In this document: piece after piece, positions 1 to 64,000 of the stretch | Layout: each line of letters opens with the position of its first letter | How positions within the stretch are numbered: the first letter of the stretch is position 1 | Source of the DNA: Streptomyces canus | GTDB lineage: Bacteria > Actinomycetota > Actinomycetes > Streptomycetales > Streptomycetaceae | DNA: 64,000 bases | Direction: 5' to 3' | Assembly: GCF_030816965.1 (NCBI RefSeq) | Contig: NZ_JAUSYQ010000002.1 | Span: 9,662,001 to 9,726,000 of the forward strand | The notes under the pieces: model-generated | The model's input: the letters and a program-made list of their open reading frames with translations, nothing else | What the model was told of the DNA's origin: nothing | The model's database searches: none | Position numbers and translations under genes: made by a program

Positions 1-2
1 CG

Positions 3-632
3 GTCGGCGGGGCCGGGGTGTCGGCGATGTCCAGGACCGCGCCGAGCCATCCGCTGTGCAGCACCGACAGCGTCAGCGAGCAACTGGAAGAGCTCCAGCT
101 CACGCTGGGCGAGGGGCCCTGCGTGGACGCCTTCCTGCACGGCTCGGCCGTGCTGGCACCCGATCTGCTCGCCCGTGACCTGCGGGACCGCTGGATGGTG
201 TTCGCCGAGGCGGCCCTGGAAGCCGGGGCCCGCGCGGTGTTCGCGCTCCCTCTGCAGATGGGGGCGATCAGCCCGGGAGTCCTGGACCTGTACGCCCGCG
301 TTCCGGTCCGGTTGAACGCGGAGGAACTGGCGGACGCGCTGGCGTTCGCCGATCTCGCGACGCTGGTGCTGCTCGATGCGCGCATCGACGAGACGGGCGG
401 GCCGCGTGATGGCCCCGTCGAGGACCTGGGTGCGTACCGGGCGGAGATCGACCAGGCCAGCGGGATGATCACGGTCCAGCTCGGCGTCGGCATCGAAGAT
501 GCATTGGTCCGGCTCCGCTCCCACGCCTACGCGCAGGGACGCCGACTGGGCGACGTGGCCGCGGACGTGGTGGCCCGTCGCCTTCGTTTCCCCCCGGACG
601 CGGAGCCGGACCGGGCCGGGGAGGACCCCTGA
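3..632 (+). CDS. GAF and ANTAR domain-containing protein, 5' truncated by window edge
   Basis: The reading frame is open from base 3, so the gene starts outside the window; the GTG at 18 lies inside the GAF domain and is unlikely to be the start. The visible part holds the second half of a GAF domain, including the LGEGPC stretch typical of this subfamily. A C-terminal ANTAR helix bundle follows (about the last 60 residues, from YRAEIDQASGMI to RRLRF). ANTAR domains bind tandem RNA hairpins and act as antiterminators in known cases; GAF domains sense small molecules or redox state. A second GAF-ANTAR gene follows after 77 bases on the same strand, suggesting one regulatory locus. The ligand and RNA targets cannot be told from sequence. 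Confidence 0.85.
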   Translation, partial: VGGAGVSAMSRTAPSHPLCSTDSVSEQLEELQLTLGEGPCVDAFLHGSAVLAPDLLARDLRDRWMVFAEAALEAGARAVFALPLQMGAISPGVLDLYARVPVRLNAEELADALAFADLATLVLLDARIDETGGPRDGPVEDLGAYRAEIDQASGMITVQLGVGIEDALVRLRSHAYAQGRRLGDVAADVVARRLRFPPDAEPDRAGEDP

Positions 633-709
633 CGCTGGTGCCGATCGAGGAACGCGCCGTACTTCCCGCCCCTTCGGGCCGGGACTAGTCTCAATCGAGG
701 GTGCCCACG

Positions 710-1426
710 ATGGATGAACAGCTCCTGTCCAAGACTTTCGTCGAGCTGGCCGACAACCTGGTCGCCGACTTCGACCTCATCGACTTCCTGCGCCTGCTGA
801 CCGACCGCTGCGTCGGCATGCTCGACGCGAGCGCCGCCGGGGTGCTGCTCGCCGACCGGGACGGCAAACTCCGCGTCATGGCCGCCTCCGACGAACAGGT
901 GCGTGTGCTGGAGCTCTTCCAGCTCCAGAACGACGAGGGCCCCTGCCTCACGTGTTTCCGCACCGGCGCACCGGTGATCGTCCCCGACCTGACCCGGGAG
1001 ATCGACCGCTGGCCGCGCTTCGTCACGGCTGCTCACCGCGGGGGATTCGGCGCCGTCCAGGCCCTGCCCATGCGCCTGCGGGAGGAGACCGTGGGCGCCC
1101 TTAACCTCTTCCGGGCCGCGCCCGGCCCCTTCGACCCGCCCGCCACCCTCGTCGCCCAGGCGCTGGCCGACGTCGCCACCATCAGCCTGCTGCAACAACG
1201 CACCACCCAGCGCAGCACCGTGCTGAACGAACAGTTGCAGGCCGCCCTGAACAGCCGGGTACTGATCGAACAGGCCAAGGGGAAGCTCGCCGAACGCCAG
1301 GGCATCGACATGGAGCGGGCGTTCACCACGCTGCGCGGCTACGCCCGCTCCCACAACCGTCGCCTGGCCGACGTGGCCCGCGCCTTCATCGACGAGTCCG
1401 AACCCCTCTACGGTCTAGGAGGCTGA
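710..1426 (+). CDS. GAF and ANTAR domain-containing protein
   Basis: This 238-residue protein has a GAF domain at about residues 10-160 (NDEGPC motif, then VQALPMRLR and VGALNLF) and an ANTAR domain at about 170-228 (LIEQAKGKLAERQGID then LRGYARSHNRRLADVA). The ANTAR signature is far better preserved than in the preceding gene. I chose ATG 710 because GAGG at 697-700 is 9 bases upstream; GTG 701 would abut that site. It is probably a cytoplasmic RNA-binding antiterminator governed by its GAF domain. It shares orientation with the truncated GAF-ANTAR gene to its left and converges on the DUF1003 gene. Confidence 0.9.
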   Translation: MDEQLLSKTFVELADNLVADFDLIDFLRLLTDRCVGMLDASAAGVLLADRDGKLRVMAASDEQVRVLELFQLQNDEGPCLTCFRTGAPVIVPDLTREIDRWPRFVTAAHRGGFGAVQALPMRLREETVGALNLFRAAPGPFDPPATLVAQALADVATISLLQQRTTQRSTVLNEQLQAALNSRVLIEQAKGKLAERQGIDMERAFTTLRGYARSHNRRLADVARAFIDESEPLYGLGG

Positions 1427-1448
1427 CCCGCTCCCCGGTGGGGCCCCG

Positions 1449-1853
1449 TTACTGCTCTGCGGCGTCCTCGATCAGACGGCGGTGCAGCTCCGTGGTCATG
1501 AGGTGGATCGCTCGCGTCAGCTCGGTGTTGGTCCTGAGCTCCAACTCCTGCTCGACGAAATCGTGGTCGGCCTTGATCTGCTGGAAGGCCGCCTGCCGGT
1601 TCTGACCGATCATGACGAACGCGGAGAGGAAGATCGCCTCCAGCGACACGACGAGCGTCAACGTGGGCCAGGGGCTGCTCTCGAGCAAAAGCATCCAGAC
1701 CACGAACGCGACGGCGTGGAGGTAGACGAACGGCATCGAACCGGCGAACTTGGTGATGGCGTCGGCGATCCGCAACTGGACATTGTCGGCACGGCTGTTG
1801 CGGTGCGCAACCACTGCGGGGTGATGGATGACCCGGCTGTCCTGCTTGCTCAT
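1449..1853 (-). CDS. DUF1003 family membrane protein
   Basis: The protein has 134 residues if ATG 1853 is used (MSKQDSRVIHHP...). The longer reading to 1901 adds an arginine-rich stretch that does not look native. The core matches DUF1003: NVQLRIADAITKFAGSM, two hydrophobic segments (FVYLHAVAFVVWMLLL and LTLVVSLEAIFLSAFVMI), then QNRQAAFQQIKADHDF and a charged helical tail. It is predicted to be an inner membrane protein with a cytoplasmic helical C-terminus. Its function is unknown. Its 3' end faces the GAF-ANTAR gene 22 bases away. Confidence 0.88.
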   Translation of the reverse strand: MSKQDSRVIHHPAVVAHRNSRADNVQLRIADAITKFAGSMPFVYLHAVAFVVWMLLLESSPWPTLTLVVSLEAIFLSAFVMIGQNRQAAFQQIKADHDFVEQELELRTNTELTRAIHLMTTELHRRLIEDAAEQ

Positions 1854-1950
1854 CGCGGCGCGCCTCTCGCGTCTGGGGGCTCGCAGGGTACCGCCGACCA
1901 CGGGCTACGGCCCCCGCGCGTCCCTGGAGCCTAACCGCAAGCCTCCGCCA

Positions 1951-2097
1951 TCACCTGGTCGCGCAGGCGAGGCCGATGCGGTTCTGCGTCATCGCGCAGC
2001 AGAACCGCTGGTGGCAGAAGAACCGTATGCAGAGGATCTGCCGTTCGCGTTCGGGCAGGGCCCGCAGCATCGGGCGGAGCGCCTCACGGTTGCCCTG
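1951..2097 (-). pseudogene. remnant of a SigB/SigF-type sigma factor (region 4 fragment)
   Basis: About 48 codons encode EALRPMLRALPERERQILCIRFF followed by MTQNRIG, which resembles region 4 of Streptomyces SigB/SigF-group sigma factors (LPERER, then ILxxRFF, then LTQSQIA). An eight-residue insertion, CHQRFCCA, separates RFF from MTQ; it looks like a short imperfect duplication of the RFFC codons. The recognition helix after MTQNRIG is lost and a stop follows six residues later. No sigma region 2 or 3 was found upstream. The plus strand here carries a 9-bp inverted repeat (1978-1986 and 2000-2008). This is a decayed gene, not a functional regulator. Confidence 0.6.
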
Positions 2098-2128
2098 GGC
2101 AGGGAGGGCGGAGGCGCAGCACCGGCCT

Positions 2129-2293
2129 TCAGGGCGCAGACAGTGGAAGCGCCACCCGTCGTCCCGGACCGAACTCCTCGTGGTCTTCGAGATCGGACAG
2201 GAATTCCTCGACCTCCTCGATCTAGGGAAACGGGTAGGAGCGGTCCGGCGGGTCGGGCGTCGGCAGCAACGGCACGTGGATCTCAACAACCAT
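2129..2293 (-). pseudogene. remnant of a small acidic conserved protein
   Basis: From ATG 2293 the frame reads MVVEIHVPLLPTPDPP then RSYPFP, hits TAG at 2222-2224, and resumes in the same frame as IEEVEEFLSDLEDHEEF and GRRVALPLSAP before TGA at 2129. Protein-like content on both sides of the in-frame stop suggests a nonsense-mutated, probably internally deleted gene. I do not recognise the family. It lies directly upstream of the sigma-factor remnant on the same strand, so the two may be parts of one decayed locus. Confidence 0.4.
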
Positions 2294-2488
2294 GGTGGGC
2301 ACGGAGGCCATCCCGCTCCAGAGCCTCCGCCCGGCTTGCCCAGGGGCGAGCCGCGTCAGCAGCCCGAATGAGGCTGAAAAGGGCTCAGTGCCTAGCACTC
2401 CAGTGCGAGCCGCAGGCCCGGGAAAGCGAAGGACCCCGGGCGCACACAACACCCAGAGTCCGCCCAACAGCGTCGGGATGTCGCCCAG

Positions 2489-2746
2489 TTGAGCCCGAGT
2501 GCGGCGAGCCGCGGGTACGGCAACCCCGACGAGGGCTGGAGCCACCTGGTCAGCTCCACCGCCCTGGAGGCCGGACCCGTCCCGGATGCCCCGGACGACC
2601 TGCACGTCTTCGCCGTCCGCTACGGACCCGGGGGCACCTTCACGGCCATCTTCGAGCACGAGGGCGCCGGCCTCACGGTGCATACCGAGGCGTTCACCGC
2701 ACGCATCGGCGACCCGGCGGCGACGCCCACGGTGAGCCGGAACTGA
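2489..2746 (+). CDS. small hypothetical protein or 3' gene fragment
   Basis: The frame from about 2520 to the TGA at 2746 has strong G/C third positions and an amino acid composition like real Streptomyces protein (NPDEGWSHLVSSTALEAG, DDLHVFAVRYGPGGTFTAIF). The 5' part before about 2515 is not convincing. The only starts are a weak TTG at 2489 or unseen upstream codons, so this may be the surviving 3' end of a longer gene within the decayed region 1.9-2.75 kb. No family was recognised. It converges on the kinase gene that ends at 2769. Confidence 0.4.
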   Translation: MSPSAASRGYGNPDEGWSHLVSSTALEAGPVPDAPDDLHVFAVRYGPGGTFTAIFEHEGAGLTVHTEAFTARIGDPAATPTVSRN

Positions 2747-2768
2747 CGCTGTCCGCCTGCTGAAGGGC

Positions 2769-3431
2769 TTACACCTGTGTGTCGACGCGCGGCAGCGTCG
2801 CCACCGGCACCACCAGGTCGGCCCGGTCCCGGGTCGCAGCCACCAGCTCCGCGTTGCGCTGGTCCGAGCGCAGCACCCACGCCAACGCCTCCTCGTGGGT
2901 CTTGCCGAACTCCTCGTGCCGGGCGACCAGTCGGCGCACCCGCTCGTCCTCGTCGAGCGCGCAGAACCACACCTCGTCCAGAGCGGGCCGGACTCGCGTC
3001 CACGCGCCGGTGCCGAGCACCAGGTAGTTCCCCTCGGTCACGATCAGACGGGCCGTCGGCGGCACCGGGATCGCCCCGGCGATCGGCTGCTCGAGCACCC
3101 GCTCGAAACCCGGCGCGTACACCACGTCGCCGTCCGTCTCCTCGCGGAGCCGCCGCAGCAGGGCCGCGTACCCGCCCGCGTCGAAGGTCTCGGGCGCGCC
3201 CTTGCGGTCACGCAGACCGAGCCGGTCCAGCTCCACGTCGGCGAGGTGGAAGCCGTCCATGGGGACGTGCGCCACCCAGGGGTCCCCGGAGCCGTTCAGC
3301 GCCCGCACCAGATGCTCGGCGAGGGTCGTCTTGCCCGAGCCGGGGGGACCGGCGAGGCCGAGGACGGCCCGCCCCTCGCCTTCGGCGAGGGAACGGGCGC
3401 GGGTCAGGAGGTCGTCGAAGGTCAGCGGCAC
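2769..3431 (-). CDS. nucleoside/nucleotide kinase family protein (P-loop)
   Basis: This 220-residue cytoplasmic protein has a Walker A motif, GPPGSGKT, at residues 28-35. It also has the MDGFHL segment typical of the uridine kinase/pantothenate kinase/phosphoribulokinase fold and a C-terminal half with VTEGNYLVL and WFCALDEDERVRRLVARHEEFGK. These features match the actinobacterial family annotated as nucleoside/nucleotide kinase or sugar kinase of the UdK/PanK superfamily. The substrate is unknown. The adjacent sugar-phosphate genes at 4-7 kb make a sugar or nucleoside plausible, but that is inference. It is divergent from the NTF2-like gene, with 77 bases between starts. Confidence 0.85.
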   Translation of the reverse strand: MPLTFDDLLTRARSLAEGEGRAVLGLAGPPGSGKTTLAEHLVRALNGSGDPWVAHVPMDGFHLADVELDRLGLRDRKGAPETFDAGGYAALLRRLREETDGDVVYAPGFERVLEQPIAGAIPVPPTARLIVTEGNYLVLGTGAWTRVRPALDEVWFCALDEDERVRRLVARHEEFGKTHEEALAWVLRSDQRNAELVAATRDRADLVVPVATLPRVDTQV

Positions 3432-3508
3432 ACCTCGAGTGTGTCATTCGTCGACTTCAGGTCGGCCAGGCACCCTGGAGGGCGGAAGGGGAGAAAGGAG
3501 CCCCAGCC

Positions 3509-3943
3509 GTGCCCCAGGACTTCTCCGACGCCTCCGACGACTTCGACGCCTCCGACGACGAGGCGCAGATCCGCGCCCTCATCACCGGATGGGCCGCGGC
3601 CGTCCACCGCGGCGACCTCGCCGGCGTGATCGCCGATCACGCCCAGGACCTCGTGATGTTCGACGTGCCGCCGCCCCACCACGGCATCCGGGGTCTCGCC
3701 GCCTACCGCGCGGCCTGGCCGCCCTTCTTCGCGTGGCAGGCCCAGGGGGCCTGCTTCGACATCGAGTCCCTCGACATCACCGCCGGCTCCGACGTCGCCT
3801 ACGCCCACGCGCTGGTGCGCTGCGCCACCCCCGAGGAACTCGCCGAACACCCCGGTTTCCGGCTCAGACTCACCTTCGGTCTGCGCAAGGAGCGCGGTCG
3901 CTGGCTGGTGGCCCACGAGCACCACTCCTTCCCTCACGACTGA
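3509..3943 (+). CDS. SnoaL/NTF2-like (SgcJ/YybH-type) protein
   Basis: The 144-residue product starts at GTG 3509, supported by AGGAG at 3496-3500 eight bases upstream. After an acidic N-terminus with a repeated ASDD motif it has the NTF2-like helix and sheet pattern: IRALITGWAAAVHRGDLAGVIADHAQDLVMFDV, then HHGIRGLAAYRAAWPPFF, then a C-terminal strand LRKERGRWLVAHEHHSFP. This family includes ketosteroid-isomerase-like and SgcJ/EcaC proteins; many are uncharacterised. It is probably cytoplasmic. It stands just upstream of the HAD/GH65 pair on the same strand, 43 bases away, and may be co-transcribed. Confidence 0.8.
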   Translation: MPQDFSDASDDFDASDDEAQIRALITGWAAAVHRGDLAGVIADHAQDLVMFDVPPPHHGIRGLAAYRAAWPPFFAWQAQGACFDIESLDITAGSDVAYAHALVRCATPEELAEHPGFRLRLTFGLRKERGRWLVAHEHHSFPHD

Positions 3944-3986
3944 ATCCGCCTGTTGGCACAGCGCTTTGCAGGGAACCGTGTCCTGT

Positions 3987-4724
3987 ATGACGGAGCTCGG
4001 TCTGCCAGAAGAGATCAAGGCCTGCCTGTTCGACCTCGACGGGGTCGTCACCAGGACGGCCGTCGTGCACGCGGCTGCCTGGAAGGAGATGTTCGACGCG
4101 TTCCTGCGTGGACGCGAAGGCGAAGACTTCCGGCCTTTCGACGACCACGACTACGACGAGTACGTCGACGGTCTGCCGCGGGCCGACGGCGTGCGCACCT
4201 TTCTCGCCTCCCGCGGCATCGAACTGCCGGACGGGAATCCGGACGATCCGCCGGGCGCGGAGACGGTCCACGGCCTCGGCAACCGCAAGAACGCCCTCGT
4301 CCTGGAGAAGATCCGCACGGACGGCGTCGAGGCCTACGACGACACCCTGACCTACATCCGCGCGGCCCGCGCACAGGGTCTGCGCACCGCGATCGTCTCC
4401 TCCAGCGCCAACTGCCGTGACGTACTGCGCGCGATCGACGCCGAGGACCTCTTCGACGTACGCGTCGACGGCGTGGTCGCGGTCGAGCGGCACCTGCCCG
4501 GCAAGCCGCACCCCGACACCTTCCCCCCCGCCGCCCGCGACCTGGGCCTGGACGCACCCCGGTCCGCGGTCTTCGAGGACGCCCTCGCCGGCATGGACGC
4601 GGGCCGCGCGGGCGGCTTCGGATACGTCGTCGGCCTCGACCGCGTCGGACAGGCCGACGCCCTCTACGAGCACGGCGCCGACATCGTCGTGAAGGGCCTC
4701 GCCGAACTGGGAGGCCCCGCGTGA
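3987..4724 (+). CDS. HAD family hydrolase, beta-phosphoglucomutase type
   Basis: The protein has 245 residues from ATG 3987; an in-frame codon at 3966 would add seven residues. HAD motifs are clear: motif I FDLDGVV with nucleophile Asp16 and acid/base Asp18, motif II SSSANC, motif III GKPHPDTF and motif IV VFEDALAG. The insertion after motif I matches the beta-phosphoglucomutase cap. The stop overlaps the GTG start of the GH65 gene by four bases (4721-4724), so the two are translationally coupled. In such pairs the phosphorylase releases beta-D-glucose 1-phosphate and the mutase converts it to glucose 6-phosphate. That pathway is established for the families; the substrate here is inferred. 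Confidence 0.9.
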   Translation: MTELGLPEEIKACLFDLDGVVTRTAVVHAAAWKEMFDAFLRGREGEDFRPFDDHDYDEYVDGLPRADGVRTFLASRGIELPDGNPDDPPGAETVHGLGNRKNALVLEKIRTDGVEAYDDTLTYIRAARAQGLRTAIVSSSANCRDVLRAIDAEDLFDVRVDGVVAVERHLPGKPHPDTFPPAARDLGLDAPRSAVFEDALAGMDAGRAGGFGYVVGLDRVGQADALYEHGADIVVKGLAELGGPA

Positions 4725-7075
4725 TCACCCACCGCTCCTACACCGTCGAGCCCTGGGCCGTCCGCGAGACCTCCCTCAACCTCGACGTCCTGGCCCAGAG
4801 CGAGTCGGTGTTCGCCCTGTCCAACGGCCATGTCGGCTGGCGCGGCAACCTCGACGAGGGCGAACCGCACGGCCTGCCCGGCTCCTACCTCAACGGCGTC
4901 CACGAACTGCACCCGCTGCCGTACGCAGAGGCCGGCTACGGCTATCCGGAGTCGGGCCAGACGGTCATCGACGTCACCAACGGCAAGATCGTGCGGCTCC
5001 TCGTCGACGACGAGCCCTTCGACCTGCGCTACGGCCGTCTCGTCGGCCACGAACGCACCCTCGACCTGCGCCGCGGCGTCCTTGAGCGGTCCTGCGAGTG
5101 GATCTCACCGGCGGGATCACGGATACGGGTGCGCTCGACCCGGCTCGTCTCGCTCACCCAGCGGGCGATCGCCGCCGTGGCCTACGAGGTGGAGCCCGTC
5201 GACAGCCGCACCCGCGTGGTGATCCAGTCCGAACTCGTCAGCAACGAGAGTCTGCCCGGGGCGAACGGCGACCCACGTGCCGCCAAGGCCCTGAAGTCGC
5301 CGCTGGAACACGAGGAGGGCTTCGCCGACGGCACCCGTCTGCGGCTGGTGCACCGCACCCGGCACAGCGGACTGAGGGTCGCCGTGGCCGCCGACCACGT
5401 CGTCGAAGGACCCGAACGCACCACCACGAGCAGCGAGGAGACGGTGGACCTGGCCCGGCTGACCGTCACCTCCGTCCTGGAGCCGGGACAGCGGCTGCGG
5501 TTGGAGAAGCTCGTCGCCCACGGCTGGTCCGGGGCCCGCTCCCGACCCGCGATGAGCGACCAGGTCGACGCGGCCCTGGCGGCCGCGGCCCACAGCGGCT
5601 GGGACGGACTCCTGGACGAACAGCGCGGCTACCTCGACGACTTCTGGGCCCGCGCCGACGTCGAGGTCGACGGTGACGAGGAGATCCAGCAGGCCGTCCG
5701 CTTCGCCCTCTTCCATGTGCTCCAGGCAGGCGCCCGCGCGGAGCAACGGGCCATTCCCGCCAAGGGACTGACCGGGTCGGGCTACGACGGGCACGCCTTC
5801 TGGGACACCGAGACCTTCGTGCTGCCCCTGCTCACCTACACCGAGCCCGGCGCCGTCTCCGAAGCACTGCGCTGGCGGCAGAACACCCTGCCCGCCGCCC
5901 GCGACCGGGCCGTCCAACTCGGCCTGAACGGCGCCGCGTTCCCCTGGCGGACCATCGAGGGCTCGGAGGGATCGGCCTACTGGCCCGCGGGTACCGCCGC
6001 CTTCCACGTCAACGCCGCCGTCGCGGACGCCGTGGTGCGCTACACCGAGGCCACCGGGGACACGGACTTCGAGCGCGACACCGGCGTCGAACTCCTCGTG
6101 GAGACGGCCCGGCTGTGGCGCTCACTCGGTCACCACGACCACCACGGCGTCTTCCACATCGACGGCGTCACGGGCCCCGACGAGTACAGCGCGGTCGCCG
6201 ACGACAACACGTACACCAACCTCATGGCCCGCGCGAACCTCCTCGCGGCGGCCGACGCCTGCGCCCGCCATCCGGAACAGGCCGCCGCACTTGGCGTGGA
6301 CGACGAGGAGAGCGCCGCCTGGCGGGACGCGGCCGAGGCCGTGCACATCCCCTACAACGACGAACTGGGCGTGCACGAACAGCACGCGGGCTTCACCCGG
6401 TACCAGCAGTGGGACTTCGACAGCACCCGCGCCGACCAGTACCCGCTGATGCTGCACTTCCCCTACTTCGACATCTACCGCAAACAGGTCGTCAAGCAGG
6501 CGGACCTGGTGCTGGCGATGTACCTGTGCAGCGGCTGGTTCGAGGAGTTCCACGACGAGGAGCAGATCGCCCGCAACTTCGCCTACTACGAGCCCCTGAC
6601 CGTACGGGACTCCTCCCTGTCGGCCTGCGTCCAGGCGGTCGTCGCCGCCCGCGCCGGACACCTGTCCCTCGCGTACGCCTACACGGCCGAGGCGGCGCTG
6701 ATGGATCTCGCCGACCTGGAGAACAACACCCGCGACGGACTCCACATCGCCTCCCTCGCCGGCACCTGGACGGCCCTCGTCGCCGGATTCGGCGGTCTGC
6801 GCCGGGACGGCGACTCCCTCCGCTTCGCGCCCCGGCTGCCCGAACGGTTCAGCCGCCTCGCCTTCAACCTCCAGCTCCTCGGGCGCTGTCTGCGGGTGGA
6901 GATCGGCCCGGACAAGGCGACGTACACCCTGATGTCGGGCGCTCCCCTGGCGATCCGCCACCACGGCGCCGCCCTGACCGTCAACGGCGACGGCCCGGTC
7001 GTCCGTCCCGTCCCGCCACCGCAGGACCGCCCGGCCCCGAGCCAGCCGGCGCATCGCAGCCCCCACGCCCGCTGA
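4721..7075 (+). CDS. glycoside hydrolase family 65 phosphorylase
   Basis: The 784-residue length is normal for GH65 (maltose, trehalose, kojibiose or nigerose phosphorylase). The N-terminal super-sandwich domain begins YTVEPWAVRETSLNLDVLAQSES. The catalytic (alpha/alpha)6 barrel includes FWDTETFVLPLL and GVTGPDEYSAV, whose Glu488 corresponds to the family's general acid. The phosphate-binding region reads GLHIASLAGTWTALV. No signal peptide is present, so it is cytoplasmic. It is coupled to the preceding phosphoglucomutase-type HAD gene by a GTGA overlap, with GGGAGG six bases before GTG. The exact disaccharide cannot be read from sequence. Confidence 0.93.
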   Translation: MITHRSYTVEPWAVRETSLNLDVLAQSESVFALSNGHVGWRGNLDEGEPHGLPGSYLNGVHELHPLPYAEAGYGYPESGQTVIDVTNGKIVRLLVDDEPFDLRYGRLVGHERTLDLRRGVLERSCEWISPAGSRIRVRSTRLVSLTQRAIAAVAYEVEPVDSRTRVVIQSELVSNESLPGANGDPRAAKALKSPLEHEEGFADGTRLRLVHRTRHSGLRVAVAADHVVEGPERTTTSSEETVDLARLTVTSVLEPGQRLRLEKLVAHGWSGARSRPAMSDQVDAALAAAAHSGWDGLLDEQRGYLDDFWARADVEVDGDEEIQQAVRFALFHVLQAGARAEQRAIPAKGLTGSGYDGHAFWDTETFVLPLLTYTEPGAVSEALRWRQNTLPAARDRAVQLGLNGAAFPWRTIEGSEGSAYWPAGTAAFHVNAAVADAVVRYTEATGDTDFERDTGVELLVETARLWRSLGHHDHHGVFHIDGVTGPDEYSAVADDNTYTNLMARANLLAAADACARHPEQAAALGVDDEESAAWRDAAEAVHIPYNDELGVHEQHAGFTRYQQWDFDSTRADQYPLMLHFPYFDIYRKQVVKQADLVLAMYLCSGWFEEFHDEEQIARNFAYYEPLTVRDSSLSACVQAVVAARAGHLSLAYAYTAEAALMDLADLENNTRDGLHIASLAGTWTALVAGFGGLRRDGDSLRFAPRLPERFSRLAFNLQLLGRCLRVEIGPDKATYTLMSGAPLAIRHHGAALTVNGDGPVVRPVPPPQDRPAPSQPAHRSPHAR

Positions 7076-7151
7076 CCCCGAGGGCGTGATCCGGACAGGC
7101 ACCGCTTGGCCGAACTCCACCCTGCACCCCCTGCTGCCACGGGTTACTTTG

Positions 7152-7192
7152 TCCATGTTTTTGACATGGATCAGTCCCCGCGGCACGCGGGG
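7152..7192. repeat. two adjacent perfect hairpins before a membrane protein gene
   Basis: TCCATGT (7152-7158) pairs with ACATGGA (7164-7170) around a TTTTG loop. CCCCGCG (7176-7182) pairs with CGCGGGG (7186-7192) around GCA. The second stem ends just before the GAGGGG ribosome binding site of the gene starting at 7206. There is no T tract, so a terminator for the GH65 gene is less likely than an operator or a leader RNA structure. Confidence 0.5.
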
Positions 7193-7205
7193 GTGAGGGG
7201 TGACA

Positions 7206-8693
7206 ATGGCTCACGGCGACAGCGCCCTGTTTGTCGGCGAGCGACGACGTACGTCATCGTTCGCCTTCGGCGTGTCCCGGCGGGACGGGGGCACCTGGCC
7301 GCTCGCCGCGGTGGCCGCCGCCTTCACCCTGGCCCAACTCGTTCTCGTCCGCCCCGGCATGGGCCTCGGCTGGGACGAGACCGTCTACGTCAGTCAGGTC
7401 GGCGTCCAGGCCCCGGCCGCCTTCTTCAGCGCCCCGCGCGCCCGCGGCGTCTCGCTGCTGGTCGCGCCGATCGCGAGCTGGTCGACCTCGACCGAACTCC
7501 TGCGCGTCTACCTCGCCGTGCTGTCCGGCCTCGGCCTCTACCTGGCCCTGCGCGCCTGGCGCGGCCTCTTCCCGGTCCGCGTTCTCGTCGTCGGCGGCGC
7601 CCTGTTCACCTCCCTGTGGATCACTCTGTTCTACGGCCCCCAGGCCATGCCCAACTACTGGGTCGCCGTCGGCGGACTGGGCGCGGTCGGCTGCTTCCTG
7701 CGGGCGCGTCAGAACCCGAGGGCGCTGTGGGGTGTCGTGGCAGGTGCCGCGCTCATGGCGTGGATGCGGCCCACCGACGCCGTGTGGGTCACCCTCCCGC
7801 TGCTCGTCGCCGCAGCCGTCGGCCGTCGTCCGCGGTCCGCTCTCGCCCTCGTGGCCGGACTGGTGGCAGGCGGTGCGCAGTGGGTGATCGAGGCGTACGT
7901 CAGCTACGGCGGCCTGGCCGAGCGTCTGCACGAGGGCTCCCGCATCCAGGGCGGCCTCGGCCCGCAGTTCGCCGTCGACGACCAGCTGCGCAGCCTGGGC
8001 GGCCGGGCCCTGTGCCGCCCGTGCACCGGGCCGCTGCCGGACCCCGCCGTCATGGCCTGGTGGGCCGTGCTCCCGCTGCTGGCCGCCGTCGGGCTCGCGG
8101 TCGCGGTCCGGGCCGGGCGCACGCGAGGCTCCCTCGTCCCGCTGGCCTGTGCCGCGACGGCCGCCGTGCCCTACCTCTTCCTGATCGGATACGCGGCGCC
8201 CCGCTTCCTGTTACCCGCCTACGCCCTGCTCGCGATCCCGGTCGCCGACGCGCTGTTCCACCTGGCGACCACCTCGTCGGGCCGGTGGCGTCCGGTCGTG
8301 GCGGTGCTGCTCGGGATCGGACTGACGGGGCATCTGGCGGTCCAGTACGCCGTGCTGGAGCGCGCGGTGCACCGCACCACGGGCGACCACCGCGACTGGG
8401 CTCGTACCGCGGCCGAGCTGGACCGCCTCGGGGTGCGCCCGCCCTGTCTGCTCACCGGCCACCTGTCGGTGCCCGTCGCGTACTACGCCGGGTGCACCTC
8501 GGTGGCGGCGTTCGGACACAACACCAACACCACCGAGTCCGGGATCGTCGGGGCGTCCCGCCGTATGCCGGTCGCCGTCCTCACCCGGCCCGGCGGTTCG
8601 CCACCCGCCTACGCCCGCGACTGGCGCACCCTGCCCGCCGCCGGGATGGACATCCACGTCGCGCCGAACGTGAGCGGGCACGGGCCGGCATGA
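7206..8693 (+). CDS. polytopic membrane protein, GT-C-like glycosyltransferase
   Basis: The 495-residue protein has roughly ten hydrophobic segments and, in the first extracytoplasmic loop, a WDE motif (LGWDETVY, Asp57-Glu58). This resembles the acidic pair of GT-C lipid-linked sugar transferases (GT39/ArnT-like). The C-terminal 90 residues are soluble and cysteine-containing. ATG 7206 is preceded by GAGGGG at 7195-7200; GTG 7200 overlaps that site. Codon 336 (8211-8213, in PRFLLPAY) is TTA, the rare leucine codon read by the bldA tRNA. I found no other in-frame TTA in the genes checked. Function is tentative: the membrane topology is clear, the transferase call is not. Confidence 0.65.
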   Translation: MAHGDSALFVGERRRTSSFAFGVSRRDGGTWPLAAVAAAFTLAQLVLVRPGMGLGWDETVYVSQVGVQAPAAFFSAPRARGVSLLVAPIASWSTSTELLRVYLAVLSGLGLYLALRAWRGLFPVRVLVVGGALFTSLWITLFYGPQAMPNYWVAVGGLGAVGCFLRARQNPRALWGVVAGAALMAWMRPTDAVWVTLPLLVAAAVGRRPRSALALVAGLVAGGAQWVIEAYVSYGGLAERLHEGSRIQGGLGPQFAVDDQLRSLGGRALCRPCTGPLPDPAVMAWWAVLPLLAAVGLAVAVRAGRTRGSLVPLACAATAAVPYLFLIGYAAPRFLLPAYALLAIPVADALFHLATTSSGRWRPVVAVLLGIGLTGHLAVQYAVLERAVHRTTGDHRDWARTAAELDRLGVRPPCLLTGHLSVPVAYYAGCTSVAAFGHNTNTTESGIVGASRRMPVAVLTRPGGSPPAYARDWRTLPAAGMDIHVAPNVSGHGPA

Positions 8694-9189
8694 CGTCCGA
8701 GCAGATCGTGCCGGCTGTCTGGCCCGGCGTCACCGGCCCGTGCTGGAGACCGGTGCCCTGCGGCTCGCCGTCGCGGCGGCCGCCGCGACCTGGGTGTGCT
8801 CTGCGCTCGCCCAGCAGGGCTTCGGCCCCGGTGGCCGGTTGCTGCCCGCGGGGCTCGGCAGCAGCCCTGTGGGGCGGCTCGCTGGGCTTCGCCGTACCGC
8901 GCGCGTGCTGATCGCCGCCACCCGGCCGTCGCACTGCCGCCCTGCTGCCCACCCGGGCCGGACCCGGGTGCCTGGACGCGCGGCCCTCGCCCTTGCCCGC
9001 ACCGCCGGGGGAGCGCCCGGTACGGGGACCGCTTCCGCGGTGCCCGGCCACCGGCTGCCGGCCGGGTGGCCGGCGCTGCTCCCCGGCCTGCTGGTGCTCG
9101 CCCTTCTCGTCCGCCGCAAGGCGCTGTGTGCGCAACCGGCGTTTCCGGCCCTCCTGCCTCTGGTAGGACTTCGGGTGTCGGTCCGAGGC
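8690..9189 (+). pseudogene. possible decayed membrane-protein gene between 8.7 and 9.2 kb
   Basis: An ATG at 8690 overlaps the preceding stop (ATGA) and reads MTSEQIVPAVWPGVTG before losing sense. From about 8740 another frame reads LETGALRLAVAAAAATWVCSALAQQGF and later WPALLPGLLVLALLVRRK, both hydrophobic and followed by low-sense proline/arginine-rich stretches. This looks like a frameshifted remnant of a gene once coupled to the upstream membrane protein. No frame is coherent over the whole stretch. Otherwise the 509 bases before prcB hold nothing I can name. Confidence 0.25.
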
Positions 9190-9202
9190 GAGGGGGAGTG
9201 CC

Positions 9203-10057
9203 ATGACGTGGAACGAGAACGGCGGACGGTTAGGAGAGGAGTTCTTCACCCCGGGCTCCTCGTCCTTCACCGAGTTCCTGGCGGCCCACCGTCCCGAACT
9301 GCTCAGCACGCGCCGCGTCCTGCCCGACGGTGTGCGGGCCGCACCGGATCAGGTGCCGCACGGCACCACCGTGCTGGCCCTCTCCTACCGCGACGGCGTC
9401 CTCATCGCCGGTGACCGCAGGGCCACCATGGGCAACCTCATCGCCCAGCGCGACCTGGAGAAGGTGCACCCCGCCGACGACCACACGGCGGTCGCCTTCG
9501 CCGGCACCGTCGGACTCGCCCTCGACATGGTCAAGCTGTACCAGGTCGAACTGACGCACTTCGAGAAGATCGAAGGTGTCGCCATGACCCTCGACGGCAA
9601 GGCGCGGCGGTTGGCCGGCATGATCCGGCAGAACCTCGGCCAGGCCATGCAGGGCCTCGCCGTGGTCCCCCTCCTCACCGGCTACGACCCCTCCGCGCCC
9701 GAGGGCGAACGCGGCCGCATCTTCAGCTTCGACATCGCCGGCGGACTCTACGAGAAGACCGGCTTCCACGCCGAGGGCTCCGGATCGCCGTACGCCGGAG
9801 GCGCCCTGAAGAAACTGTTCCGCAAGGGACTCGACCGCCGCGAGGCCGCCCTCGCCGCGCTCCAGGCGCTCTACGACGCGGCCGACGACGACTCCGCGAC
9901 CGGCGGCCCCGACATCAACCGCCGGATCTTCCCCATCGTCTCCGTCATCACCGAGGACGGCTTCGAGCGACTGTCCGAGCCGGAGACCGAGGCCCTCAGC
10001 CGCGAGATGGTCGAACAGCGAAGCAATCGGCCGGACGGGCCGAACGCGACGCCCTGA
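9203..10057 (+). CDS. prcB: 20S proteasome subunit beta, orphan paralogue
   Basis: This 284-residue protein has an actinobacterial PrcB propeptide (FFTPGSSSFTEFLAAHRPELL) ending HG, after which Thr55 (TTVLAL) is the predicted catalytic N-terminal nucleophile. The other active-site residues are present: Asp71 (AGDRRATMGN) and Lys87 (QRDLEKV), matching Asp17 and Lys33 of the mature enzyme. GPDINRRIFPIVSVITEDGF is also conserved. Self-processing should yield an active peptidase. In standard loci prcB is followed by prcA near pup, dop and pafA; here the next gene is a metal permease and no prcA, pup or ARC gene is in the window. It is likely a second, stand-alone beta subunit. A GGGGGAG site precedes ATG 9203. 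Confidence 0.92.
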   Translation: MTWNENGGRLGEEFFTPGSSSFTEFLAAHRPELLSTRRVLPDGVRAAPDQVPHGTTVLALSYRDGVLIAGDRRATMGNLIAQRDLEKVHPADDHTAVAFAGTVGLALDMVKLYQVELTHFEKIEGVAMTLDGKARRLAGMIRQNLGQAMQGLAVVPLLTGYDPSAPEGERGRIFSFDIAGGLYEKTGFHAEGSGSPYAGGALKKLFRKGLDRREAALAALQALYDAADDDSATGGPDINRRIFPIVSVITEDGFERLSEPETEALSREMVEQRSNRPDGPNATP

Positions 10058-10066
10058 CAGGGCGCT

Positions 10067-10084
10067 TTCCCCAGTCGTGGGGAA
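10067..10084. terminator. hairpin after prcB
   Basis: TTCCCCA (10067-10073) pairs with TGGGGAA (10078-10084) around GTCG, beginning 10 bases past the prcB stop. No T tract follows. The position suits a Streptomyces-type terminator. Confidence 0.45.
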
Positions 10085-10183
10085 GACCTGTCACGGGCTT
10101 TACTGCACATGGCTTGCAGGTGCCGGAGTATGGCACAAGGCTGCTGAGTGCGGCCGTACCCCGAATGAAGGATCCTCCGCCCG

Positions 10184-11410
10184 ATGACGGCCGCCCCTGA
10201 CTCCGCTCCGTCCCTCCTCCCCGCCGCCGGGCCCGCGAGGGGCTCGGTATGGCACCGCGTCCGTGGCTCCATGACGCGGCAGGAGTGGGTCAGGGCGGGC
10301 GGCATGGCAGGGGTCGTGGTGGCGCTGCACGTGATCGGCTGGTTCACCCTCGTCGCGATCGTCGCCCCGCACCACTACAGCGTCGGCGAGAAGTCCTTCG
10401 GCGTCGGCATCGGCGTGACCGCCTACACGCTCGGGATGCGGCACGCCTTCGACGCCGACCACATCGCGGCGATCGACAACACCACCCGCAAGCTGATGGG
10501 GGAGGGGCAGCGGCCACTGTCGGTCGGCTTCTGGTTCTCGCTCGGCCACTCCAGCGTCGTCTTCGTCCTGGCGCTGCTGCTCTCGCTCGGTGTGAAGGCC
10601 CTCGCGGGACCCGTGCGCGACGACGACTCCCGCCTCCACGACACGACCGCGCTGATCGGTACGACCGTCTCGGGCGTGTTCCTCTATCTGATCGCGGCGG
10701 TCAACCTGGTCGTCCTGGTGGGCATCTGGAAGGTGTTCCGGCGGATGCGCTCCGGCCGCTACGACGAGGCCGCGCTGGAGGAGCAGCTGAACAACCGCGG
10801 CTTCATGAACCGCCTGCTCGGCCGCGTCATGAAGTCGATCACCAAGCCCTGGCAGATGTACCCCCTGGGCCTCCTGTTCGGCCTGGGCTTCGACACGGCG
10901 ACGGAGATCGCCCTGCTGGTCCTGGCCGGGTCGGGCGCGGCCTCCGGACTGCCCTGGTACGCGATCCTCACCCTGCCGGTCCTCTTCGCCGCCGGCATGT
11001 CCCTCCTCGACACGATCGACGGCTCCTTCATGAACTTCGCCTACGGCTGGGCGTTTTCGAAGCCGGTCCGCAAGGTCTACTACAACCTCACGGTCACCGG
11101 CCTGTCCGTCGCGGTGGCCCTCCTCATCGGCACGGTCGAGCTCCTGGGCCTGCTTGCCGACAAACTCGGCCTGCACGGCCCTTTCTGGGACTGGATCAGC
11201 GGCCTCGACCTCAACCTCCTGGGCTTCGTCATCGTGGGGTTGTTCTTCGCCACGTGGGTCGTCGCGCTGGTGGTGTGGAAGGTCGGCCGGATCGAGGAGA
11301 AGTGGACGGCGCCATTGGCGGGGAGCGGGCCGGCGGCTGACCCTGCCGATGGTGCGGGCCTCGTCGGTCCGCACCATCGGCACCTGGACACGCTCAGGCC
11401 CGCACCCTGA
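10184..11410 (+). CDS. HoxN/NixA family nickel/cobalt transporter (NiCoT)
   Basis: The 408-residue protein has about eight membrane segments and the family signature RHAFDADH at residues 86-93 in the second helix, followed by IAAIDNTTR. Later signatures LGFDTATEIALLVLAGSG and GMSLLDTIDGSFMNFAYGWAF are also complete. NiCoT permeases import Ni2+ and/or Co2+ with high affinity across the cytoplasmic membrane. I saw no cobalamin riboswitch in the 126 bases upstream. A short inverted repeat (GTGCC/GGCAC around 10121-10137) is there and could be a metal-regulator site. The 3' end overlaps the convergent gene at 11394 by 17 bases. Confidence 0.93.
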   Translation: MTAAPDSAPSLLPAAGPARGSVWHRVRGSMTRQEWVRAGGMAGVVVALHVIGWFTLVAIVAPHHYSVGEKSFGVGIGVTAYTLGMRHAFDADHIAAIDNTTRKLMGEGQRPLSVGFWFSLGHSSVVFVLALLLSLGVKALAGPVRDDDSRLHDTTALIGTTVSGVFLYLIAAVNLVVLVGIWKVFRRMRSGRYDEAALEEQLNNRGFMNRLLGRVMKSITKPWQMYPLGLLFGLGFDTATEIALLVLAGSGAASGLPWYAILTLPVLFAAGMSLLDTIDGSFMNFAYGWAFSKPVRKVYYNLTVTGLSVAVALLIGTVELLGLLADKLGLHGPFWDWISGLDLNLLGFVIVGLFFATWVVALVVWKVGRIEEKWTAPLAGSGPAADPADGAGLVGPHHRHLDTLRPAP

Positions 11411-12353
11411 ACTCCCTGCGCCACTTCGTGAACTCGCGCTCCGGGTCCCCGGTGTACGACCACGGCGTACGGGTGCCCCGGCGGTCCAGCGTCTGCAGGA
11501 GTGGGACGGCGATCTCCTGGAGGCCCGCGTGGCAGGCCGCGTGGGTCAGATAGTTGAGGTCGCGCAGCTCACCCGGGGCCACCGCTTGGTCGGTGCGGCC
11601 CATGATCCAGCGCTGCCAGGTGCGCCGTACGTCGCTGACGGCCCCGTCGTTCTTCCAGTGCTGCCCCAGCCCCACGGACGTCCGTCTGTCCTCGGCCGCG
11701 TCCGCCGCGGCCCGGTACTCCTCGACCCGCGCGTACTGCACCAGCACGGGCAGCGCGCATCCCGGCGGTGCCACCCCGGCCGCGTCGCGGGCGAAGTCGT
11801 ACATCAGGCCGTGCGAGCCGTGCCAGCGGGACGAGTAGTAGTGCAGCACCTGGAGGTGGCCCTCGACGCTGTACGGGTCACGCCCGTGCAACTCGTCCCA
11901 CCAGCGGCCCAGTTCCTGCCGCCGCACCCCGGCCGGGTACAGCCGCGCCACCGAGATCAGGGAGATCCACGGCGTCGGGTCGTCCACGAAAGCCTCGGCA
12001 GCCTCCAGACAGGCCATCACCGCGGCGTCGATGCGGCGCTGGTCGATCGGCACACCCCGGCCCGCGGCGATGGCCAGGTTGAACGCCCTGGCCGTCTCCG
12101 TGGCCGCCCGCAGCACCAGCGCGTCACCGTTGTGCGGCTCGGCCGCCAGCCATGACTCCACCGTCGAACTGCCCGCGCAGGCCTGGGCGAGCGTCCGCAC
12201 CCGGTGCCCCCGTGAGAGCCACTCGGGCCCGGTGGCGCGCAACAGCTCCCGCAGGCCCTGCCAGCGGCCGATGACGATGTCCTGGCGGGCGGTGGTGAGC
12301 GGGACGTCCCCGCAGTCGGGGTCGAACTCGGGGGCGAAACGGTCTCTCGCCAT
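11394..12353 (-). CDS. conserved hypothetical, helical repeat protein
   Basis: The 319-residue soluble protein is rich in alanine, leucine and aromatic residues arranged as amphipathic helices (ATETARAFNLAIAAGRGVP, AVMACLEAAEAFVDDPTPWISL, LVQYARVEEYRAAADAAED). This is reminiscent of TPR-like repeats, but I do not recognise a named family. ATG 12353 is preceded by GAGGGG. It follows the APC permease gene by only 11 bases, so the two form an operon, and the protein may act with the permease. Its end overlaps the NiCoT gene tail by 17 bases. Confidence 0.7.
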   Translation of the reverse strand: MARDRFAPEFDPDCGDVPLTTARQDIVIGRWQGLRELLRATGPEWLSRGHRVRTLAQACAGSSTVESWLAAEPHNGDALVLRAATETARAFNLAIAAGRGVPIDQRRIDAAVMACLEAAEAFVDDPTPWISLISVARLYPAGVRRQELGRWWDELHGRDPYSVEGHLQVLHYYSSRWHGSHGLMYDFARDAAGVAPPGCALPVLVQYARVEEYRAAADAAEDRRTSVGLGQHWKNDGAVSDVRRTWQRWIMGRTDQAVAPGELRDLNYLTHAACHAGLQEIAVPLLQTLDRRGTRTPWSYTGDPEREFTKWRREFRVRA

Positions 12354-12364
12354 CGCACAACCCC

Positions 12365-13837
12365 TCAGAAGTCGGTGGGGAGACCGTCGTGGACGAGCGA
12401 AGGCCCGGATGCCCCGCCGTCGGGAACGTAGTCCGCCTCGACAGTACGGCTCGCGTCAAGCCTCGCGGGCCGGTAGTAGTCGCTGCCCCGCCTCCAGTAC
12501 CAGAGCATCGGGATCAGGCCCACGGCGAGCCCGCCGACGCCGATCGTGATCGCGGCCGTGCCCAACTCGCCCAGCGACTCGACGAATATCCAGAACATGA
12601 ACAGGGCGCCCAGCAACGGCCACAGCCCGCCGAGCAGGAAGTCGGCTGGGGACTTCAGCAGCATCTTGCGGTACGCGACCACGACCGCGAGGCCGCTCAG
12701 GCCGTAGTAGACGGCGATCTGCAGCCCGATCGCCGAGATCGCGTCGGAGAGGATGTCGCCCACCGAGCCCAGGGCGTTGGAGGCGATGAACATCATCAGC
12801 GCCACCGCGCCGACCACCACGATCGCCACCCACGGCGTGTTCCAGCGGCGGTGCACCCGGCCCAGCGCGGACGGCATCGTACGGTCCCGGCCCATCGCGA
12901 ACAGCGAGCGCGTGACCTGGATCAGCGTGGTCTCCAGCGTGGCGATGGTCGACAACATCACCGCGACGATCAGCAGCTTGCCGCCCCAGCCAGGCCAGAT
13001 CTCCTCACCGAGCACGGCGAGTACGTTGGCGTCGTTCTCCTCGATCTGCTTCGAGGTGAGGATGACGTTCACCGCGATGGTGAACACCTCGAACAGCAGG
13101 AAGACGATGCCGACCCCGATGAGCCCCGCGAGCCCCGTCGTACGGCGGCTGTTGCGGGTCTCCTCGCTCAGGTTGCTGGTGACGTCCCAGCCCCAGTAGT
13201 AGAACGCGGCGATCAGCGCCCCCGAGGCGAAGCCCTGCATGCCGTCGAAGTGGCCGAAGCCGAGCCAGGACCAGTCGAAGGCGCGCGCGTTGCCCGTGTG
13301 GAACAACGCGAGCACCGCGAACAGGGCCAGTATCGCGAGCTCCACACCGGACATGACGAGCTGGGCGCGCACGGTCAGTCGGGCACCGCCGAGCACCACG
13401 AGCAGCATCAGCACGAACCAGGCAGCGCCCACGACGGTCGACAGCGCGGTGTTGTCCGCGAGGTCCTGGTCGAAGAGGGCCAGCGTCATCGAACCGGCCG
13501 GCAGCGAGCCGGCCACCATGAAGATGGTCGCCGAGATCACCAGCGCCCAGCCGCTGACGAAGCCCAGAAAGGGGTGGAGCGTGCGGCCCACCCAGGAGTA
13601 ACTGGCGCCCGCGTTGACGTCGATCCGGCTGAGATAGCTGAACGCGAGCGCGATGCCCAGCATGGGGATCGCGCAGTACAGCAGAGCCGCCGGACTGGCC
13701 AGGCCCACCGAGCCGACCAGGACCGCGGTGGTGGCGGCGATCGAGTACGCCGGTGCGCTGCCCGCGACGGCCATCACCACGGTGTCGAAGGTACCGAGGG
13801 CATTGGCCTGCAGCCCTCTGCCCCTGCTGTTGATCAT
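12365..13837 (-). CDS. APC family amino acid permease
   Basis: From ATG 13837 the protein has 490 residues and about twelve membrane segments. It starts LQANALGTFDTVVMAVAGSAPAYS, which carries the GxG-like unwound helix 1 of APC superfamily transporters. NAGASYSWVGRTLHPFLGF in helix 3 is also typical. The family imports amino acids or amines with protons. A longer reading to 13894 adds nineteen residues without a good ribosome site. It forms a unit with the hypothetical gene 11 bases downstream. A candidate promoter lies at 14035-14062, giving a leader of roughly 190 bases. The substrate is unknown. Confidence 0.88.
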   Translation of the reverse strand: MINSRGRGLQANALGTFDTVVMAVAGSAPAYSIAATTAVLVGSVGLASPAALLYCAIPMLGIALAFSYLSRIDVNAGASYSWVGRTLHPFLGFVSGWALVISATIFMVAGSLPAGSMTLALFDQDLADNTALSTVVGAAWFVLMLLVVLGGARLTVRAQLVMSGVELAILALFAVLALFHTGNARAFDWSWLGFGHFDGMQGFASGALIAAFYYWGWDVTSNLSEETRNSRRTTGLAGLIGVGIVFLLFEVFTIAVNVILTSKQIEENDANVLAVLGEEIWPGWGGKLLIVAVMLSTIATLETTLIQVTRSLFAMGRDRTMPSALGRVHRRWNTPWVAIVVVGAVALMMFIASNALGSVGDILSDAISAIGLQIAVYYGLSGLAVVVAYRKMLLKSPADFLLGGLWPLLGALFMFWIFVESLGELGTAAITIGVGGLAVGLIPMLWYWRRGSDYYRPARLDASRTVEADYVPDGGASGPSLVHDGLPTDF

Positions 13838-14196
13838 GGTTGTGCTGCTTTCGGTAGGGCACGACGCACGGCGGAGGAGGACCGTGCGGCGCAAAAGGGG
13901 GTGGGGGGTGGCTCCGCCCCGGGCACTGAGAGGGATGGCCTCGGGCAGGGGCGGTGGAGAGGGGAATCGAAGGGGGTGCGCGGGAGACCGTACGACCGCT
14001 GCGTGGACGGCCGGTCACTCCGTGTATGCGAGTGATGATAGCCGTATTCCTTGATCCTTCAAGATTGACTGGGGGGTAACCTTCCGGCCGTGGAATGCCT
14101 TACTCCGGCGGCCTTTTGAGGTTGGAGAGCGCATACGGGGAAACGCGGATCAGGACACCGCATCGAACCGCACGCGACGCGCGAGGGAGGCAGCCC
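13838..14196. other. divergent intergenic region of 359 bases
   Basis: This stretch separates the APC permease (minus) from DUF5709 (plus). It holds a purine-rich run (AAAAGGGGGTGGGGGG at about 13894-13910), the candidate minus-strand promoter at 14035-14062, and a GGGGGGTAAC stretch at 14071-14080. No open frame with sense was found. Confidence 0.5.
14035..14062 (-). promoter_or_regulatory. candidate sigma-70-like promoter of the APC permease operon
   Basis: On the minus strand TTGAAG (14062-14057) is followed after 16 bases by TATCAT (14040-14035). The -35 half overlaps an inverted repeat CTTGA-TCCT-TCAAG, which could be an operator. Prediction by eye only. Confidence 0.4.
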
Positions 14197-14682
14197 ATGG
14201 GCACCGAACCGACACCCGCCGAGCCGCTGGCCGACGACGTCTACCAGCCCACCGGAACCAACGAGGAGCAGGAGGACGCGGCCCCGCTCGACCTCCAGGA
14301 CGCCGTCGACGAACGGACCTACGACGACACCCTCGACGAGGGCTACTCGCCACCGGAGAAACCCCTCGGCGTCACCCGGCACGGCACCACCGCGGCCGAA
14401 CAGCACGACGGGGAGAGCCTCGACGACCGCCTCGCCCAGGAGGTCCCCGAGGCGACCGAGCCCCTCGGCGACGAGATCGGCGACCTGCCCGGCGGAGAGG
14501 GCGAACCCGTCGACCCGGAGGCCGGTTCCGACCGCGCCGGACGCCTCGTCGCCCCCGACGAGGGCGCCCACCCCACCACCACGAAGGACGAGGTCGCCAC
14601 CGACGTGGGCATCGACGCGGGCGCGGCAGGCGCGGAGGAGGCCGCCGTGCATATCGTCGAGGACCCCTCCGAGGAAGCCTGA
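14197..14682 (+). CDS. DUF5709 domain-containing protein
   Basis: The 161-residue, strongly acidic protein has the DUF5709 features: DVYQPTG, LDLQDAVDERTYDDTLDEGYSPPEKP, then HGTTAAEQHDGESLDDRLAQE, and a C-terminal RAGRLVAPDEGAH with KDEVATDVGIDAGAAGAEEAAVHIV. ATG 14197 has GGGAGG six bases upstream, so the longer in-frame reading from 14095 was rejected. It is probably cytoplasmic and intrinsically disordered in large part. The family is widespread in Streptomyces and has no assigned function. Its stop lies 7 bases from the convergent transhydrogenase gene. Confidence 0.9.
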   Translation: MGTEPTPAEPLADDVYQPTGTNEEQEDAAPLDLQDAVDERTYDDTLDEGYSPPEKPLGVTRHGTTAAEQHDGESLDDRLAQEVPEATEPLGDEIGDLPGGEGEPVDPEAGSDRAGRLVAPDEGAHPTTTKDEVATDVGIDAGAAGAEEAAVHIVEDPSEEA

Positions 14683-14689
14683 CGGACGT

Positions 14690-16093
14690 TCAGTCCCCAA
14701 TCCGGTCGATCTGGCGGAGTTTGTTCGTGGCGTCCAGGGCCGCGACCTTGTAGGACTCGGCGAGCGTGGGGTAGTTGAACACCGCGTCGACCAGATAGTC
14801 GACCGTGCCGCCACAGCCCATCACGGTCTGCCCGATGTGGATCAGTTCGGTGGCCCCGGTGCCGAAGCAGTGCACGCCCAGCAGGGTCCGGTCCTCCGGT
14901 GAGACCAGCAGTTTCAGCATGCCGTGGGAGTCCCCGATGATCTGGCCGCGGGCGAGTTCGCGGTACCGGGAGATGCCGACCTCGAAGGGCACGCTGTCCT
15001 CCGTGAGTTGGTCCTCGGTACGTCCGACGAAGCTGATCTCCGGAATGGTGTAGATGCCGATGGGCTGGAGATGGTGCATCTGTCCGACCGGCTCGCCGAA
15101 GGCGTGGTAGGCGGCCGACCTGCCCTGTTCCATGGAGGTCGCCGCCAGCGCCGGAAAGCCGATCACGTCTCCCACGGCGTAGATGTGCGGCACCTCGGTG
15201 CGGTAGTGCTCGTCGACCGTGATCCGGCCGCGCCTGTCGGCGGCCAACCCGGCCTTGTCCAGGTCGAGTTCGTCGGTCAGGCCCTGTCGGCCGGCCGAGT
15301 ACATCACGGCGTCGGCGGGTATCTTCTTGCCGCTCTCCAGGATGGTCAGCGTGCCGCGGGAGTGGCGCTCGACCGCGGCGACGGTCTCACCGAAGCGGAA
15401 CGTCACGGCCAGGTCGCGCAGGTGGTACTTCAGCGCCTCGATGACCTCGACGTCGCAGATGTCGAGCATCCCGGCCCGCTTCTCGACGACCGTCACCTTG
15501 CTGCCGAGCGCGGCGAACATGGAGGCGTACTCCATCCCGATGACCCCGGCGCCGACGATGACCATGGAGCGCGGGACGCGTTCGAGGGCGAGCACGTTGT
15601 CGGAGTCCATGATCGTGCGGCCGTCGAACTCGACCGTGTCCGGCCGCGCCGGGCGCGTGCCCGTGGCGATGACGATGTTCTCCGCGCTGAGCAGGCGTTC
15701 GTGACCGGTGACCTCGCGCAGGGCGACGGTGTGCGGGTCGACGAAGCGGCCGGTGCCGGCGTAGAGGGCGATGTGGTTGCGGGAGAGCTGGCTGCGGATC
15801 ACGTCGACCTCGCGCCCGACCACGTGCTGGGTGCGCGCGGTCAGATCGGAGACGGTGATGTCCTCTTTGAGCCGGTAGCTCTGTCCGTACAGGTCGCGCT
15901 GGGTGAGGCCGGTCAGGTACAGCACCGCCTCGCGCAGGGTCTTGGAGGGGATGGTGCCGGTGTGGATGGAGACTCCGCCGACCATGTCGGGGCGGTCGAC
16001 GACGGCGACCCGGTGGCCCAGCTTGGCCGCGGCGATGGCGGCCTTCTGGCCACCCGGGCCGGATCCGATGACGAGCATGTCGAAGTCGGGCAC
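14690..16093 (-). CDS. sthA: soluble (Si-specific) NAD(P)+ transhydrogenase
   Basis: This 467-residue flavoprotein belongs to the pyridine nucleotide-disulfide reductase family. The FAD fingerprint GSGPGG is at residues 10-15, a second nucleotide site reads [20 protein letters not shown], and the dimerisation domain follows [15 protein letters not shown]. Where disulfide reductases carry the redox CxxxxC pair, this protein has Ser42 and Thr47 in [15 protein letters not shown]. Lack of the disulfide is expected for SthA, which transfers hydride between NADPH and NAD+. It is cytoplasmic. The promoter region is shared with the divergent molybdoenzyme and contains a 14-bp palindrome. Confidence 0.93.
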
Positions 16094-16119
16094 CCTCGGG
16101 AGTCTGACAGCCGCAGGGT

Positions 16120-16133
16120 CCCTTTCGAAAGGG
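16120..16133. promoter_or_regulatory. 14-bp palindrome in the sthA/molybdoenzyme divergent region
   Basis: CCCTTTCGAAAGGG is a perfect palindrome 27 bases upstream of sthA and 62 bases upstream of the ATG at 16196. Perfect symmetry and position suggest an operator serving one or both genes. The regulator is unknown. Confidence 0.45.
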
Positions 16134-16195
16134 TGAGCAGGAAACCGGTCGCCCCGGACCGCGACAGCTCAGGCGGACCGCGGGACGATACGGCC

Positions 16196-17326
16196 ATGGG
16201 CCACCGACTCGCCGACATGAGCACCCCGGCCCGGCTCGCCGCCCCCGACGAGGGCATCGGCCGGGACGAACTGGCGCTCGCCACCCGCAACCACGGTCTG
16301 CCGCTCGAGGCGATGCGCCACGACCTCACCCCGCCCGGCCTGCACTACGTCCTCACCCACTACGACATCCCGTACGTCCCCGAGGACACCGCCTGGCAGC
16401 TCGGGCTCGGAGGCAGGGTCCGCCGCCCGCTCACCCTGACCCCGGCCGAGCTGCGCGCCCTGCCGCGGGTCACCACCAGGGTGACGCTGGAGTGCGCGGG
16501 CAACGGCCGGGCCCTGCTCACGCCCCGCCCGGTCAGCCAGCCCTGGCTGGTCGAGGCCGTCGGCACCGCCGAGTGGACCGGCGTACCGCTGCGGCTGCTG
16601 CTCGCCGAGGCCGGAGTGGAGGCCGACGCCGTCGACGTGGTGTGCACCGGCGCCGACCACGGAGTGGAGCGCGGCGTCGAACAGGACTACCAGCGGGCCC
16701 TGCCCGTCGGTGTGGCCACCGGTACCGAGCCCGAGGTTCTGGTCGCCTACGAGATGAACGGCACCCCGCTGCCCCCGCAGCACGGCCACCCGCTCCGGCT
16801 CGTCGTGCCCGGCTGGTACGGCATGGCCCATGTGAAGTGGCTGCGCGAGATCACCGTCACCGACGCGCCGTTCACCGGGTTCCAGCAGACCGTCGCCTAC
16901 CGGCTCCGGCAGGACCCCGGGGACGAGGGCGAGCCGGTCACCCGGATCGCGCCGCGCGCCCTGCTCGTCCCGCCCGGATTCCCGGACTTCATGTCCCGGG
17001 CCCGCGTGGTCCGGCCAGGGGCCGTGACACTGGAGGGGCGCGCCTGGTCGGGGCGGGCGCCGGTGACCCGGGCCGAGGTCAGCACGGACGCGGGACAGTC
17101 CTGGCACGAGGCGGAACTCGAACCGGACGCCGGTCACCGCTGGGCATGGCACCGCTGGCGCTTCAACTGGCGCGCGGAGCCCGGCGAGTACGTACTCAGC
17201 GCACGGGCCACCGACGCCGAGGGGCACACCCAGCCGCTCGAACAGCCATGGAACCGCGGCGGCTTCGCCAACAACCTCGTGCAGCGGGTCGAAGTGCTGT
17301 GCCTGGACGAGGAGTCCGGGGGCTGA
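16196..17326 (+). CDS. molybdopterin-dependent oxidoreductase, sulfite oxidase fold
   Basis: The 376-residue protein has a sulfite-oxidase molybdopterin domain. The molybdenum ligand is Cys100 in VTLECAGNGRA, and the domain continues EWTGVPLRLLLAEAG, VAYEMNGTPLPPQHGHPLRLVVPGWYGMAHVKWL. A C-terminal Ig-like dimerisation domain follows (AWSGRAPVTRAEVSTDAGQSWHEAEL). No signal peptide or heme domain was seen, so it is predicted to be cytoplasmic. The long open frame upstream belongs to the shadow of sthA. Starts at 16196 or 16217 are both possible and neither has a strong ribosome site. Substrate could be sulfite or another small molecule. Confidence 0.88.
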   Translation: MGHRLADMSTPARLAAPDEGIGRDELALATRNHGLPLEAMRHDLTPPGLHYVLTHYDIPYVPEDTAWQLGLGGRVRRPLTLTPAELRALPRVTTRVTLECAGNGRALLTPRPVSQPWLVEAVGTAEWTGVPLRLLLAEAGVEADAVDVVCTGADHGVERGVEQDYQRALPVGVATGTEPEVLVAYEMNGTPLPPQHGHPLRLVVPGWYGMAHVKWLREITVTDAPFTGFQQTVAYRLRQDPGDEGEPVTRIAPRALLVPPGFPDFMSRARVVRPGAVTLEGRAWSGRAPVTRAEVSTDAGQSWHEAELEPDAGHRWAWHRWRFNWRAEPGEYVLSARATDAEGHTQPLEQPWNRGGFANNLVQRVEVLCLDEESGG

Positions 17327-17341
17327 CGTACAGCCGCGTCC

Positions 17342-17372
17342 GGATCTACGGCGCCGCCGTCGCCGTAGATCC
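17342..17372. terminator. strong bidirectional hairpin between convergent genes
   Basis: GGATCTACGGCG (17342-17353) pairs perfectly with CGCCGTAGATCC (17361-17372) around a 7-base loop, with outer CCGCGT/ACGCGG arms extending it. It sits between the plus-strand molybdoenzyme stop and the minus-strand gene that ends at 17402, so it can terminate both. Confidence 0.7.
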
Positions 17373-17401
17373 ACGCGGCCCTCTGGGCATTCGGGTCGAG
17401 G

Positions 17402-17608
17402 TCAGGGCAGCAGCTTGTCGAGCGCTGCCGGGCCCTCCGCCGCCAGCTTGCGCCGGGCCCATTCGAGACTGTGCGGGGTGATGTCCTTGCCCGAGGCAAG
17501 GACGAGGTCCTCCGGCGACACCTCGGTGCCGGTACGGGTGTGGAGCAGGTCGTCCGGGGTGGTGCGGTCCTCGGACGACCGGGACGCGTCGGGCTGTGAC
17601 GTCGGCAT
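17402..17608 (-). CDS. small conserved hypothetical protein
   Basis: The 68-residue protein reads MPTSQPDASRSSEDRTT followed by a sensible helical half: VSPEDLVLASGKDITPHSLEWARRKL, then AAEGPAALDKLLP. Third-position G/C bias is strong and ATG 17608 has a GGAG-type site upstream (GAGCAGAG region). The HSLEWARRKL tail looks conserved and could bind a partner, but I know no named family. It is divergent from the MMPL exporter gene. Confidence 0.6.
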   Translation of the reverse strand: MPTSQPDASRSSEDRTTPDDLLHTRTGTEVSPEDLVLASGKDITPHSLEWARRKLAAEGPAALDKLLP

Positions 17609-17825
17609 GATCTCTGCTCCTCGGATCCGGATCGCTGTGCGGTCCCGGTGGTGTCAACGGGTCCGCTATCACCATTCAACGCCCTGGCCGACCTTGCATC
17701 CGGAAGCGTCCGGAGCGGGCCCCGGTCCGCGGTCGTCGGCGGGACGGGTGCCGGGATGCCCGGATGATCGGGCGGGCGTGTAATGGGAGTACTGATCTCT
17801 CGGGGCCGGCAGGGAAGACGACTAC

Positions 17826-20063
17826 ATGTCCACTACCCGTAACAGATCCAAGGGCGCCCTGCGCAGGCTGGGGGAGTGGTGCGCCCGGCACTTCGTGATC
17901 GTCCTGGTGGCCTGGCTCGTGGCCCTGGTCGCCCTGCAGGCCCTGAACCGGTCCTTCGGCGGGGAGTACTCCGACAACTTCTCCCTGCCCGGCTCCCAGT
18001 CGCAGGAGGGCCTGGACGTCCTGAAACGGCACGACCCGGCGGCCGGGGGTTACGGCAGCCAGATCGTTCTCCACGACGGGGACAAGGCGCTCACCTCGCT
18101 CGACTCGCAGGTCTCCACGACCGTCACCGATCTCCAGAAGCTGCCGCACGTCCTGTCGGCGCAGAACCCGCTGTCCGCGCCCGCCTCGAAGGTCGGGCCG
18201 CTGTCGTCGGACGCGAAGACGGCCTACATCACCGTCCGCTTCGACGTTCAGCCCTCGACCCTGGGCGACGGCTACCTCCACGGTGTCGACGACGCCGTAC
18301 AGCCCCTGCGGGCGGCCGGCGTCGACGTCGAGTACGGCGGACCGCTCGGCGAACTCGCGCGGCCCGCCGCCGACGACCGGGTGAGCGAGTTGATCGGGTT
18401 CGCCGTGGCGATCGTCGTCCTGCTCGTCGGCTTCGGCAGTGTGATCGCCGCCGGAATCCCCCTGGTGACCGCCTTGATCAGTGTGATCGGGGGGCTCGCC
18501 TGCCTCGGTCTGCTGGCCTCGGCGTCCACCTTCGCGACCGTTTCGCCCACCCTGGCCACGATGATCGGCCTGGGCGTCGGCATCGACTACGCGCTCTTCC
18601 AGCTCACCCGCCACCGGCAGAGCCTGATGGAGGGGAAGGATCCGGTGCGCGCGGCGGGCGGGGCCACCGCCACCAGCGGGCGTGCCGTCCTGGTGTCCGG
18701 CTGCACGGTGATCATCGCCTTGGCGGGGCTGTCCGCGTCCGGGGTCTCGTTCATCGCGAAACTGGGGGTGGCCGCCGCCGTCACGGTCGTCTCCGCCGTC
18801 CTGGGCGCCCTGACCCTGGTCCCGGCCCTGCTGGGACTGGTCGGCACCCGGATCGACCGCTACCGGGTGCGCCGTCCGGTCGCCGAGACCGACACCGCCC
18901 AGGGCGAGACGGCGCAGGGGACGTGGCACCGCTATGCCCAGCGGGTCCAGCGGCGGCCGTGGCGTTACCTGGCCGCGGGCGTGACAGTGGTGGTCGTCCT
19001 CGCCATCCCGGTGTTCTCCCTCCAGCTCGGCCACATCGGCGACGGCGCCGACCCCACCTCCTTCACCGACCGGCGCGCCTACGACCGGATGACCGACGCC
19101 TTCGGCCCGGGCTCCAACGGCCCCCTCACCGTCGTCATCGACCAGACCTCCGTACCGTCGTCCCAGCGCTCGTCTCTGTCCTCCCAGGCGCAGAAGACCC
19201 TCGGCGGCGTGTCCGGCGCCGCCACGGTCACCCAGCTGACCCCCACCACGGACGGGGACGTCCTGCTCGCCACCGTCTACTCCAAGCAGTCCCCGCAGAG
19301 CGCCTCCACCACCGACCTCACCAACCGTCTGGTCGACACCACCCTGCCCGCCGCGGTCACCGGCACCGACGCCAAGGGATACGTCACCGGCACGACCGCG
19401 GCCCAGGTCGACTTCCGCGACATCGTCTCCAGCCGGCTGCCGCTGATCATCGGTGTGGTCGTCGCCCTCGCCTTCCTGATCATCCTCGCCGTCTTCCGCG
19501 GACTGCTCGTCGCCCTCAAGGCGGCCGTCCTCAACGTCCTGTCCATCGCCGCCTCCTACGGCGTCGTCGTCGCCGTCTTCCAGTGGGGCTGGGGCGGTCC
19601 GGCGCTCGGTGTCTCCGGCAAGGTGCCCATCGAGAGCTATGTGCCGATGATGATGTTCGCGATCATCTTCGGGCTGAGCATGGACTACGAGATCTTCCTG
19701 CTCTCCCGGATCCACGAGGCCTGGCTGCGCACCGGGGACGCCAAGGCCTCCGTCGCGCACGCGCTGGAGATCACCGCCCGGGTCATCACCTGCGCGGCCC
19801 TGATCATGGTGAGCGTCTTCGCGGCCTTCATCGTCAGTGACAACATCGTGGTCAAGATGCTCGGACTGGGCCTCGCGGTGAGTGTGCTGATCGACGCGAC
19901 CGTCGTACGGCTGCTCATGGTCCCCGCCGTCATGACCCTGCTGGGACGGCACGCCTGGTGGGCGCCCCACTGGCTCGACCGGATGCTCCCGCACATCGAC
20001 GCCGAGGGGAACGCGGCGGTCAGCGGGGCTCCGGCGTCCCCGGAGAAAGAACGAGCATCGTGA
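17826..20063 (+). CDS. MMPL family RND-type transporter
   Basis: The 745-residue protein has the MMPL layout of two repeats. Each has one helix, a large external domain and five further helices, with conserved [18 protein letters not shown] and [19 protein letters not shown] segments carrying the proton-relay Asp-Tyr pairs. MMPL proteins export lipids, siderophores or drugs across the cytoplasmic membrane. A ribosome site AGGGAAG precedes ATG 17826. The last 44 bases overlap the convergent phosphatase gene that ends at 20020. No TetR-type regulator is adjacent. The substrate cannot be inferred. Confidence 0.93.
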
Positions 20064-21108
20064 CGTCGTCCTGGAGCGCCGGGGCGTAGCGCGCGAGGTC
20101 GGCCCAGACCCGCTCGACGAGATCCGGGAGGTCCCCCGCGAAGCCGGTGATCCGGTCGAGCAACGGGTAGAAGACTCCGGCGGTGTCCCGCGCCTCCCAG
20201 ACCCCGTCCGAGGCCAGGAAGAGCCGGTCGCCGGGCCGCAGGGGGACCGTGACCCCGGTCGGCGGCGCGGCGCCGGACAGGCCCAGGCCGAGCGGGGTGC
20301 CCACCGGGACGTCGAGTTCCACGGCCCGCCCGTCGCGCAGCAGAACCGGGCCCGGCTGCCCGCACGCCACGATCCGCACGGCCCTCGCGCCGATGTCGAA
20401 GTCCAGCACCACCGCCGTCGCGAACAGCTCCGAGTGCCGTACGCCCGCGGAGTCGACCACGAGCCTGCGGTCCAGCCGCGCGGCCACCGACTCGGGACCC
20501 GTCCGGTCCAGCACCGCCTCCCGGAAGGCCCCCAGCAGCGAGGCGACGGTCGAGACGGCCGACAGCCCGTGCCCCTGCACATCGCCCATGACCACGCGCA
20601 CCCCGCAGGGCCCTTCCCGGACGTCGAAGAAGTCACCCCCGACGAGCGTCCCGCGCTGCGCGGCCCGGTACAGCCCCGCGCACCGCACGCCTCCCACCAC
20701 TCCCGGCAGCGGCGGCAGGACGGCCCGCTGCGCGGCCTCCGCGACCGCACGCTCGGTCACCAGCTGGGCGTCACGCCGGCTCCGTACGAACGACACGATC
20801 ACACTGAGCGCCGCGACGAAGCCCACGGTCAGCACATCCGTGCTGCCCGGATCGTTCAGCCGGAAGGCCGGCACGCTCAGCACGACCAGGACGAGCACGC
20901 CGAGCACCGCGGTCGCCGCCGGTCCGTACGACAGCACGGCCAGCGGCGGGATGGCGCCCAGCAGGAACCCGATGTCGAGCGGATCGGGGCTGACGAGGGT
21001 CGCCACGCACACCCCCACCAGCAGTAGGGCGGGCAGCACCCGTACCCAGCCCGGCGGCGGCGCGCCGCGCAGCCAGCTCCGCCCGTCCCGGTCGCGCGCT
21101 CCGCTCAC
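20020..21108 (-). CDS. membrane-anchored SpoIIE-type PP2C phosphatase
   Basis: The 362-residue protein has three to four N-terminal membrane segments at about residues 23-108. A PP2C/SpoIIE phosphatase domain fills residues 115-355, with metal-binding motifs GGDFFD (157-162), GDVQGHG (175-181), [11 protein letters not shown] and DDVTMLVL. Such enzymes dephosphorylate serine or threonine on anti-anti-sigma factors. The sensing region is short, so the membrane segments may themselves sense. Its 3' end overlaps the MMPL gene tail by 44 bases. It is the smallest of three SpoIIE-type phosphatases in the window. Confidence 0.92.
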
Positions 21109-21167
21109 ACCACTACGCTGCTACGACCCGCCCGGCCCCGCACCCCGAGCCGCTCGCCGGACCGCCT

Positions 21168-22358
21168 CTAGAACGGCGTGAGCGTCAGCCGGATCCCTGT
21201 CGGCGCCGTGTCCTGGACGTACGAGGCGAAGTCGGCCACGTCGTCGAAGGCGAAGCCGTAGGCCTTGCCGTCCTCCGTTGCCGCGTGCATGGCCCTGGCG
21301 TAGTGGTTGGTGAGCGCGGCCCGGTAGAAGGAGGCGGGGTCGGTGGTCGGCTGGGCGGCGGTGCTCACCAGCGTCGACCGGTTGAACCCGGCGCCGAGCA
21401 CCGCGGCGACCGGCCCTGTCGTGCCGTCGTTGGGAGCGGCGAGCGCGCCGTCGCAGAAGAGCACGTCCCGTGTCGACGGCCGGGCGAAGGACACCTGCGC
21501 GGGCCCGTCGAACACGAGCTGCCCGCCGCGCACCCGGCCGGTGAAGGTGCCCGCGTTCGTGGTGACGGTCAGGTCCTTGCCGGTGTACGTGCTCCACACC
21601 TCGTCGATGTACGGCGCGAAGTAGTCCGCCGGGAACAGGCCGGCGTCCAGACCGTGACCGGGCGCGATGACACGCCTGTCGTCCACCACGAGGGGCGCGA
21701 ACTCCTCGACTTGGCGTACGGCGTCGAAGGCACCGGCCCGTCCGGAGGCGCGCAGGGTGCCCGTCGTCTGGTCCCGCGCCCCGGTCAGCCGGATGCTCAG
21801 CGGCACGCTGAACATGTCCACCATGGTCGTGTTGCAGAACATGCCCGCCGAGCTGTACGTGAACTCGGCGCAGTCGTGCAGCACCGGGTGGTTCGGATCC
21901 GAGGTCACCCAGCCGGCCGGGTACTGGAGGGCGGGGCTGCCGTTGCCGTCGGTGACGACCTTGAACTTCAGCTTCGCGCCCAGGGACACGTAGATACGGC
22001 CGGACAGATAGGGCAGGGACAGGCTGGTCTCGCCGCTGTCCGCCAGGCCTATCGCGTAGTCGGTGTAGCCGTCGGCGCCGTTGTCGGACAGGGCGACCGG
22101 GGCGAGGGTGCCGTCCGGGGTGACGCGGACCTGCCTGCCGTCCTGGTTGCCCACGATGTAGACGTGGACGTTCGCGTTGTCGAAGGCGCCGGTGTCGTTG
22201 ACGACGGTCAGCGGCAGGGCTCCGGCCGCCGTGGTGCGGTTGCCCTCGGCGAGGGCGTGGGGGGCCAGTGCGGCGACGGCGGGTGCGGCCGCCATCACCC
22301 CACCGAGGGCGTAGAGGACTTTGCGGCGGCCGAGATCACGCTGGTGACGAGGTGTCAT
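21168..22358 (-). CDS. secreted glycoside hydrolase family 64 (beta-1,3-glucanase)
   Basis: The 396-residue protein starts with a Tat-like signal (Arg11-Arg12 in GRRKVLYALGGVMAAAPAVAALAPHALA). It then runs through GH64 features: LPLTVVNDTGAFDNANVHVYIVG, DNGADGYTDYAIGLADSG, PYLSGRIYVSLGAKLKFKVV, and HDCAEFTYSSAGMFCNTTMVDMFSVPLSI. GH64 enzymes cleave beta-1,3-glucans such as fungal wall polymers to give oligomers. The ribosome site GGAGGAG is about 9 bases before ATG 22358. A perfect LacI-type palindrome lies 23 bases upstream of the start, so expression probably responds to a sugar. Confidence 0.9.
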   Translation of the reverse strand: MTPRHQRDLGRRKVLYALGGVMAAAPAVAALAPHALAEGNRTTAAGALPLTVVNDTGAFDNANVHVYIVGNQDGRQVRVTPDGTLAPVALSDNGADGYTDYAIGLADSGETSLSLPYLSGRIYVSLGAKLKFKVVTDGNGSPALQYPAGWVTSDPNHPVLHDCAEFTYSSAGMFCNTTMVDMFSVPLSIRLTGARDQTTGTLRASGRAGAFDAVRQVEEFAPLVVDDRRVIAPGHGLDAGLFPADYFAPYIDEVWSTYTGKDLTVTTNAGTFTGRVRGGQLVFDGPAQVSFARPSTRDVLFCDGALAAPNDGTTGPVAAVLGAGFNRSTLVSTAAQPTTDPASFYRAALTNHYARAMHAATEDGKAYGFAFDDVADFASYVQDTAPTGIRLTLTPF

Positions 22359-22380
22359 GTGGGGGGTCTCCTCCGAGAAT

Positions 22381-22394
22381 TGAGAGCGCTCTCA
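22381..22394. promoter_or_regulatory. LacI-family (CebR-like) operator
   Basis: TGAGAGCGCTCTCA is a perfect 14-bp palindrome. It differs by one base in each half from the known Streptomyces CebR box TGGGAGCGCTCCCA. It lies 23 bases upstream of the glucanase ATG, where a bound repressor would block transcription. Confidence 0.7.
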
Positions 22395-22592
22395 GGGTGT
22401 GGACGAGGCCCGATGTTACGGACGGCGGGCTCTACGGCATACAGAGCGGACAGCGTTTAATCCGGCCTTAAGGACCGTTTAAGCGGCGGCCGGGAGACCG
22501 GATGTACGCCGCGAAAACCGATGGACGCCGGTCCCGAAGATCCCGTAGCGTGAGCCGCCACGCCCGGAGACCAGCGGAAGGAGGCGAGTGCC

Positions 22593-22649
22593 GTGCAGTT
22601 CACCATCGTCCAGCGCTCCCTCTCCGTCGCCCCGGCGTGCCTCGTCTGA
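22593..22649 (+). CDS. possible 18-residue leader peptide upstream of GNAT gene
   Basis: GTG 22593 follows AGGAGG by eight bases, one of the best ribosome sites in the region, and opens an 18-codon frame MQFTIVQRSLSVAPACLV ending at TGA 22649. The GNAT gene starts 43 bases later behind its own GGAGG. The competing frame from 22588 that fuses to the GNAT protein has no separate support. A leader peptide that couples or attenuates expression is possible. No family is known to me. Confidence 0.35.
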   Translation: MQFTIVQRSLSVAPACLV

Positions 22650-22652
22650 CCG

Positions 22653-22662
22653 GGAGCGCTCC
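22653..22662. promoter_or_regulatory. second AGCGCT-centred palindrome before GNAT gene
   Basis: GGAGCGCTCC is a 10-bp palindrome with the same AGCGCT centre as the operator at 22381. It lies between the putative leader ORF and the GNAT start. It could be a second LacI-family half-strength site, or chance in GC-rich DNA. Confidence 0.3.
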
Positions 22663-22692
22663 ACGCAGTACGCATCCCGGAGGAATCCACCC

Positions 22693-23589
22693 ATGACCGA
22701 TCTGGTCATCCGCGCGCTCGACGAGCGCGAAGCCCCTCTCTTCGACGCTCTGCCCGACCCTCTCGGCGCCCGTGAGTCCCACCGGCTCACCCGGCACCGC
22801 CCCGACTGGAAGCGCGTCGCCCTGCGCGACGGCAAGGTCGTGGCACGCGGCGCCTGGTGGGGCGGCCCCGACGACACCGCACCCGTCAACGTCAACTGGT
22901 TCGACGTGGCCGAGGGCGAGGAGGAGGCCGGCGCCGAACTCCTGCGCACCGCCCCCTGGCAGGTCGAGCTCGAGATGAACCTGCCCTCGGGCTGGCGCGA
23001 GGATCCGGAGCAGCGGGCCGCCGCCGAGGCCCGCTGCACCGCCGTACAGAAGGCCGGATACGAGCTCCTGGTCGAGCGCTTCCTCTACCGGTGGACGCCG
23101 GAGCACGGGCTGCCCGAGCGGCCCGGACGCCTCGAGTTCCGGCCCGAACCGGACGACGCGGTCTTCTTCGACCTGCTGCGGCGCATCCATTCCGCCACCC
23201 TCGACGCGCACGCCCTCAAGGCCATCGAGGAGGACGGACTCGACCGGGCCGCCCAGGAGGAACTCGACTTCTTCCACTGGTGTCCCTCGCCGCGCGAGTG
23301 GTGGCAGATCGCCCACACCCCGCAGGGAGACGTGGCCGGGATGCACATTCCCGCGCACAACCCGTCGGGGCCCTGCATCGGGTTCATCGGGGTGGTGCCG
23401 GAACAGCGGGGTCACGGCTATGCCTACGACCTGCTCGCCGAGTGCACCCACTATCTGGTCGAGCGGGGCGCCGAGTTCGTCTCCGGCGCGACGGACCGGG
23501 GGAACTTCCCCATGGCCGCGAACTTCGCCAAGGCGGGCTATCCCGTCGTACGGGAACGCCTGAACTACCGTCCCCCGCACGCCGGCTGA
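22693..23589 (+). CDS. GNAT family N-acetyltransferase
   Basis: The 298-residue protein starts at ATG 22693, with GGAGG at 22679-22683 nine bases upstream. The C-terminal third carries the GNAT acetyl-CoA motif: GPCIGFIGVVPEQRGHGYAYDLLAECTHYLVERGA, with the V(V)PxxRGxGxA loop, then DRGNFPMAANFAKAGYPVVRERLNY. The N-terminal part is a degenerate second GNAT-like fold. It is probably cytoplasmic and acetylates a small-molecule amine; the substrate is unknown. It is divergent from the glucanase and is followed by a strong hairpin. Confidence 0.85.
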   Translation: MTDLVIRALDEREAPLFDALPDPLGARESHRLTRHRPDWKRVALRDGKVVARGAWWGGPDDTAPVNVNWFDVAEGEEEAGAELLRTAPWQVELEMNLPSGWREDPEQRAAAEARCTAVQKAGYELLVERFLYRWTPEHGLPERPGRLEFRPEPDDAVFFDLLRRIHSATLDAHALKAIEEDGLDRAAQEELDFFHWCPSPREWWQIAHTPQGDVAGMHIPAHNPSGPCIGFIGVVPEQRGHGYAYDLLAECTHYLVERGAEFVSGATDRGNFPMAANFAKAGYPVVRERLNYRPPHAG

Positions 23590-23599
23590 GCCCTCGTCC

Positions 23600-23635
23600 G
23601 GCACTGACGGCCGGTCCGGTCCGGCTGTCGGTGCC
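23600..23635 (+). terminator. hairpin after GNAT gene
   Basis: A 15-base arm (23600-23614) pairs with 23621-23635 around TCCGGT, with 13 Watson-Crick pairs and two wobble-type positions. It begins 10 bases past the stop and just before the next start. It may be a terminator or attenuator. Confidence 0.5.
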
Positions 23636-23642
23636 GGGTGCC

Positions 23643-24029
23643 ATGCTGCTCGTCGTGGTGATCGTCGGCTTGGTGCCGGGAGGCGTGGTGGGGTTCGAGG
23701 GCGCGGTCTGGAAGGTGCGCAGTGGCGACGAGGCGGTCGGGGACATCCTGATCGACGAAGCCGACTTCCCGTGGCTGGCGGGCCGTTTCACGGCGGGACC
23801 CGGATTCGCCGGTGTGCGCGAGCTGTTCGCGCGCGAACTCGCCCTCGTGGAGGAGGACGACGAGGAGCGACAGCAGCAGTGGGAGGAGGCCTACGACGAG
23901 GTCCGGCGACGTGTGTCGCTGCACGCGCCGGGCGGTCCCGTGCCCGAGTTCCTGCTGCACATCGAGGGTGACCGGGCCTGGTTCCGGTGGAGCGACGAGC
24001 CGTTCGACGAGGACGCGCCCGGCGACTGA
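23643..24029 (+). CDS. conserved hypothetical protein
   Basis: The frame gives 128 residues from ATG 23643: a short hydrophobic start, then GFEGAVWKVRSGDEAVGDILIDEADFPWLAGRF, an acidic helix ELALVEEDDEERQQQWEEAYDEVRRRV, and VPEFLLHIEGDRAWFRWSDEPF. The conserved-looking DADFPWL-type and FLLHI-x-G-x-RAWFRWSDEPF segments suggest a Streptomyces family of small cytoplasmic proteins of unknown function. The true start may lie at one of the GTG codons just downstream (23655-23690), because the hydrophobic N-terminus is unusual. It ends 9 bases from the convergent oxidoreductase. Confidence 0.6.
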   Translation: MLLVVVIVGLVPGGVVGFEGAVWKVRSGDEAVGDILIDEADFPWLAGRFTAGPGFAGVRELFARELALVEEDDEERQQQWEEAYDEVRRRVSLHAPGGPVPEFLLHIEGDRAWFRWSDEPFDEDAPGD

Positions 24030-24038
24030 GCCGCCGGC

Positions 24039-24938
24039 CTACGCGGTGGGCGTGCCGGTCCCGCCGTCCAGCAGGGCCTCCGCCGCCACGAGGATCTCGG
24101 TGACCCGCAGACCGAACGCGGCGTCGCACGGGTGTGCCTGTCCGGTGCGGGCGGCGGCGAGCAGTCCGTCGGCGGCCCGGAGCACGGCGGGCACGACACC
24201 CTCGGACGACTCCGGGAGCTGGGCGACTCCGCCCGCGCCCCGCAGTTCGAGGCCGACTCCCGCGGCCGCGGGCGGAGCCGTGAGACTCAGCGTCAGGGTG
24301 CTCGACGCGCCGCCGGTGTGCCTCAGGACCAGATGGACGGTGTCCCCGGGACCGTGCGCGGCCGCCGCCACCTCACGCACATCGCCCAGCACCGGCAGCA
24401 GCACCGACAGAGCATGGGGACCCACGTCCCACAGGGCGCCCTTCTCCTGCCGCCACGGTGAGTCGGCGAAGGGGCTGTCGTCGGTGAACACCGACCCCAG
24501 CCATTGCGCCCGCGCCGTGAACCAGCCCTCCACGCCCGCCTGCTCACCGATCCACGCCTCGGTCTCGGTGAGGAAGCGCGAGGTGAAGAAGACCACCGAG
24601 GCGACCTTGGTCTCGCGGACGGCCTCGACCACCGCCCGCCCCTGCTCGACCGTCGTCGCCAGGGGCTTGTCCAGCAGCAGATGGCACCCCGCCCGCGCGG
24701 CCCGCGCCGCGAGCTCGGCCTGCACGGCGGGCGGCAGGGCGACCGCCACGGCGTCCACGTCCGCGAGCAGCGCGTCGACATCGGCGTACGCGCGCGTGCC
24801 GTACTCGGCGGCCAGCTCCTCGGCGGCGTCCGTGCGACGGCCCCACACCCCGGCGAAGTCCAGCCCCGGATGCGCGCCGAGCGCGGGAGCGTGGGCCATC
24901 CTGGCCCAGGGACCGGTGCCGAGCAGTCCGATACGCAT
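24039..24938 (-). CDS. Gfo/Idh/MocA family oxidoreductase
   Basis: From ATG 24938 the protein has 299 residues. It begins with the Rossmann fingerprint MRIGLLGTGPWARMAHAPAL and carries the characteristic LLLDKPLATTVEQG (the EKP-like motif, here DKP) near residue 95. The C-terminal alpha/beta domain includes GALWDVGPHALSVLLPVLG, a GxxxDxGxH motif typical of the family's catalytic region. These cytoplasmic NAD(P)-dependent enzymes oxidise sugars or inositols. A GAGAGG site lies 7 bases before the chosen start; the reading to 24971 was rejected as it adds an arginine/glycine-rich tail. The substrate is unknown. Confidence 0.88.
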   Translation of the reverse strand: MRIGLLGTGPWARMAHAPALGAHPGLDFAGVWGRRTDAAEELAAEYGTRAYADVDALLADVDAVAVALPPAVQAELAARAARAGCHLLLDKPLATTVEQGRAVVEAVRETKVASVVFFTSRFLTETEAWIGEQAGVEGWFTARAQWLGSVFTDDSPFADSPWRQEKGALWDVGPHALSVLLPVLGDVREVAAAAHGPGDTVHLVLRHTGGASSTLTLSLTAPPAAAGVGLELRGAGGVAQLPESSEGVVPAVLRAADGLLAAARTGQAHPCDAAFGLRVTEILVAAEALLDGGTGTPTA

Positions 24939-25195
24939 GCCGCCGCCTCTCGTCGTACCGCGGAACCTCACGACGACCGGACTGGATCATCCGCCGGTCG
25001 AGGCGAGGGTGTCACACGGACACGGCTGACACGCAACCGCGTCTCGCCACCCGGTCGGCTCGGGAGCGGCACGGTCCGGGATTCAGCACCCCCGTCGCTC
25101 AATGCGTTCTCATTCTTCTATTGGACCTTCGGCGTGTGCGGCGGCCAGGCTGAGGAGACCCAGATCCGCGTGACAGGTGAAAGAGGTCCAAGGCC

Positions 25196-26053
25196 ATGCA
25201 CACCCGCCGCATCGGTGATGTCGAAGTGAGCTCGATCGGTCTGGGCGCCATGCCCATGTCCATCGAGGGACGGCCGGACGAGGAACGCTCCATCGCCACC
25301 ATCCACGCCGCGCTCGACGCGGGCGTGACCCTGATCGACACCGCCGACGCCTACCACCGGGACGCCGACGAGGTCGGCCACAACGAAAGCCTGATCGCCA
25401 AGGCTCTCGCCTCCCACGACCTCGGCGGTGACGTCCTCGTCGCCACGAAGGGCGGGCACCTGCGCCCCGGGGACGGCAGTTGGACGCTCGACGGCAGCCC
25501 CCGGCATCTGAAGGAGGCCTGCGAGGCCTCGCTGAGCCGGCTGGGTGTGGAGGCGATCGGGCTCTACCAGTTCCACCGCCCCGACCCCCGGGTCCCCTAC
25601 GAGGAGTCCGTCGGCGCCGTGCGCGACCTCCTCGACGAGGGCAAGATCCTCCATGCGGGCATCTCCAACGCGAACCCCGACCAGATCCGGCTGGCCAACG
25701 AGATTCTCGGCGGCCGACTGGTCTCCGTGCAGAACCAGTTCTCCCCGGCCTTCCGTTCCAGCGAACCGGAACTGCGGCTGTGCGACGAACTCGGTATCGC
25801 CTTCCTGCCCTGGAGCCCCTTGGGCGGCATCTCCCGGGCGGGCGAACTCGGCTCGGTGCACGCCCCGTTCGCGCGGATCGCCGAGAAGTACGGGGTGAGC
25901 CCGCAGCGGGTCTGCCTGGCCTGGATGCTCGCCAAGTCGCCGGTGGTCGTGCCGATCCCGGGCGCGAGCCGCCCCGAGACTATCCGCGACTCCCTCGCCG
26001 CCACCGACCTCGTGCTCGACGCGGACGAACTCGCGGAGCTGGACGCCGCCTGA
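25196..26053 (+). CDS. aldo/keto reductase
   Basis: The 285-residue protein is a complete TIM-barrel aldo-keto reductase. The catalytic tetrad is visible as Asp48 and Tyr53 (LIDTADAY), Lys85 (VATKGG) and His127 (YQFHRPD). The NADPH site is at the C-terminus (VVVPIPGASRPETIRDSLAATDLVL). It is cytoplasmic and reduces aldehydes or ketones with NADPH. A site AAAGAGG lies upstream of ATG 25196. It is divergent from the Gfo/Idh/MocA gene with 257 bases between starts. Confidence 0.92.
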   Translation: MHTRRIGDVEVSSIGLGAMPMSIEGRPDEERSIATIHAALDAGVTLIDTADAYHRDADEVGHNESLIAKALASHDLGGDVLVATKGGHLRPGDGSWTLDGSPRHLKEACEASLSRLGVEAIGLYQFHRPDPRVPYEESVGAVRDLLDEGKILHAGISNANPDQIRLANEILGGRLVSVQNQFSPAFRSSEPELRLCDELGIAFLPWSPLGGISRAGELGSVHAPFARIAEKYGVSPQRVCLAWMLAKSPVVVPIPGASRPETIRDSLAATDLVLDADELAELDAA

Positions 26054-26133
26054 ACCCTCGCCCGCCCGGCCCCGCCGGTGCCTTCCGCCGCGTCCGCCAC
26101 ATCGCTCTTCCGTGGCCAGGCCCGCGTGCGGAC

Positions 26134-26163
26134 TGGCACCGGCGATCCTGGTGTCTCTAGGAT
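26134..26163 (+). promoter_or_regulatory. candidate promoter of the methyltransferase genes
   Basis: TGGCAC (26134-26139) and TAGGAT (26158-26163) are spaced by 18 bases, a good match to Streptomyces housekeeping promoters. A start near 26170 would leave a leader of about 40 bases before ATG 26212. Confidence 0.45.
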
Positions 26164-26211
26164 GGACTCCCTGTTCTGCCAGGCCAGTTGGCGGCACAAG
26201 CTGGGGGAAAG

Positions 26212-27030
26212 ATGAGCACCGGTAAGAAGCTGTCCACGGAGATCGACGCCTCCGTACCCACGGCCGCACGCATGTACGACCACTATCTGGGCGGCAAGGA
26301 CAACTACGCGGCCGACCGGGCGGCCTGCGAGGAACTCGACAAGGTCGTCCCCAGCACCCGCAGGCTCGCCGTGAACAACCGGCGTTTCCTCCAGCGGGTG
26401 GTGCGGACCCTCTCGACGGACTACGGCATCCGGCAGTACCTGGACCACGGCTCCGGCCTGCCCACCCAGGACAACGTCCACCAGGTGGCCCAGCGCATCG
26501 ACCCCACCACGCACGTCGTCTACGTCGACAACGACCCCATGGTCCTCGTCCACGGCCGGGCGCTGCTCGAGCAGGACGAGCGCACCGCCGTCATCCACGC
26601 GGACATGCGGGAGACCGATGCGATCTTCGCCCACGAGGACACCCAGCGGCTGATCGACTTCTCGCAGCCCGTCGCCGTGCTGTTCAACTCCGTCATGCAC
26701 TGCATCCCCGACAGCGAGACGGACGGGCCGTCCGCGCTGGCCCGCCGGGTCCGCGAGCGGCTCGCGCCCGGCAGCTTCATGGTGATGTGCCAGCTGGTCA
26801 GCGGGGACCCCGAAGTCCGCGACTTCGTCACCAACTTCATGGACCAGGTGACCCAGGGTCACTGGGGCCGGGTGCGTGAGGAGAAGGACGTCGCCGAGTG
26901 GTTCGAGGGACTGGAGATCCTCGACCCGGGCCTCGTGGAGGTCTCCACCTGGCGACCCGACTCCGAGGTGGCCCCCCGCCAGCTCACCCACGAGTGGATC
27001 GAGTTCGGCGGCGTCGCCCGACTCGTCTGA
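26212..27030 (+). CDS. SAM-dependent methyltransferase, DUF574 family
   Basis: The 272-residue protein has the hallmark N-terminus of the actinobacterial DUF574 (Methyltransf_19) family: VPTAARMYDHYLGGKDNYAADR, then NNRRFLQRVVRTL. A SAM-site region follows, YLDHGSGLPTQDNVHQVAQ and VVYVDNDPMVLVHGRALL. The start ATG 26212 is directly preceded by GGGGGAAAG. The family is expanded in Streptomyces and its substrates are unknown. It is followed after 42 bases by an unrelated methyltransferase on the same strand, a likely operon. Confidence 0.92.
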   Translation: MSTGKKLSTEIDASVPTAARMYDHYLGGKDNYAADRAACEELDKVVPSTRRLAVNNRRFLQRVVRTLSTDYGIRQYLDHGSGLPTQDNVHQVAQRIDPTTHVVYVDNDPMVLVHGRALLEQDERTAVIHADMRETDAIFAHEDTQRLIDFSQPVAVLFNSVMHCIPDSETDGPSALARRVRERLAPGSFMVMCQLVSGDPEVRDFVTNFMDQVTQGHWGRVREEKDVAEWFEGLEILDPGLVEVSTWRPDSEVAPRQLTHEWIEFGGVARLV

Positions 27031-27072
27031 TCCGGACCCGAGCGTCCCCGGCGCGACCGGGAAGGAGAGCGA

Positions 27073-27804
27073 ATGGACCGCACCGTACGCACGGTGGAGG
27101 ACGTCCTCCACCTCCTCGACGGCCTGTTCGCTCCCCAGGCCGATCGCTGGAGCGCGGACGCCGGTTCCTGGTGGGACGGCTTCTACGCGGACCGCTCCAA
27201 GCCCGTTCCCTTCTTCGTGCCGAAGCCGGACGAGAACCTGGTGTCGTACCTCGACCGCGGCCTCATCACCCCGGGCCGCGCCCTCGATCTGGGCTGCGGG
27301 CCGGGCCGCAACGCGCTGCACCTCGCCTCCCTCGGCTTCGAGGTCGACGCCGTCGATCTCTCACCCGGCGCCATCGCCTGGGCCAGGGAGCGTGCGCACG
27401 AGACGGCGGCCGACGTCCGCTTCGTGTGCGGCGATGCCTTCTCACTGCCGGACACCGGACTTGGCGGCCCCTACGACCTGATCTACGACTCCGGCTGTTT
27501 CCACCATCTGCCGCCGCACCGTCGCGTCAGCTACCTGGCACTCCTGGAACGGCACCTCGCGCCCGGCGGCCGCTTCGGCATCGTCTGCTTCGCCGACGGG
27601 GCCATGGGATCGGACCTGCCGGACGCGGAGGTGTATCGCCAGGGCCGACTCGACGGCGGTCTCGCCTACTCGGCCCGGTCTCTGCGCCGGATCTTCCGCG
27701 ACCTGACCGAGATCGAACTGCGCCGCATGCGCGACGAGCCGCCCGACTCCTCCTGCTTCGGCGAACCCTTCCTCTGGGCAGGACTGTTCGGCCGTGACCA
27801 CTGA
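27073..27804 (+). CDS. class I SAM-dependent methyltransferase
   Basis: The 243-residue protein carries methyltransferase motif I, ALDLGCGPGRNA (residues 70-81), followed by FEVDAVDLSPGAIAWAR (motif II acidic residue) and GPYDLIYDSGCFHHLPPHRR (motif III/IV). It ends with LAPGGRFGIVCFADG. It resembles TehB/thiopurine-type methyltransferases by the compact fold and the DSGCFHHL motif, but the substrate is not determinable. ATG 27073 has GGAGAG upstream. It is preceded by the DUF574 gene and followed by a small hypothetical gene. Confidence 0.9.
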   Translation: MDRTVRTVEDVLHLLDGLFAPQADRWSADAGSWWDGFYADRSKPVPFFVPKPDENLVSYLDRGLITPGRALDLGCGPGRNALHLASLGFEVDAVDLSPGAIAWARERAHETAADVRFVCGDAFSLPDTGLGGPYDLIYDSGCFHHLPPHRRVSYLALLERHLAPGGRFGIVCFADGAMGSDLPDAEVYRQGRLDGGLAYSARSLRRIFRDLTEIELRRMRDEPPDSSCFGEPFLWAGLFGRDH

Positions 27805-27808
27805 GAGC

Positions 27809-27839
27809 TTGCGCGTCCGCGCCGTCCAACGTCTACGTT
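27809..27839 (+). promoter_or_regulatory. candidate promoter for a leaderless transcript
   Basis: TTGCGC (27809-27814) and TACGTT (27834-27839) are 19 bases apart, and the GTG start at 27847 lies 7 bases after the -10. There is no ribosome site before that GTG, which fits a leaderless mRNA. Spacing is one or two bases longer than optimal. Confidence 0.35.
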
Positions 27840-27846
27840 CCTGCCG

Positions 27847-28227
27847 GTGAAGACCTGGACGGAGCGCCCTGCCAAGACCGACGTCGAGGCAGCCATGTGT
27901 CACTACCTCGGTCTGCTCCGAGCGGGGAAGATCCTTGAGGCCGAACAGCTCGTCGATCACCCGCCCGTCCGGCATGTGCTCAAGTCGCTGTGGGACGGCT
28001 CCATCGCGGCCGGCGCGGCGAGTGGCGGCCTTGCCGTGGACGCGTGGGAGCGGGACTTGTCATGGTTCAGCGAACTCGATGTCGCGGACTTCCACTGGGG
28101 TGATACAGGCAGCCATGTCTACGCCGAGCTCACCTACCGCGCACAGATGATCGAGGTGGCGTTGGGGTTCTGGGTCAAAGCCACCGATGCCGGCTGGGTC
28201 GTCGCGGGACCATCCACCCTCTGGTAG
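27847..28227 (+). CDS. hypothetical protein
   Basis: The 126-residue protein begins MKTWTERPAKTDVEAAMCHYLGLLRAGKILEAEQL, continues DLSWFSELDVADFHWGDTGSHVYAELTYRAQMIEVALGFWVK and ends WVVAGPSTLW. The helix then strand pattern, with a final tryptophan-rich strand, is reminiscent of NTF2-like folds, but I do not recognise a family. GTG 27847 lacks a ribosome site and may be leaderless. It is GC-poorer and less biased in third positions than neighbouring genes, which could indicate acquisition. No membrane or signal segment is present. Confidence 0.6.
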   Translation: MKTWTERPAKTDVEAAMCHYLGLLRAGKILEAEQLVDHPPVRHVLKSLWDGSIAAGAASGGLAVDAWERDLSWFSELDVADFHWGDTGSHVYAELTYRAQMIEVALGFWVKATDAGWVVAGPSTLW

Positions 28228-28315
28228 GACACAGGACCGAGCACGGGAACCACCAGCCCCACCACAGCCTCACCCAGAGGTGCACATCAGCCCACGAACC
28301 GCCCTCTGCCGATTC

Positions 28316-29233
28316 TCAGCCGCCGTAACGCTGCTCCATCGTCTGCTGCAACAGCCGCAGCGAGTCCCGGGGTTTGAGCGCGTCGTCCGCCAGCCGGTCC
28401 AGGGCGAGCCGGTACTCCTCCGTCTCGTCCCGGTCCTCCAGGAAGTTCGCGCTCTTGATGTGCTCCAGGTAGACGACGTCCGGCAGATCGAGGCCCCCGA
28501 AGCGGAGGTAGGTGATCGGTATGGCCGGGGCGGACGCGTTGGTCACGTCCAAGGGGACGACCTGCACCGTCACATGGGGGCGCCGGGCCATCTCGACGAG
28601 GTGCGCCAGCTGTGCCCGCATGACCTCCCGGCTGCCCAGCACCCGCAGCAGCACCGACTCGTCGATCACCGCCCACAGCTGCGGGGGGTCCGCGCGCTGC
28701 AGCAACTGCGCACGCCGCGTGCGCAGTTCGACGCGTCGCGCCACCTCGCCGGCCGCCGCGGTCGGCAGGCCGCGTTCCACCACCGCCCGCGTGTAGTCCG
28801 GGGTCTGGAGCAGGCCGGGGACGTACTGGATCTCGAAGGTACGGATCGCCGCGGCCGCCTCCTGCAGCCCGACCAGACGGTCGAACCACTCGGGCATCAG
28901 TCGCTTGTCGTACCGCTGCCACCAGCCCGGCTCACCGGCCCGCTGCAACAGCTTGAGCAGTACCGAGGCCTCGTAGTCGTCGGTGCCGTACAGCTCGAGG
29001 AGGGCGCGGACGTCGCTCTCCGACGGGGGCTTGCGGCCCTTGCCCGACTCGATGCGGGACAGCTTCGCCGGGCTGAACCCGAGGGCCCGCGCCGCCTGGT
29101 CCTGGGCGAGTCCGGCATCCTCGCGGAATCCCGCCAACTGGACGCCGACCAGCATCTTCAGCAGGGTGGGAGCCGGTTCGGACCGGTCCAGATACGGTTC
29201 CAGGCGGGAGGTGCGATGGGACGCGGCAGACAT
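28316..29233 (-). CDS. XRE-family HTH regulator with DUF5753 (Scr1 type)
   Basis: The 305-residue protein has a helix-turn-helix at about residues 31-82 (VQLAGFREDAGLAQDQAARAL then SPAKLSRIESGKGRKP). A DUF5753 domain follows at about 105-300 (FEIQYVPGLLQTPDYTRAVV; DESVLLRVLGSREVMRAQLAHL; VVYLEHIKSANFLED). These are typical of the expanded Streptomyces WhiJ-like family. ATG 29233 was chosen over 29365, which adds 44 residues outside the domain. It is followed upstream by a DUF397 gene on the same strand and a divergent ATPase gene; this triad recurs in Streptomyces as bldB/whiJ/abaA-type clusters. Confidence 0.92.
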   Translation of the reverse strand: MSAASHRTSRLEPYLDRSEPAPTLLKMLVGVQLAGFREDAGLAQDQAARALGFSPAKLSRIESGKGRKPPSESDVRALLELYGTDDYEASVLLKLLQRAGEPGWWQRYDKRLMPEWFDRLVGLQEAAAAIRTFEIQYVPGLLQTPDYTRAVVERGLPTAAAGEVARRVELRTRRAQLLQRADPPQLWAVIDESVLLRVLGSREVMRAQLAHLVEMARRPHVTVQVVPLDVTNASAPAIPITYLRFGGLDLPDVVYLEHIKSANFLEDRDETEEYRLALDRLADDALKPRDSLRLLQQTMEQRYGG

Positions 29234-29361
29234 CCTGACTCCCAGTAAACCGGCACAGAGACGACTCACACTATCGCACGCAGTGTGGCCGTTCCGCATC
29301 ATTCCGTAGGTGCCGGTGGCGGCACGGGAGTTGGGACCACCGGCACCTCGGATCCCGCACC

Positions 29362-29592
29362 TCACAGGAGGTGGTCGAACTCACCGTCCTTCGCGCCGGC
29401 GAGGAACGCCGCGACCTCGGCCGGTGTGTAGACCAGCGCGGGACCGTCGGGATCACGGGAGTTGCGCAGCGCGACGCCGCCGTCGACGAGTGTGGCCACT
29501 TCGACGCAGTTGCCCTCGGCGTTGCTGTGCCGGCTCTTGACCCAGCGGGCGTCGAGCGAACTCGCCCGCACTCCGTTCTGCACTGGTGGCAC
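29362..29592 (-). CDS. DUF397 domain-containing protein
   Basis: The 76-residue protein has the diagnostic DUF397 sequence: ARWVKSRHSNAEGNCVEVATL then GVALRNSRDPDGPALVYTPAEVAAFLAGAKDGEFD. GTG 29592 is used because AAGGAG lies six bases upstream; the frame open to 29691 adds an unlikely N-terminus. DUF397 proteins are usually encoded beside DUF5753 HTH regulators and modulate them in development or antibiotic control. Here the partner lies 128 bases downstream on the same strand. Product is a small cytoplasmic protein. Confidence 0.93.
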   Translation of the reverse strand: MPPVQNGVRASSLDARWVKSRHSNAEGNCVEVATLVDGGVALRNSRDPDGPALVYTPAEVAAFLAGAKDGEFDHLL

Positions 29593-29708
29593 TGCAGTCT
29601 CCTTGCTGTTCACGTTCTTCGCCGGGCGCCGTGCCCGGCCGTGCGGGGTGGGACAGGGGTGAACAACCGCAACCTCCGCGGCCCCACCCAATGTTCGCGC
29701 AATTTCTC

Positions 29709-29720
29709 GTGCAATTGCAC
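29709..29720. promoter_or_regulatory. 12-bp palindrome between DUF397 and ATPase genes
   Basis: GTGCAATTGCAC is a perfect palindrome, with a related half GCGCAATT about 10 bases to the left. AT-rich bases here are rare for the window. It lies 117 bases upstream of the DUF397 start and 84 upstream of the ATPase start, a likely operator for the HTH regulator encoded next door. Confidence 0.5.
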
Positions 29721-29803
29721 GCGGGCGCCTTCAGCGTGGATACTAGCTCCAGCGTCAACCCCTGCGGTTGCGCCCCGTCTTGACGTCGCATCAAGGAGAT
29801 GCC

Positions 29804-30346
29804 GTGTCGTCACCTGCGAACCACGCGATCCGGCCGCCGAGCCAGGCTGTGCCGGAGGCGGGTGATGCGGGCCCGGCCGGTGAGACCCTGCGGCATCCCG
29901 GTCCCGCCGGCGCACAGCGGCGCCCGGGCCCCCTCGACACCGCCGCGCTGCTCGTCAACTGCAGCAAGGAGGGTTTCGCCCGGGCCCGCGCCTTCACCCG
30001 CGAGACGCTGAGCTACTGGTCCCTCGACCATCGCAGCGACGACGCCACCCTCGTGATCACCGAACTCGCGGCCAACGCCGTGGCGCACGCGGTGCCCCGG
30101 CCCGCGGCGGACGGTGCGGCCGAGGTGTGGCTGGGGTTGTCCCTGGACCCCGCCCATCTGCTGGTGACCGTCTCCGACCCCGGTGACGAGCCGCCCGCGT
30201 ACACGCCCGCCGACGTCAACGCCCTGCGGGAGCACGGCCGTGGCCTGCACATCGTCGACGCCCTGGCTCAGGAGTGGGGCTGGACCTCGCAGCCCCCGGC
30301 CGGCAAGTCCGTCTGGGCCAAGCTGTCGACCGCCCCTCCTCCCTGA
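29804..30346 (+). CDS. ATP-binding protein, anti-sigma (RsbW/AbaA)-like
   Basis: The 180-residue protein has an unstructured N-terminus of about 45 residues followed by a GHKL histidine-kinase-like ATPase domain. N box ELAANAVAHA is at residues 87-96, G1 box VSDPGDEPP at 123-131 and G2 box HGRGLHIVDALAQEWGW at 144-160. GTG 29804 has AAGGAG seven bases upstream. Such Streptomyces proteins act as anti-sigma-like serine kinases. Its place divergent from the DUF397/HTH pair matches AbaA-type clusters. It is cytoplasmic. Confidence 0.9.
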   Translation: MSSPANHAIRPPSQAVPEAGDAGPAGETLRHPGPAGAQRRPGPLDTAALLVNCSKEGFARARAFTRETLSYWSLDHRSDDATLVITELAANAVAHAVPRPAADGAAEVWLGLSLDPAHLLVTVSDPGDEPPAYTPADVNALREHGRGLHIVDALAQEWGWTSQPPAGKSVWAKLSTAPPP

Positions 30347-30374
30347 CATGACTGCCGTGGAAAGGTCTTACGTC

Positions 30375-30917
30375 ATGCGCACCGCTTCGGACCAGCCGAG
30401 CAACGAGCGCACCAGCCGCCCCGCGTCCACGACCGGGGTGACGCCGACCACGCCCCTCGCGGCGCTGAGCCGGGTCCCCTGGGCCGAGATCCAGGACTCC
30501 ACCGGCTGCGCCGCGGGCATCCCTCTGCTCCTCAACAGCGTGGCCTGGGGTGACCCCGACACGGCCAGCGCCGCACTCGGTGACCTGCGCAAGCGCATCT
30601 GCCAGTACGGCTTCGTCGTGGAGCAGGCCACCGCCGCCACGGTCCCCTTCCTCTGGGAACTCGCCCAAATGCCCCAGGTGACCTGCCGGGCGGAGATCAT
30701 CCAGCTGCTTCGGAGCATCGCCGGCGCCCGCCAGTGGGAGAGCACGGCGGCCGTCTACCCCAAGCTGCTCAACCACCGCGAGAACCCCGTGGTGTGGGAG
30801 CGCCGGGCTCGTCAGGCCGTCCGCGCCAAGAGCGGCGCCCTCAGCCGGCTCATGGCCGACGAGGACACCGCGATCGCCCACGCCACCACGGAACTCGCTC
30901 GCACTCTGGACGAGTAG
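30375..30917 (+). CDS. conserved hypothetical, helical-repeat-like protein
   Basis: From ATG 30375 the protein has 180 residues; GGAAAGG sits nine bases before it, which is why I prefer it to ATG 30348. After a disordered Thr/Ser/Pro-rich start it has helices PWAEIQDSTGCAAGIPLLLNSVAWG, AALGDLRKRICQYGFVVEQATAATVPFLWELA and AEIIQLLRSIAGARQWE. These resemble HEAT-type repeats of a Streptomyces family of unknown function. It lies 28 bases after the ATPase gene and could be its operon partner. Confidence 0.65.
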   Translation: MRTASDQPSNERTSRPASTTGVTPTTPLAALSRVPWAEIQDSTGCAAGIPLLLNSVAWGDPDTASAALGDLRKRICQYGFVVEQATAATVPFLWELAQMPQVTCRAEIIQLLRSIAGARQWESTAAVYPKLLNHRENPVVWERRARQAVRAKSGALSRLMADEDTAIAHATTELARTLDE

Positions 30918-31006
30918 GAGTCCTCTCCACCACCTGGTGTATCCCTTGCCGACGAGGGGGAGAAAGCGCTTGCCCTCACATCGGCAACCTGGGAGGACCG
31001 CCGACG

Positions 31007-32773
31007 ATGGCCTCGTCGCTGGAGAAACCGCTCGACCACCGCTATCGGGGCGAACACCCGATACGCACACTCGCCTACCTGTTCCGCGCCGACCGCCGCC
31101 GACTGGCCGCGGCCGCCACGGTGTTCACCGTCAAGCACAGCCCGGTGTGGCTGCTGCCCCTGATCACGGCGTCCATCATCGACACCGTCGTCCAGCACCA
31201 GCCGATCTCCCGGCTCTGGACGAGCACGGGCGTCATCCTGTTCATCCTGCTGGTCAACTACCCCCTGCATCTCCTCTACGTCCGCCTCCTGTACGGCAGC
31301 GTCCGCCGCATGGGCACCACCCTGCGCTCCGCCCTGTGCACCCGCATGCAGCAGCTGTCCATCGGCTACCACTCACGGGTCAGCGCCGGTGTGCTGCAGG
31401 CGAAGGTGGTGCGGGACGTCGAGACCGTCGAACAGATGGTGCAGCAGACCGCGGAGACCGGCCTCGGCGCGATCACCGTGCTCGTCGGCGGCCTCGTCAT
31501 CATCGCCGTAAGGACACCGGAGTTCGTGCCGGTCTTCCTCGTCGTCGTGCCCGCCGCCGCCCTCGTCGTGGCTCGCCTCAGGGCCCGGCTGCGCACCCAC
31601 AACGAACACTTCCGGCACGAGGTCGAGACCCTGTCGTCCCGCGTCACGGAGATGACCCGCCTCATCCCGGTCACCCGCGCCCACGGCCTGGAGGGCAAGG
31701 CACTGCGCCGCATGGACGGCACCCTGCGCCGCCTGCTCACCTCCGGAATGCGTCTCGACCTGGTCAACGGGCGCTTCGGCTCGCTGGCCTGGGTCGTCCT
31801 CAACGTGGTCGGCGTGCTCGTTCTCGCCGCGGCCGCGCTGGTGTCGTACTACGGCGTCTGGGGCGTCACCCCCGGCGACGTCGTGATGCTCAGCGCGTTC
31901 CTGACCACGCTCACCAACTCCACGACAACGTTGGCGGGACTGGCCCCGGTCATCACCAAGGGCCTGGAGTCCGTCCGTTCCGTCGGTGAGGTGCTCCAGG
32001 CGCCCGAGCTGGAGGACAACGAGGGCAAGGCCCAGGTCGATTCGGTGCGCGGGGCCGTCGAATTCCAAGGCGTGGGCCACGCGTACGACAACGGGCGGCC
32101 CGCCGTGCGGGACTTCACCCTCTCCGTCACCCCCGGCGAGACCATCGCCCTGGTCGGCGCGTCAGGCGCAGGCAAGTCCACCGTCCTGAACCTCGTCATC
32201 GGTTTCATCCGGCCCACCTCGGGACGGCTGCTGCTCGACGGGACCGACATGAACACCCTCGACCTGCGCACCTACCGGCGGTTCGTGTCCGTCGTGCCGC
32301 AGGAGTCCATCCTCTTCGACGGCACGATCCGGGATAACGTCGCCTACGGCATGGACGACGCGGACGAGGAAACGGTACGGGCGGCGCTTCGCGACGCGAA
32401 CGCACTGGAGTTCGTGGACCGGCTGCCGCAGGGCCTCGACACCCTGGTCGGCGAGCGCGGCGCCCGGCTGTCCGGCGGGCAGCGCCAGCGACTGGCCATC
32501 GCCCGGGCCCTGATCCGTGATCCGCGGGTCCTGGTCCTCGACGAGGCGACCTCGGCCCTGGACACCCGCTCCGAGGCGCTCGTCCAGCAGGCGCTCGCCC
32601 GGCTGCTGCACGGACGCACGACGTTCGTGGTCGCGCACCGGCTGTCGACCGTGCGGGGCGCCGATCGCATCGTGGTGATGGGGGAGGGCCGGATCCTGGA
32701 GACCGGCACCCACGAGGAACTCCTGCGCCGCGGCGGGGCCTACACCGCGCTGCACGCCGGACAGGTCGCCTGA
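31007..32773 (+). CDS. ABC transporter, fused permease and ATPase (half transporter)
   Basis: The 588-residue protein has six membrane segments (residues about 35-310) and a C-terminal nucleotide-binding domain. Walker A GASGAGKS is near residue 384, the signature LSGGQRQR near 489, Walker B VLVLDEATSALD near 509, and an H-loop in FVVAHRLSTVRGADR. This is a complete type I exporter half that would dimerise. ATG 31007 has GGGAGG upstream with 10-base spacing; earlier in-frame starts give a low-sense arginine-rich N-terminus. It stands alone, without a partner half. Substrate is unknown. Confidence 0.93.
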   Translation: MASSLEKPLDHRYRGEHPIRTLAYLFRADRRRLAAAATVFTVKHSPVWLLPLITASIIDTVVQHQPISRLWTSTGVILFILLVNYPLHLLYVRLLYGSVRRMGTTLRSALCTRMQQLSIGYHSRVSAGVLQAKVVRDVETVEQMVQQTAETGLGAITVLVGGLVIIAVRTPEFVPVFLVVVPAAALVVARLRARLRTHNEHFRHEVETLSSRVTEMTRLIPVTRAHGLEGKALRRMDGTLRRLLTSGMRLDLVNGRFGSLAWVVLNVVGVLVLAAAALVSYYGVWGVTPGDVVMLSAFLTTLTNSTTTLAGLAPVITKGLESVRSVGEVLQAPELEDNEGKAQVDSVRGAVEFQGVGHAYDNGRPAVRDFTLSVTPGETIALVGASGAGKSTVLNLVIGFIRPTSGRLLLDGTDMNTLDLRTYRRFVSVVPQESILFDGTIRDNVAYGMDDADEETVRAALRDANALEFVDRLPQGLDTLVGERGARLSGGQRQRLAIARALIRDPRVLVLDEATSALDTRSEALVQQALARLLHGRTTFVVAHRLSTVRGADRIVVMGEGRILETGTHEELLRRGGAYTALHAGQVA

Positions 32774-32792
32774 CCAGGCCGCCTGCCAGGCG

Positions 32793-33149
32793 TCACGCCG
32801 CGCTGCTCCGGGGCACCCGGCGGGGGCACGCCGAGTCGTGGTCGGTGCCGCAGCTCGTCCACCAGCGTTCACAGCACGCTGTGTCGAGCTCGGCGCGGAC
32901 CATGTCGTCGGCGGCCTCCGCGCCGGGCCCCCCGGGGCCCGCCGCCCGCCTCCACATTTCGGCCAGGGCACGCCGTTGGTCGCAGAGCACGCTTTCGCGT
33001 ACGACCGCGATGACCGGGACCAGGCTCGCGGCGGCGAACAGGCACACGACCCCCGGGGGGTCGTGACGCAGCGCGAGGACCGCGGTCCACGCCAGTCCGG
33101 TGCTCGTCGCGAGGTAGAGGGCGCTGAGGAGGCCTGCGGAGCGGTTCAT
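32793..33149 (-). CDS. small membrane protein with a Cys-rich tail
   Basis: The 118-residue protein starts at ATG 33149, since the longer reading begins with TTG. It has two membrane segments (LLSALYLATSTGLAWTAVLAL and GVVCLFAAASLVPVIAVV) and a cytoplasmic helix VLCDQRRALAEMWRRAAG. The C-terminus holds four cysteines in DTACCERWWTSCGTDHDSACP, spaced as if for metal binding or disulfides. I do not recognise the family. It ends 20 bases from the ABC transporter gene in tail-to-tail orientation. Confidence 0.65.
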   Translation of the reverse strand: MNRSAGLLSALYLATSTGLAWTAVLALRHDPPGVVCLFAAASLVPVIAVVRESVLCDQRRALAEMWRRAAGPGGPGAEAADDMVRAELDTACCERWWTSCGTDHDSACPRRVPRSSAA

Positions 33150-33323
33150 GGGCGTATACCGTTCATGGTGCGAGGGATGCCCCTTGTTCAACGGTTTGCG
33201 GCGCTTGGGGAAGCGGGTCCGGCCGCACGGTATTGCGCCAATCGCGTGCCGAGCGGCAGCGGATGGGATTGAGCCGGTGCAGATGGGGCATACGCAGCGA
33301 AAAATTCGAGAGAGGGGCGCTAC

Positions 33324-33566
33324 GTGCTCGTTCCGGACCCGAAGGCCGTCAGGACCCTGCTGACCCGGTATGCGTCATTGAGGATCGCTCAGGCGGAGAG
33401 GGAGAGACCGGCGGCGGCTCGTGAGCTGGAGGACGTCAGTTACACACTGTGCGTGATGATGGGCACCACCGACGTCCGTGAAGCGGTCGCCAGGGCGGAC
33501 GCTCTGCTGCCGGCCGCCGGATGTGCGGACCCGGACAGCGAGAACAGCCTGCCACTGGCCGGGTGA
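33324..33566 (+). CDS. DUF5133 domain-containing protein
   Basis: The 80-residue protein reads MLVPDPKAVRTLLTRYASLRIAQ, a helix, then LEDVSYTLCVMMGTTDVREAVARADALL. This is the DUF5133 pattern common in Streptomyces, with the conserved YTLCVxxGT core. GTG 33324 has GAGAGGGG upstream. The family is of unknown role and likely cytoplasmic. It converges on the GlxA-type regulator gene 25 bases away. Confidence 0.88.
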   Translation: MLVPDPKAVRTLLTRYASLRIAQAERERPAAARELEDVSYTLCVMMGTTDVREAVARADALLPAAGCADPDSENSLPLAG

Positions 33567-33591
33567 CACCGGGCCGGACCCGGCGGGCGGT

Positions 33592-34566
33592 TCAGGAGCG
33601 CACCCCCGCCGGGACGGCCTCCTTCGCGTGAAAGGCCGCGCGGTACGCCTGCGGAGTGGTGCCGACGACCCGGCGGAAGCGTTCCCTGAACGCCGTGGGG
33701 GAACCGAACCCCGCCTGCCGCGCGATCCGTTCGACCGGGTGGCCGGTGTTCTCCAGCAGGTACTGGGCGCGCCTCACCCGGGCCCGCAGCAGCCACTGCA
33801 GAGGCGTGCTGCCCGTCTGTTCACGGAATCGGCGGCTGAAGGTGCGCTCGCTCATTCCCGAACGGGCGGCCATCGCCCCGAGGGTGATCTCGTGGGCCAG
33901 GTTGTCCTCGACCCACTCCAGGAGCGGCTCCAGCGTCGACCCACGGGGCACCGGCGGGTGGTCGTGGACGATGAACTGAGCCTGCCCGCCCTCCCGTTCG
34001 AGGGGCATCACCGTCATCCGGGCGGCGTGCGCGGCGACCGCCGAGCCCAGGTCCCGGCGGATCATGTGCAGACACATGTCGAGGGCCGCCGCCGCACCCG
34101 CGGAGGTCAGGATCTGACCGTTGTCGACATACAGCACGTCCGGCTGGACCTCGACGGCGGGGAAGCGCTGCGCCAGGTCGTCCGCGGCCACCCAGTGCGT
34201 GGTGGCACGCAGCCCGTCCAGGAGCCCGGCCTCCGCCAGCACGAACGCGCCCACGCACACGGACGCGATCCGTGTGCCGGCCGCCGCGGCCTCCCGCAGT
34301 GCTGTCAGCGCGCGCGGGGAGGGCGGCCCGGCGGCGGGGGAGCAGCCCGGCACGATGACCGTGTCCGCCTCCGCCAGGGCCTCGAGCCCGTGCTCGACCC
34401 GCAGGGTGAAACCGCCGTCCGCGCGGACCTCCGGTGACTCGGCGCACAGCCGGACGCGGTAGGCGGGGCGGCCGTCGGGCAGCTGCGTCCAGTCGAACAC
34501 CTGCATGGGTGCCGCCATGTCGAACGGCACCACATCGTCGAGAACCAGGATCGCCACGGAGTGCAT
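33592..34566 (-). CDS. GlxA-type transcriptional regulator (DJ-1/PfpI plus AraC HTH)
   Basis: The 324-residue protein has an N-terminal DJ-1/PfpI-like domain (VAILVLDDVVPFDMAAPMQVFDW; SVCVGAFVLAEAGLLDG with the elbow cysteine). Its C-terminal AraC double HTH runs from about 220 to 315 (ITLGAMAARSGMSERTFSRRFREQTG; PVERIARQAGFGSPTAFRERFRRVVGTTPQAYR). The ligand is unknown; GlxA relatives regulate amine, betaine or arginine metabolism. It is divergent from a small membrane gene at 34747, and a perfect 12-bp inverted repeat lies between them. Confidence 0.93.
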   Translation of the reverse strand: MHSVAILVLDDVVPFDMAAPMQVFDWTQLPDGRPAYRVRLCAESPEVRADGGFTLRVEHGLEALAEADTVIVPGCSPAAGPPSPRALTALREAAAAGTRIASVCVGAFVLAEAGLLDGLRATTHWVAADDLAQRFPAVEVQPDVLYVDNGQILTSAGAAAALDMCLHMIRRDLGSAVAAHAARMTVMPLEREGGQAQFIVHDHPPVPRGSTLEPLLEWVEDNLAHEITLGAMAARSGMSERTFSRRFREQTGSTPLQWLLRARVRRAQYLLENTGHPVERIARQAGFGSPTAFRERFRRVVGTTPQAYRAAFHAKEAVPAGVRS

Positions 34567-34582
34567 GACCGCCACGATAGGC

Positions 34583-34651
34583 GGATTCCCGCCAGAGCCA
34601 CGACCAGGGGAACCGAGGGGAATTCCCTGCCGGGTACGTTGGCGGGAATCC
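34583..34651. promoter_or_regulatory. inverted repeat operator in the GlxA/membrane gene divergent region
   Basis: GGATTCCCGCCA (34583-34594) is the exact reverse complement of TGGCGGGAATCC (34640-34651). The copies are 45 bases apart. A third partial copy (TTGGCGGGCA) lies at about 34704-34713. The layout suits an AraC-type protein looping between sites to control itself and the neighbouring gene. Confidence 0.55.
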
Positions 34652-34746
34652 GTTGGAACGTGTCGTTTCAGCCCCTGTTTGATCATTAGGCGGGTTCCTA
34701 GGGTTGGCGGGCACTGCCGACCGCACCGAGAAGGACACGCCACCCC

Positions 34747-35202
34747 ATGACCAAGTTCCTGCTGACCCTGCACGTCCTCGTCGCCATCGTCGCCGTGGGG
34801 CCGGTGACCGTCGCGGCCAGCATGTTCCCGCCGGCGGCCCGCCGGGCCCACGCGGAGGAGGCCGGGGTCGGCACGGTACGGCTGCTGCACCGCATCTGCC
34901 GGGTCTACGCCGGCATCGGCATCGCGGTCCCCGTCCTCGGCATCGCCACCGGAGCCGCGATGGGCGTCCTGGGCGACGCATGGCTGACCACGTCCATGGC
35001 CCTGACCGCCGCGGCCGCCGGAGTCCTCGCCGCCTTCGTCCTGCCCCGGCAGGGCGAACTGCTCGAGGAACTGACCGGACAGGGAAGCGTCGAACACCGC
35101 AGTACCGTCCAACTGGCCATGTTCACCGGCATCTTCAACCTTCTGTGGGCAACCGTGACCGTCCTGATGATCGTCCGCCCGGGGTCCACCACCGGCGCAT
35201 GA
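34747..35202 (+). CDS. DUF2269-like small membrane protein
   Basis: The 151-residue protein has four hydrophobic segments: FLLTLHVLVAIVAVGPVTVAASMF, VYAGIGIAVPVLGIATGAAMGV, WLTTSMALTAAAAGVLAAFVLP, and LAMFTGIFNLLWATVTVLMIV. The arrangement, with an N-terminal LHVLxAI motif, matches the DUF2269/predicted integral membrane family. Function is unknown. Divergent transcription from the GlxA-type regulator, with the inverted repeat between, suggests it is the regulator's target. Confidence 0.75.
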   Translation: MTKFLLTLHVLVAIVAVGPVTVAASMFPPAARRAHAEEAGVGTVRLLHRICRVYAGIGIAVPVLGIATGAAMGVLGDAWLTTSMALTAAAAGVLAAFVLPRQGELLEELTGQGSVEHRSTVQLAMFTGIFNLLWATVTVLMIVRPGSTTGA

Positions 35203-35319
35203 CCGCCCGCGAGCCGTCAAGCCCGACGTCGGAATTCGTACGCCGGTGCGTGGAGGCGCCTAGACTCGTCAACCGTGCCCATGCGCGTGGGCCCGCGAAA
35301 ACGAAAGGCGCGTTGACGG

Positions 35320-35535
35320 GTGTTCCAGGATTCCCCCATCTACGACCGACTCGTCGCCGAGCGCGGCGACGTCCCGGCTCTAGCCCGCAGGGAGGCCGAG
35401 CGCGTACGCAGGGAACTGGAGTACGTCATGCGGCCACTGCAGTCCCTCATGCCCCCGCCCGTCCCCGAACGCCCTGCCTCGCCCGGTCAGGGATGGGTCC
35501 CGGCCCTACCCCCCGCCGCCCCGCGGTCCTACTGA
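35320..35535 (+). CDS. small conserved hypothetical protein
   Basis: The 71-residue protein starts at GTG 35320 (MFQDSPIYDRLVAERGDVP) and continues in a helix, ARREAERVRRELEYVMRPLQ, then a Pro-rich tail. Third-position bias supports coding. A plausible -10, TAGACT, lies at 35261-35266. It ends 7 bases before the convergent ATP-grasp gene. I do not recognise a functional family. Confidence 0.6.
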   Translation: MFQDSPIYDRLVAERGDVPALARREAERVRRELEYVMRPLQSLMPPPVPERPASPGQGWVPALPPAAPRSY

Positions 35536-35542
35536 CCCGGAC

Positions 35543-36517
35543 TCAGGACACGGTGGTGTTCGCCCCGTTGGCGCGGGAGCGCGGATCCGGACCGGGCCTG
35601 GCCAGCCACTCGGCGATGCTGCGCGCGATCGGCTGGCCCGTCTCCACCTCGACGAAGCCGAACTGTCCCGACTGGTTGCACTCCAGGAACCACCAGGTCC
35701 CGTCCCCGTCCTCGGCGAAGTCGAAGGCGCCGTATGCCAGTTCGGCCGCCCCGAGATAGTCCCGGACGGCCGCGGCCACCCGCGGCGGGACATCGGTGGG
35801 CTGCCAGGAGGAGGTGGGCGGGGCGAAACGGACGTCCACCTCGTCATCGGCGCCGGTGAGCTTCCGGGCGGCCAGCATGGTCTCGCCCACGACGGTCAGG
35901 CGTATGTCGGCCCGTTTGGCGACCCGCCGTTGCAGCAGCGTGGGGCCGAACGCGACAGCCGAGAAGTCGGTGTCCGGTGCGACCCGGCTGGTCGGCACCG
36001 CCCGCGGCGGGTCCTGCGGGTGTGCGCCGGAGACCGGCTTGACCACCAGGTCGGGATAGCGCTCGGCGAACTCACGGGCGGCCTGCGGGAACGTCGTCAC
36101 GATCGTGGCCGGGACGGGCAGCCCGCAGCGCTGGGCGAGCCGTAGCTGCCAGGGCTTGTGACGGGCCCGGCGGGCCGCGTCGGGGTGGTTCATCCAGCGG
36201 GCGTCGCTGCCCCGGAGCATGCCGTACAGCGCCTGGGCGGACTCCTCGGTCAGCCACTCCGAGGGCGAGGCCGCCCGCGCCGCGGGGGTGCCCGGGCGGC
36301 GCACCCAGATCGAGCGCAGCCCGGAGATGCCCACCAGACGGCCGCCGGCCGACAGGTGGCCGCGGAAGGTGCCGTGCACGTACTCCCCGGACAGTGCGAC
36401 ACCGTCGGTCAGGTCGGCCGGGTCGAGCCGGACCACCGGTACCCCCGTGGCGTTGAGGTGCACGACGACCATGTCGGCCGTCACGTCCTCTTCGCAGGTA
36501 AGAATCAACACGGTCAT
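35543..36517 (-). CDS. tgmB: ATP-grasp ribosomal peptide maturase
   Basis: The 324-residue protein begins MTVLILTCEEDVTADMVVVHLN with a pre-ATP-grasp domain. The ATP-grasp ligase core includes RHKPWQLRLAQRCGLPVPATIVT, DLVVKPVSGA, DIRLTVVGETMLAARK and the metal-binding GDGTWWFLECNQSGQF (Glu and Asn). It belongs to the MvdC/MvdD/TgmB-type ligases, which use ATP to join hydroxyl or amine side chains to Asp/Glu side chains as ester or amide links in graspetide RiPPs. The precursor gene lies 17 bases upstream on the same strand. No partner methyltransferase or exporter was found nearby. Confidence 0.9.
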   Translation of the reverse strand: MTVLILTCEEDVTADMVVVHLNATGVPVVRLDPADLTDGVALSGEYVHGTFRGHLSAGGRLVGISGLRSIWVRRPGTPAARAASPSEWLTEESAQALYGMLRGSDARWMNHPDAARRARHKPWQLRLAQRCGLPVPATIVTTFPQAAREFAERYPDLVVKPVSGAHPQDPPRAVPTSRVAPDTDFSAVAFGPTLLQRRVAKRADIRLTVVGETMLAARKLTGADDEVDVRFAPPTSSWQPTDVPPRVAAAVRDYLGAAELAYGAFDFAEDGDGTWWFLECNQSGQFGFVEVETGQPIARSIAEWLARPGPDPRSRANGANTTVS

Positions 36518-36534
36518 CGGTCGGTGACCTGTGT

Positions 36535-36726
36535 TCAGTCGTCGAAGTGAGTCTTGGAGCCCGCCGTGGAGGTGGTGGTCCCCAGTTCCCTCATCAGCGC
36601 GTGGTCGCGGGCCGCGACCCGGCCGTCCATGAGCACGTTCAACTGCAGCCCGGAGTCGTAGACATACGGAGTGGTCGCCTCCAACGTCGCTGCCGGACGT
36701 GCGTAGTTGAGCGCGAACGGTTGCAT
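36535..36726 (-). CDS. tgmA: ATP-grasp-modified RiPP precursor peptide
   Basis: The 63-residue peptide reads MQPFALNYARPAATLEATTP, a leader ending YVYDSGLQLNVLMDGR, then a C-terminal core GTTTSTAGSKTHFDD. This is the pattern of the Streptomyces putative ATP-grasp-modified RiPP family: conserved PF-x-L-x-YARP, an LNVL motif and a Thr/Ser-rich tail ending in two Asp. The Thr/Ser/Lys donors (residues 50-60) and Asp62, Asp63 are the likely side chains joined by the ligase encoded downstream. ATG 36726 has GAGGGAGAG upstream. Confidence 0.9.
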   Translation of the reverse strand: MQPFALNYARPAATLEATTPYVYDSGLQLNVLMDGRVAARDHALMRELGTTTSTAGSKTHFDD

Positions 36727-36857
36727 CGTCTCTCCCTCGCCGGTACTGCCTCTCGCAGACGGCCTCTCCCCACGACGCCGTCAGGTCAGCCGACTTCCTT
36801 CGGCTTCCAGAGACTTATACGAATCGAACGAGTGATTGGTTTCCTCACACTGCGTAA

Positions 36858-37175
36858 TCACGGTCGGCGGGTGGTCTCCCGGTCCCGTCCGTCGAGCCGC
36901 AGCGCCGCCCGGTCGGCGGGGGAGCCGCGCAGGGTGCGCAGGGCGAGCAGCAGGACGCCGATGTCGTCGAGGTACACCGGGTCCGGCACCAGATCGGTGG
37001 GCAGGACGAAGTACAACAGGGCCCCCCAGAAGACCCAGCGGGGCCCGGTGGGAAGTCCCGCCCGCCGCAGACCGCGCCGGGTTCTCACGAGTCGCACCAG
37101 CAGCCCCACGGCCACCGCCAGCGCCAGCGCCGCGAGCACAGCGACGACGACGATCAGTGCTGTGGTCGAATCCAC
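36858..37175 (-). CDS. DUF1232 domain-containing membrane protein
   Basis: The 105-residue protein has an N-terminal membrane segment (TTALIVVVAVLAALALAVAVGLLV) and the DUF1232 core FWGALLYFVLPTDLVPDPVYLDDIGVLLLALR, with the signature P-x-DLVPD loop. GTG 37175 is preceded by GGAGGAGG, so the longer frame to 37271 was not used. The family is widespread and functionally uncharacterised. It lies 131 bases upstream of the RiPP precursor on the same strand. Confidence 0.85.
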   Translation of the reverse strand: MDSTTALIVVVAVLAALALAVAVGLLVRLVRTRRGLRRAGLPTGPRWVFWGALLYFVLPTDLVPDPVYLDDIGVLLLALRTLRGSPADRAALRLDGRDRETTRRP

Positions 37176-37419
37176 GGGCCGACCTCCTCCTCCGGGCGCC
37201 GTGCGGCGCGCTGTCTGACGGATTCCCGCATCCGGTCCCGCTAAGACTCGCTGAACGGCGCTCACACCCATGGCTCATCCGAGTGGCACGCCGTCGTGTA
37301 CCCGCTGACGAACGGGTCATCTCAACGTCGCGGTCGCAAGACGGGGGCGCGTAGGAGCGACCGCACCCTTTGTCCGCAGCAGAGCACGACCACCGGGCCG
37401 TCAGCAGCTGATTCGAACG

Positions 37420-38144
37420 ATGCCGCCATTGCCGATGGACGGGTCCTACGGCGATCCCGTCGGCGACCTGGTGCGTGCCGCCGTGGCCGACCGTCCCCTG
37501 GAGGACGTCGTCCACCTCATCGCCCTGCTGGAAGAGTCGCCCCACTACGCGCCGGCCATGGGTGCGGCCCTGCGCGCGGTCGGCGTGGACCGGTCCGTGG
37601 AGGACGTCACCCGGCTCGTCGCCCTGCCGACCCGGCCGCCACGGGACGCGGACAGCGCCGGCGAGGCGATCAGGGCCGCCGAGTCCCGTCCCGTGGAGGA
37701 GGTGACCCGCCTGGTGGCCTTGCTGAACCGGTCCGAACCGCAGACACTGCAGCCACTGCGGTCAGGAGGCGGTGCGCGCGGCGGCGACCGGCCGGCCCGT
37801 GGAGGACGGCCCCGAAGGGCTCCGGCCTGGCCGGTCAGGACCGCCGCCGTGCTGATGATCTGGCCCACCCTTCCGGTCCTGGTCCTCGCGGTCGTCGTGC
37901 CGACCGGGGTGGCCGCGGGCCAGTTGCTCGACGGACGGTTCCGCTCCCAGGGGCTCGCCGGGCCCTGGAGTTGCCGCTCGCGCCGGCCCGGCTCGCGGGG
38001 GCGGTGGCCGCGTGTGCGTCGCCGGCCGCGCTGACCGCGTTGGTGGTGCACCTCGCGTCGCCGGCACTGCCGAAGGGTGTCCCGACGCAGCGGCGGACGG
38101 CGGAGCCGGCCCATGAGGCGGCCGACGCTCCGCCGGCTCCCTAG
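37420..38144 (+). pseudogene. frameshifted repeat protein with C-terminal membrane segment
   Basis: From about 37420 the frame reads three related units of about 22-26 residues: VRAAVADRPLEDVVHLIALLEES, AVGVDRSVEDVTRLVALP, and RAAESRPVEEVTRLVALLNRS. A fourth unit, EAVRAAATGRPVED, continues only in a different frame from about 37763. A membrane segment RTAAVLMIWPTLPVLVLAVVV returns to the first frame, and a last hydrophobic stretch AAVAACASPAALTALVVHLASP is in the third. At least two frameshifts are needed, so this is either a pseudogene or contains sequence errors. The intact ancestor would be a helical-repeat protein anchored in the membrane. Its tail overlaps the molybdoenzyme gene stop. 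Confidence 0.55.
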
Positions 38145-40258
38145 TTCGCTGAAGAGCCGCCCCTCTCCCGGATGCCGCTCAGCACGCGGTCCGGTGTGAG
38201 GGGCAGCTCGCGCAGGCGCACGCCGGTGGCGTGGAAGACGGCGTTGCCGATCGCGGCCGCCGTCCCCACGATGCCGATCTCGCCGATGCCCTTGCTGCCC
38301 ATGGGGTTGAGGCGGGTGTCGTCCTCGTCGATCCAGTGCGCCTCGATGTCGGGCACGTCGGCGTGCGTGGGCACGTGGTACGCGGCCAGATCGGCCTCGG
38401 CGAAGTCACCGAACGCTGCGTCCAGTGTGCTGCCCTCGGTCAGTGCCATGCCGAGCCCCATGGTCATGCCGCCGACGAACTGGGAGCGGGCGGTACGGGA
38501 GTTGAGAATGTGCCCGGCGGCATACACCCCCATCAGCCTTCGGACCCGGGTCTCGCCGGTGACCGTGTCGACGGCGACCTCCGCGAAGTGGGCGCCGAAG
38601 GCGTGCCGGGCGAACGGGCTGTCGGCGTCCGCCCGGCCGGCCGTGTCGGCGCGGACCTCGATCCCCTCGGCAGGCAGCGGCCCTTCGGCCAGGCGCTCCG
38701 CGAGCCGGGTGCACGCCTCGTGCACCGCCCAGCCCCAGGAGGCGGTGCCCGACGAGCCGCCGGCCAGTGACGCGGCGGGCAGGTCGCTGCTGCCCACCTC
38801 GGTCCGCACGCGCGCCACCGGCACGGCGAGCGCGTCCGCGGCGATCTGCGCGAGCACGGTCCGGGCGCCCGTGCCGATGTCGGTGGCGTTGATCCGTACC
38901 AGGAAGGTCCCGTCGGGCAGCGCCCGTACCGCCGCCGTGGACGGCTGCACCAGAACGGGATACATGGCGGCCGCGACCCCCGATCCCACCAGCAGCGGGC
39001 CCTCGGCGCGGGAGCGCGGCCGTGGGTCCCGCCCGGCCCAGTCGAAGCGCCGGGCGCCCTCGCGCAGACACTCGACCAGGTGCCTGCTGCTGAAGGGTTT
39101 GCCGCTGTCCGGCTCGGTGCCCGGCTCGTTGACGATCCTCAACTCCACCGGATCCATGCCGAGTTCGGCCGCCAGTTCGTCCATGGCCGACTCCAGGGCG
39201 TACATGCCGGGAGCCTCGCCGGGGGCCCGCATCCAGGACGGGGTGGGCACGTCGAGCGGCGCCACGCGGTGTGTCGTACGGGAGTCGGGGGCGGCGTACA
39301 TCACGCGTGCGGGCACGGCAGCCTGCTCCACGAACTCCTTGATCCGCGAGGTGTGGGTGGTGACCTCGTGGATCAGGGAGGTGAGCCGTCCGTCGGAGCG
39401 GGCCCCGAGGCGCAGTCGGTGCAGGGTGGGGGCCCGGTGGCCGACGACGGCGGGCAGGAAGCGGCGGGGGAGCGCCAGGGTGACCGGCCGTCCGGTGTGC
39501 CGGGCCGCCATCGCGGCGAGCACCACGTCCGGACGGGGGGTGCCCTTGGACCCGAAACCGCCGCCCACGTGCTCGGCGAGAACGGTGACGTGTTCCTCCG
39601 GGAGGCCGAACAGGTCGGCCAGGACGGCGCGTACGACCGTGGAGCCCTGCGTGGAGGTGTGCACCGTGAGCCGCCCGTCGTGCCACTCGGCCGTCGTGGC
39701 GTGCGGCTCCATCGGGTGGTTGTGCAGCGGAGGCACCCGGTAGTCGACGTCGACCCGGACCTCGGCGGACGTGAACACACCCTCCGGATCGCCGTGTTCA
39801 CGGCTTCCCGGGTATCCGCCGTTGGCCTGCTCGGGCGCGTACGCGCCGGGGTGCGTGGCGGTGAGGGTGACGTCGTGGTCCTCCACGGCGTAGTCGACGC
39901 GCACGGCGGCGGCACCGGCGCGTGCGGCCTCCAGGGTCTCGCCCACCACCAGGGCGACGAACCAACCGCGGTGCGGGACACGCGAGTCGCGCAGGACGCC
40001 GAGCGTGGGGTCCTCCGGCTCGGACAGCCTCGGCGCGTTCTGGTGGGTGAGCACCGCCAGGACCCCGGGCACGGCCAGAGCGGCCGCGGTGTCGATGCCG
40101 GTGACCCGGCCCCGGGCGATCGAGGCCGGCACGGGCCAGGCGTGGGCCCGGCCGGGACAGGGCTGTTCGGCGGCGTAGCGGGCGGTGCCGGTCACCTTCT
40201 CCCGGCCTTCACGGCGCTCGACGGGAGCGCCCAGGGCGGTGGCGGTCGTGGCGTCCAC
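38141..40258 (-). CDS. paoC: aldehyde oxidoreductase molybdenum-binding subunit (PaoC-like)
   Basis: The 705-residue protein is a xanthine-dehydrogenase-family molybdenum cofactor subunit. It has a hammerhead domain (REKVTGTARYAAEQPCPGRAHA) and catalytic domains with GGGFGSKGTPRPDV and GSSGTASWGW. The active-site region MGSKGIGEIGIVG contains the conserved base Glu. With the two coupled genes upstream it forms a three-subunit enzyme that oxidises aldehydes to acids. The gene follows the FAD subunit by 10 bases. In Escherichia coli PaoABC is periplasmic; no signal is seen here, so a cytoplasmic location is likely. Confidence 0.92.
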   Translation of the reverse strand: MDATTATALGAPVERREGREKVTGTARYAAEQPCPGRAHAWPVPASIARGRVTGIDTAAALAVPGVLAVLTHQNAPRLSEPEDPTLGVLRDSRVPHRGWFVALVVGETLEAARAGAAAVRVDYAVEDHDVTLTATHPGAYAPEQANGGYPGSREHGDPEGVFTSAEVRVDVDYRVPPLHNHPMEPHATTAEWHDGRLTVHTSTQGSTVVRAVLADLFGLPEEHVTVLAEHVGGGFGSKGTPRPDVVLAAMAARHTGRPVTLALPRRFLPAVVGHRAPTLHRLRLGARSDGRLTSLIHEVTTHTSRIKEFVEQAAVPARVMYAAPDSRTTHRVAPLDVPTPSWMRAPGEAPGMYALESAMDELAAELGMDPVELRIVNEPGTEPDSGKPFSSRHLVECLREGARRFDWAGRDPRPRSRAEGPLLVGSGVAAAMYPVLVQPSTAAVRALPDGTFLVRINATDIGTGARTVLAQIAADALAVPVARVRTEVGSSDLPAASLAGGSSGTASWGWAVHEACTRLAERLAEGPLPAEGIEVRADTAGRADADSPFARHAFGAHFAEVAVDTVTGETRVRRLMGVYAAGHILNSRTARSQFVGGMTMGLGMALTEGSTLDAAFGDFAEADLAAYHVPTHADVPDIEAHWIDEDDTRLNPMGSKGIGEIGIVGTAAAIGNAVFHATGVRLRELPLTPDRVLSGIRERGGSSAN

Positions 40259-40268
40259 GGCGTTCTCC

Positions 40269-41261
40269 TCAGGTCCGGGCGGCGGCGGTGAGCCGGGTCA
40301 GGACGTCCAGGGCGAGCGAGCGCGCCAGGGGCAGCTTGTAGGCGTTGTCCCGCAACGGCTCGGCGGCGGAGAGCTCCAGGTCGACCGCGTGCTCGAACGC
40401 GGCCGCCGTGGGCGCGGCGCCCACCAGCGCCTGTTCGGCCTCCCGCGCCCGCCACGGCCGGTGCGCCAGCGCGCCGAAGGCGATCCCGGCATGGTCGACC
40501 ACCCCGTCCGTCACCCGCAGCACGGCGGCCACCGAGGCGAGGGCGAAGGCGTACGACGCCCGGTCCCTGGCTTTGCGATAGGCGGACGGCAGTCCGGCTG
40601 AGGCCGTCGGCAACAGCACGCCGGTGACGAGTTCGCCGGGGAGGATCTCGGTGTCCCGTTCGGGATGTTCCCCCGGCAGGCGGTGGAATTCGGCCACGGG
40701 CACGCTCCGGGCGCCCTCGGTGCCGTACAACTCGACGCGGGCGTCCAGCGCGGCGAGCGCGACGGCCATGTCCGAGGGATGGGTGGCGATGCAGTGCGGG
40801 GAGTGCCCGAGCACCGCGTGGTCCCGGTGCAGGCCCTCCCGTGCGCCGCAACCACTGCCCGGCGAGCGCTTGTTGCAGGGTTTGGAGACGTCCTGGAAGT
40901 AAGGGCAACGGGTTCGCTGGAGCAGGTTGCCGCCCGTGGTGGCAGCGTTGCGCAGCTGCCCCGAGGCGCCCGCGAGCAGGGCCTGGGAGAGGACGGGATA
41001 ACGGGCGCGGACGGCCGGATGGGCCGCCAGGTCGCTGTTGCGGACCGTGGCGCCGACGCGCAGCGAACCGTCCGGGAGCTCCTGAACCTCGTCCAGGGGG
41101 AGGCGGCTGACGTCGACGAGCAGGTCGGGCCGTTCGACGCCGAGCTTCATCAGGTCGACCAGGTTGGTGCCGCCGCCGAGGTAGCGGGCGCCGGGACGGG
41201 CGGCGAAGAGCTCGGCCGCCTCTTCGGGGCTGGTGGCCCGTACGTAGTCGAAGGTCTTCAC
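40269..41261 (-). CDS. paoB: aldehyde oxidoreductase FAD-binding subunit (PaoB-like)
   Basis: The 330-residue protein starts at GTG 41261, overlapping the iron-sulfur gene stop by four bases. It has the FAD site ARYLGGGTNLVDLMKLGVERP and a second site ATTGGNLLQRTRCPYF. Cys119, Cys129, Cys138 and Cys157 (RCPYFQDVSKPCNKRSPGSGCG ... SPHCIATHPSD) match the extra [4Fe-4S] cluster ligands of E. coli PaoB, which separates it from ordinary xanthine dehydrogenase FAD subunits. Cytoplasmic. Confidence 0.92.
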   Translation of the reverse strand: MKTFDYVRATSPEEAAELFAARPGARYLGGGTNLVDLMKLGVERPDLLVDVSRLPLDEVQELPDGSLRVGATVRNSDLAAHPAVRARYPVLSQALLAGASGQLRNAATTGGNLLQRTRCPYFQDVSKPCNKRSPGSGCGAREGLHRDHAVLGHSPHCIATHPSDMAVALAALDARVELYGTEGARSVPVAEFHRLPGEHPERDTEILPGELVTGVLLPTASAGLPSAYRKARDRASYAFALASVAAVLRVTDGVVDHAGIAFGALAHRPWRAREAEQALVGAAPTAAAFEHAVDLELSAAEPLRDNAYKLPLARSLALDVLTRLTAAART

Positions 41262-41797
41262 CGGATCACGTCCTCGACCGCGTCGACGATGCGTGGATAG
41301 GCGCCGCAGCGGCACAGGTTGCCGCTGAGCCGCTCGCGGATCTCGTCCCGGTCCAGCGGTACGGGACGGCCGGGCGGCGTCTCGCCGGTGACGCGCGAGG
41401 GGTGGCCCGCCGCGGCCTCGTCGAGCATGCCGAGCGCCGAGCAGAGCTGGCCGGGGGTGCAGTAGCCGCACTGGAAGGCGTCGCGGTCGAGGAAGGCCTG
41501 TTGCAGGGGATGCAGTTCCTCCCCGTCGCCGCCGAGGCCCTCGACGGTCCGGATCTCGCTGCCGTCCAGGGCGACCGCGAGCAGCAGACAGCTGTTGACC
41601 CGGAGCCCGTCCACCAGGACTGTGCAGGCCCCGCACTGCCCGTGGTCACAGCCCTTCCTGGCACCCCACAGGTCCAGATCCTCGCGCAGGACGTCGAGCA
41701 GGACGCGCCGGTGGTCCACGAGGAGGGTGTGGGCTTTGCCGTTGACCGTGAGCGTCGTCTCCGAGCAGGTGGCGTTGTCGCTGTTCTCGCCGCTCAT
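41258..41797 (-). CDS. paoA: aldehyde oxidoreductase [2Fe-2S] subunit (PaoA-like)
   Basis: The 179-residue protein carries both [2Fe-2S] clusters: Cys50, Cys55, Cys58 and Cys70 in the plant-ferredoxin domain (GCDHGQCGACTVLVDG), and Cys110, Cys113, Cys162 and Cys164 in the C-terminal helical domain (FQCGYCTPGQ; LCRCGAYPRIVDAV). It starts at ATG 41797 with GGAAGG about 10 bases upstream. E. coli PaoA has a Tat signal; this N-terminus (MSGENSDNATCSETTL) does not. It is the first gene of the operon. Confidence 0.92.
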   Translation of the reverse strand: MSGENSDNATCSETTLTVNGKAHTLLVDHRRVLLDVLREDLDLWGARKGCDHGQCGACTVLVDGLRVNSCLLLAVALDGSEIRTVEGLGGDGEELHPLQQAFLDRDAFQCGYCTPGQLCSALGMLDEAAAGHPSRVTGETPPGRPVPLDRDEIRERLSGNLCRCGAYPRIVDAVEDVIR

Positions 41798-41909
41798 GTT
41801 GACGGTGACCTTCCGGACGGGCCGAGGAGCTGTCCCCACCGCGTATCCACAGCGGGCTCTCCGACACCTCCCGTCACCCCGGGAAAAGAGCCCCGCCTAG
41901 GGTGGCGCC

Positions 41910-42569
41910 ATGAACGCAGACGTCTTGCGCGCCGCCTATGAGGCCTTCGCGGTCGTCGTACGCCCCCTCGGGGACGAGGAGTCCTGGCGGCCCACCGGCT
42001 GCGCGGGCTGGGCGGTGCGCGACCTGGTCTTCCACTGTGCCGGGGACGCCCAGCGGGCCCTGGTCGCCCTGCACACGCCCGCGGGCGGACCGCCCGACCG
42101 GGACGCCGTGACCTACTGGCGGGACTGGGCGCCGGACCTTGCCGGCGCGGCGAACGGACGGCGCTGGAACCGGGTGAGCGCCAGCATGTTCCTCGACTTC
42201 CGCCAGCTGCGCGACCTGTATCTGGAGACGACCGCGGCCGCCGTGAACGCCGCCGCGGACGCCCGGCCGGATCTGCGGGTCGCCACTCAGGGCCATGTGC
42301 TGACGGCCGGGGACCTCATGCTCACCCTCGCCGTCGAGGCCACCATCCACCACCTCGACCTCGTCACCGACCTGCCGGAGGCCGTCGGACCGTCCCCGGC
42401 GGGCCTGGCCGCGGTGCGCGCCACCCTCGACGGTCTCCTCGGCCGGCCCGTTCCGCTCGACTGGAGTGACGAGCACTACGCCCGCGCAGCCACCGGACGC
42501 ACGCCGCTCACGGACCCCGAACGCCGCGCCCTCGGACCCGACGCGGACCGCTTCCCGCTGTTCAGCTGA
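41910..42569 (+). CDS. maleylpyruvate isomerase/mycothiol-dependent enzyme-like (DinB fold)
   Basis: The 219-residue protein starts DVLRAAYEAFAVVVRPLGDEESWRPTGCAGWAVRDLVFHCAGDAQRALVALH. This is the DinB-like four-helix domain seen in the N-terminus of mycothiol-dependent maleylpyruvate isomerases; a conserved His (HCAGD) and a later HHLDL could bind metal. The protein probably uses mycothiol or a metal, but its substrate is unknown. It is divergent from the PaoA gene with 112 bases between starts. Confidence 0.78.
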   Translation: MNADVLRAAYEAFAVVVRPLGDEESWRPTGCAGWAVRDLVFHCAGDAQRALVALHTPAGGPPDRDAVTYWRDWAPDLAGAANGRRWNRVSASMFLDFRQLRDLYLETTAAAVNAAADARPDLRVATQGHVLTAGDLMLTLAVEATIHHLDLVTDLPEAVGPSPAGLAAVRATLDGLLGRPVPLDWSDEHYARAATGRTPLTDPERRALGPDADRFPLFS

Positions 42570-42594
42570 TCTGCCTCTTCAGCTGATCTGCTGG
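42561..42594. repeat. 17-bp tandem repeat holding both stop codons of convergent genes
   Basis: TTCAGCTGATCTGC occurs at 42561-42574 and 42578-42591, in two 17-base units. The plus-strand DinB-like gene ends in copy one (TGA to 42569), and the minus-strand gene ends in copy two (stop at 42579). The duplication encodes no ordered element. Confidence 0.6.
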
Positions 42595-43691
42595 TCCGAG
42601 TCCTCGTCGCGGGCCGCGGGCTTCAAGGTGCCCTTCCAGCGCCCGAACGTCCGGGACAGCTGCTGCAACGGCGAGGTGGCCCCCGGATCCGCACGGGGCT
42701 CCGGCGCCGGGGCGTTCTCGCGGTAGATGGCCAGCGCCTCGTTCGCCCGCTCGGCGGCCTCCCGGTACAGGTCCCGGGACTTCGTCATGGCCTCCAGGGC
42801 GTCGGCGTACATCGTCACGAGCGCGCGCTCGCGTGCGAGTTCCTCCTCCAGCGTCAGCAGCTGCCACTGTTCCCGCAGAGCGGTCACCGCCGCCCAGGCG
42901 TCGTCCGGCAGCGGCTTGGGCATCATGGCGTAGCGCGTCACGGTCGCGATGAGCTCGGTGGGCTCCGAGCCGTCGAGGAACACACTGCGTACGGAGAAGT
43001 CCTGGCCGTCGTAGCCGGGCGGCACCGGCGTCCCGGGCAGCACCACGGCCCCGCCGCGCGGCACCTCCACGCCGAAGTCCTTCACGGCCCAGTTGAGGAC
43101 CCGCAGCTGGTGCGGCTGCGCCCGGTGCTCGACCACGCGGTGGCGCAGACCGGGCGGCACCATGTCCGCCAGCGGGCGTCGGCCGCGCTGGTCGGTGGTC
43201 ATGGCCTCGTGGACGACGACATGCACGGCCCAGCTGCCCCGCACGGCCTGCCGGAGCAGTCGCCGTACGTCCTTGTCCTCCTCGGGCAGCACACTCAGGT
43301 CTCTCAGACGCAGCCCCGTGGCGGCGTCACGGTCCCAGAAGACGTCCGCGCTGTCGGGCCAGAACATGGTCGCGGGCGACGGCCACCGCAGATCCCAGGG
43401 CTGCTCCGCCTCGGCGGCCAGCACCCACTCCTGTCCGCCGCTCGACACAGGGGCGAGCGAGAGCCGGGCCCTGACGGTCACCTCGTCGGCGACCCGCCAG
43501 CGGGCCTCGAAGACGCGGTCCGGGTCGTCCCCGGCTCCGGAGGGCTCCTGGAAGCCGTCGAGGGTCGCGCTCTCCTTCAGTCGCTCCAGGTTGTGGCGCA
43601 GGACGTCGGCCGCGTCGGATCCGAGATGGCGGCCGCGGGCCAGCCAGACGGTGGAAGGTGCCGTGGGGTCTGCCGTGGGAGTGCTTGACAT
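42579..43691 (-). CDS. conserved hypothetical protein with C-terminal coiled coil
   Basis: The 370-residue protein starts at ATG 43691 (MSSTPTADPTAPSTVWLARG). It has a beta-rich first half (ARWRVADEVTVRARLSLAPVSSGGQEWVLAAEAEQPWDLRWP) with several Trp-rich turns. A C-terminal helix follows at about 280-340 (LREQWQLLTLEEELARERALVTMYADALEAMTKSRDLYREAAERANEALAIYRE), likely a coiled coil. No enzyme motif was recognised. The role is unknown. It faces the DinB-like gene in convergent orientation. Confidence 0.7.
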   Translation of the reverse strand: MSSTPTADPTAPSTVWLARGRHLGSDAADVLRHNLERLKESATLDGFQEPSGAGDDPDRVFEARWRVADEVTVRARLSLAPVSSGGQEWVLAAEAEQPWDLRWPSPATMFWPDSADVFWDRDAATGLRLRDLSVLPEEDKDVRRLLRQAVRGSWAVHVVVHEAMTTDQRGRRPLADMVPPGLRHRVVEHRAQPHQLRVLNWAVKDFGVEVPRGGAVVLPGTPVPPGYDGQDFSVRSVFLDGSEPTELIATVTRYAMMPKPLPDDAWAAVTALREQWQLLTLEEELARERALVTMYADALEAMTKSRDLYREAAERANEALAIYRENAPAPEPRADPGATSPLQQLSRTFGRWKGTLKPAARDEDSDQQIS

Positions 43692-43870
43692 GGGTCCATC
43701 TGTGAGAAGGAGTGGTGCGTGCGAGGGCCAAGTATCGTCGCCGCAGGCCCGTACGGACCAGGCGGGTCCGGCAGGCGGACACGTCCGGTGTGCGCTGCCC
43801 GCCGACACGTGATCTGCCCCGCGCACACGGGGCGCACACGCTCCGCACAGAGCAACCGCGCTTCACTCGT

Positions 43871-43950
43871 GCCCTGTTCGGACCCCGCACGCCAAAATGA
43901 CCTCCCGAACAGGGCCCGCCCACCATCCGCATTGGGGCGGGCCCTGTTCG
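43871..43950. repeat. three-copy GCCCTGTTCG inverted repeat array in a 324-base intergenic region
   Basis: The segment 43692-44015 separates divergent genes. It holds GCCCTGTTCGG at 43871-43881, its exact complement CCGAACAGGGC at 43905-43915, and GCCCTGTTCG again at 43941-43950. The last two form a perfect 16-bp stem (43906-43921 with 43935-43950) around a 13-base loop; the first two form a competing 11-bp stem with 23 bases between. Alternative structures are therefore possible. Both flanking genes read away from it, so it is not their terminator. Confidence 0.65.
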
Positions 43951-43983
43951 CCGTTTCCACCCGATCGTACGTTTCGGCTCGCT

Positions 43984-44008
43984 GAATATATCGGAAGCCG
44001 ATATATTC
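43984..44008. promoter_or_regulatory. PadR operator palindrome
   Basis: GAATATATCGG (43984-43994) is the exact complement of CCGATATATTC (43998-44008) with AAG between. The AT-rich, perfect 25-base palindrome ends 7 bases before the PadR start at 44016. PadR regulators often bind such sites in their own promoters, so negative autoregulation is likely. Confidence 0.75.
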
Positions 44009-44015
44009 TTGTTTC

Positions 44016-44411
44016 ATGGCACCGAGGAACATGACACAGGCGGCGTTCTTCGTTCTGACCGCCCTCGCCGACCAGCCGCGGCACGGCTACGGCATCCTGC
44101 GCGAGGTCGAGGAACTGTCCGAAGGGGCCGTACAGATGCGCGTCGGCACCCTCTACGGCGTACTGGACCGGCTCACCGCCGACGAACTGATCGTGCTGGA
44201 CCGCGAGGAGGTGCAGCAGGGCCGGCTACGGCGCTACTACCGCCTCACCGACGAGGGCACCGTGGCACTGGACGCCGAGGCGGAGCGGCTGGCCGCCGGA
44301 GCGAGCGCCGCGAAGAGGCGCATCGCCGAAGGACGGCGTAGCCCCGGAAGTGCTCCTGGAACGACCGGCACGCCCGCCACGGGCCACGGACTCGCCGGAG
44401 GTCTGGCATGA
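44016..44411 (+). CDS. PadR family transcriptional regulator
   Basis: The 131-residue protein has the PadR winged helix: MTQAAFFVLTALADQPRHGYGILREVEELSEGAVQMRVGTLYGVLDRLTADELIVLDREE, then RRYYRLTDEGTVALDAEAERL. An alanine/glycine-rich tail of about 30 residues follows. PadR regulators repress genes for drug export or stress and respond to small ligands. No ribosome site precedes ATG 44016, so it could be leaderless or the start could be ATG 44031. Its stop overlaps the next gene's ATG by four bases. Confidence 0.93.
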   Translation: MAPRNMTQAAFFVLTALADQPRHGYGILREVEELSEGAVQMRVGTLYGVLDRLTADELIVLDREEVQQGRLRRYYRLTDEGTVALDAEAERLAAGASAAKRRIAEGRRSPGSAPGTTGTPATGHGLAGGLA

Positions 44412-45412
44412 CGACGCTGCTCGAAGCCCGTTACCGCGCCGTCCTGCGCCTGCTGCCCGCCTACTACCGGCGCGAGCGCGAGGAGGAGATGGTCGAGACC
44501 TACCTCTGGGACGTCGACCAGGAGACCCAGGACCAGAGCCGGCCCACCCTCGGCGAGGTGGCGAGCATCGTCGCGCTGGCCGTGCGCAGCAGGCTCGGCG
44601 CGAGCGGCGTGCCCCGCCGGTACGCCGTGCTCGGCTCGGCCGTCCGCCTCTTCGCGCTCTTCGCCGTCCTGCTGCAGGCGGCGTCCGCCGTGGTCGACCG
44701 GGTTCTGGGACTGACCTGGGCGTCGACCCGTGGCGGGAGCCAATGGGACATGTTCACGGACGGCTTCACCGGTCACGGCGTGTGGGCCGGCGCCGTCGCG
44801 GCCGCCCAGTGGTTCCTGCCGCTGCTGTGGACGGTCGCCTACTTCGCCCTCCTGCGCGACCGCCGCCGTCTCGCCCAGGCCTCCGCACTCGTGGCGGCCC
44901 TGCCGACGCTCCTGCCGCTGGTCGATCTCTGGGCTCGCGACTTCGCCCCCTCGGACTCCGCCTATGTCGTCGCGGCCGCCGTGCTGGCCTGGTCGTCGGC
45001 GCTGGCACTCGGCGCGGCCCATCACCGCGACGCGCCCCCGGCGGCTCTTCCCGTGGGCGCGCCCGGCCTGGTCTTCGCCGCCTGCTGTGTGCTGATGGGC
45101 GGCTCCGTGGTGGCACTGCCCGGCGGGGTCGACACCGTCTGGGCGCTCGTCACGTGCTACCTCGTGACGTCCCTCGCCTGGCTGCTGTACCGCGCGCGGG
45201 GCGAGAACCGCGTCCCCGCCGAAGAGGCCGGCGCCCTTGCGGCGCTGGGTCTGCTTCTCCTGACGGTCCGGATCACCGCGGTCTACCCGTGGCTCGACGT
45301 CCTGCCCGGCGCGCTGCGCGTGGGTGTCCTGACCCAGGCGGCGGCCCTGGTCGCACTGACCGCCGCGCTGGCCGTCCTGAGCGGACGCGACCTGCTCAGC
45401 CGTGGTACGTGA
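44408..45412 (+). CDS. polytopic membrane protein coupled to PadR
   Basis: The 334-residue protein has a cytoplasmic head (LEARYRAVLRLLPAYYRREREEEMVETYLWDVDQETQDQSRP) followed by eight to nine hydrophobic segments. The ATGA overlap at 44408-44411 couples its translation to PadR. Such PadR-linked proteins with a LLPAYYRREREEEMVETYLWD head recur in actinobacteria; function is unknown. Its last 17 bases overlap the convergent lamin-tail gene. Confidence 0.8.
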   Translation: MTTLLEARYRAVLRLLPAYYRREREEEMVETYLWDVDQETQDQSRPTLGEVASIVALAVRSRLGASGVPRRYAVLGSAVRLFALFAVLLQAASAVVDRVLGLTWASTRGGSQWDMFTDGFTGHGVWAGAVAAAQWFLPLLWTVAYFALLRDRRRLAQASALVAALPTLLPLVDLWARDFAPSDSAYVVAAAVLAWSSALALGAAHHRDAPPAALPVGAPGLVFAACCVLMGGSVVALPGGVDTVWALVTCYLVTSLAWLLYRARGENRVPAEEAGALAALGLLLLTVRITAVYPWLDVLPGALRVGVLTQAAALVALTAALAVLSGRDLLSRGT

Positions 45413-45887
45413 TGTACCCGTTGCCGTCCCGGTCGTTGGCGCTCTTCGTGTACGCGTGGGTGTCGGCGTGGCTGCCCGACGGCTTGTACAGGTAGATCGT
45501 GTCCTTGTCGTTGTTCCACATGAAGTTGCAGTTGTCGCGGTACACGACGTTCTTCGCGTCCGAGTCGTCACCGCGCCCGCCGCGCAGCTTGACGTAGTCG
45601 CCGGGCTGGAGGGAGTGGCTCGCGGTGAAGGTGAACTTGTTGCCCGCCGCGTCCTTCACGACGTACCCCTTGAGGTTCACCGTCGCGGTCCTCGAGTAGT
45701 TCTTGATCGTGAGGTACTCCTCGTCGGTGTTGCCGGTGGCGCAGTTGTTGGAGTCCCGGCCCGGGGCGTCGTACTGGACGCCCTTGATCTTCAGTGCCGA
45801 CGAGTACTCGGCGGCGTGGGCCGGGACCGCGGCCAGCACGGTCAGCGCGCCTGCGGCCGCGACCACGGCTATGTGTCCTCTACGCAT
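45396..45887 (-). CDS. secreted lamin-tail domain protein
   Basis: From ATG 45887 the protein has 163 residues with a Sec signal (MRRGHIAVVAAAGALTVLAAVPAHA, cleavage near residue 25). The mature part reads like a lamin-tail beta sandwich: LKIKGVQYDAPGRDSN, DEEYLTIKNYSRTATVNLKGYVVKDAAGNKFTF, HSLQPGDYVKLRGGRG, KDTIYLYKPSGSHADTHAY. Such domains occur in secreted actinobacterial proteins, often beside nucleases or phosphodiesterases. A secreted phosphodiesterase-type gene lies 146 bases upstream on the same strand. Confidence 0.85.
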   Translation of the reverse strand: MRRGHIAVVAAAGALTVLAAVPAHAAEYSSALKIKGVQYDAPGRDSNNCATGNTDEEYLTIKNYSRTATVNLKGYVVKDAAGNKFTFTASHSLQPGDYVKLRGGRGDDSDAKNVVYRDNCNFMWNNDKDTIYLYKPSGSHADTHAYTKSANDRDGNGYITYHG

Positions 45888-46033
45888 GGAAAAGCCCCCC
45901 TGTGAAGGTCTCGTGAAGGAGGCCTGGAGCGTATACAACGCGGAGCGCCAAGGGGGCTTTTCGGTTCGATTGGCAACCTGTTCGGAATACGGCGTCCTGC
46001 TTCTCGGAAGGAGGCCCAGCTCGCGTCGGTGGG

Positions 46034-47374
46034 TCAGCGCTGGGTGTAGATGAAGCCGACCTTGTCGACCTCGTCGCCGCCACGGCCGTGGAACCCGGCG
46101 ATCTGCCAGCCGGTCGGTGCGGTGCGGGTCACGCAGTCGGAGGTGGTGGTGCCGCCGGTCAGGGTGCGGCCGAGGTTGGTGGTGAACTTGGCGTAGAAGA
46201 TCCGTGTGCGGCCGTCCTTCTCGGCCTGGCACAGGTTCGCCGTGGTCACGTACTCGCCACTGCCGAGGGTCAGTGCGGATGCGGTGCCGCCGGTGCCGCC
46301 GTGGGTGAGGGTCGTGCCGCTGGCGAGAGTCAGGCTCAGTTGGTCGATGCGGGAGCCGGCCCGCAGGGCGAGGGTGGTGGCGCGGGCGCTGGCGGGGACG
46401 CTGTTGATGTCGTTGTAGTAGTCGCCGTGCGGGCCGCCGTACTGCTCGCTGAGCTGGTAGGCGGCGTTGCGTGACCAGGTGAAGCCGACGCTGATCGGGT
46501 CGTGGTCGGAGAGCATGAGCCCGGCGTCGGTGAGGAACTTGGCGTGCTCGTTGTTGTACGAGGTGGCGTTCAGTGAGACGAGTCTGCTGCTGCGGTAGAG
46601 GACTTTGTCGACGACCTCGCAGGTGTTGGGGACGGTGGCGCCGCTCTGGTCGCAGACCAGGGCGTCGCTGCCCTTGGCGGGCGGGGTGCCGCCGCGGATG
46701 AGCTGGACCCAGGGGTCGGTGAGGCCGTTGGCGGCGGCGAACTCGGCGATGGTGTCGCCGGAGCGGGTGTAGCGGGTGTTGGTGTCGCCCATGACCACGA
46801 CCGCGTTGCCTGCCGAGTGGGTCTGGATGAAGGCGGTCAGCTGGTTGAGGTTGTCGGCGCGGGAGGCGAGGTCGCCGTCGTTGGTGCCCGCGTTGGTGTG
46901 CAGGTTGTAGAAGTCGACGTAGACGCCCTCGGCGAGGCGCTCGCGCATGAAGGTGAAGCCCTTGGGCGTGAGGCAGTCGCCCGAGTCCACCTGGCAGGAG
47001 TTCCAGCGCACCCGCTCGAAGTCGTCCTCGTCGTAGGGGATCTTCGAAAGGGTGTTGAGGCCGCTGCCGATGCCGGCGCCGCCGCTGGTGGGGGTGCGGT
47101 AGGCGTGGCTCGTGTCGCCCGCGTAGAGGTAGGCGTGATAGTTGAAGTCCTCTTCCACGTGGACGATGTCGTAGGGCGCTACGCGCCGGCCGATCGCCGT
47201 GGTGCTCGATTCGCGGGGTGTGGGCGCGCTGGAGATGGCTTCGGGCAGGCCGGCGACGTTGTAGCTGAGGACGCTGAAGCTGCCCGAGTCGGCGGCCGTG
47301 GCGGAGGGGGCGGCCGCGGTGAGGCCTCCGAGGACGGCGGTGGTCGCCGCCAGAGCGGCGAGGAGTCTGCGCAT
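46034..47374 (-). CDS. secreted sphingomyelinase-like phosphodiesterase (EEP plus lectin-like domain)
   Basis: The 446-residue protein has a signal peptide (residues 1-27, APSATA) and an endonuclease/exonuclease/phosphatase domain. Its motifs are LSYNVAGLP (Asn), HVEEDFNYH (Glu), YNLHTNA, VVMGDTNTRY and LSDHDPISVGF, the catalytic Asp-His pair. The last 130 residues form a jacalin-like or similar beta domain (AGSRIDQLSLTLASG, GGRGGDEVDKVGFIY-type repeat) that may bind carbohydrate. It most resembles bacterial neutral sphingomyelinases or phospholipases C. Confidence 0.88.
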   Translation of the reverse strand: MRRLLAALAATTAVLGGLTAAAPSATAADSGSFSVLSYNVAGLPEAISSAPTPRESSTTAIGRRVAPYDIVHVEEDFNYHAYLYAGDTSHAYRTPTSGGAGIGSGLNTLSKIPYDEDDFERVRWNSCQVDSGDCLTPKGFTFMRERLAEGVYVDFYNLHTNAGTNDGDLASRADNLNQLTAFIQTHSAGNAVVVMGDTNTRYTRSGDTIAEFAAANGLTDPWVQLIRGGTPPAKGSDALVCDQSGATVPNTCEVVDKVLYRSSRLVSLNATSYNNEHAKFLTDAGLMLSDHDPISVGFTWSRNAAYQLSEQYGGPHGDYYNDINSVPASARATTLALRAGSRIDQLSLTLASGTTLTHGGTGGTASALTLGSGEYVTTANLCQAEKDGRTRIFYAKFTTNLGRTLTGGTTTSDCVTRTAPTGWQIAGFHGRGGDEVDKVGFIYTQR

Positions 47375-47601
47375 GGGGAGTGTCTCCTGACGGAGTGGCG
47401 CGGGTGAATGGAGCGAGCGGGACAGAAGTTACCGCCGGTTACCCCATGTTGTCGCGGTGTCGCGCGCTCCTTTGCCGCCAAGTCCCCCGCTCCTGACCGG
47501 CCGTTGGGGCCCCGCGCCCGCCACCGTTCATCTCTCCTTCACGCGCGATGGCTGAATCCCGGCCCTGCGGATGCCGGGGTTCCAGATCGACAGGAGTTGT
47601 G

Positions 47602-47635
47602 GAATTTCCGCGCGGCATATCTGTCTACGATATGA
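47602..47635 (+). promoter_or_regulatory. possible ECF-type promoter overlapping a CATATC/GATATG palindrome
   Basis: GGAAT (47602-47606) is followed after 17 bases by GTC. CATATC (47617-47622) and GATATG (47630-47635) form a short palindrome, and the gene at 47660 begins 24 bases later. The GGAAT-N17-GTC shape resembles ECF sigma promoters, but the match is loose. Confidence 0.3.
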
Positions 47636-47659
47636 AGATCGTACGGAGAGGGAACGCGC

Positions 47660-48565
47660 GTGAGTGAACCACCAGTCCTCGTCTGCCCGGAGTGCGCGGC
47701 GCCCAGGGCGGCGGACGGCACTCCCTCCTGCACCTGCGCGCACCGCGCCTCCGAGGCCCACATCGAGTCCCGTACGGCCGAGGCGGCAGCCGCGGAGGAC
47801 TTCGACCCGGTGCGCATACGACCCTTCGTGGAGGTCGGCGAGGAACCGGCGGACCCGGTCGGCGAGCCGGAACCGGCGGGCCTGACAGGGGACTTGGGTG
47901 AAGTCACCGAGGCCGCGACGGACGCGGAACAGGAGCCTGTTCGGCAGCCGCCCATGGAGCCCCCGACCGACGGCGCCCCCGACGGTCGGAAGCGGCGGAC
48001 GGTCATCGTCGCCGGGGCGGGAGCGGCCGCCGCCGTCCTGGTCACGGGAGGCTTCGTCGGCGGGTTCTTCACCTACGACGGCCCTTCACGGAACGATTCC
48101 GTGGTCGGCGGGGTGCGCGCGGGTGTACCGGAGTCGCAACCGTCGTCGAGCAGCCCGTCCGTCACCGCTTCCTCTCCTACGGCCACCTCGAAACAGTCGT
48201 CCCGGCCGCCCTCCTCCTCGCCGAGCGCGGAGGCCGGCGACAGCGCGTCCCCGACGGGCACCGCCACCCCGACCGGGATCCCGTCGAGCGCGGCCGCCAC
48301 CGCCACGGTGGCCCCGGGCCCGACTGTGTCGAGCGGCCGGCCGCCTGTCCTCAGTCTCGGCGACCAGGGGCCCGAGGTCGTCGAACTCCAGCTCCGCCTC
48401 CGGCAGGTCGGCATCTACGACGGGGAAGCCGACGGCGACTTCGACCAGCAGGTCCAGAGGGCGGTGCGCACCTACCAGGTCACCCGCTTCGTCCTTCAGG
48501 ACGGGGCCGGCGTGTACGGCAAGGCGACACGCGCTTCACTCGAGTCCGAGACCTCGGAGCCGTGA
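47660..48565 (+). CDS. membrane-anchored peptidoglycan-binding protein with zinc-ribbon-like N-terminus
   Basis: The 301-residue protein starts VLVCPECAAPRAADGTPSCTC, with Cys9, Cys12, Cys24 and Cys26 placed like a zinc ribbon. An acidic segment and a membrane helix follow (TVIVAGAGAAAAVLVTGGFVGGFF, about 113-136). Outside is a Ser/Pro/Thr-rich linker and a peptidoglycan-binding domain at about 232-296 (LSLGDQGPEVVELQLRLRQVGIYDGEADGDFDQQVQRAVRTYQ). It is a single-pass envelope protein with an intracellular metal site. The 3' end overlaps the next gene by 70 bases on the opposite strand. Confidence 0.85.
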   Translation: MSEPPVLVCPECAAPRAADGTPSCTCAHRASEAHIESRTAEAAAAEDFDPVRIRPFVEVGEEPADPVGEPEPAGLTGDLGEVTEAATDAEQEPVRQPPMEPPTDGAPDGRKRRTVIVAGAGAAAAVLVTGGFVGGFFTYDGPSRNDSVVGGVRAGVPESQPSSSSPSVTASSPTATSKQSSRPPSSSPSAEAGDSASPTGTATPTGIPSSAAATATVAPGPTVSSGRPPVLSLGDQGPEVVELQLRLRQVGIYDGEADGDFDQQVQRAVRTYQVTRFVLQDGAGVYGKATRASLESETSEP

Positions 48566-49965
48566 CCGCCGGGCAGGCGCTGGGTGCGGTGGCCGTCGGA
48601 GAGGTGTGCGCGGTCGTAGGGGCGGGGGTAACCGGCGGGGGAGTAGGGGAGATAGCGGGCCGGTGATCCCGGATCGGCTTCGTCGGCACGTGAGTTGAGG
48701 GCGGCGGGATCGCTGCCTGCCCAGTGGCCGGTCACGATCCGGTCCTCCAGTGTGTGCAGGGCGGCGAGTTGCTCGCCGGGGCTGAAGGTGCAGTGGCCGG
48801 CGTTGTCGACATAGCGCTGTCGCAGGAGGGGTGCCGAGCCCGCGGCCGTGGCGGCCCGGCGGTAGGCGCTCTCGGACTGCACCGGGATCAGCGCGTCGCC
48901 AGTGGTGTGGATGGTGAGCTGGGGCTTGGTGAGGCGGCCGGTGAAGGAGCTGGTACGGCTCATCCAGTCGACGGCCTTCGCGTCGGCGCGGATGCGCGGG
49001 GCCTTGTCGAGAGTGTTGAGGTCGGACTTCAGGGAGAGGCCGGCCTTCTCGTACAACTCCTTGACCTCTTTGAGGTAGGGGGAGTTGCGGAGCATCGCGT
49101 GGTAGTCGACCCCGGTGTTCCACGACATGGTGCCGCCCGCCCGGGACTCGGCCTCCTGGCGCCAGACGAAGGCGGGGAACTTCACCAGCCCGACGACGGC
49201 CTGGTACTGGCCCGACTGCTGGGCTTCCCAGTCGGTGGGCGCGGGCCGGGACTGTGAAGGGTCGTTCCAGCCGGGGATGTTGTGCAGGGCCGCGGCGAGC
49301 GCGATACGGGCCCGGCCGTCGGCGGTCTGCTGCGCCTCGGTGAGGACGGCGGCCATGGCGTCGGACGCCTGGGTCGCGGCGGCCGCGCTCGGCAGTGCGG
49401 TCAGCCGGATCCCGGAGTCGGGTGCGAGGAGCGTCTTCAGTGCGAAGACCGGGTCCAGCGTGCTGTTCCAGTTGGCGACGCCGCCCTGGACCAGCCCACA
49501 CATCGACAGCGAACCGGTGAGACGGTGCGCGTGGTGCTCCGCGAGGGCGGTCGTGACGAGGCCGCCGTACGACGTGCCCCAGGCGATGGTGCGCCCGGCA
49601 CGTCCGAAGCGGGCGGTGAAGGTGTCGAGGGTGGCGAGCTGGTCGGGCACGGCCTCGGTCACGGCCCATCCGGTGGTGGCGTACGAGGACCCGATGAGGG
49701 CGTAACCCTGGTTCAGCAGCAGCGACTTCGTGGTGTCGTCGGGCGCGTTGCGCGCCGCGTTGGGGGCGCCGGACGGCGTGTAGCCGTGGCTGTAGAGAAG
49801 GACCGTGCCGTTCCAGCCGGCCGGCACATCCATGACGTAGGTCGCGCCGGACGGCAGGCGGCCCTCGGCATGGACGTCCTCGGCGGCGTAGGCGGTCGGG
49901 GTGAGGGGAGCGGCGAGCAGCAGTGCCGCGACGGCGACGAGCGTACGGGTGCGGATGCGGTGCAT
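48496..49965 (-). CDS. secreted alpha/beta hydrolase
   Basis: The 489-residue protein (ATG 49965) has a signal peptide ending near residue 28 (TPTAYAAED). The nucleophile elbow is GTSYGG with Ser132. The acid and histidine are likely Asp in TTGDALIPV and His in DNAGHCTF. It has the broad alpha/beta-hydrolase fold of secreted Streptomyces esterases or peptidases. Its last 24 codons overlap the convergent peptidoglycan-binding gene, giving a low-complexity tail that may be read-through. Confidence 0.82.
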   Translation of the reverse strand: MHRIRTRTLVAVAALLLAAPLTPTAYAAEDVHAEGRLPSGATYVMDVPAGWNGTVLLYSHGYTPSGAPNAARNAPDDTTKSLLLNQGYALIGSSYATTGWAVTEAVPDQLATLDTFTARFGRAGRTIAWGTSYGGLVTTALAEHHAHRLTGSLSMCGLVQGGVANWNSTLDPVFALKTLLAPDSGIRLTALPSAAAATQASDAMAAVLTEAQQTADGRARIALAAALHNIPGWNDPSQSRPAPTDWEAQQSGQYQAVVGLVKFPAFVWRQEAESRAGGTMSWNTGVDYHAMLRNSPYLKEVKELYEKAGLSLKSDLNTLDKAPRIRADAKAVDWMSRTSSFTGRLTKPQLTIHTTGDALIPVQSESAYRRAATAAGSAPLLRQRYVDNAGHCTFSPGEQLAALHTLEDRIVTGHWAGSDPAALNSRADEADPGSPARYLPYSPAGYPRPYDRAHLSDGHRTQRLPGGHGSEVSDSSEARVALPYTPAPS

Positions 49966-50059
49966 CACGAGATGTGGGCTCCTCGGGGGCAGTCCGTATT
50001 TTCCTGCGGTCGGGGGGACTGACACCGGCGAAAGTAGGCGTGTACATTGCGGGCGTCAA

Positions 50060-50076
50060 TGATGTGCACAACATCA
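50060..50076. promoter_or_regulatory. palindrome upstream of the solute-binding lipoprotein gene
   Basis: TGATGT-GCACA-ACATCA forms 6-bp arms around a 5-base centre. Its middle TGTGCACA is itself palindromic. It lies 46 bases before ATG 50122, where an operator would be expected. Confidence 0.4.
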
Positions 50077-50121
50077 GTCGACGGGTCGTGAGGCGTTCTG
50101 GCGCCTCGTCAGGAGGGCCCC

Positions 50122-51099
50122 ATGCAAAGGCGTGTGCTCGGACTTGCCGTTGCGGTGGTGACCCTCGCGGGTGCCGCCGGATGCGGATCGTCGGACTCCG
50201 GGAGCGGCGGCACGTCGTCCGCGGGCGGAGCCAAGAAGACCCAGGTCACGGTCGGTGTCATCCCCATCGTCGACGTGGCGCCGCTGTATCTCGGGCAGAA
50301 GAAGGGGTTCTTCGCCAGTCGCGGGATCGAGCTGAAGATGGTGACCGCGCAGGGCGGCGCGGCGATCATTCCCGGAGTGGTGAGCGGCCAGTTCCAGTTC
50401 GGCTTCAGCAACACCACGTCCCTGATGCTCGCGCAGACCAAGGGCGTCCCCGTGAAGTCCGTGGTCAACGGGGCTGCTTCCAACGGCAAGGTGGGGGCCG
50501 ACGTCACCGGCGTCCTGGTGAAGAAGGACAGCCCGGTGAAGTCCGCGAAGGACCTGGCCGGACGCTCGGTCGCCGTGAACACCCTCCAGAACATCGGGGA
50601 CACCACGGTCCGCGAGTCGGTGCGCGAGGACGGCGGCGACCCGGCGAAGGTGAAGTTCGTCGAGATCCCCTTCGACCAGATGCCGGCCGCGCTGGACGGC
50701 GGTCGTGTGGACGCCGCGTGGATGGGCGAGCCGGCCCAGACGGTCGCCAAGGCGCAGGGCGCCCGGGTCATCGCCTCGCCCTTCGCCGAGACCGACCCGA
50801 AGCTCACGGTTGCGACCTGGTTCACCACGACGAAGATCGCGCAGCAGAACCCCGGCCTGGTGAAGAAGTTCACCGAGGCCATGACGGAGTCACTGAGGTA
50901 CGCCACCGGCCACCCGGAGGAGGCCCGGCAGATCCTCACCGTCTACACCAAGATCAGCGGCGACGTGCTGACCAAGCTCATCCTCCCGAGCTGGCCGCCC
51001 CAGGTCGACACGGCCTCGCTGGAGAAGCTCGCCGCCCTCGGTGAGGAGGACGGCATCTTCGGCGGCAAGAAGCCGGACATCCAGGCGCTGTTCTCCTGA
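50122..51099 (+). CDS. ABC transporter solute-binding lipoprotein (SsuA/NMT1-type)
   Basis: The 325-residue protein has a lipoprotein signal (MQRRVLGLAVAVVTLAGAAGC, lipidated Cys21) and the SsuA/TauA/ThiY-like fold: VTVGVIPIVDVAPLYLGQKKGFFASRGIELKMV, a ligand loop SGQFQFGFSNTTSLMLAQ, and GRSVAVNTLQNIGDTTVRESVREDGGDPAKVKFVEIPFDQMP. Relatives bind nitrate, sulfonates, taurine or pyrimidine precursors. No ABC permease or ATPase gene was found beside it, so its partners must lie elsewhere. Located on the outer face of the membrane. Confidence 0.88.
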   Translation: MQRRVLGLAVAVVTLAGAAGCGSSDSGSGGTSSAGGAKKTQVTVGVIPIVDVAPLYLGQKKGFFASRGIELKMVTAQGGAAIIPGVVSGQFQFGFSNTTSLMLAQTKGVPVKSVVNGAASNGKVGADVTGVLVKKDSPVKSAKDLAGRSVAVNTLQNIGDTTVRESVREDGGDPAKVKFVEIPFDQMPAALDGGRVDAAWMGEPAQTVAKAQGARVIASPFAETDPKLTVATWFTTTKIAQQNPGLVKKFTEAMTESLRYATGHPEEARQILTVYTKISGDVLTKLILPSWPPQVDTASLEKLAALGEEDGIFGGKKPDIQALFS

Positions 51100-51105
51100 G
51101 GGGGA

Positions 51106-51507
51106 TCAGGCCTCGGGGCGCCGCCCGCTGCACCGCGGGGCGGGTTCGGAGCCGCCCAGCGGTTCGCGGCGGCGCCGCTCGCCGTGCTCCTCCACTTGGA
51201 GCACGACCTGCCGCGGCCCCTCCGCGGGGCCATGGCACTCGGTGTCACTGAGGCCGGCCATCACAAAGGCCTCCTCCCCATTGAACGCCTGGAACACCCG
51301 CCGCATCAGCTCCTCGCCCTCATCGGCGAGCCTGAGCAGGACGAGCCGCCCGTCGGTGGGGTGCCCGGCCCGGCTCAGCAGCCCGCGCGACTGCAGGGTC
51401 CACGAGACGGTCAGGTCGGAGCCGCGCAGCACGGAGTTCTCCAGGTGCCGGCGCACCGCGGACGCGACCCGGTAGATGTTCCCTACGGCCGCCAAGAGGG
51501 GCTGCCC
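51106..51507 (-). pseudogene. MarR-type regulator with internal deletion
   Basis: The frame encodes the start and end of a MarR protein: GQPLLAAVGNIYRVASAVRRHLENSVLRGSDLT, then at once SWTLQSRGLLSRAGHPTDGRLVLLRLADEGEELMRRVF. The usual recognition helix segment of about 35 residues between DLT and the LESRGLL wing is missing. Without that helix DNA binding is unlikely. Possible start codons are poor. It sits head-on behind a FAD-monooxygenase remnant, both probably relics of one operon. Confidence 0.6.
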
Positions 51508-51526
51508 GTGCAGGGGTGTGTGTCCA

Positions 51527-51631
51527 GTCCGGATGGGCCTCGTGCACGGTGGCCTCGAAGCCGGCCTTGTGCAGCGCCAGAGCCGCCGCCGTACCGGCGA
51601 TGCCGCCGCCGACGACCAGTACGCGTGCCAC
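51527..51631 (-). pseudogene. N-terminal fragment of a FAD-dependent monooxygenase
   Basis: From GTG 51631 the frame reads MARVLVVGGGIAGTAAALALHKAGFEATVHEAHPD, a perfect FAD-binding Rossmann start (GGGIAG), then loses sense where the MarR remnant begins in another frame. The rest of the oxygenase is absent. It suggests a deletion that fused two genes. Confidence 0.55.
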
Positions 51632-51775
51632 ACCCGCCCCGTTCGTCCCGGCTCCGCCCGCACGGTCGTACGGACACGGAGGGAACGACCGGATGGCGGC
51701 GAGGGTTCCGTGAGCAGCGCGACGCCGGTTGTGCCGCACCTGAGAGGCTGCGGCACGACCGGCGTCGCGTGCGGA

Positions 51776-53140
51776 TCAGGCGCCGCTCTCGCGCAGCATG
51801 TCCTCGCGCTCGACGAGCTTCACGCGCGCGCGGCCCTGCGGCTCGCCCAGCGCCTTCTCGGCGGCGTCCAGCTTGTACCAGCCCTCCCAGGTGGTGAAGC
51901 GGACGTTCCGCTCGGCGAGGAACGCGTCCACGGCCTCCGGCTCGGGCGAACCCGGGGTCTGGAGACGCTCGTTCGCGAAGTCGTCCAGGAGGTTCGAGAC
52001 CGTCTCGTTGGCATCGCCCTTGGTGTGGCCGATCAGGCCCACCGGACCGCGCCGGATCCAGCCGGTGACGTACGTCGACTGCAGGTGCTCGCCGCTCTCC
52101 TGCATGACCCTGCCGCCCTCGTCCGGGACCGTGCCTGAGTCGATGTCCCAGGGCAGCTTGGGCAGCTTGTCCGAGAGGTAGCCGACCGCTCGGTAGACCG
52201 CGGTGACGTCCCAGTCCTTGAACTCGCCGGTCCCCTTGACGTTTCCGGTGCCGTCGAGGGCGGTGCGCTCGGTGCGCAGACCGACGACCTTGCCGTCCTC
52301 ACCGAGGATCTCGATGGGCGACTCGAAGAAGTGCAGGAACAGCTTGTGCGGACGGTCGCCGACATCGCGGATCGCCCAGTTCTCCAGGGTCTTGGCGACC
52401 ATGTCGGCCTGCTTGTTGCCGCGCCGGGTCTCGATCGAGCCCGCGTCGTAGTCGATGTCCTCGGGGTCGACGATGACCTCGATGTTGGGGGAGTGGTCCA
52501 GCTCGCGCAGTTCCATCGGAGAGAACTTCGCCTGCGCCGGGCCACGGCGGCCGAAGACGTGGACCTCCAGCGCCTTGTTGGCCTTGAGGCCCTCGTGGAC
52601 GTTCGGCGGGATCTCCGTCGGCAGGAGTTCGTCGGCCGTCTTGGCCAGGATGCGCGCCACGTCGAGGGCGACGTTGCCGACGCCGAGGACGGCGACCTTC
52701 TCGGCCTCCAGGGGCCAGGTGCGCGGCACGTCAGGGTGGCCGTCGTACCAGGAGACGAAGTCGGCGGCGCCGTACGAGCCGTCGAGCTCGATGCCCGGTA
52801 TGCGCAGCTCGCGGTCGGCGGTCGCGCCCGTGGAGAAGATCACGGCGTCGTAGAACGCGCGCAGGTCGTCCAGGCTGATGTCGGTCGGGTAGTCGACATT
52901 GCCGAAGAGGCGGATCTGCGGCTTGTCGAGCACCTGGTGCAGGGCCGTGATGATGCCCTTGATCCGGGGGTGGTCCGGAGCCACGCCGTAACGGATCAGT
53001 CCGAACGGGGCCGGCATCCGCTCGAAGAGGTCGATGGAGACACCCGGTGCCGTGGCCACATCGGACTTGAGCAGCGCGTCGGCGGCGTAGATCCCGGCGG
53101 GGCCGGCTCCGACGATGGCTACCCGCAGGGGGCGGGGCAT
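51776..53140 (-). CDS. fprA: ferredoxin-NADP+ reductase FprA
   Basis: The 454-residue protein is an adrenodoxin-reductase-type flavoprotein. It has an FAD fingerprint GAGPAG (11-16), FGLIRYGVAPDHPRIKGI, an NADP site VLGVGNVALDVARIL, HVFGRRGPAQAKFSPMELREL, and a C-terminal region WIRRGPVGLIGHTKGDANETV. It passes electrons between NADPH and ferredoxin. A good DmdR/IdeR-like iron box lies upstream, so transcription probably rises when iron is scarce. Cytoplasmic. Confidence 0.95.
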   Translation of the reverse strand: MPRPLRVAIVGAGPAGIYAADALLKSDVATAPGVSIDLFERMPAPFGLIRYGVAPDHPRIKGIITALHQVLDKPQIRLFGNVDYPTDISLDDLRAFYDAVIFSTGATADRELRIPGIELDGSYGAADFVSWYDGHPDVPRTWPLEAEKVAVLGVGNVALDVARILAKTADELLPTEIPPNVHEGLKANKALEVHVFGRRGPAQAKFSPMELRELDHSPNIEVIVDPEDIDYDAGSIETRRGNKQADMVAKTLENWAIRDVGDRPHKLFLHFFESPIEILGEDGKVVGLRTERTALDGTGNVKGTGEFKDWDVTAVYRAVGYLSDKLPKLPWDIDSGTVPDEGGRVMQESGEHLQSTYVTGWIRRGPVGLIGHTKGDANETVSNLLDDFANERLQTPGSPEPEAVDAFLAERNVRFTTWEGWYKLDAAEKALGEPQGRARVKLVEREDMLRESGA

Positions 53141-53185
53141 GATCAGGTTCCCTTCGAGCGGTGGCAGATCAACTCGAGGGAAGCC

Positions 53186-53204
53186 TAAGCTAAGGCAAGC
53201 CTAA
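53186..53204 (-). promoter_or_regulatory. DmdR/IdeR-type iron box upstream of fprA
   Basis: On the minus strand the 19-base TTAGGCTTGCCTTAGCTTA resembles the actinobacterial iron box TTAGGTTAGGCTAACCTAA. It lies 46 to 64 bases upstream of the fprA ATG, overlapping the likely promoter. Confidence 0.65.
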
Positions 53205-53232
53205 GTCGGTACGCGGGTCCGGTCTATGGGCT

Positions 53233-53249
53233 CATAAGATCACCTTATG
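53233..53249. repeat. CATAAG/CTTATG inverted repeat between phosphatase and fprA
   Basis: CATAAG-ATCAC-CTTATG is a 6-bp inverted repeat. It lies beyond the phosphatase stop and before the iron box. It could be a weak terminator or an operator. Confidence 0.35.
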
Positions 53250-53273
53250 GGTGGCGAAGGCCCTCGAACCGGG

Positions 53274-56066
53274 TCACGGCAGTGGCTGTTCGGCCCAGAT
53301 GACCTTGCCCGCCGGGGTGTACCGGGTGCCCCAGCGGTCGCTGAGCTGGGCGACGAGGAACAGACCGCGGCCGCCCTCGTCGGTCATCGCCGCGTACCGC
53401 AGATGCGGTGAGGTGCTGCTGCTGTCGAAGACCTCGCAGATCAGGGTGCGGTCGTACAGCATGCGCACGTGGATGGGGTCGCCGCCGTAGCGGATGGCGT
53501 TGGTGACGAGCTCGCTCAGGATGAGCTCCGTGGTGAACGCGAGCTCGTCCAGGTCCCAGCGGGCGAGCTGCCGGGACACCGCCGCCCGGACGTCCGAGAC
53601 GGCCGCCGGGTCGGCCGGGACCTGCCACTCGGCGATCCGGTCGGCGGCGAGCGCCTGGGTGCGGGCCACGATCAGCGCGATGTCGTCGGTGGCGCGGGCC
53701 GGCGGCCGCGCGTCCAGTACGGCCCGGCAGGTGTCCTCGGGCGAGGGTCCCGCCTGCTCCAAGGCCGTGCGGAGCAGCTCGAGGCCCACGTCGATGTCGC
53801 GCTCGCGGTCCTCCACGAGCCCGTCCGTGTAGAGCACCAGGCGGCTGCCCTCGGCGAGTTCCAGGTCGGCCGTCTCGAACGGCAGGCCGCCGAGACCGAG
53901 CGGAGGACCGGCGGGCACGTCGGGGTACTCGACGCTGCCGTCGGGGTGGATGAGGGCGGGCGGCGGATGGCCGGCCCGGGCGATCGTGCACAGCCGGGAG
54001 ACCGGGTCGTAGACGGCGTACAGACAGGTCGCGCCGGTGACGGGGGAGTCGCCGCTCTCCTCCGCCTCGTCCTGGTCGATCCGGGCGACCAACTCGTCGA
54101 GCAGCGCGAGCAGTTCGTCGGGCGGCAGGTCGAGTGCGGAGAAGTTGTGCACCGCCGTGCGCAGCCGTCCCATCGTGGCCGCGGCGTGCAGCCCGTGGCC
54201 CACGACGTCGCCGACCACGAGCGCGACCCGCGCGCCGGACAACGGCAGTACGTCGAACCAGTCGCCGCCCACCCCGGCCTGCGCGGGCAGGTACTTGTAG
54301 GCGATGTCCAGGGCGTCCTGCTCGGGCAGCCGGCGCGGCAGCAGACTGCGCTGGAGCGTCACCGCCATGGTGTGCTCGCGGGTGTAGCGGCGGGCGTTGT
54401 CGATGGAGACCGCGGCCCGGGTGACGAGCTCCTCGGCGAGGGCGACCTCGTCGGTGTCGAAGGGCTGGGGCTTGTCGGAGCGCCAGAAGCTGACGGTGCC
54501 CAGGACGAGATCGCCGACCCGCAAGGGAACGGCGATCAGCGAGTGGATGCCGTACTCGATGACCTGGGCGGAGCGCCCCCGGTCCTGCGCGTGCCACCCG
54601 GTGGCCTCGGCGAGACGCGGCTCCAGGACGGCCCGGCCGCTGCTGATGCCGCGGGCCTGGGGAGCGGAGTCCGTCAGGGGGATCCGCTCGCCGACCTTGA
54701 ACAGCGGGGCGTCCTCACGGATCCCGCTGAGCGCGGTGCGGCGCAGGGTGGTCGCCGCCTCCGGCTGGCCGCCGCTGAGCACCGCGTCGAACAGGTCGAC
54801 GGTGGCGAAGTCCGCGAACCGCGGCACGGACAGCTCGGCCAGTTCCTCGGCCGTGCGGGTGACGTCCAGGCTCGTCCCGATGCCCACCGTGGCGTCGTAC
54901 AGCATGTCGAGGCGCTCGCGGGCCGCCTCGGCGCGCCCGGACAGGGCGCGCAACTCGGTCGAGTCGCGCAGGGTGGCGACGCTGCCCGGTGGGCCGCCCT
55001 GGATGTCGGTGGGCCGCTGGTTGACCGCCAGCAGCCGGTCCTTGACCCGGTGCACCTCGTCGGTGGCGACCCGCCCGGAGGCCAGCAGCCCGGCGGTGTC
55101 GGCGGGCAGGGAGAGGTCCAGGACGTGCCGGCCTTCTGCGTCGGCGGGCAGGTCGAGCAGCCGGTGGGCCTCGTCGTTGGCGAGCAGCAGCAGCCCCTCG
55201 CCGCCGACGATGAGCACGCCCTCCCGTACGGCGTGCAGGACCGCGTCGTGATGCTCGTACATGCGGGTCATCTCGTGCGGACCCAGACCGTGCGTCTGGC
55301 GCAGCAGCCGTCTGCTGACCAGCGCGGTGCCGCCGGTGGCGAGGGCGAGTCCCACGGCGGCGGCCATCAGGAGCAGCGGCAGCTGCTGGTTCGCGGTGCC
55401 GCCCACCTTCGCCGTGGTGATGCCGGCCGACACCAGGCCGACGACCTTCCCGTCGTCCGCCTTGACGGGGACGACGGCCTGCACGAGCGGTCCGATGGTT
55501 CCCGTGATGTCCTCGGTCACGACGCGCCCGGCCAGGGCGGGGGCGAAGTTCCCGACGAACTTCTTGCCGATGCGGTCCGGCTTGGGGTGTGTGTACCGGA
55601 TGCCGTCGGTGTTCATGACGACGATGAAGTCCACGTCGGTCGCCAGGCGGGCCGCCTCGGCGCGCGGCTGGAGCACCGCCGACGGGTCGGGGGAGCTGAG
55701 GGCCTCCACGGTGCCCGGAGCGTTGGCGAAGGCCTCGGCCACGGCCACGGAACGGTTGCGGGCCTCCACCGTGCTGTCGTGCCGCACCTGGAGCACCAGC
55801 GCCACGACCGCGGCCACGACCAGCAGCAGGACGATCACGACCTGGAGGACGAACACCTCTCCGGCCACACTGCGTCCGCCGACCGCCGCTCGCAGGGCTC
55901 CCGGCCGCCGTCGAGTCCGGGCCCCGTCACGCTCGACCCGCGTGGGCGAACTGCCCCTGAGCGGGCCCTCGTGCTGGTCGCGAGCGGGGGCGGATGTCTG
56001 GGGCGGGCGGGGGCCGCCGGGGCGACGGGTCGGCCCGCCCCCGGAACGGCCCGGGAGTCGGACCAT
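53274..56066 (-). CDS. multi-domain sensor SpoIIE phosphatase with HATPase domain
   Basis: The 930-residue protein has a Pro/Arg-rich N-terminus and a membrane helix at 72-93. An extracytoplasmic sensor of about 130 residues resembles CitA/DcuS-type domains (RLATDVDFIVVMNTDGIRYTHPKPDRIGK). A second helix is at about 228-250. Inside are a PAS domain (about 275-385), a GAF domain (400-570), a SpoIIE phosphatase (590-800; GGDWFDV, GDVVGHG, LVLYTDGL), and an RsbW-like HATPase (805-930; LSELVTNAIRYGG, GRGLFLVAQLSDRWG). It combines signal sensing, a phosphatase and an anti-sigma-like kinase in one chain. Confidence 0.93.
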   Translation of the reverse strand: MVRLPGRSGGGPTRRPGGPRPPQTSAPARDQHEGPLRGSSPTRVERDGARTRRRPGALRAAVGGRSVAGEVFVLQVVIVLLLVVAAVVALVLQVRHDSTVEARNRSVAVAEAFANAPGTVEALSSPDPSAVLQPRAEAARLATDVDFIVVMNTDGIRYTHPKPDRIGKKFVGNFAPALAGRVVTEDITGTIGPLVQAVVPVKADDGKVVGLVSAGITTAKVGGTANQQLPLLLMAAAVGLALATGGTALVSRRLLRQTHGLGPHEMTRMYEHHDAVLHAVREGVLIVGGEGLLLLANDEAHRLLDLPADAEGRHVLDLSLPADTAGLLASGRVATDEVHRVKDRLLAVNQRPTDIQGGPPGSVATLRDSTELRALSGRAEAARERLDMLYDATVGIGTSLDVTRTAEELAELSVPRFADFATVDLFDAVLSGGQPEAATTLRRTALSGIREDAPLFKVGERIPLTDSAPQARGISSGRAVLEPRLAEATGWHAQDRGRSAQVIEYGIHSLIAVPLRVGDLVLGTVSFWRSDKPQPFDTDEVALAEELVTRAAVSIDNARRYTREHTMAVTLQRSLLPRRLPEQDALDIAYKYLPAQAGVGGDWFDVLPLSGARVALVVGDVVGHGLHAAATMGRLRTAVHNFSALDLPPDELLALLDELVARIDQDEAEESGDSPVTGATCLYAVYDPVSRLCTIARAGHPPPALIHPDGSVEYPDVPAGPPLGLGGLPFETADLELAEGSRLVLYTDGLVEDRERDIDVGLELLRTALEQAGPSPEDTCRAVLDARPPARATDDIALIVARTQALAADRIAEWQVPADPAAVSDVRAAVSRQLARWDLDELAFTTELILSELVTNAIRYGGDPIHVRMLYDRTLICEVFDSSSTSPHLRYAAMTDEGGRGLFLVAQLSDRWGTRYTPAGKVIWAEQPLP

Positions 56067-56142
56067 GTGCCCATGTCTACACTGCCGCGCCCCAGGAGGC
56101 GAGGGGCGTCACGCGGTGTGACAGAACAGCCACGGACCCTCC

Positions 56143-58791
56143 TCAGTGCGGCCCGGGCGGGGGCGCCGGGCGCCGGGTGGCGAGCAGCAACGCGATGTCG
56201 TCCGGGCGGTCCAGGGCGTGCCGGGCGGTCGCCGTGAGCCGGTCCGCCACGCCGGCCAGGAACCGCCCGCCCGGCCGGGCCGCCGGGGCGCCGGCCCTCG
56301 CGAGGGCCACCCGCAGGGCGGTGATCCCCTCGTCGATGTCGCTGCCGGGCCGTTCCACCAACCCGTCCGTGTAGAGCGCCAGGATCGCGCCGGGTTCCAT
56401 CTGGAGCTCGGTCACCGGATAGGGGGCCTTCGGGGCCACGCCGAGGACGACGCCGCCGGGCAGGTCCAGGACCCGGGTGCGGCCGTCCGGGCTGCGCAGC
56501 AGGGGCGGCGGATGGCCGGCGCGGGCGGCCCTGGCCACCCCGGTGGCGGGGTCGAGCCGGATGTAGCAACAGCTGGCGAACAGGCCGGGATCGAGGTCGA
56601 TGAGGAGATGGTTGGTGCTGCTCATGACCTCGTCCGGCGGCCGGTCGCCGAGCGCGAACGCCCTGACCGCGCTGCGCAGCTGGCCCATGGTGGCCGCCGC
56701 CTGCACGCCGTGCCCCTGGACGTCCCCGATGACGAGGGCCAGGCCGTCACCGGACTCGACGACGTCGTACCAGTCCCCGCCGACCTCCATCCCCGCGGTG
56801 CCCGGCAGATAGCGCCCGGTGGTCTCCAGCTGCGGGTGTGCCGCGAGGCGGCGGGGGAGGAGCGCCTGCTGCAGGCCCCGGGCGAGCGCGGCCTCCGACT
56901 CGTAGCGCTGTGCCTTCTCCATGGCGTGGGCGATGAGCCCGGCCAGCGCGGTGAGCACCGTGCGCTCCTCGGTGCTGAAGCTGCGCGGACGGTCGAAGCC
57001 GAGGATGCACGAGCCGACCGCGCGCCCGGAGGCGATCAGCGGCAGGAAGGCCCGGGCACCCTCGGTCGCGTCCAGGGGGATGCCGGGGTAGGTGGCCGTC
57101 AGCTGCTCCATCGAGTCGAAGAACAGCGGGCGGCCGGTGGTGAGGGTCTCCACACCGGGCAGGTGGGTGCCCAGGTCCACTCCGTCGAAGGGCGAGAGGA
57201 AACCCTTGGGGAAACCGGTCTCCCATTCCAGGTAGAGGTGCCGTTCCTGGAGGAGGTAGATCGCGAGCCGACGGCCGCCGAACGCGGGCAGCAGCTCCCG
57301 CATCACGACGGCTGACACCTGCCGGGCGGTGACCGCCTCGGTCAGGGCGATGGCCAGCGCGATCGGACGGTACAGGGGCGCGAGCGCGCTCATGCCCGTC
57401 TCGGACAGCTCGGCGGTCTCCTGCCCCTCGGGACTGTCCTTCACCCGGCTCGCGGGCCGGACCGTGCACGTCAGCCGGTCCGGACCGGGGTGCACGGACA
57501 GCGCGAGCCAGTCGCCTTCGTACGGCTGCTGGGCGGACTCGGCGTCGTGGGCCGACGGCGGTGGCCTGGTGTCCTGGGCGGGCAGCGGTGGCCCGGCGTC
57601 GTGAGCGGACAGCGGTGAGCCGGCGTCCCGAGCGGACAGCGGTGGCCCGGTGCTCTGAGCAGTCGGCCGTGTCTCGGACTCCTGCGCGGACGGGCGTACG
57701 AGATGGAAGTGGACCGGGTCCGGTGTGAGCAGCGCCGCCCGCAGGTGGTCCTCGAAGTCGGGGCGGCGCAGCCAGGGCACGGCCTCCCACAGGTCGCGGC
57801 CGACCAGCTCGGCGCGGGGACGGCCGAGGAGCCGGGCGGCGGGCGGATTCGCGTAGACGACCAGGCCCAGCCGGTCCACGCAGAACACGCCGTCGGGCAG
57901 CAGGTCGGCCGCCGAGTCCGCCGTGGGGCCGGGGCCCGGGGCCACGACGACGCCCCGGACCGCGGGTGCGGCGGGCGGCTCGTAGGCGTTCCACAGGTCG
58001 AGCAGGCGCAGCGCGCCGTCCTCGGCCCGCAGATAGAGGGGCAGAGCGGGAGGGCGGCCGGCGGCGGTGTCCCGCAGGCCGGCCAGGATGCGGTGCGCGT
58101 CGGTGGGGGCCACGGCCTCGGCGAACGCCTCGACGGTGCCGGGGAACTCACTGGGCGGCATGCCCAGGAGGGTGTGCAGGTCCTCGTCCAGTGTGATGTC
58201 GGCCGTCTCGGGGTCCCAGGCGAAACGTCCTGCGCGTCCCAAGGACGTGGAGGCGGTCGGCGGCCGCAGACAGACGGGCTCGCCGTCCCAGGCGACCTGG
58301 TCCGGGTACGCGTCCTCCAGGCCCCGCAGCGCCTCGCCCAGTTCCTGGGCGAGGCGCACCACGCGGTCGTGCTCGGACAGTACCTCGGCGGCGTCGGTGA
58401 CGGCCGGGCGCAGCACGGTCAGCACACCGTAGGTCGTGGAACCGCCGACGACGGGCACATAGAGCGAGCCGAACTGGAACGGCAGTCCGGCGGCGAACTG
58501 CGGGTAGCGGCGCATGGTCTCGGTGGCGTTCGGCAGGACCACCTGGACACCGAGCCGGTAGGCGTCGGCGACGGGGAAGGGGCGGTCGGCATGCAGCCGC
58601 CACCAGGGGCGGAACAGCGGTCCGGGCAGCCCCGACAGGACGGCGAGCCGCAGTAGTCCGGGCGTGCGGGAGCGCAGATAGACCCCTCCGGCGTGGCCGT
58701 GGGCCGCACTGATCGCCTCCGTCGAAGCGTCGATCAGCAGCGCCGTCAGCCGCCCGGCCGTCGGGTGTGCGTCCTCGACGCTCCCAGTCAT
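56143..58791 (-). CDS. PAS/GAF-linked SpoIIE phosphatase
   Basis: The protein has 882 residues from ATG 58791. It has an N-terminal GAF-like domain, PAS-like segments (FAWDPETADITLDEDLHTLLGM; PDGVFCVDRLGLVVYANPPAARLLG), a Pro-rich linker with a 9-residue repeat, a second GAF (about 480-640), and a C-terminal SpoIIE phosphatase (GGDWYDVVESGDGLALVIGDVQGHG; ALYTDGLVERPG). There is no membrane segment and no HATPase. It is 76 bases upstream of the other large phosphatase on the same strand and probably co-transcribed with it. Confidence 0.92.
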   Translation of the reverse strand: MTGSVEDAHPTAGRLTALLIDASTEAISAAHGHAGGVYLRSRTPGLLRLAVLSGLPGPLFRPWWRLHADRPFPVADAYRLGVQVVLPNATETMRRYPQFAAGLPFQFGSLYVPVVGGSTTYGVLTVLRPAVTDAAEVLSEHDRVVRLAQELGEALRGLEDAYPDQVAWDGEPVCLRPPTASTSLGRAGRFAWDPETADITLDEDLHTLLGMPPSEFPGTVEAFAEAVAPTDAHRILAGLRDTAAGRPPALPLYLRAEDGALRLLDLWNAYEPPAAPAVRGVVVAPGPGPTADSAADLLPDGVFCVDRLGLVVYANPPAARLLGRPRAELVGRDLWEAVPWLRRPDFEDHLRAALLTPDPVHFHLVRPSAQESETRPTAQSTGPPLSARDAGSPLSAHDAGPPLPAQDTRPPPSAHDAESAQQPYEGDWLALSVHPGPDRLTCTVRPASRVKDSPEGQETAELSETGMSALAPLYRPIALAIALTEAVTARQVSAVVMRELLPAFGGRRLAIYLLQERHLYLEWETGFPKGFLSPFDGVDLGTHLPGVETLTTGRPLFFDSMEQLTATYPGIPLDATEGARAFLPLIASGRAVGSCILGFDRPRSFSTEERTVLTALAGLIAHAMEKAQRYESEAALARGLQQALLPRRLAAHPQLETTGRYLPGTAGMEVGGDWYDVVESGDGLALVIGDVQGHGVQAAATMGQLRSAVRAFALGDRPPDEVMSSTNHLLIDLDPGLFASCCYIRLDPATGVARAARAGHPPPLLRSPDGRTRVLDLPGGVVLGVAPKAPYPVTELQMEPGAILALYTDGLVERPGSDIDEGITALRVALARAGAPAARPGGRFLAGVADRLTATARHALDRPDDIALLLATRRPAPPPGPH
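57541..57648. repeat. four 27-bp tandem repeats in the linker of the SpoIIE phosphatase
   Basis: Positions 57541-57567, 57568-57594, 57595-57621 and 57622-57648 encode four 9-residue units of the form GPPLSAxDA, read on the minus strand as GPPLSARDA, GSPLSAHDA, GPPLPAQDT and RPPPSAHDA. The length is a multiple of three, so copy number could vary without frameshift. Confidence 0.75.
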
Positions 58792-58930
58792 CGGCCCTAC
58801 CTCGTCCGTACGCCGTCCCGTGGGCGACACAGCAAGAATGCGCCACAAGGACACCGGCCCGCACCCGGGCGGCCCATAGGTATATCTCGGTCGCCCTGCT
58901 GGACAACCGCCGGGCAGACACTTAGCTTAA

Positions 58931-58942
58931 ATATCTAGATAT
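58931..58942. promoter_or_regulatory. 12-bp AT-rich palindrome upstream of DauR-like gene
   Basis: ATATCTAGATAT is a perfect palindrome in an AT-rich patch, 14 bases before ATG 58957. Its position in the promoter and rarity in this GC-rich DNA suggest an operator for the regulator that follows. Confidence 0.5.
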
Positions 58943-58956
58943 GGAAAATCAGTACA

Positions 58957-59622
58957 ATGGAGTCCCGGAACGGAGCGCCGATTGTGGAAGGCGTCGTTGA
59001 CGGTGCGGACGAGCACCTCATCGGTGAGGCGGAGAAGATCGCTGTCGCCCTCGGGCGGATGTTCCCCGGGCTGTGCGAGGTGGTGCTGCACGATCTGCGG
59101 CATCCGCGGCACGCGATCCGGGCGATCGAGAACAACCTCTCCGGCCGTCAGGTCGGGGACTCCGTGACCGAGCTGGGGCTGGCGCGCATCGCCGATCCGG
59201 AATACCCGAGCGTCCTTCAGAACTATCCGAACCGGTTCCCCGACGGCCGCCCCGTGAAGAGCACGTCCATCGGTCTCAAGAACGCCGCGGGTGAGTACAT
59301 CGCGGCCCTGTGCCTGAACCTGGACGTCTCCGTGCTGTCACCGGTCACGCTCACCCTGTCCAACCTGGTCGCCACGGACACCGAGCACCGCGAGCAGCCC
59401 CTGGAGACCCTGCGGGACCGCAACACGCGCGAACTGCGGCACACGGTGGAGGAGTGGGCCGCGGAGCGCGCCGCCACGCCCCGGTCGCTGAGCAGACACG
59501 ACAAGAAGGCACTCGTACGGCAGCTGCACCAGGACGGGTACTTCGACTCGCGGGACGCCGCCCAGACCATCGCGGACCTGCTCGGCGTGTCCCGGGCGAC
59601 CGTCTACAACTACAGCAAGTGA
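58957..59622 (+). CDS. YheO/DauR-like PAS and HTH transcriptional regulator
   Basis: The protein has 221 residues from ATG 58957. GTG 58984 (212 residues) has a better ribosome site, GGAG eight bases upstream, and may be the true start. The PAS-like YheO domain is at about 30-140 (GEAEKIAVALGRMFPGLCEVVLHDLRHPRHAIRAIENNLSGR; IGLKNAAGEYIAALCLNLDVS). A C-terminal HTH follows (KALVRQLHQDGYFDSRDAAQTIADLLGVSRATVYNYSK). DauR relatives repress D-arginine catabolism. The next two genes act on amino acids, which fits a similar role. The stop is followed by the next gene after 11 bases. Confidence 0.88.
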   Translation: MESRNGAPIVEGVVDGADEHLIGEAEKIAVALGRMFPGLCEVVLHDLRHPRHAIRAIENNLSGRQVGDSVTELGLARIADPEYPSVLQNYPNRFPDGRPVKSTSIGLKNAAGEYIAALCLNLDVSVLSPVTLTLSNLVATDTEHREQPLETLRDRNTRELRHTVEEWAAERAATPRSLSRHDKKALVRQLHQDGYFDSRDAAQTIADLLGVSRATVYNYSK

Positions 59623-59633
59623 AGGACGCCCTC

Positions 59634-60608
59634 ATGACCGCTGCCGAACCGAACACCGGCCCGCCACCGGTCGCGCACCCGCTGCTGCACATCACCGAGG
59701 AGCGGACCGCCGCACTCGTCGACGAGGACCTGGCCCTGGAAGCGGCACGCGCAGCCTTCGCCGCGACCGTGGGCGGCCCGGTCTTTCCCGCTCTGGCCGT
59801 GCATGGGTCCGATCCGCGCAACCGGTTCTCCCTCAAGCCGTCCGCGTCCGCGACGCACGCCGGCGTGAAGATCGGCACCTACTGGCCGGGCAACACCGAC
59901 TACGGGCTGCCGCGCCACCACTCCACCCTGCTGCTGTTCGACCAGACGATCGGCAGGCTCGCGGCCGTCCTGGAGGTCGGCACCGCGAACGCCTACCGGA
60001 CCGCCGCGGCCGACGCCCTCGCGGTCGACCTGCTGGCCCGCCGGGACACCACCATCCTGGCGCTCTTCGGCACCGGGCACCAGGCGGCCTACGAGGTGCG
60101 GGCCGTCAGCCGGGTCCGGGCCGTCAATGAGGTGCTGGCGGTGGGACGTACGGCCGCGCATGCCGAGCGGACGGTCGAGGCACTGACCGCACAAGGCCAC
60201 GAAGCCCGTGCAGTGGACGCCGAAGAAGCCTGCGCGCGGGCAGATGTGATCATCACCGCCACCACCGCCGGGGCCGACACCCCGCCGCTGTTCGAAGCCT
60301 CGTGGGTCCGTCCCGGTACGCACCTGTCCTGCATGGGCGCGGACGCCCCGGGCAAGAGGGAACTCCCGCCCGAACTGTTCGCCCGCGCCCGCGTGTTCTG
60401 CGACCTGCCCGAACAGGCCCGCCGCCTGGGCGAGTGCCGGCACGCCCCCTCGGGCACGGTTCTCATCCCGCTCGGAGAGGTCCTCACCGGCCGGGCCGAA
60501 GGACGTACCGCCGACAGCGACATCACGGTCTTCGACAGTTCCGGGATCGGAGTGCAGGACCTGTATCTGGGCCTGGCCCTGCTAGAGAAGATGGACATCT
60601 CCCTATGA
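59634..60608 (+). CDS. ornithine cyclodeaminase/mu-crystallin family enzyme
   Basis: The 324-residue protein from ATG 59634 (GAAGGA seven bases upstream) has the family's layout: an N-terminal dimer domain, RFSLKPSASATHAGVKIGTYWPGN with the substrate lysine region, then a Rossmann domain LALFGTGHQAAYEVRAV and TTAGADTPPLFEASWVRPGTHLSCMGAD. The family includes ornithine cyclodeaminase, alanine and iminosuccinate dehydrogenases. It probably makes or uses an imino acid with NAD(P)H. Its stop overlaps the next start by four bases. Confidence 0.88.
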   Translation: MTAAEPNTGPPPVAHPLLHITEERTAALVDEDLALEAARAAFAATVGGPVFPALAVHGSDPRNRFSLKPSASATHAGVKIGTYWPGNTDYGLPRHHSTLLLFDQTIGRLAAVLEVGTANAYRTAAADALAVDLLARRDTTILALFGTGHQAAYEVRAVSRVRAVNEVLAVGRTAAHAERTVEALTAQGHEARAVDAEEACARADVIITATTAGADTPPLFEASWVRPGTHLSCMGADAPGKRELPPELFARARVFCDLPEQARRLGECRHAPSGTVLIPLGEVLTGRAEGRTADSDITVFDSSGIGVQDLYLGLALLEKMDISL

Positions 60609-60640
60609 GCCCTATGAGCCCTATGAGCCCTATGAGTCCT
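60605..60640 (+). repeat. 9-bp tandem repeat spanning the start codon
   Basis: ATGAGCCCT is repeated at 60605, 60614 and 60623, and ATGAGTCCT at 60632. Each unit is in frame and begins with ATG, so the protein starts MSPMSPMSPMSP. Slippage changes the N-terminus by three residues and never the frame. Confidence 0.85.
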
Positions 60641-61819
60641 GGGGGCCTCGTGCCGACCCCTGCGAACGCCACCGGGCGCACCCTGGCCGACCCCGACACT
60701 CCGTTCGCCGTCGTCGACGTCCACAAGGCCAGGCGCAACGTCGAACGGCTGGCGGCCAGGACCGAGCGGCTCGGTGTCACCCTGCGGCCCCACGTGAAGA
60801 CGGCCAAGAGCCTCGACGTCGCCGCCCTCCTCCACGAAGGCGACAGGCCCTGCCCGGTCACCGTGTCCACCCTGGCGGAGGCGGAGGCGTTCGCCGACGG
60901 TGGTTACACCGACATCACGTACGCCGTGGGTATCGACCCCCACAAACTCCCGCGTGTCGTCGCCCTGTTGCGACGTGGTGTCACCCTGCGGGTCCTGCTG
61001 GACAGCGCGGAGCAGGCGGAGTTCGTCGCCGAGGCCTCGCGCCGGGCCGGACTTGTCGTTCCCGCCCAGATCGAGATCGACTGCGACGGTCATCGCGGCG
61101 GCCTCAGGTCCGATGCTCCGGGGCTCATCGACATCGGCCGCATCCTGCACGAAGCGGGCTGCCTGGACGGGGTGTTGACCCATGCCGGCGAGTCCTACTT
61201 CGCCTGCACGGTCGAGGAGCAGCGCCTGGCCGCGAGGAACGAACGCGACAGTGCCGTCGCCGCGGCCGAGCGGTTGCGCGCGGCGGGCCTGCCGGTGTCC
61301 ACCGTCAGCGTCGGTTCGACCCCCACCGCCCATGCCGCCGAGGATCTCACCGGGGTCACCGAACTGCGGGCGGGCAACTACGTGTTCTTCGACCTGGTGA
61401 TGGCCGGCCTCGGTGTCTGCCGCATCGAGGACCTCGCCCTGTCGGTCGTCGTCACCGTCATCGGTCACCGCCCCGAGTTCGGGTGGATCCTCACCGACGG
61501 CGGCTGGATGGCCATGTCCCGCGACCGCGGCACCGCCGCCCAGGCGCAGGACCAGGGTTACGGTCTGGTCGCCGACCTCGACGGAAACCTCGTCCCGGAC
61601 CTGGTCATGACGGCCGCCAGCCAGGAACACGGCACCCTCACTGCCCGCGACGGCGCCCACCTGCCCGATCTGCCCATCGGCACCCGCCTGCGCATCCTGC
61701 CCAACCACGCCTGCGCCACCGCGGCCCAACACCACGGCTACCACGTCGTCGACGGTGCGCGGCCGACGGCGGGGGCGCCGGTCGTCCCGGCCTTCTGGAG
61801 CCGCGTCAGCGGGTGGTGA
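60605..61819 (+). CDS. DSD1/D-threonine-aldolase-like PLP enzyme
   Basis: The 404-residue protein is a fold-type III PLP enzyme. The PLP lysine is Lys65 in RPHVKTAKSL, and ADGGYTDITYAVGID and GVLTHAGESYF follow. Metal ligands are likely His and Cys in ILPNHACATAAQHHGYHVV near the C-terminus, as in D-threonine aldolase and D-serine dehydratase. It is coupled to the preceding gene by ATGA at 60605-60608. Cleavage or dehydration of a D-beta-hydroxy amino acid is the expected reaction. Confidence 0.88.
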   Translation: MSPMSPMSPMSPGGLVPTPANATGRTLADPDTPFAVVDVHKARRNVERLAARTERLGVTLRPHVKTAKSLDVAALLHEGDRPCPVTVSTLAEAEAFADGGYTDITYAVGIDPHKLPRVVALLRRGVTLRVLLDSAEQAEFVAEASRRAGLVVPAQIEIDCDGHRGGLRSDAPGLIDIGRILHEAGCLDGVLTHAGESYFACTVEEQRLAARNERDSAVAAAERLRAAGLPVSTVSVGSTPTAHAAEDLTGVTELRAGNYVFFDLVMAGLGVCRIEDLALSVVVTVIGHRPEFGWILTDGGWMAMSRDRGTAAQAQDQGYGLVADLDGNLVPDLVMTAASQEHGTLTARDGAHLPDLPIGTRLRILPNHACATAAQHHGYHVVDGARPTAGAPVVPAFWSRVSGW

Positions 61820-62210
61820 TCAGCCGGCACGCCGCGATGCCGGAGCGCGCCTCGCGCCGTCGTCCCCGCCGTCTCCGTCAATTGCGGGGATTTCGCACAC
61901 ATGTGGGGGCGCCACGAGTCATGGCTGCTTGTGAGGGCGGCGGTTGGAGTCGGCGGGGTGGTGCGCCCGGCCGGCGGCCTCTCCGGCCTTTCGTCGAGCG
62001 TGCCCGCCATGACGACACGCCGAGGGGGTAACCGGTGTTCCTCCGACGCGCAGGCGTAAAGTGCCGCGTGGGAGGGGAATCACCCTTGTGCAGATTGAGG
62101 CTTCTGGTATTAGAGAGGCCGTTTAAGGGGTAACTACCACCACGCGCGGGTGTTCAATCGTGGTGATGATCATGATGTGATCAGAGGGCGCCTCGGGCTA
62201 CGTTGCCGCT
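61820..62210. other. 391-base intergenic region with inverted repeats
   Basis: No credible ORF was seen. The right part contains CACCACG (62138-62144) pairing with CGTGGTG (62159-62165), and a TGATCA repeat described separately. GAGGGGGTAAC near 62021-62031 and a run of T/A-rich bases around 62105-62130 (GTTTAAGGGG) suggest a promoter region for the acyl-CoA oxidase. Confidence 0.4.
62167..62183. promoter_or_regulatory. TGATCA-TGATG-TGATCA element before acyl-CoA oxidase
   Basis: Two TGATCA hexamers flank TGATG, forming a 17-base repeat that is near-palindromic. It ends 27 bases before GTG 62211, a position for a repressor site such as a fatty-acid-responsive TetR or GntR protein. The regulator is unknown. 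Confidence 0.4.
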
Positions 62211-64000
62211 GTGATCACCTCTCAACTCCCCGTAGCGTCACCCTCGCTGACCGAGACCATCGCACTTCGGCATCTGCTCTTCGGTACGCAGGCCGAGATC
62301 CATGAGCCGTGGCGCCGCCTGTTCAGCTCCGACGTCTTCGCCTACCACGAGGGGCTGACGCATCAGGAGCGCACGGAACTGTCCTATCAACGCCTACGCG
62401 TGGTGAACGCGGCGGTCCCCGACGCACAGGCCCTGGCCCGTGACCCGGTCGCCCTGAGCGCCCTGCACGAATGGGCCGGCGTGGTGGACGCCGGCATGAC
62501 GACGATGGCCAGCATCCACTACAACCTGTTCCTCGGCAGTCTGCTCGAACACGACCACGAGGGACGGGACTTGGGGCCATACCTGCGGATGGAACGCATC
62601 GGCACCTTCCTGTGCACCGAGCAGGCACACGGCAACGACGCCCCCCAGTTGGAGACCACCGCGACCCTGGACCGGGCCACGGGCGGATTCGTGCTCACCA
62701 CACCGACGCGGGGGGCCCGCAAGTGGATGCCCAACACGTCCGTGGCCGGCGGCCCGAAGGACGCCCTGGTGGCCGCCCGTCTGGTGATCGACGGCAAGGA
62801 CCAGGGCGTCTTTCTCTTCCTGACCTCGCTGACCGACGCCAACGGCCGTCATCTGCCGGGCGTGGAGGTGGAGTTGCTGCCCCAGACGGCCAGCAGCCCG
62901 GTCGACCACTGCGCCACCTCCTTCCACGGGGTGCGGCTGCCGCCTACGGCCATGCTTCAGGGCGAACACGGCCGGCTGACGGCCGAGGGTGAACTCGTCT
63001 CCTCCCTGGGGAGTCCACGCAAGCGTTTCCTGCGCTCCATCGGCCGCGTCACCATGGGCAAACTGTGCATGAGCGCCTACAGCCTCGGGGTCACGCGGCA
63101 CGCCTTGGCCGTGGCGATACGCCACGCCCACCAGCGCGTCACCTCGGGCATGACCAGCGGACAGCGTGTGCCGCTGTTCACCCATCGCACCCACCATGCT
63201 CCGCTCGTGGAGGCGCTCGCCACGACCTACGCCGCCACCTTGCTGCAGCGCGGAGTCGTTCGGCGGTGGGCGCAGGCGGCGGAAGGTGAGCGGGAGGAGG
63301 CCGAGCGGCTCGTGGCCATCGCCAAGGGCTGGATCACCTGGCAGGCCCGGTCCGTGATGACCGAGTGCCGGGAACGCTGCGGCGCACAGGGCCTGTTGCT
63401 CTCCAACGGCATCGCGGGTCAGCTCGCGGCCAACGAGGGCACGATCACCGCGGAGGGCGACAACACCGTCATCTGGGTCAAGGCGGCGGGGGAGATGCTG
63501 CTGGGCGGTTTCACCCCGCGACCCCTCAGCGAGGTACCCCCGGCCACCCGGTCCCTGCACGATCCGGCCCACCTGCACGACCTGATGGGGGACCTGGAGC
63601 GCATACGTCACGAGAGGGCCCGTGTGCGACTGCGCGCGAAACGGGTCGGCTCGCCCCTCGACCGCTGGAACGGCGCCTCCGGCGCAGCGCTGTCCCTGGT
63701 CGACGCCCACGTCCACCGGCTGGCCGCCGAGGAACTCCTCGCCGCGGCCGCGCAGGCTGCCGACCCGCAGGTGGGCCTTCTGCTCGACCACCTCCACCGG
63801 CTGTTCGCCCTGCGTTACGTGGCCGCGCACAGCGGTGAACTGCTCGCTCACGAGCGGATGACCGCCGAGCAGGTCCGCTACCTGCCGGAGGTGCTGGAGG
63901 CCACCATCGCGGCGCTGGCGCCGCACGCCCTGACGCTCACCGATGCCTTCGCCGTGCCGGAGGAGGTCACGGCGCACCATCCCATGCTGCGATCCGAGGT
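62211..64000 (+). CDS. acyl-CoA oxidase/dehydrogenase, 3' end outside window
   Basis: The frame stays open from GTG 62211 to the window edge (596 codons seen). The N-terminus reads LTETIALRHLLFGTQAEIHEPWRRLFSSD. The acyl-CoA oxidase middle has MERIGTFLCTEQAHGNDAPQLETTATLDRATGGFVLTTP and KWMPNTS. The C-terminal flavin domain includes RFLRSIGRVTMGKLCMSAYSLGVTRHALAVAIRHAHQR and the likely catalytic-base stretch TITAEGDNTVIWVKAAGEMLLG. This matches peroxisomal-type acyl-CoA oxidases, which pass electrons to oxygen, rather than the shorter dehydrogenases. Confidence 0.88.
   Translation, partial: MITSQLPVASPSLTETIALRHLLFGTQAEIHEPWRRLFSSDVFAYHEGLTHQERTELSYQRLRVVNAAVPDAQALARDPVALSALHEWAGVVDAGMTTMASIHYNLFLGSLLEHDHEGRDLGPYLRMERIGTFLCTEQAHGNDAPQLETTATLDRATGGFVLTTPTRGARKWMPNTSVAGGPKDALVAARLVIDGKDQGVFLFLTSLTDANGRHLPGVEVELLPQTASSPVDHCATSFHGVRLPPTAMLQGEHGRLTAEGELVSSLGSPRKRFLRSIGRVTMGKLCMSAYSLGVTRHALAVAIRHAHQRVTSGMTSGQRVPLFTHRTHHAPLVEALATTYAATLLQRGVVRRWAQAAEGEREEAERLVAIAKGWITWQARSVMTECRERCGAQGLLLSNGIAGQLAANEGTITAEGDNTVIWVKAAGEMLLGGFTPRPLSEVPPATRSLHDPAHLHDLMGDLERIRHERARVRLRAKRVGSPLDRWNGASGAALSLVDAHVHRLAAEELLAAAAQAADPQVGLLLDHLHRLFALRYVAAHSGELLAHERMTAEQVRYLPEVLEATIAALAPHALTLTDAFAVPEEVTAHHPMLRSE

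Follow-up and report, generated by a model that had tools for sequence, protein, structure and literature searches.

What peptide is made by two adjacent genes of Streptomyces canus, one for a short precursor and one for an ATP-grasp ligase, and are their bare two-gene layout and their product as uncommon as the original prediction held? The pair lies in a stretch of 64,000 nucleotides that was analysed as a whole, hereafter the window, and comprises the following features:

36535..36726 (stop codon within), minus strand: tgmA, a 63-residue graspetide precursor, above the cut-offs of PF14404 and TIGR04186
36538..36582, minus strand: the core GTTTSTAGSKTHFDD, residues 49-63 of tgmA, taken from the sequence
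35543..36517, minus strand: tgmB, a 324-residue ATP-grasp ligase (graspetide synthetase), from TIGR04187 and a match to PDB chain 9bou_A

A graspetide precursor and its ligase

Both frames are intact in the window, and tgmA lies upstream of tgmB on the same strand with 17 bases between them; coordinates, lengths, gap, core and the residues Asp62 and Asp63 are all as first described. The original prediction took the two for a graspetide precursor and its ligase and proposed a search with family profiles, and in that search the precursor scores 128.5 bits against PF14404 'Strep_pep' (E 1e-37, 63/63 positions, cut-off 25) and 47.8 bits against TIGR04186 'putative ATP-grasp-modified RiPP' (cut-off 25), while the ligase scores 389.4 bits against TIGR04187 'ATP-grasp ribosomal peptide maturase' (cut-off 350). 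Because the cut-offs of all three curated families are passed, the pairing is not a chance resemblance, and the window thus holds a precursor of a graspetide family next to an ATP-grasp peptide ligase. A protein-database search returned 227 relatives of the precursor; of the 120 listed, those with an NCBI name are Streptomyces 'putative ATP-grasp-modified RiPP', save two that are called 'hypothetical'. For the ligase there is a close match in the PDB, 9bou_A (565.6 bits, residues 1-312), the remaining ATP-grasp ligases lying far behind; a literature search found no paper that names 9BOU, and the precursor had no match in the PDB.

A probable prunipeptin core

All 15 core residues of the window recur in a locus of Streptomyces prunicolor NBRC 13075 (L209), where the precursor gene has 161 of 192 bases in common with tgmA, the ligase is 82% identical to tgmB and the gene order is the same. 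The paper on prunipeptin reportedly describes a cluster of just two genes, and a product with one ester and one amide. S. prunicolor has three TIGR04187 ligases above cut-off, one at the place of L209 (L215) and two elsewhere (L214 and L216), the latter two with a TIGR04188 methyltransferase above cut-off and with other precursors. By tblastn, TIGR04188 is absent from the 13 kb of L209, which is the one locus of the three that goes without. A title in the reference list of PMC13097080 describes prunipeptin as a 'novel bicyclic peptide' of S. prunicolor, and an excerpt of PMC11888242 gives it as a graspetide, BGC0002725, with 3,572 of the 3,589 members of its cluster family in Streptomyces.

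From the S. prunicolor match we strongly infer that the window encodes the prunipeptin core, the L209 precursor being the putative PruA. As a whole, the evidence is best explained by a graspetide cluster of the prunipeptin type, and we hold this to be very probable. The cluster is as such already known, a regular member of a described family. The idea that its product is largely undescribed loses its support for this core, since the source organism of prunipeptin has an identical one and since the precursor family was already in Pfam, according to an extract of PMC8939145.

Layout and neighbourhood of the gene pair

Two further features lie on the far side of tgmB:

31049-32770, plus strand: an ABC exporter (Pfam), 2.8 kb beyond tgmB and on the opposite strand
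35320-35535, plus strand: a 71-residue protein with weak, sub-threshold DUF6643 similarity, converging on tgmB

It had been stated that no methyltransferase, protease or exporter lies nearby, and that this is unusual. For the first two this is borne out: none of the nine frames tested with Pfam (31.0-40.3 kb of the window) belongs to a methyltransferase or protease family, and tblastn, which did recover the positive controls L001 and L216, finds no relative of the graspetide methyltransferase TIGR04188 anywhere in the 64-kb window. For the exporter it holds within the transcription unit but not for the wider neighbourhood, given the ABC exporter, the family of which recurs in 43 of 145 loci. 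In 45 of 123 loci with a lysine at core position 10 (Lys10 loci), the gene that follows within 150 bases belongs to the family of the DUF6643-like protein, which probably reflects shared ancestry of the neighbourhood. The other neighbours in the window are a DUF1232 protein, an AraC/DJ-1 regulator, a DUF5133 protein and a membrane protein with sub-threshold DUF2269 similarity.

As to the layout being unusual, the neighbourhood comparison across Streptomyces that was suggested alongside shows the opposite, a common two-gene arrangement with no consistently linked partner. In 232 of 233 core-pattern loci (duplicates still included), the precursor is followed after 4-35 bases by the start of an open frame of 240 codons or more, and direct tblastn finds TIGR04188 relatives in 0 of 180 related loci, again with positive controls hit. 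When neighbours were clustered over 145 distinct loci whose flanks were long enough, no family besides tgmA and tgmB occurred in more than 58, on crude gene calls that picked up tgmA in 72/145 and tgmB in 134/145, so that short partners could escape. The commonest linked family (58/145) begins some 3 kb upstream, and immediate neighbours vary between groups. No protease, exporter or immunity family accompanies the pair in a majority of the 145 loci, and no linked regulator was found. In the PF14404 family the gene pair ordinarily stands alone, with no tailoring genes linked to it, and an excerpt of PMC13097080 likewise lists graspetide groups 27, 28 and 35 as synthetase and precursor only.

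In the profile search, PF14404 exceeds its cut-off in 133 Streptomyces genomes out of 246; across the order the figure is 144 of 293 genomes, in a sample that overlaps with the former and has matches in 2 of 9 genera. Because it is missing, that is, below cut-off, in the other 113 Streptomyces genomes, its product is dispensable. Seven weak matches in frames of 639-689 aa (L241-L247), six of them under cut-off, were taken as chance; L241 and L246 resemble, judged by eye, serine/threonine kinases with PASTA-like repeats. One tgmA relative (L240, G085:C75:18955-19104) is out of frame ahead of the core, as either a pseudogene or an assembly error. The genome of the window also carries a second graspetide cluster, of the graspimiditide type (L001/L265, G000:C2:4789234-4790402), with a methyltransferase that scores 436.7 bits against TIGR04188 (cut-off 380), as well as a divergent ATP-grasp ligase (L003, G000:C2:10420009-10420770; 160.2 bits, short of the TIGR04187 cut-off) next to a frame that resembles a piece of a reverse transcriptase.

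A nearly fixed core

Among 213 loci that are distinct over 900 bases, picked with a search pattern in which ten core residues are fixed, there are 9 cores and 164 leaders, and with a looser pattern 11 cores are obtained from 246 of 247 loci. These 247 were drawn in two ways, both biased to close relatives, the first being blind to the precursor: of 80 found by ligase similarity, 79 have exactly the core of the window and one has Ala at core position 1, and of 167 found with the PF14404 profile, 166 have an intact core, 97 of them exact, with the out-of-frame L240 as the remaining one. Likewise, the 120 listed of the 227 database relatives have 3 cores and 120 leaders. In contrast, the best 30 precursors of the genus from the TIGR04186 search, which have another type of leader, show 28 different last-15 stretches, a proxy from which the actual core borders may differ.

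Random pairs from 210 precursors and 207 ligases (first 300 codons) give a pN/pS of 0.055 for the core, 0.43 for the leader and 0.55 for the ligase, at a pS of 0.44, 0.45 and 0.45, respectively. The core is nearly fixed across Streptomyces and, since its pN/pS is this low while its pS matches that of leader and ligase, the peptide is under strong selection. Such near fixation makes it probable, as far as sequences can tell, that the product has a conserved role for its producer.

The core could also be fixed because an outside target is fixed, in which case the product would be an ordinary secreted weapon or protease inhibitor, like the microviridins and plesiocin. The gene is patchy across the genus (133/246), as accessory weapons are, and an exporter lies 2.8 kb off in the window, of a family found in 43/145 loci; yet no family of exporters, proteases or immunity proteins is linked in a majority of loci, and other TIGR04186 cores of the genus do vary (28 stretches in 30) where the window-type core hardly does. 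We consider the weapon somewhat improbable.

Donors and acceptors of the links

The original prediction placed links on Asp62 and Asp63, which is plausible because all 246 intact cores (duplicates included) end in Asp-Asp at positions where the search pattern permitted Asp or Glu. These two would be the likely acceptors, and several donors are present in the core besides. At core position 10 (Lys58, the sole core lysine) the 246 loci have Lys 205 times, Gln 24 times and Ala 17 times; since 41 loci thus lack the lysine, an amide at position 58 is not a family rule. At position 6 (Thr54) there is Thr in 239 cores and Lys in the other 7; Lys never occupies both positions of one core, and Lys54 is found only where Lys58 is lost (7/7). 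A ligase tree of 86 rows requires at least three changes at position 10 and at least two at position 6, and its Lys6 rows fall among those without Lys10; this is a quick-method tree with 28 of 83 inner branches weakly supported, in which L134 (97.5% identical) represents the ligase of the window. Our best guess from these patterns is that position 6 provides one donor, Thr or Lys, and that Lys58, where present, provides the other. Cores without a lysine should then lack the amide ring.

TgmB may instead link other residues, for instance only Thr or Ser donors in two esters, with Lys58 left free. An alignment of 210 precursors shows no variation at Thr51, Ser53, Ser57 or Thr59, which could be rival donors, whereas position 58 is Lys in 180 of these. 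However, position 54 is always Thr or Lys, and the appearance of Lys54 only with Lys58 lost fits donors at both places; prunipeptin, moreover, is said to have one ester and one amide. Other donors are therefore doubtful, and we retain Thr54 and Lys58 as the preferred pair.

Both cores were compared in 19 genomes, out of 25 that have two PF14404 matches; in 14 of the 19 a Lys10 core is accompanied by one with Gln10 or Ala10 (second copies include L112, L119, L130, L133 and L293), which suggests two isoforms in one organism. The remaining five pair K6A10 with Q10 (one), Lys10 with Lys10 (three) and Gln10 with Gln10 (one), and pairing was rejected as a rule on account of them. The natural Lys to Gln/Ala and Thr to Lys variants offer a ready series for asking which ring matters.

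A conserved block upstream of tgmA

One more feature precedes the pair:

36814..36849, minus strand: a conserved promoter-like block, GAGGAAACCA ... CGTTCGATTCGTATAAG, about 90 bases ahead of the tgmA start

Most loci carry the consensus GTRAGGAAACCA-WYCACnCGTTCGATTCGTATAAG. The 12-mer GTTCGATTCGTA occurs in 140 of the 213 distinct loci with nearly fixed flanks; as it was the word used for selection, only the flanks are informative. Its block lies 88-91 bases from the start codon in 122 of these 140 loci and 29-32 bases in 10. The genome of the window has a single site within 3 mismatches of the 26-base pattern, ahead of tgmA, and a similar pattern searched in 61 genomes gave 15 sites in 15 genomes (L278-L292) and none for a reversed control. 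All 15 lie just ahead of a PF14404 gene when coordinates are compared by hand. Of the 37 Streptomyces among the 61, 20 have a tgmA-type gene, five of them without the block, and several block-less loci show other conserved upstream sequence. The block would thus appear to be a dedicated promoter, in which TATAAG may be the -10 box. A WhiJ/BldB-type regulator was considered and set aside, the block being unlike the one published site compared, the WhiJ9 direct repeats CGXXCTCAAC in an excerpt of PMC10294661. A palindrome that is not perfect, made of GTRATG, a gap of 3-5 bases and the reverse complement, matches ahead of the gene at 11-12 of 12 positions in 30 of 83 loci versus 1 of 83 shuffled, for a consensus chosen post hoc and one simple shuffle per sequence; as a signal it is suggestive only.

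Proposed pathway and role

Graspetide synthetases phosphorylate a carboxylate, which is then attacked by a Ser, Thr or Lys side chain, as stated in an extract of PMC13097080. In the window, tgmA and tgmB would be transcribed as one unit from the upstream block. TgmB would recognise the conserved TgmA leader (PFxLNYARP ... LNVLxDGR) and, with ATP, activate the side-chain carboxylates of Asp62 and Asp63, each of which would be joined to a donor side chain of the core, at a best guess Lys58 as an amide and Thr54 as an ester, giving a predicted bicyclic peptide. Cleavage and export, if any, would depend on genes elsewhere, and the peptide may, as originally suggested, remain inside the cell or make use of other machinery. 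A decaying gene pair that no longer yields a product, as the 113 genomes below cut-off and the out-of-frame L240 might hint, is highly improbable with both frames intact in the window and strong selection on the core at an undiminished pS.

What, then, might the peptide do for its maker? We tentatively put forward, while thinking it rather unlikely as it stands, that it is a genus-wide, self-directed graspetide and not a natural-product weapon: one with a fixed core, its own promoter block under an unlinked regulator and often two isoforms (Lys10 and Gln/Ala10) in two-copy genomes, which would be a signal or else inhibit a conserved protein of the producer itself. If the invariance is as meaningful as it looks, roughly one in two of the Streptomyces species sampled has retained a cyclic peptide that scarcely changes in sequence, whereas the cores of other TIGR04186 precursors in the genus are variable; an orphan compound would then become a tractable question, namely what a conserved graspetide does for its maker. 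A literature search that did not extend to the main mining papers, Lee 2020 and Ramesh 2021, met no discussion of the fixed core, the lysine variants or the promoter-like block; we offer these as points worth following, and do not claim them as unpublished.

Comparison with known systems

By sequence, tgmB is of the same ATP-grasp ligase type as the microviridin ligases MvdC and MvdD, but it falls far under their equivalog cut-offs (125.7 versus 425 and 109.3 versus 475 bits, respectively), which sets the pair apart from microviridin clusters. Graspimiditide-type (group 13) clusters have the TIGR04186 precursor superfamily and the TIGR04187 ligase subfamily in common with the window pair. They differ in leader and core, and in having the PIMT-type methyltransferase TIGR04188, which tblastn finds neither in the 64 kb of the window nor beside any of the 180 related pairs. 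From the PF14404 Strep_pep/TIGR04186 precursors with TIGR04187 (SAV_5884-type) ligases no difference was found, all cut-offs being passed. The prunipeptin cluster (MIBiG BGC0002725) is here compared through its putative locus, L209: 15 of 48 leader positions differ from the window, and the two agree in gene order, in a ligase 82% identical and in the whole of the 15-residue core.
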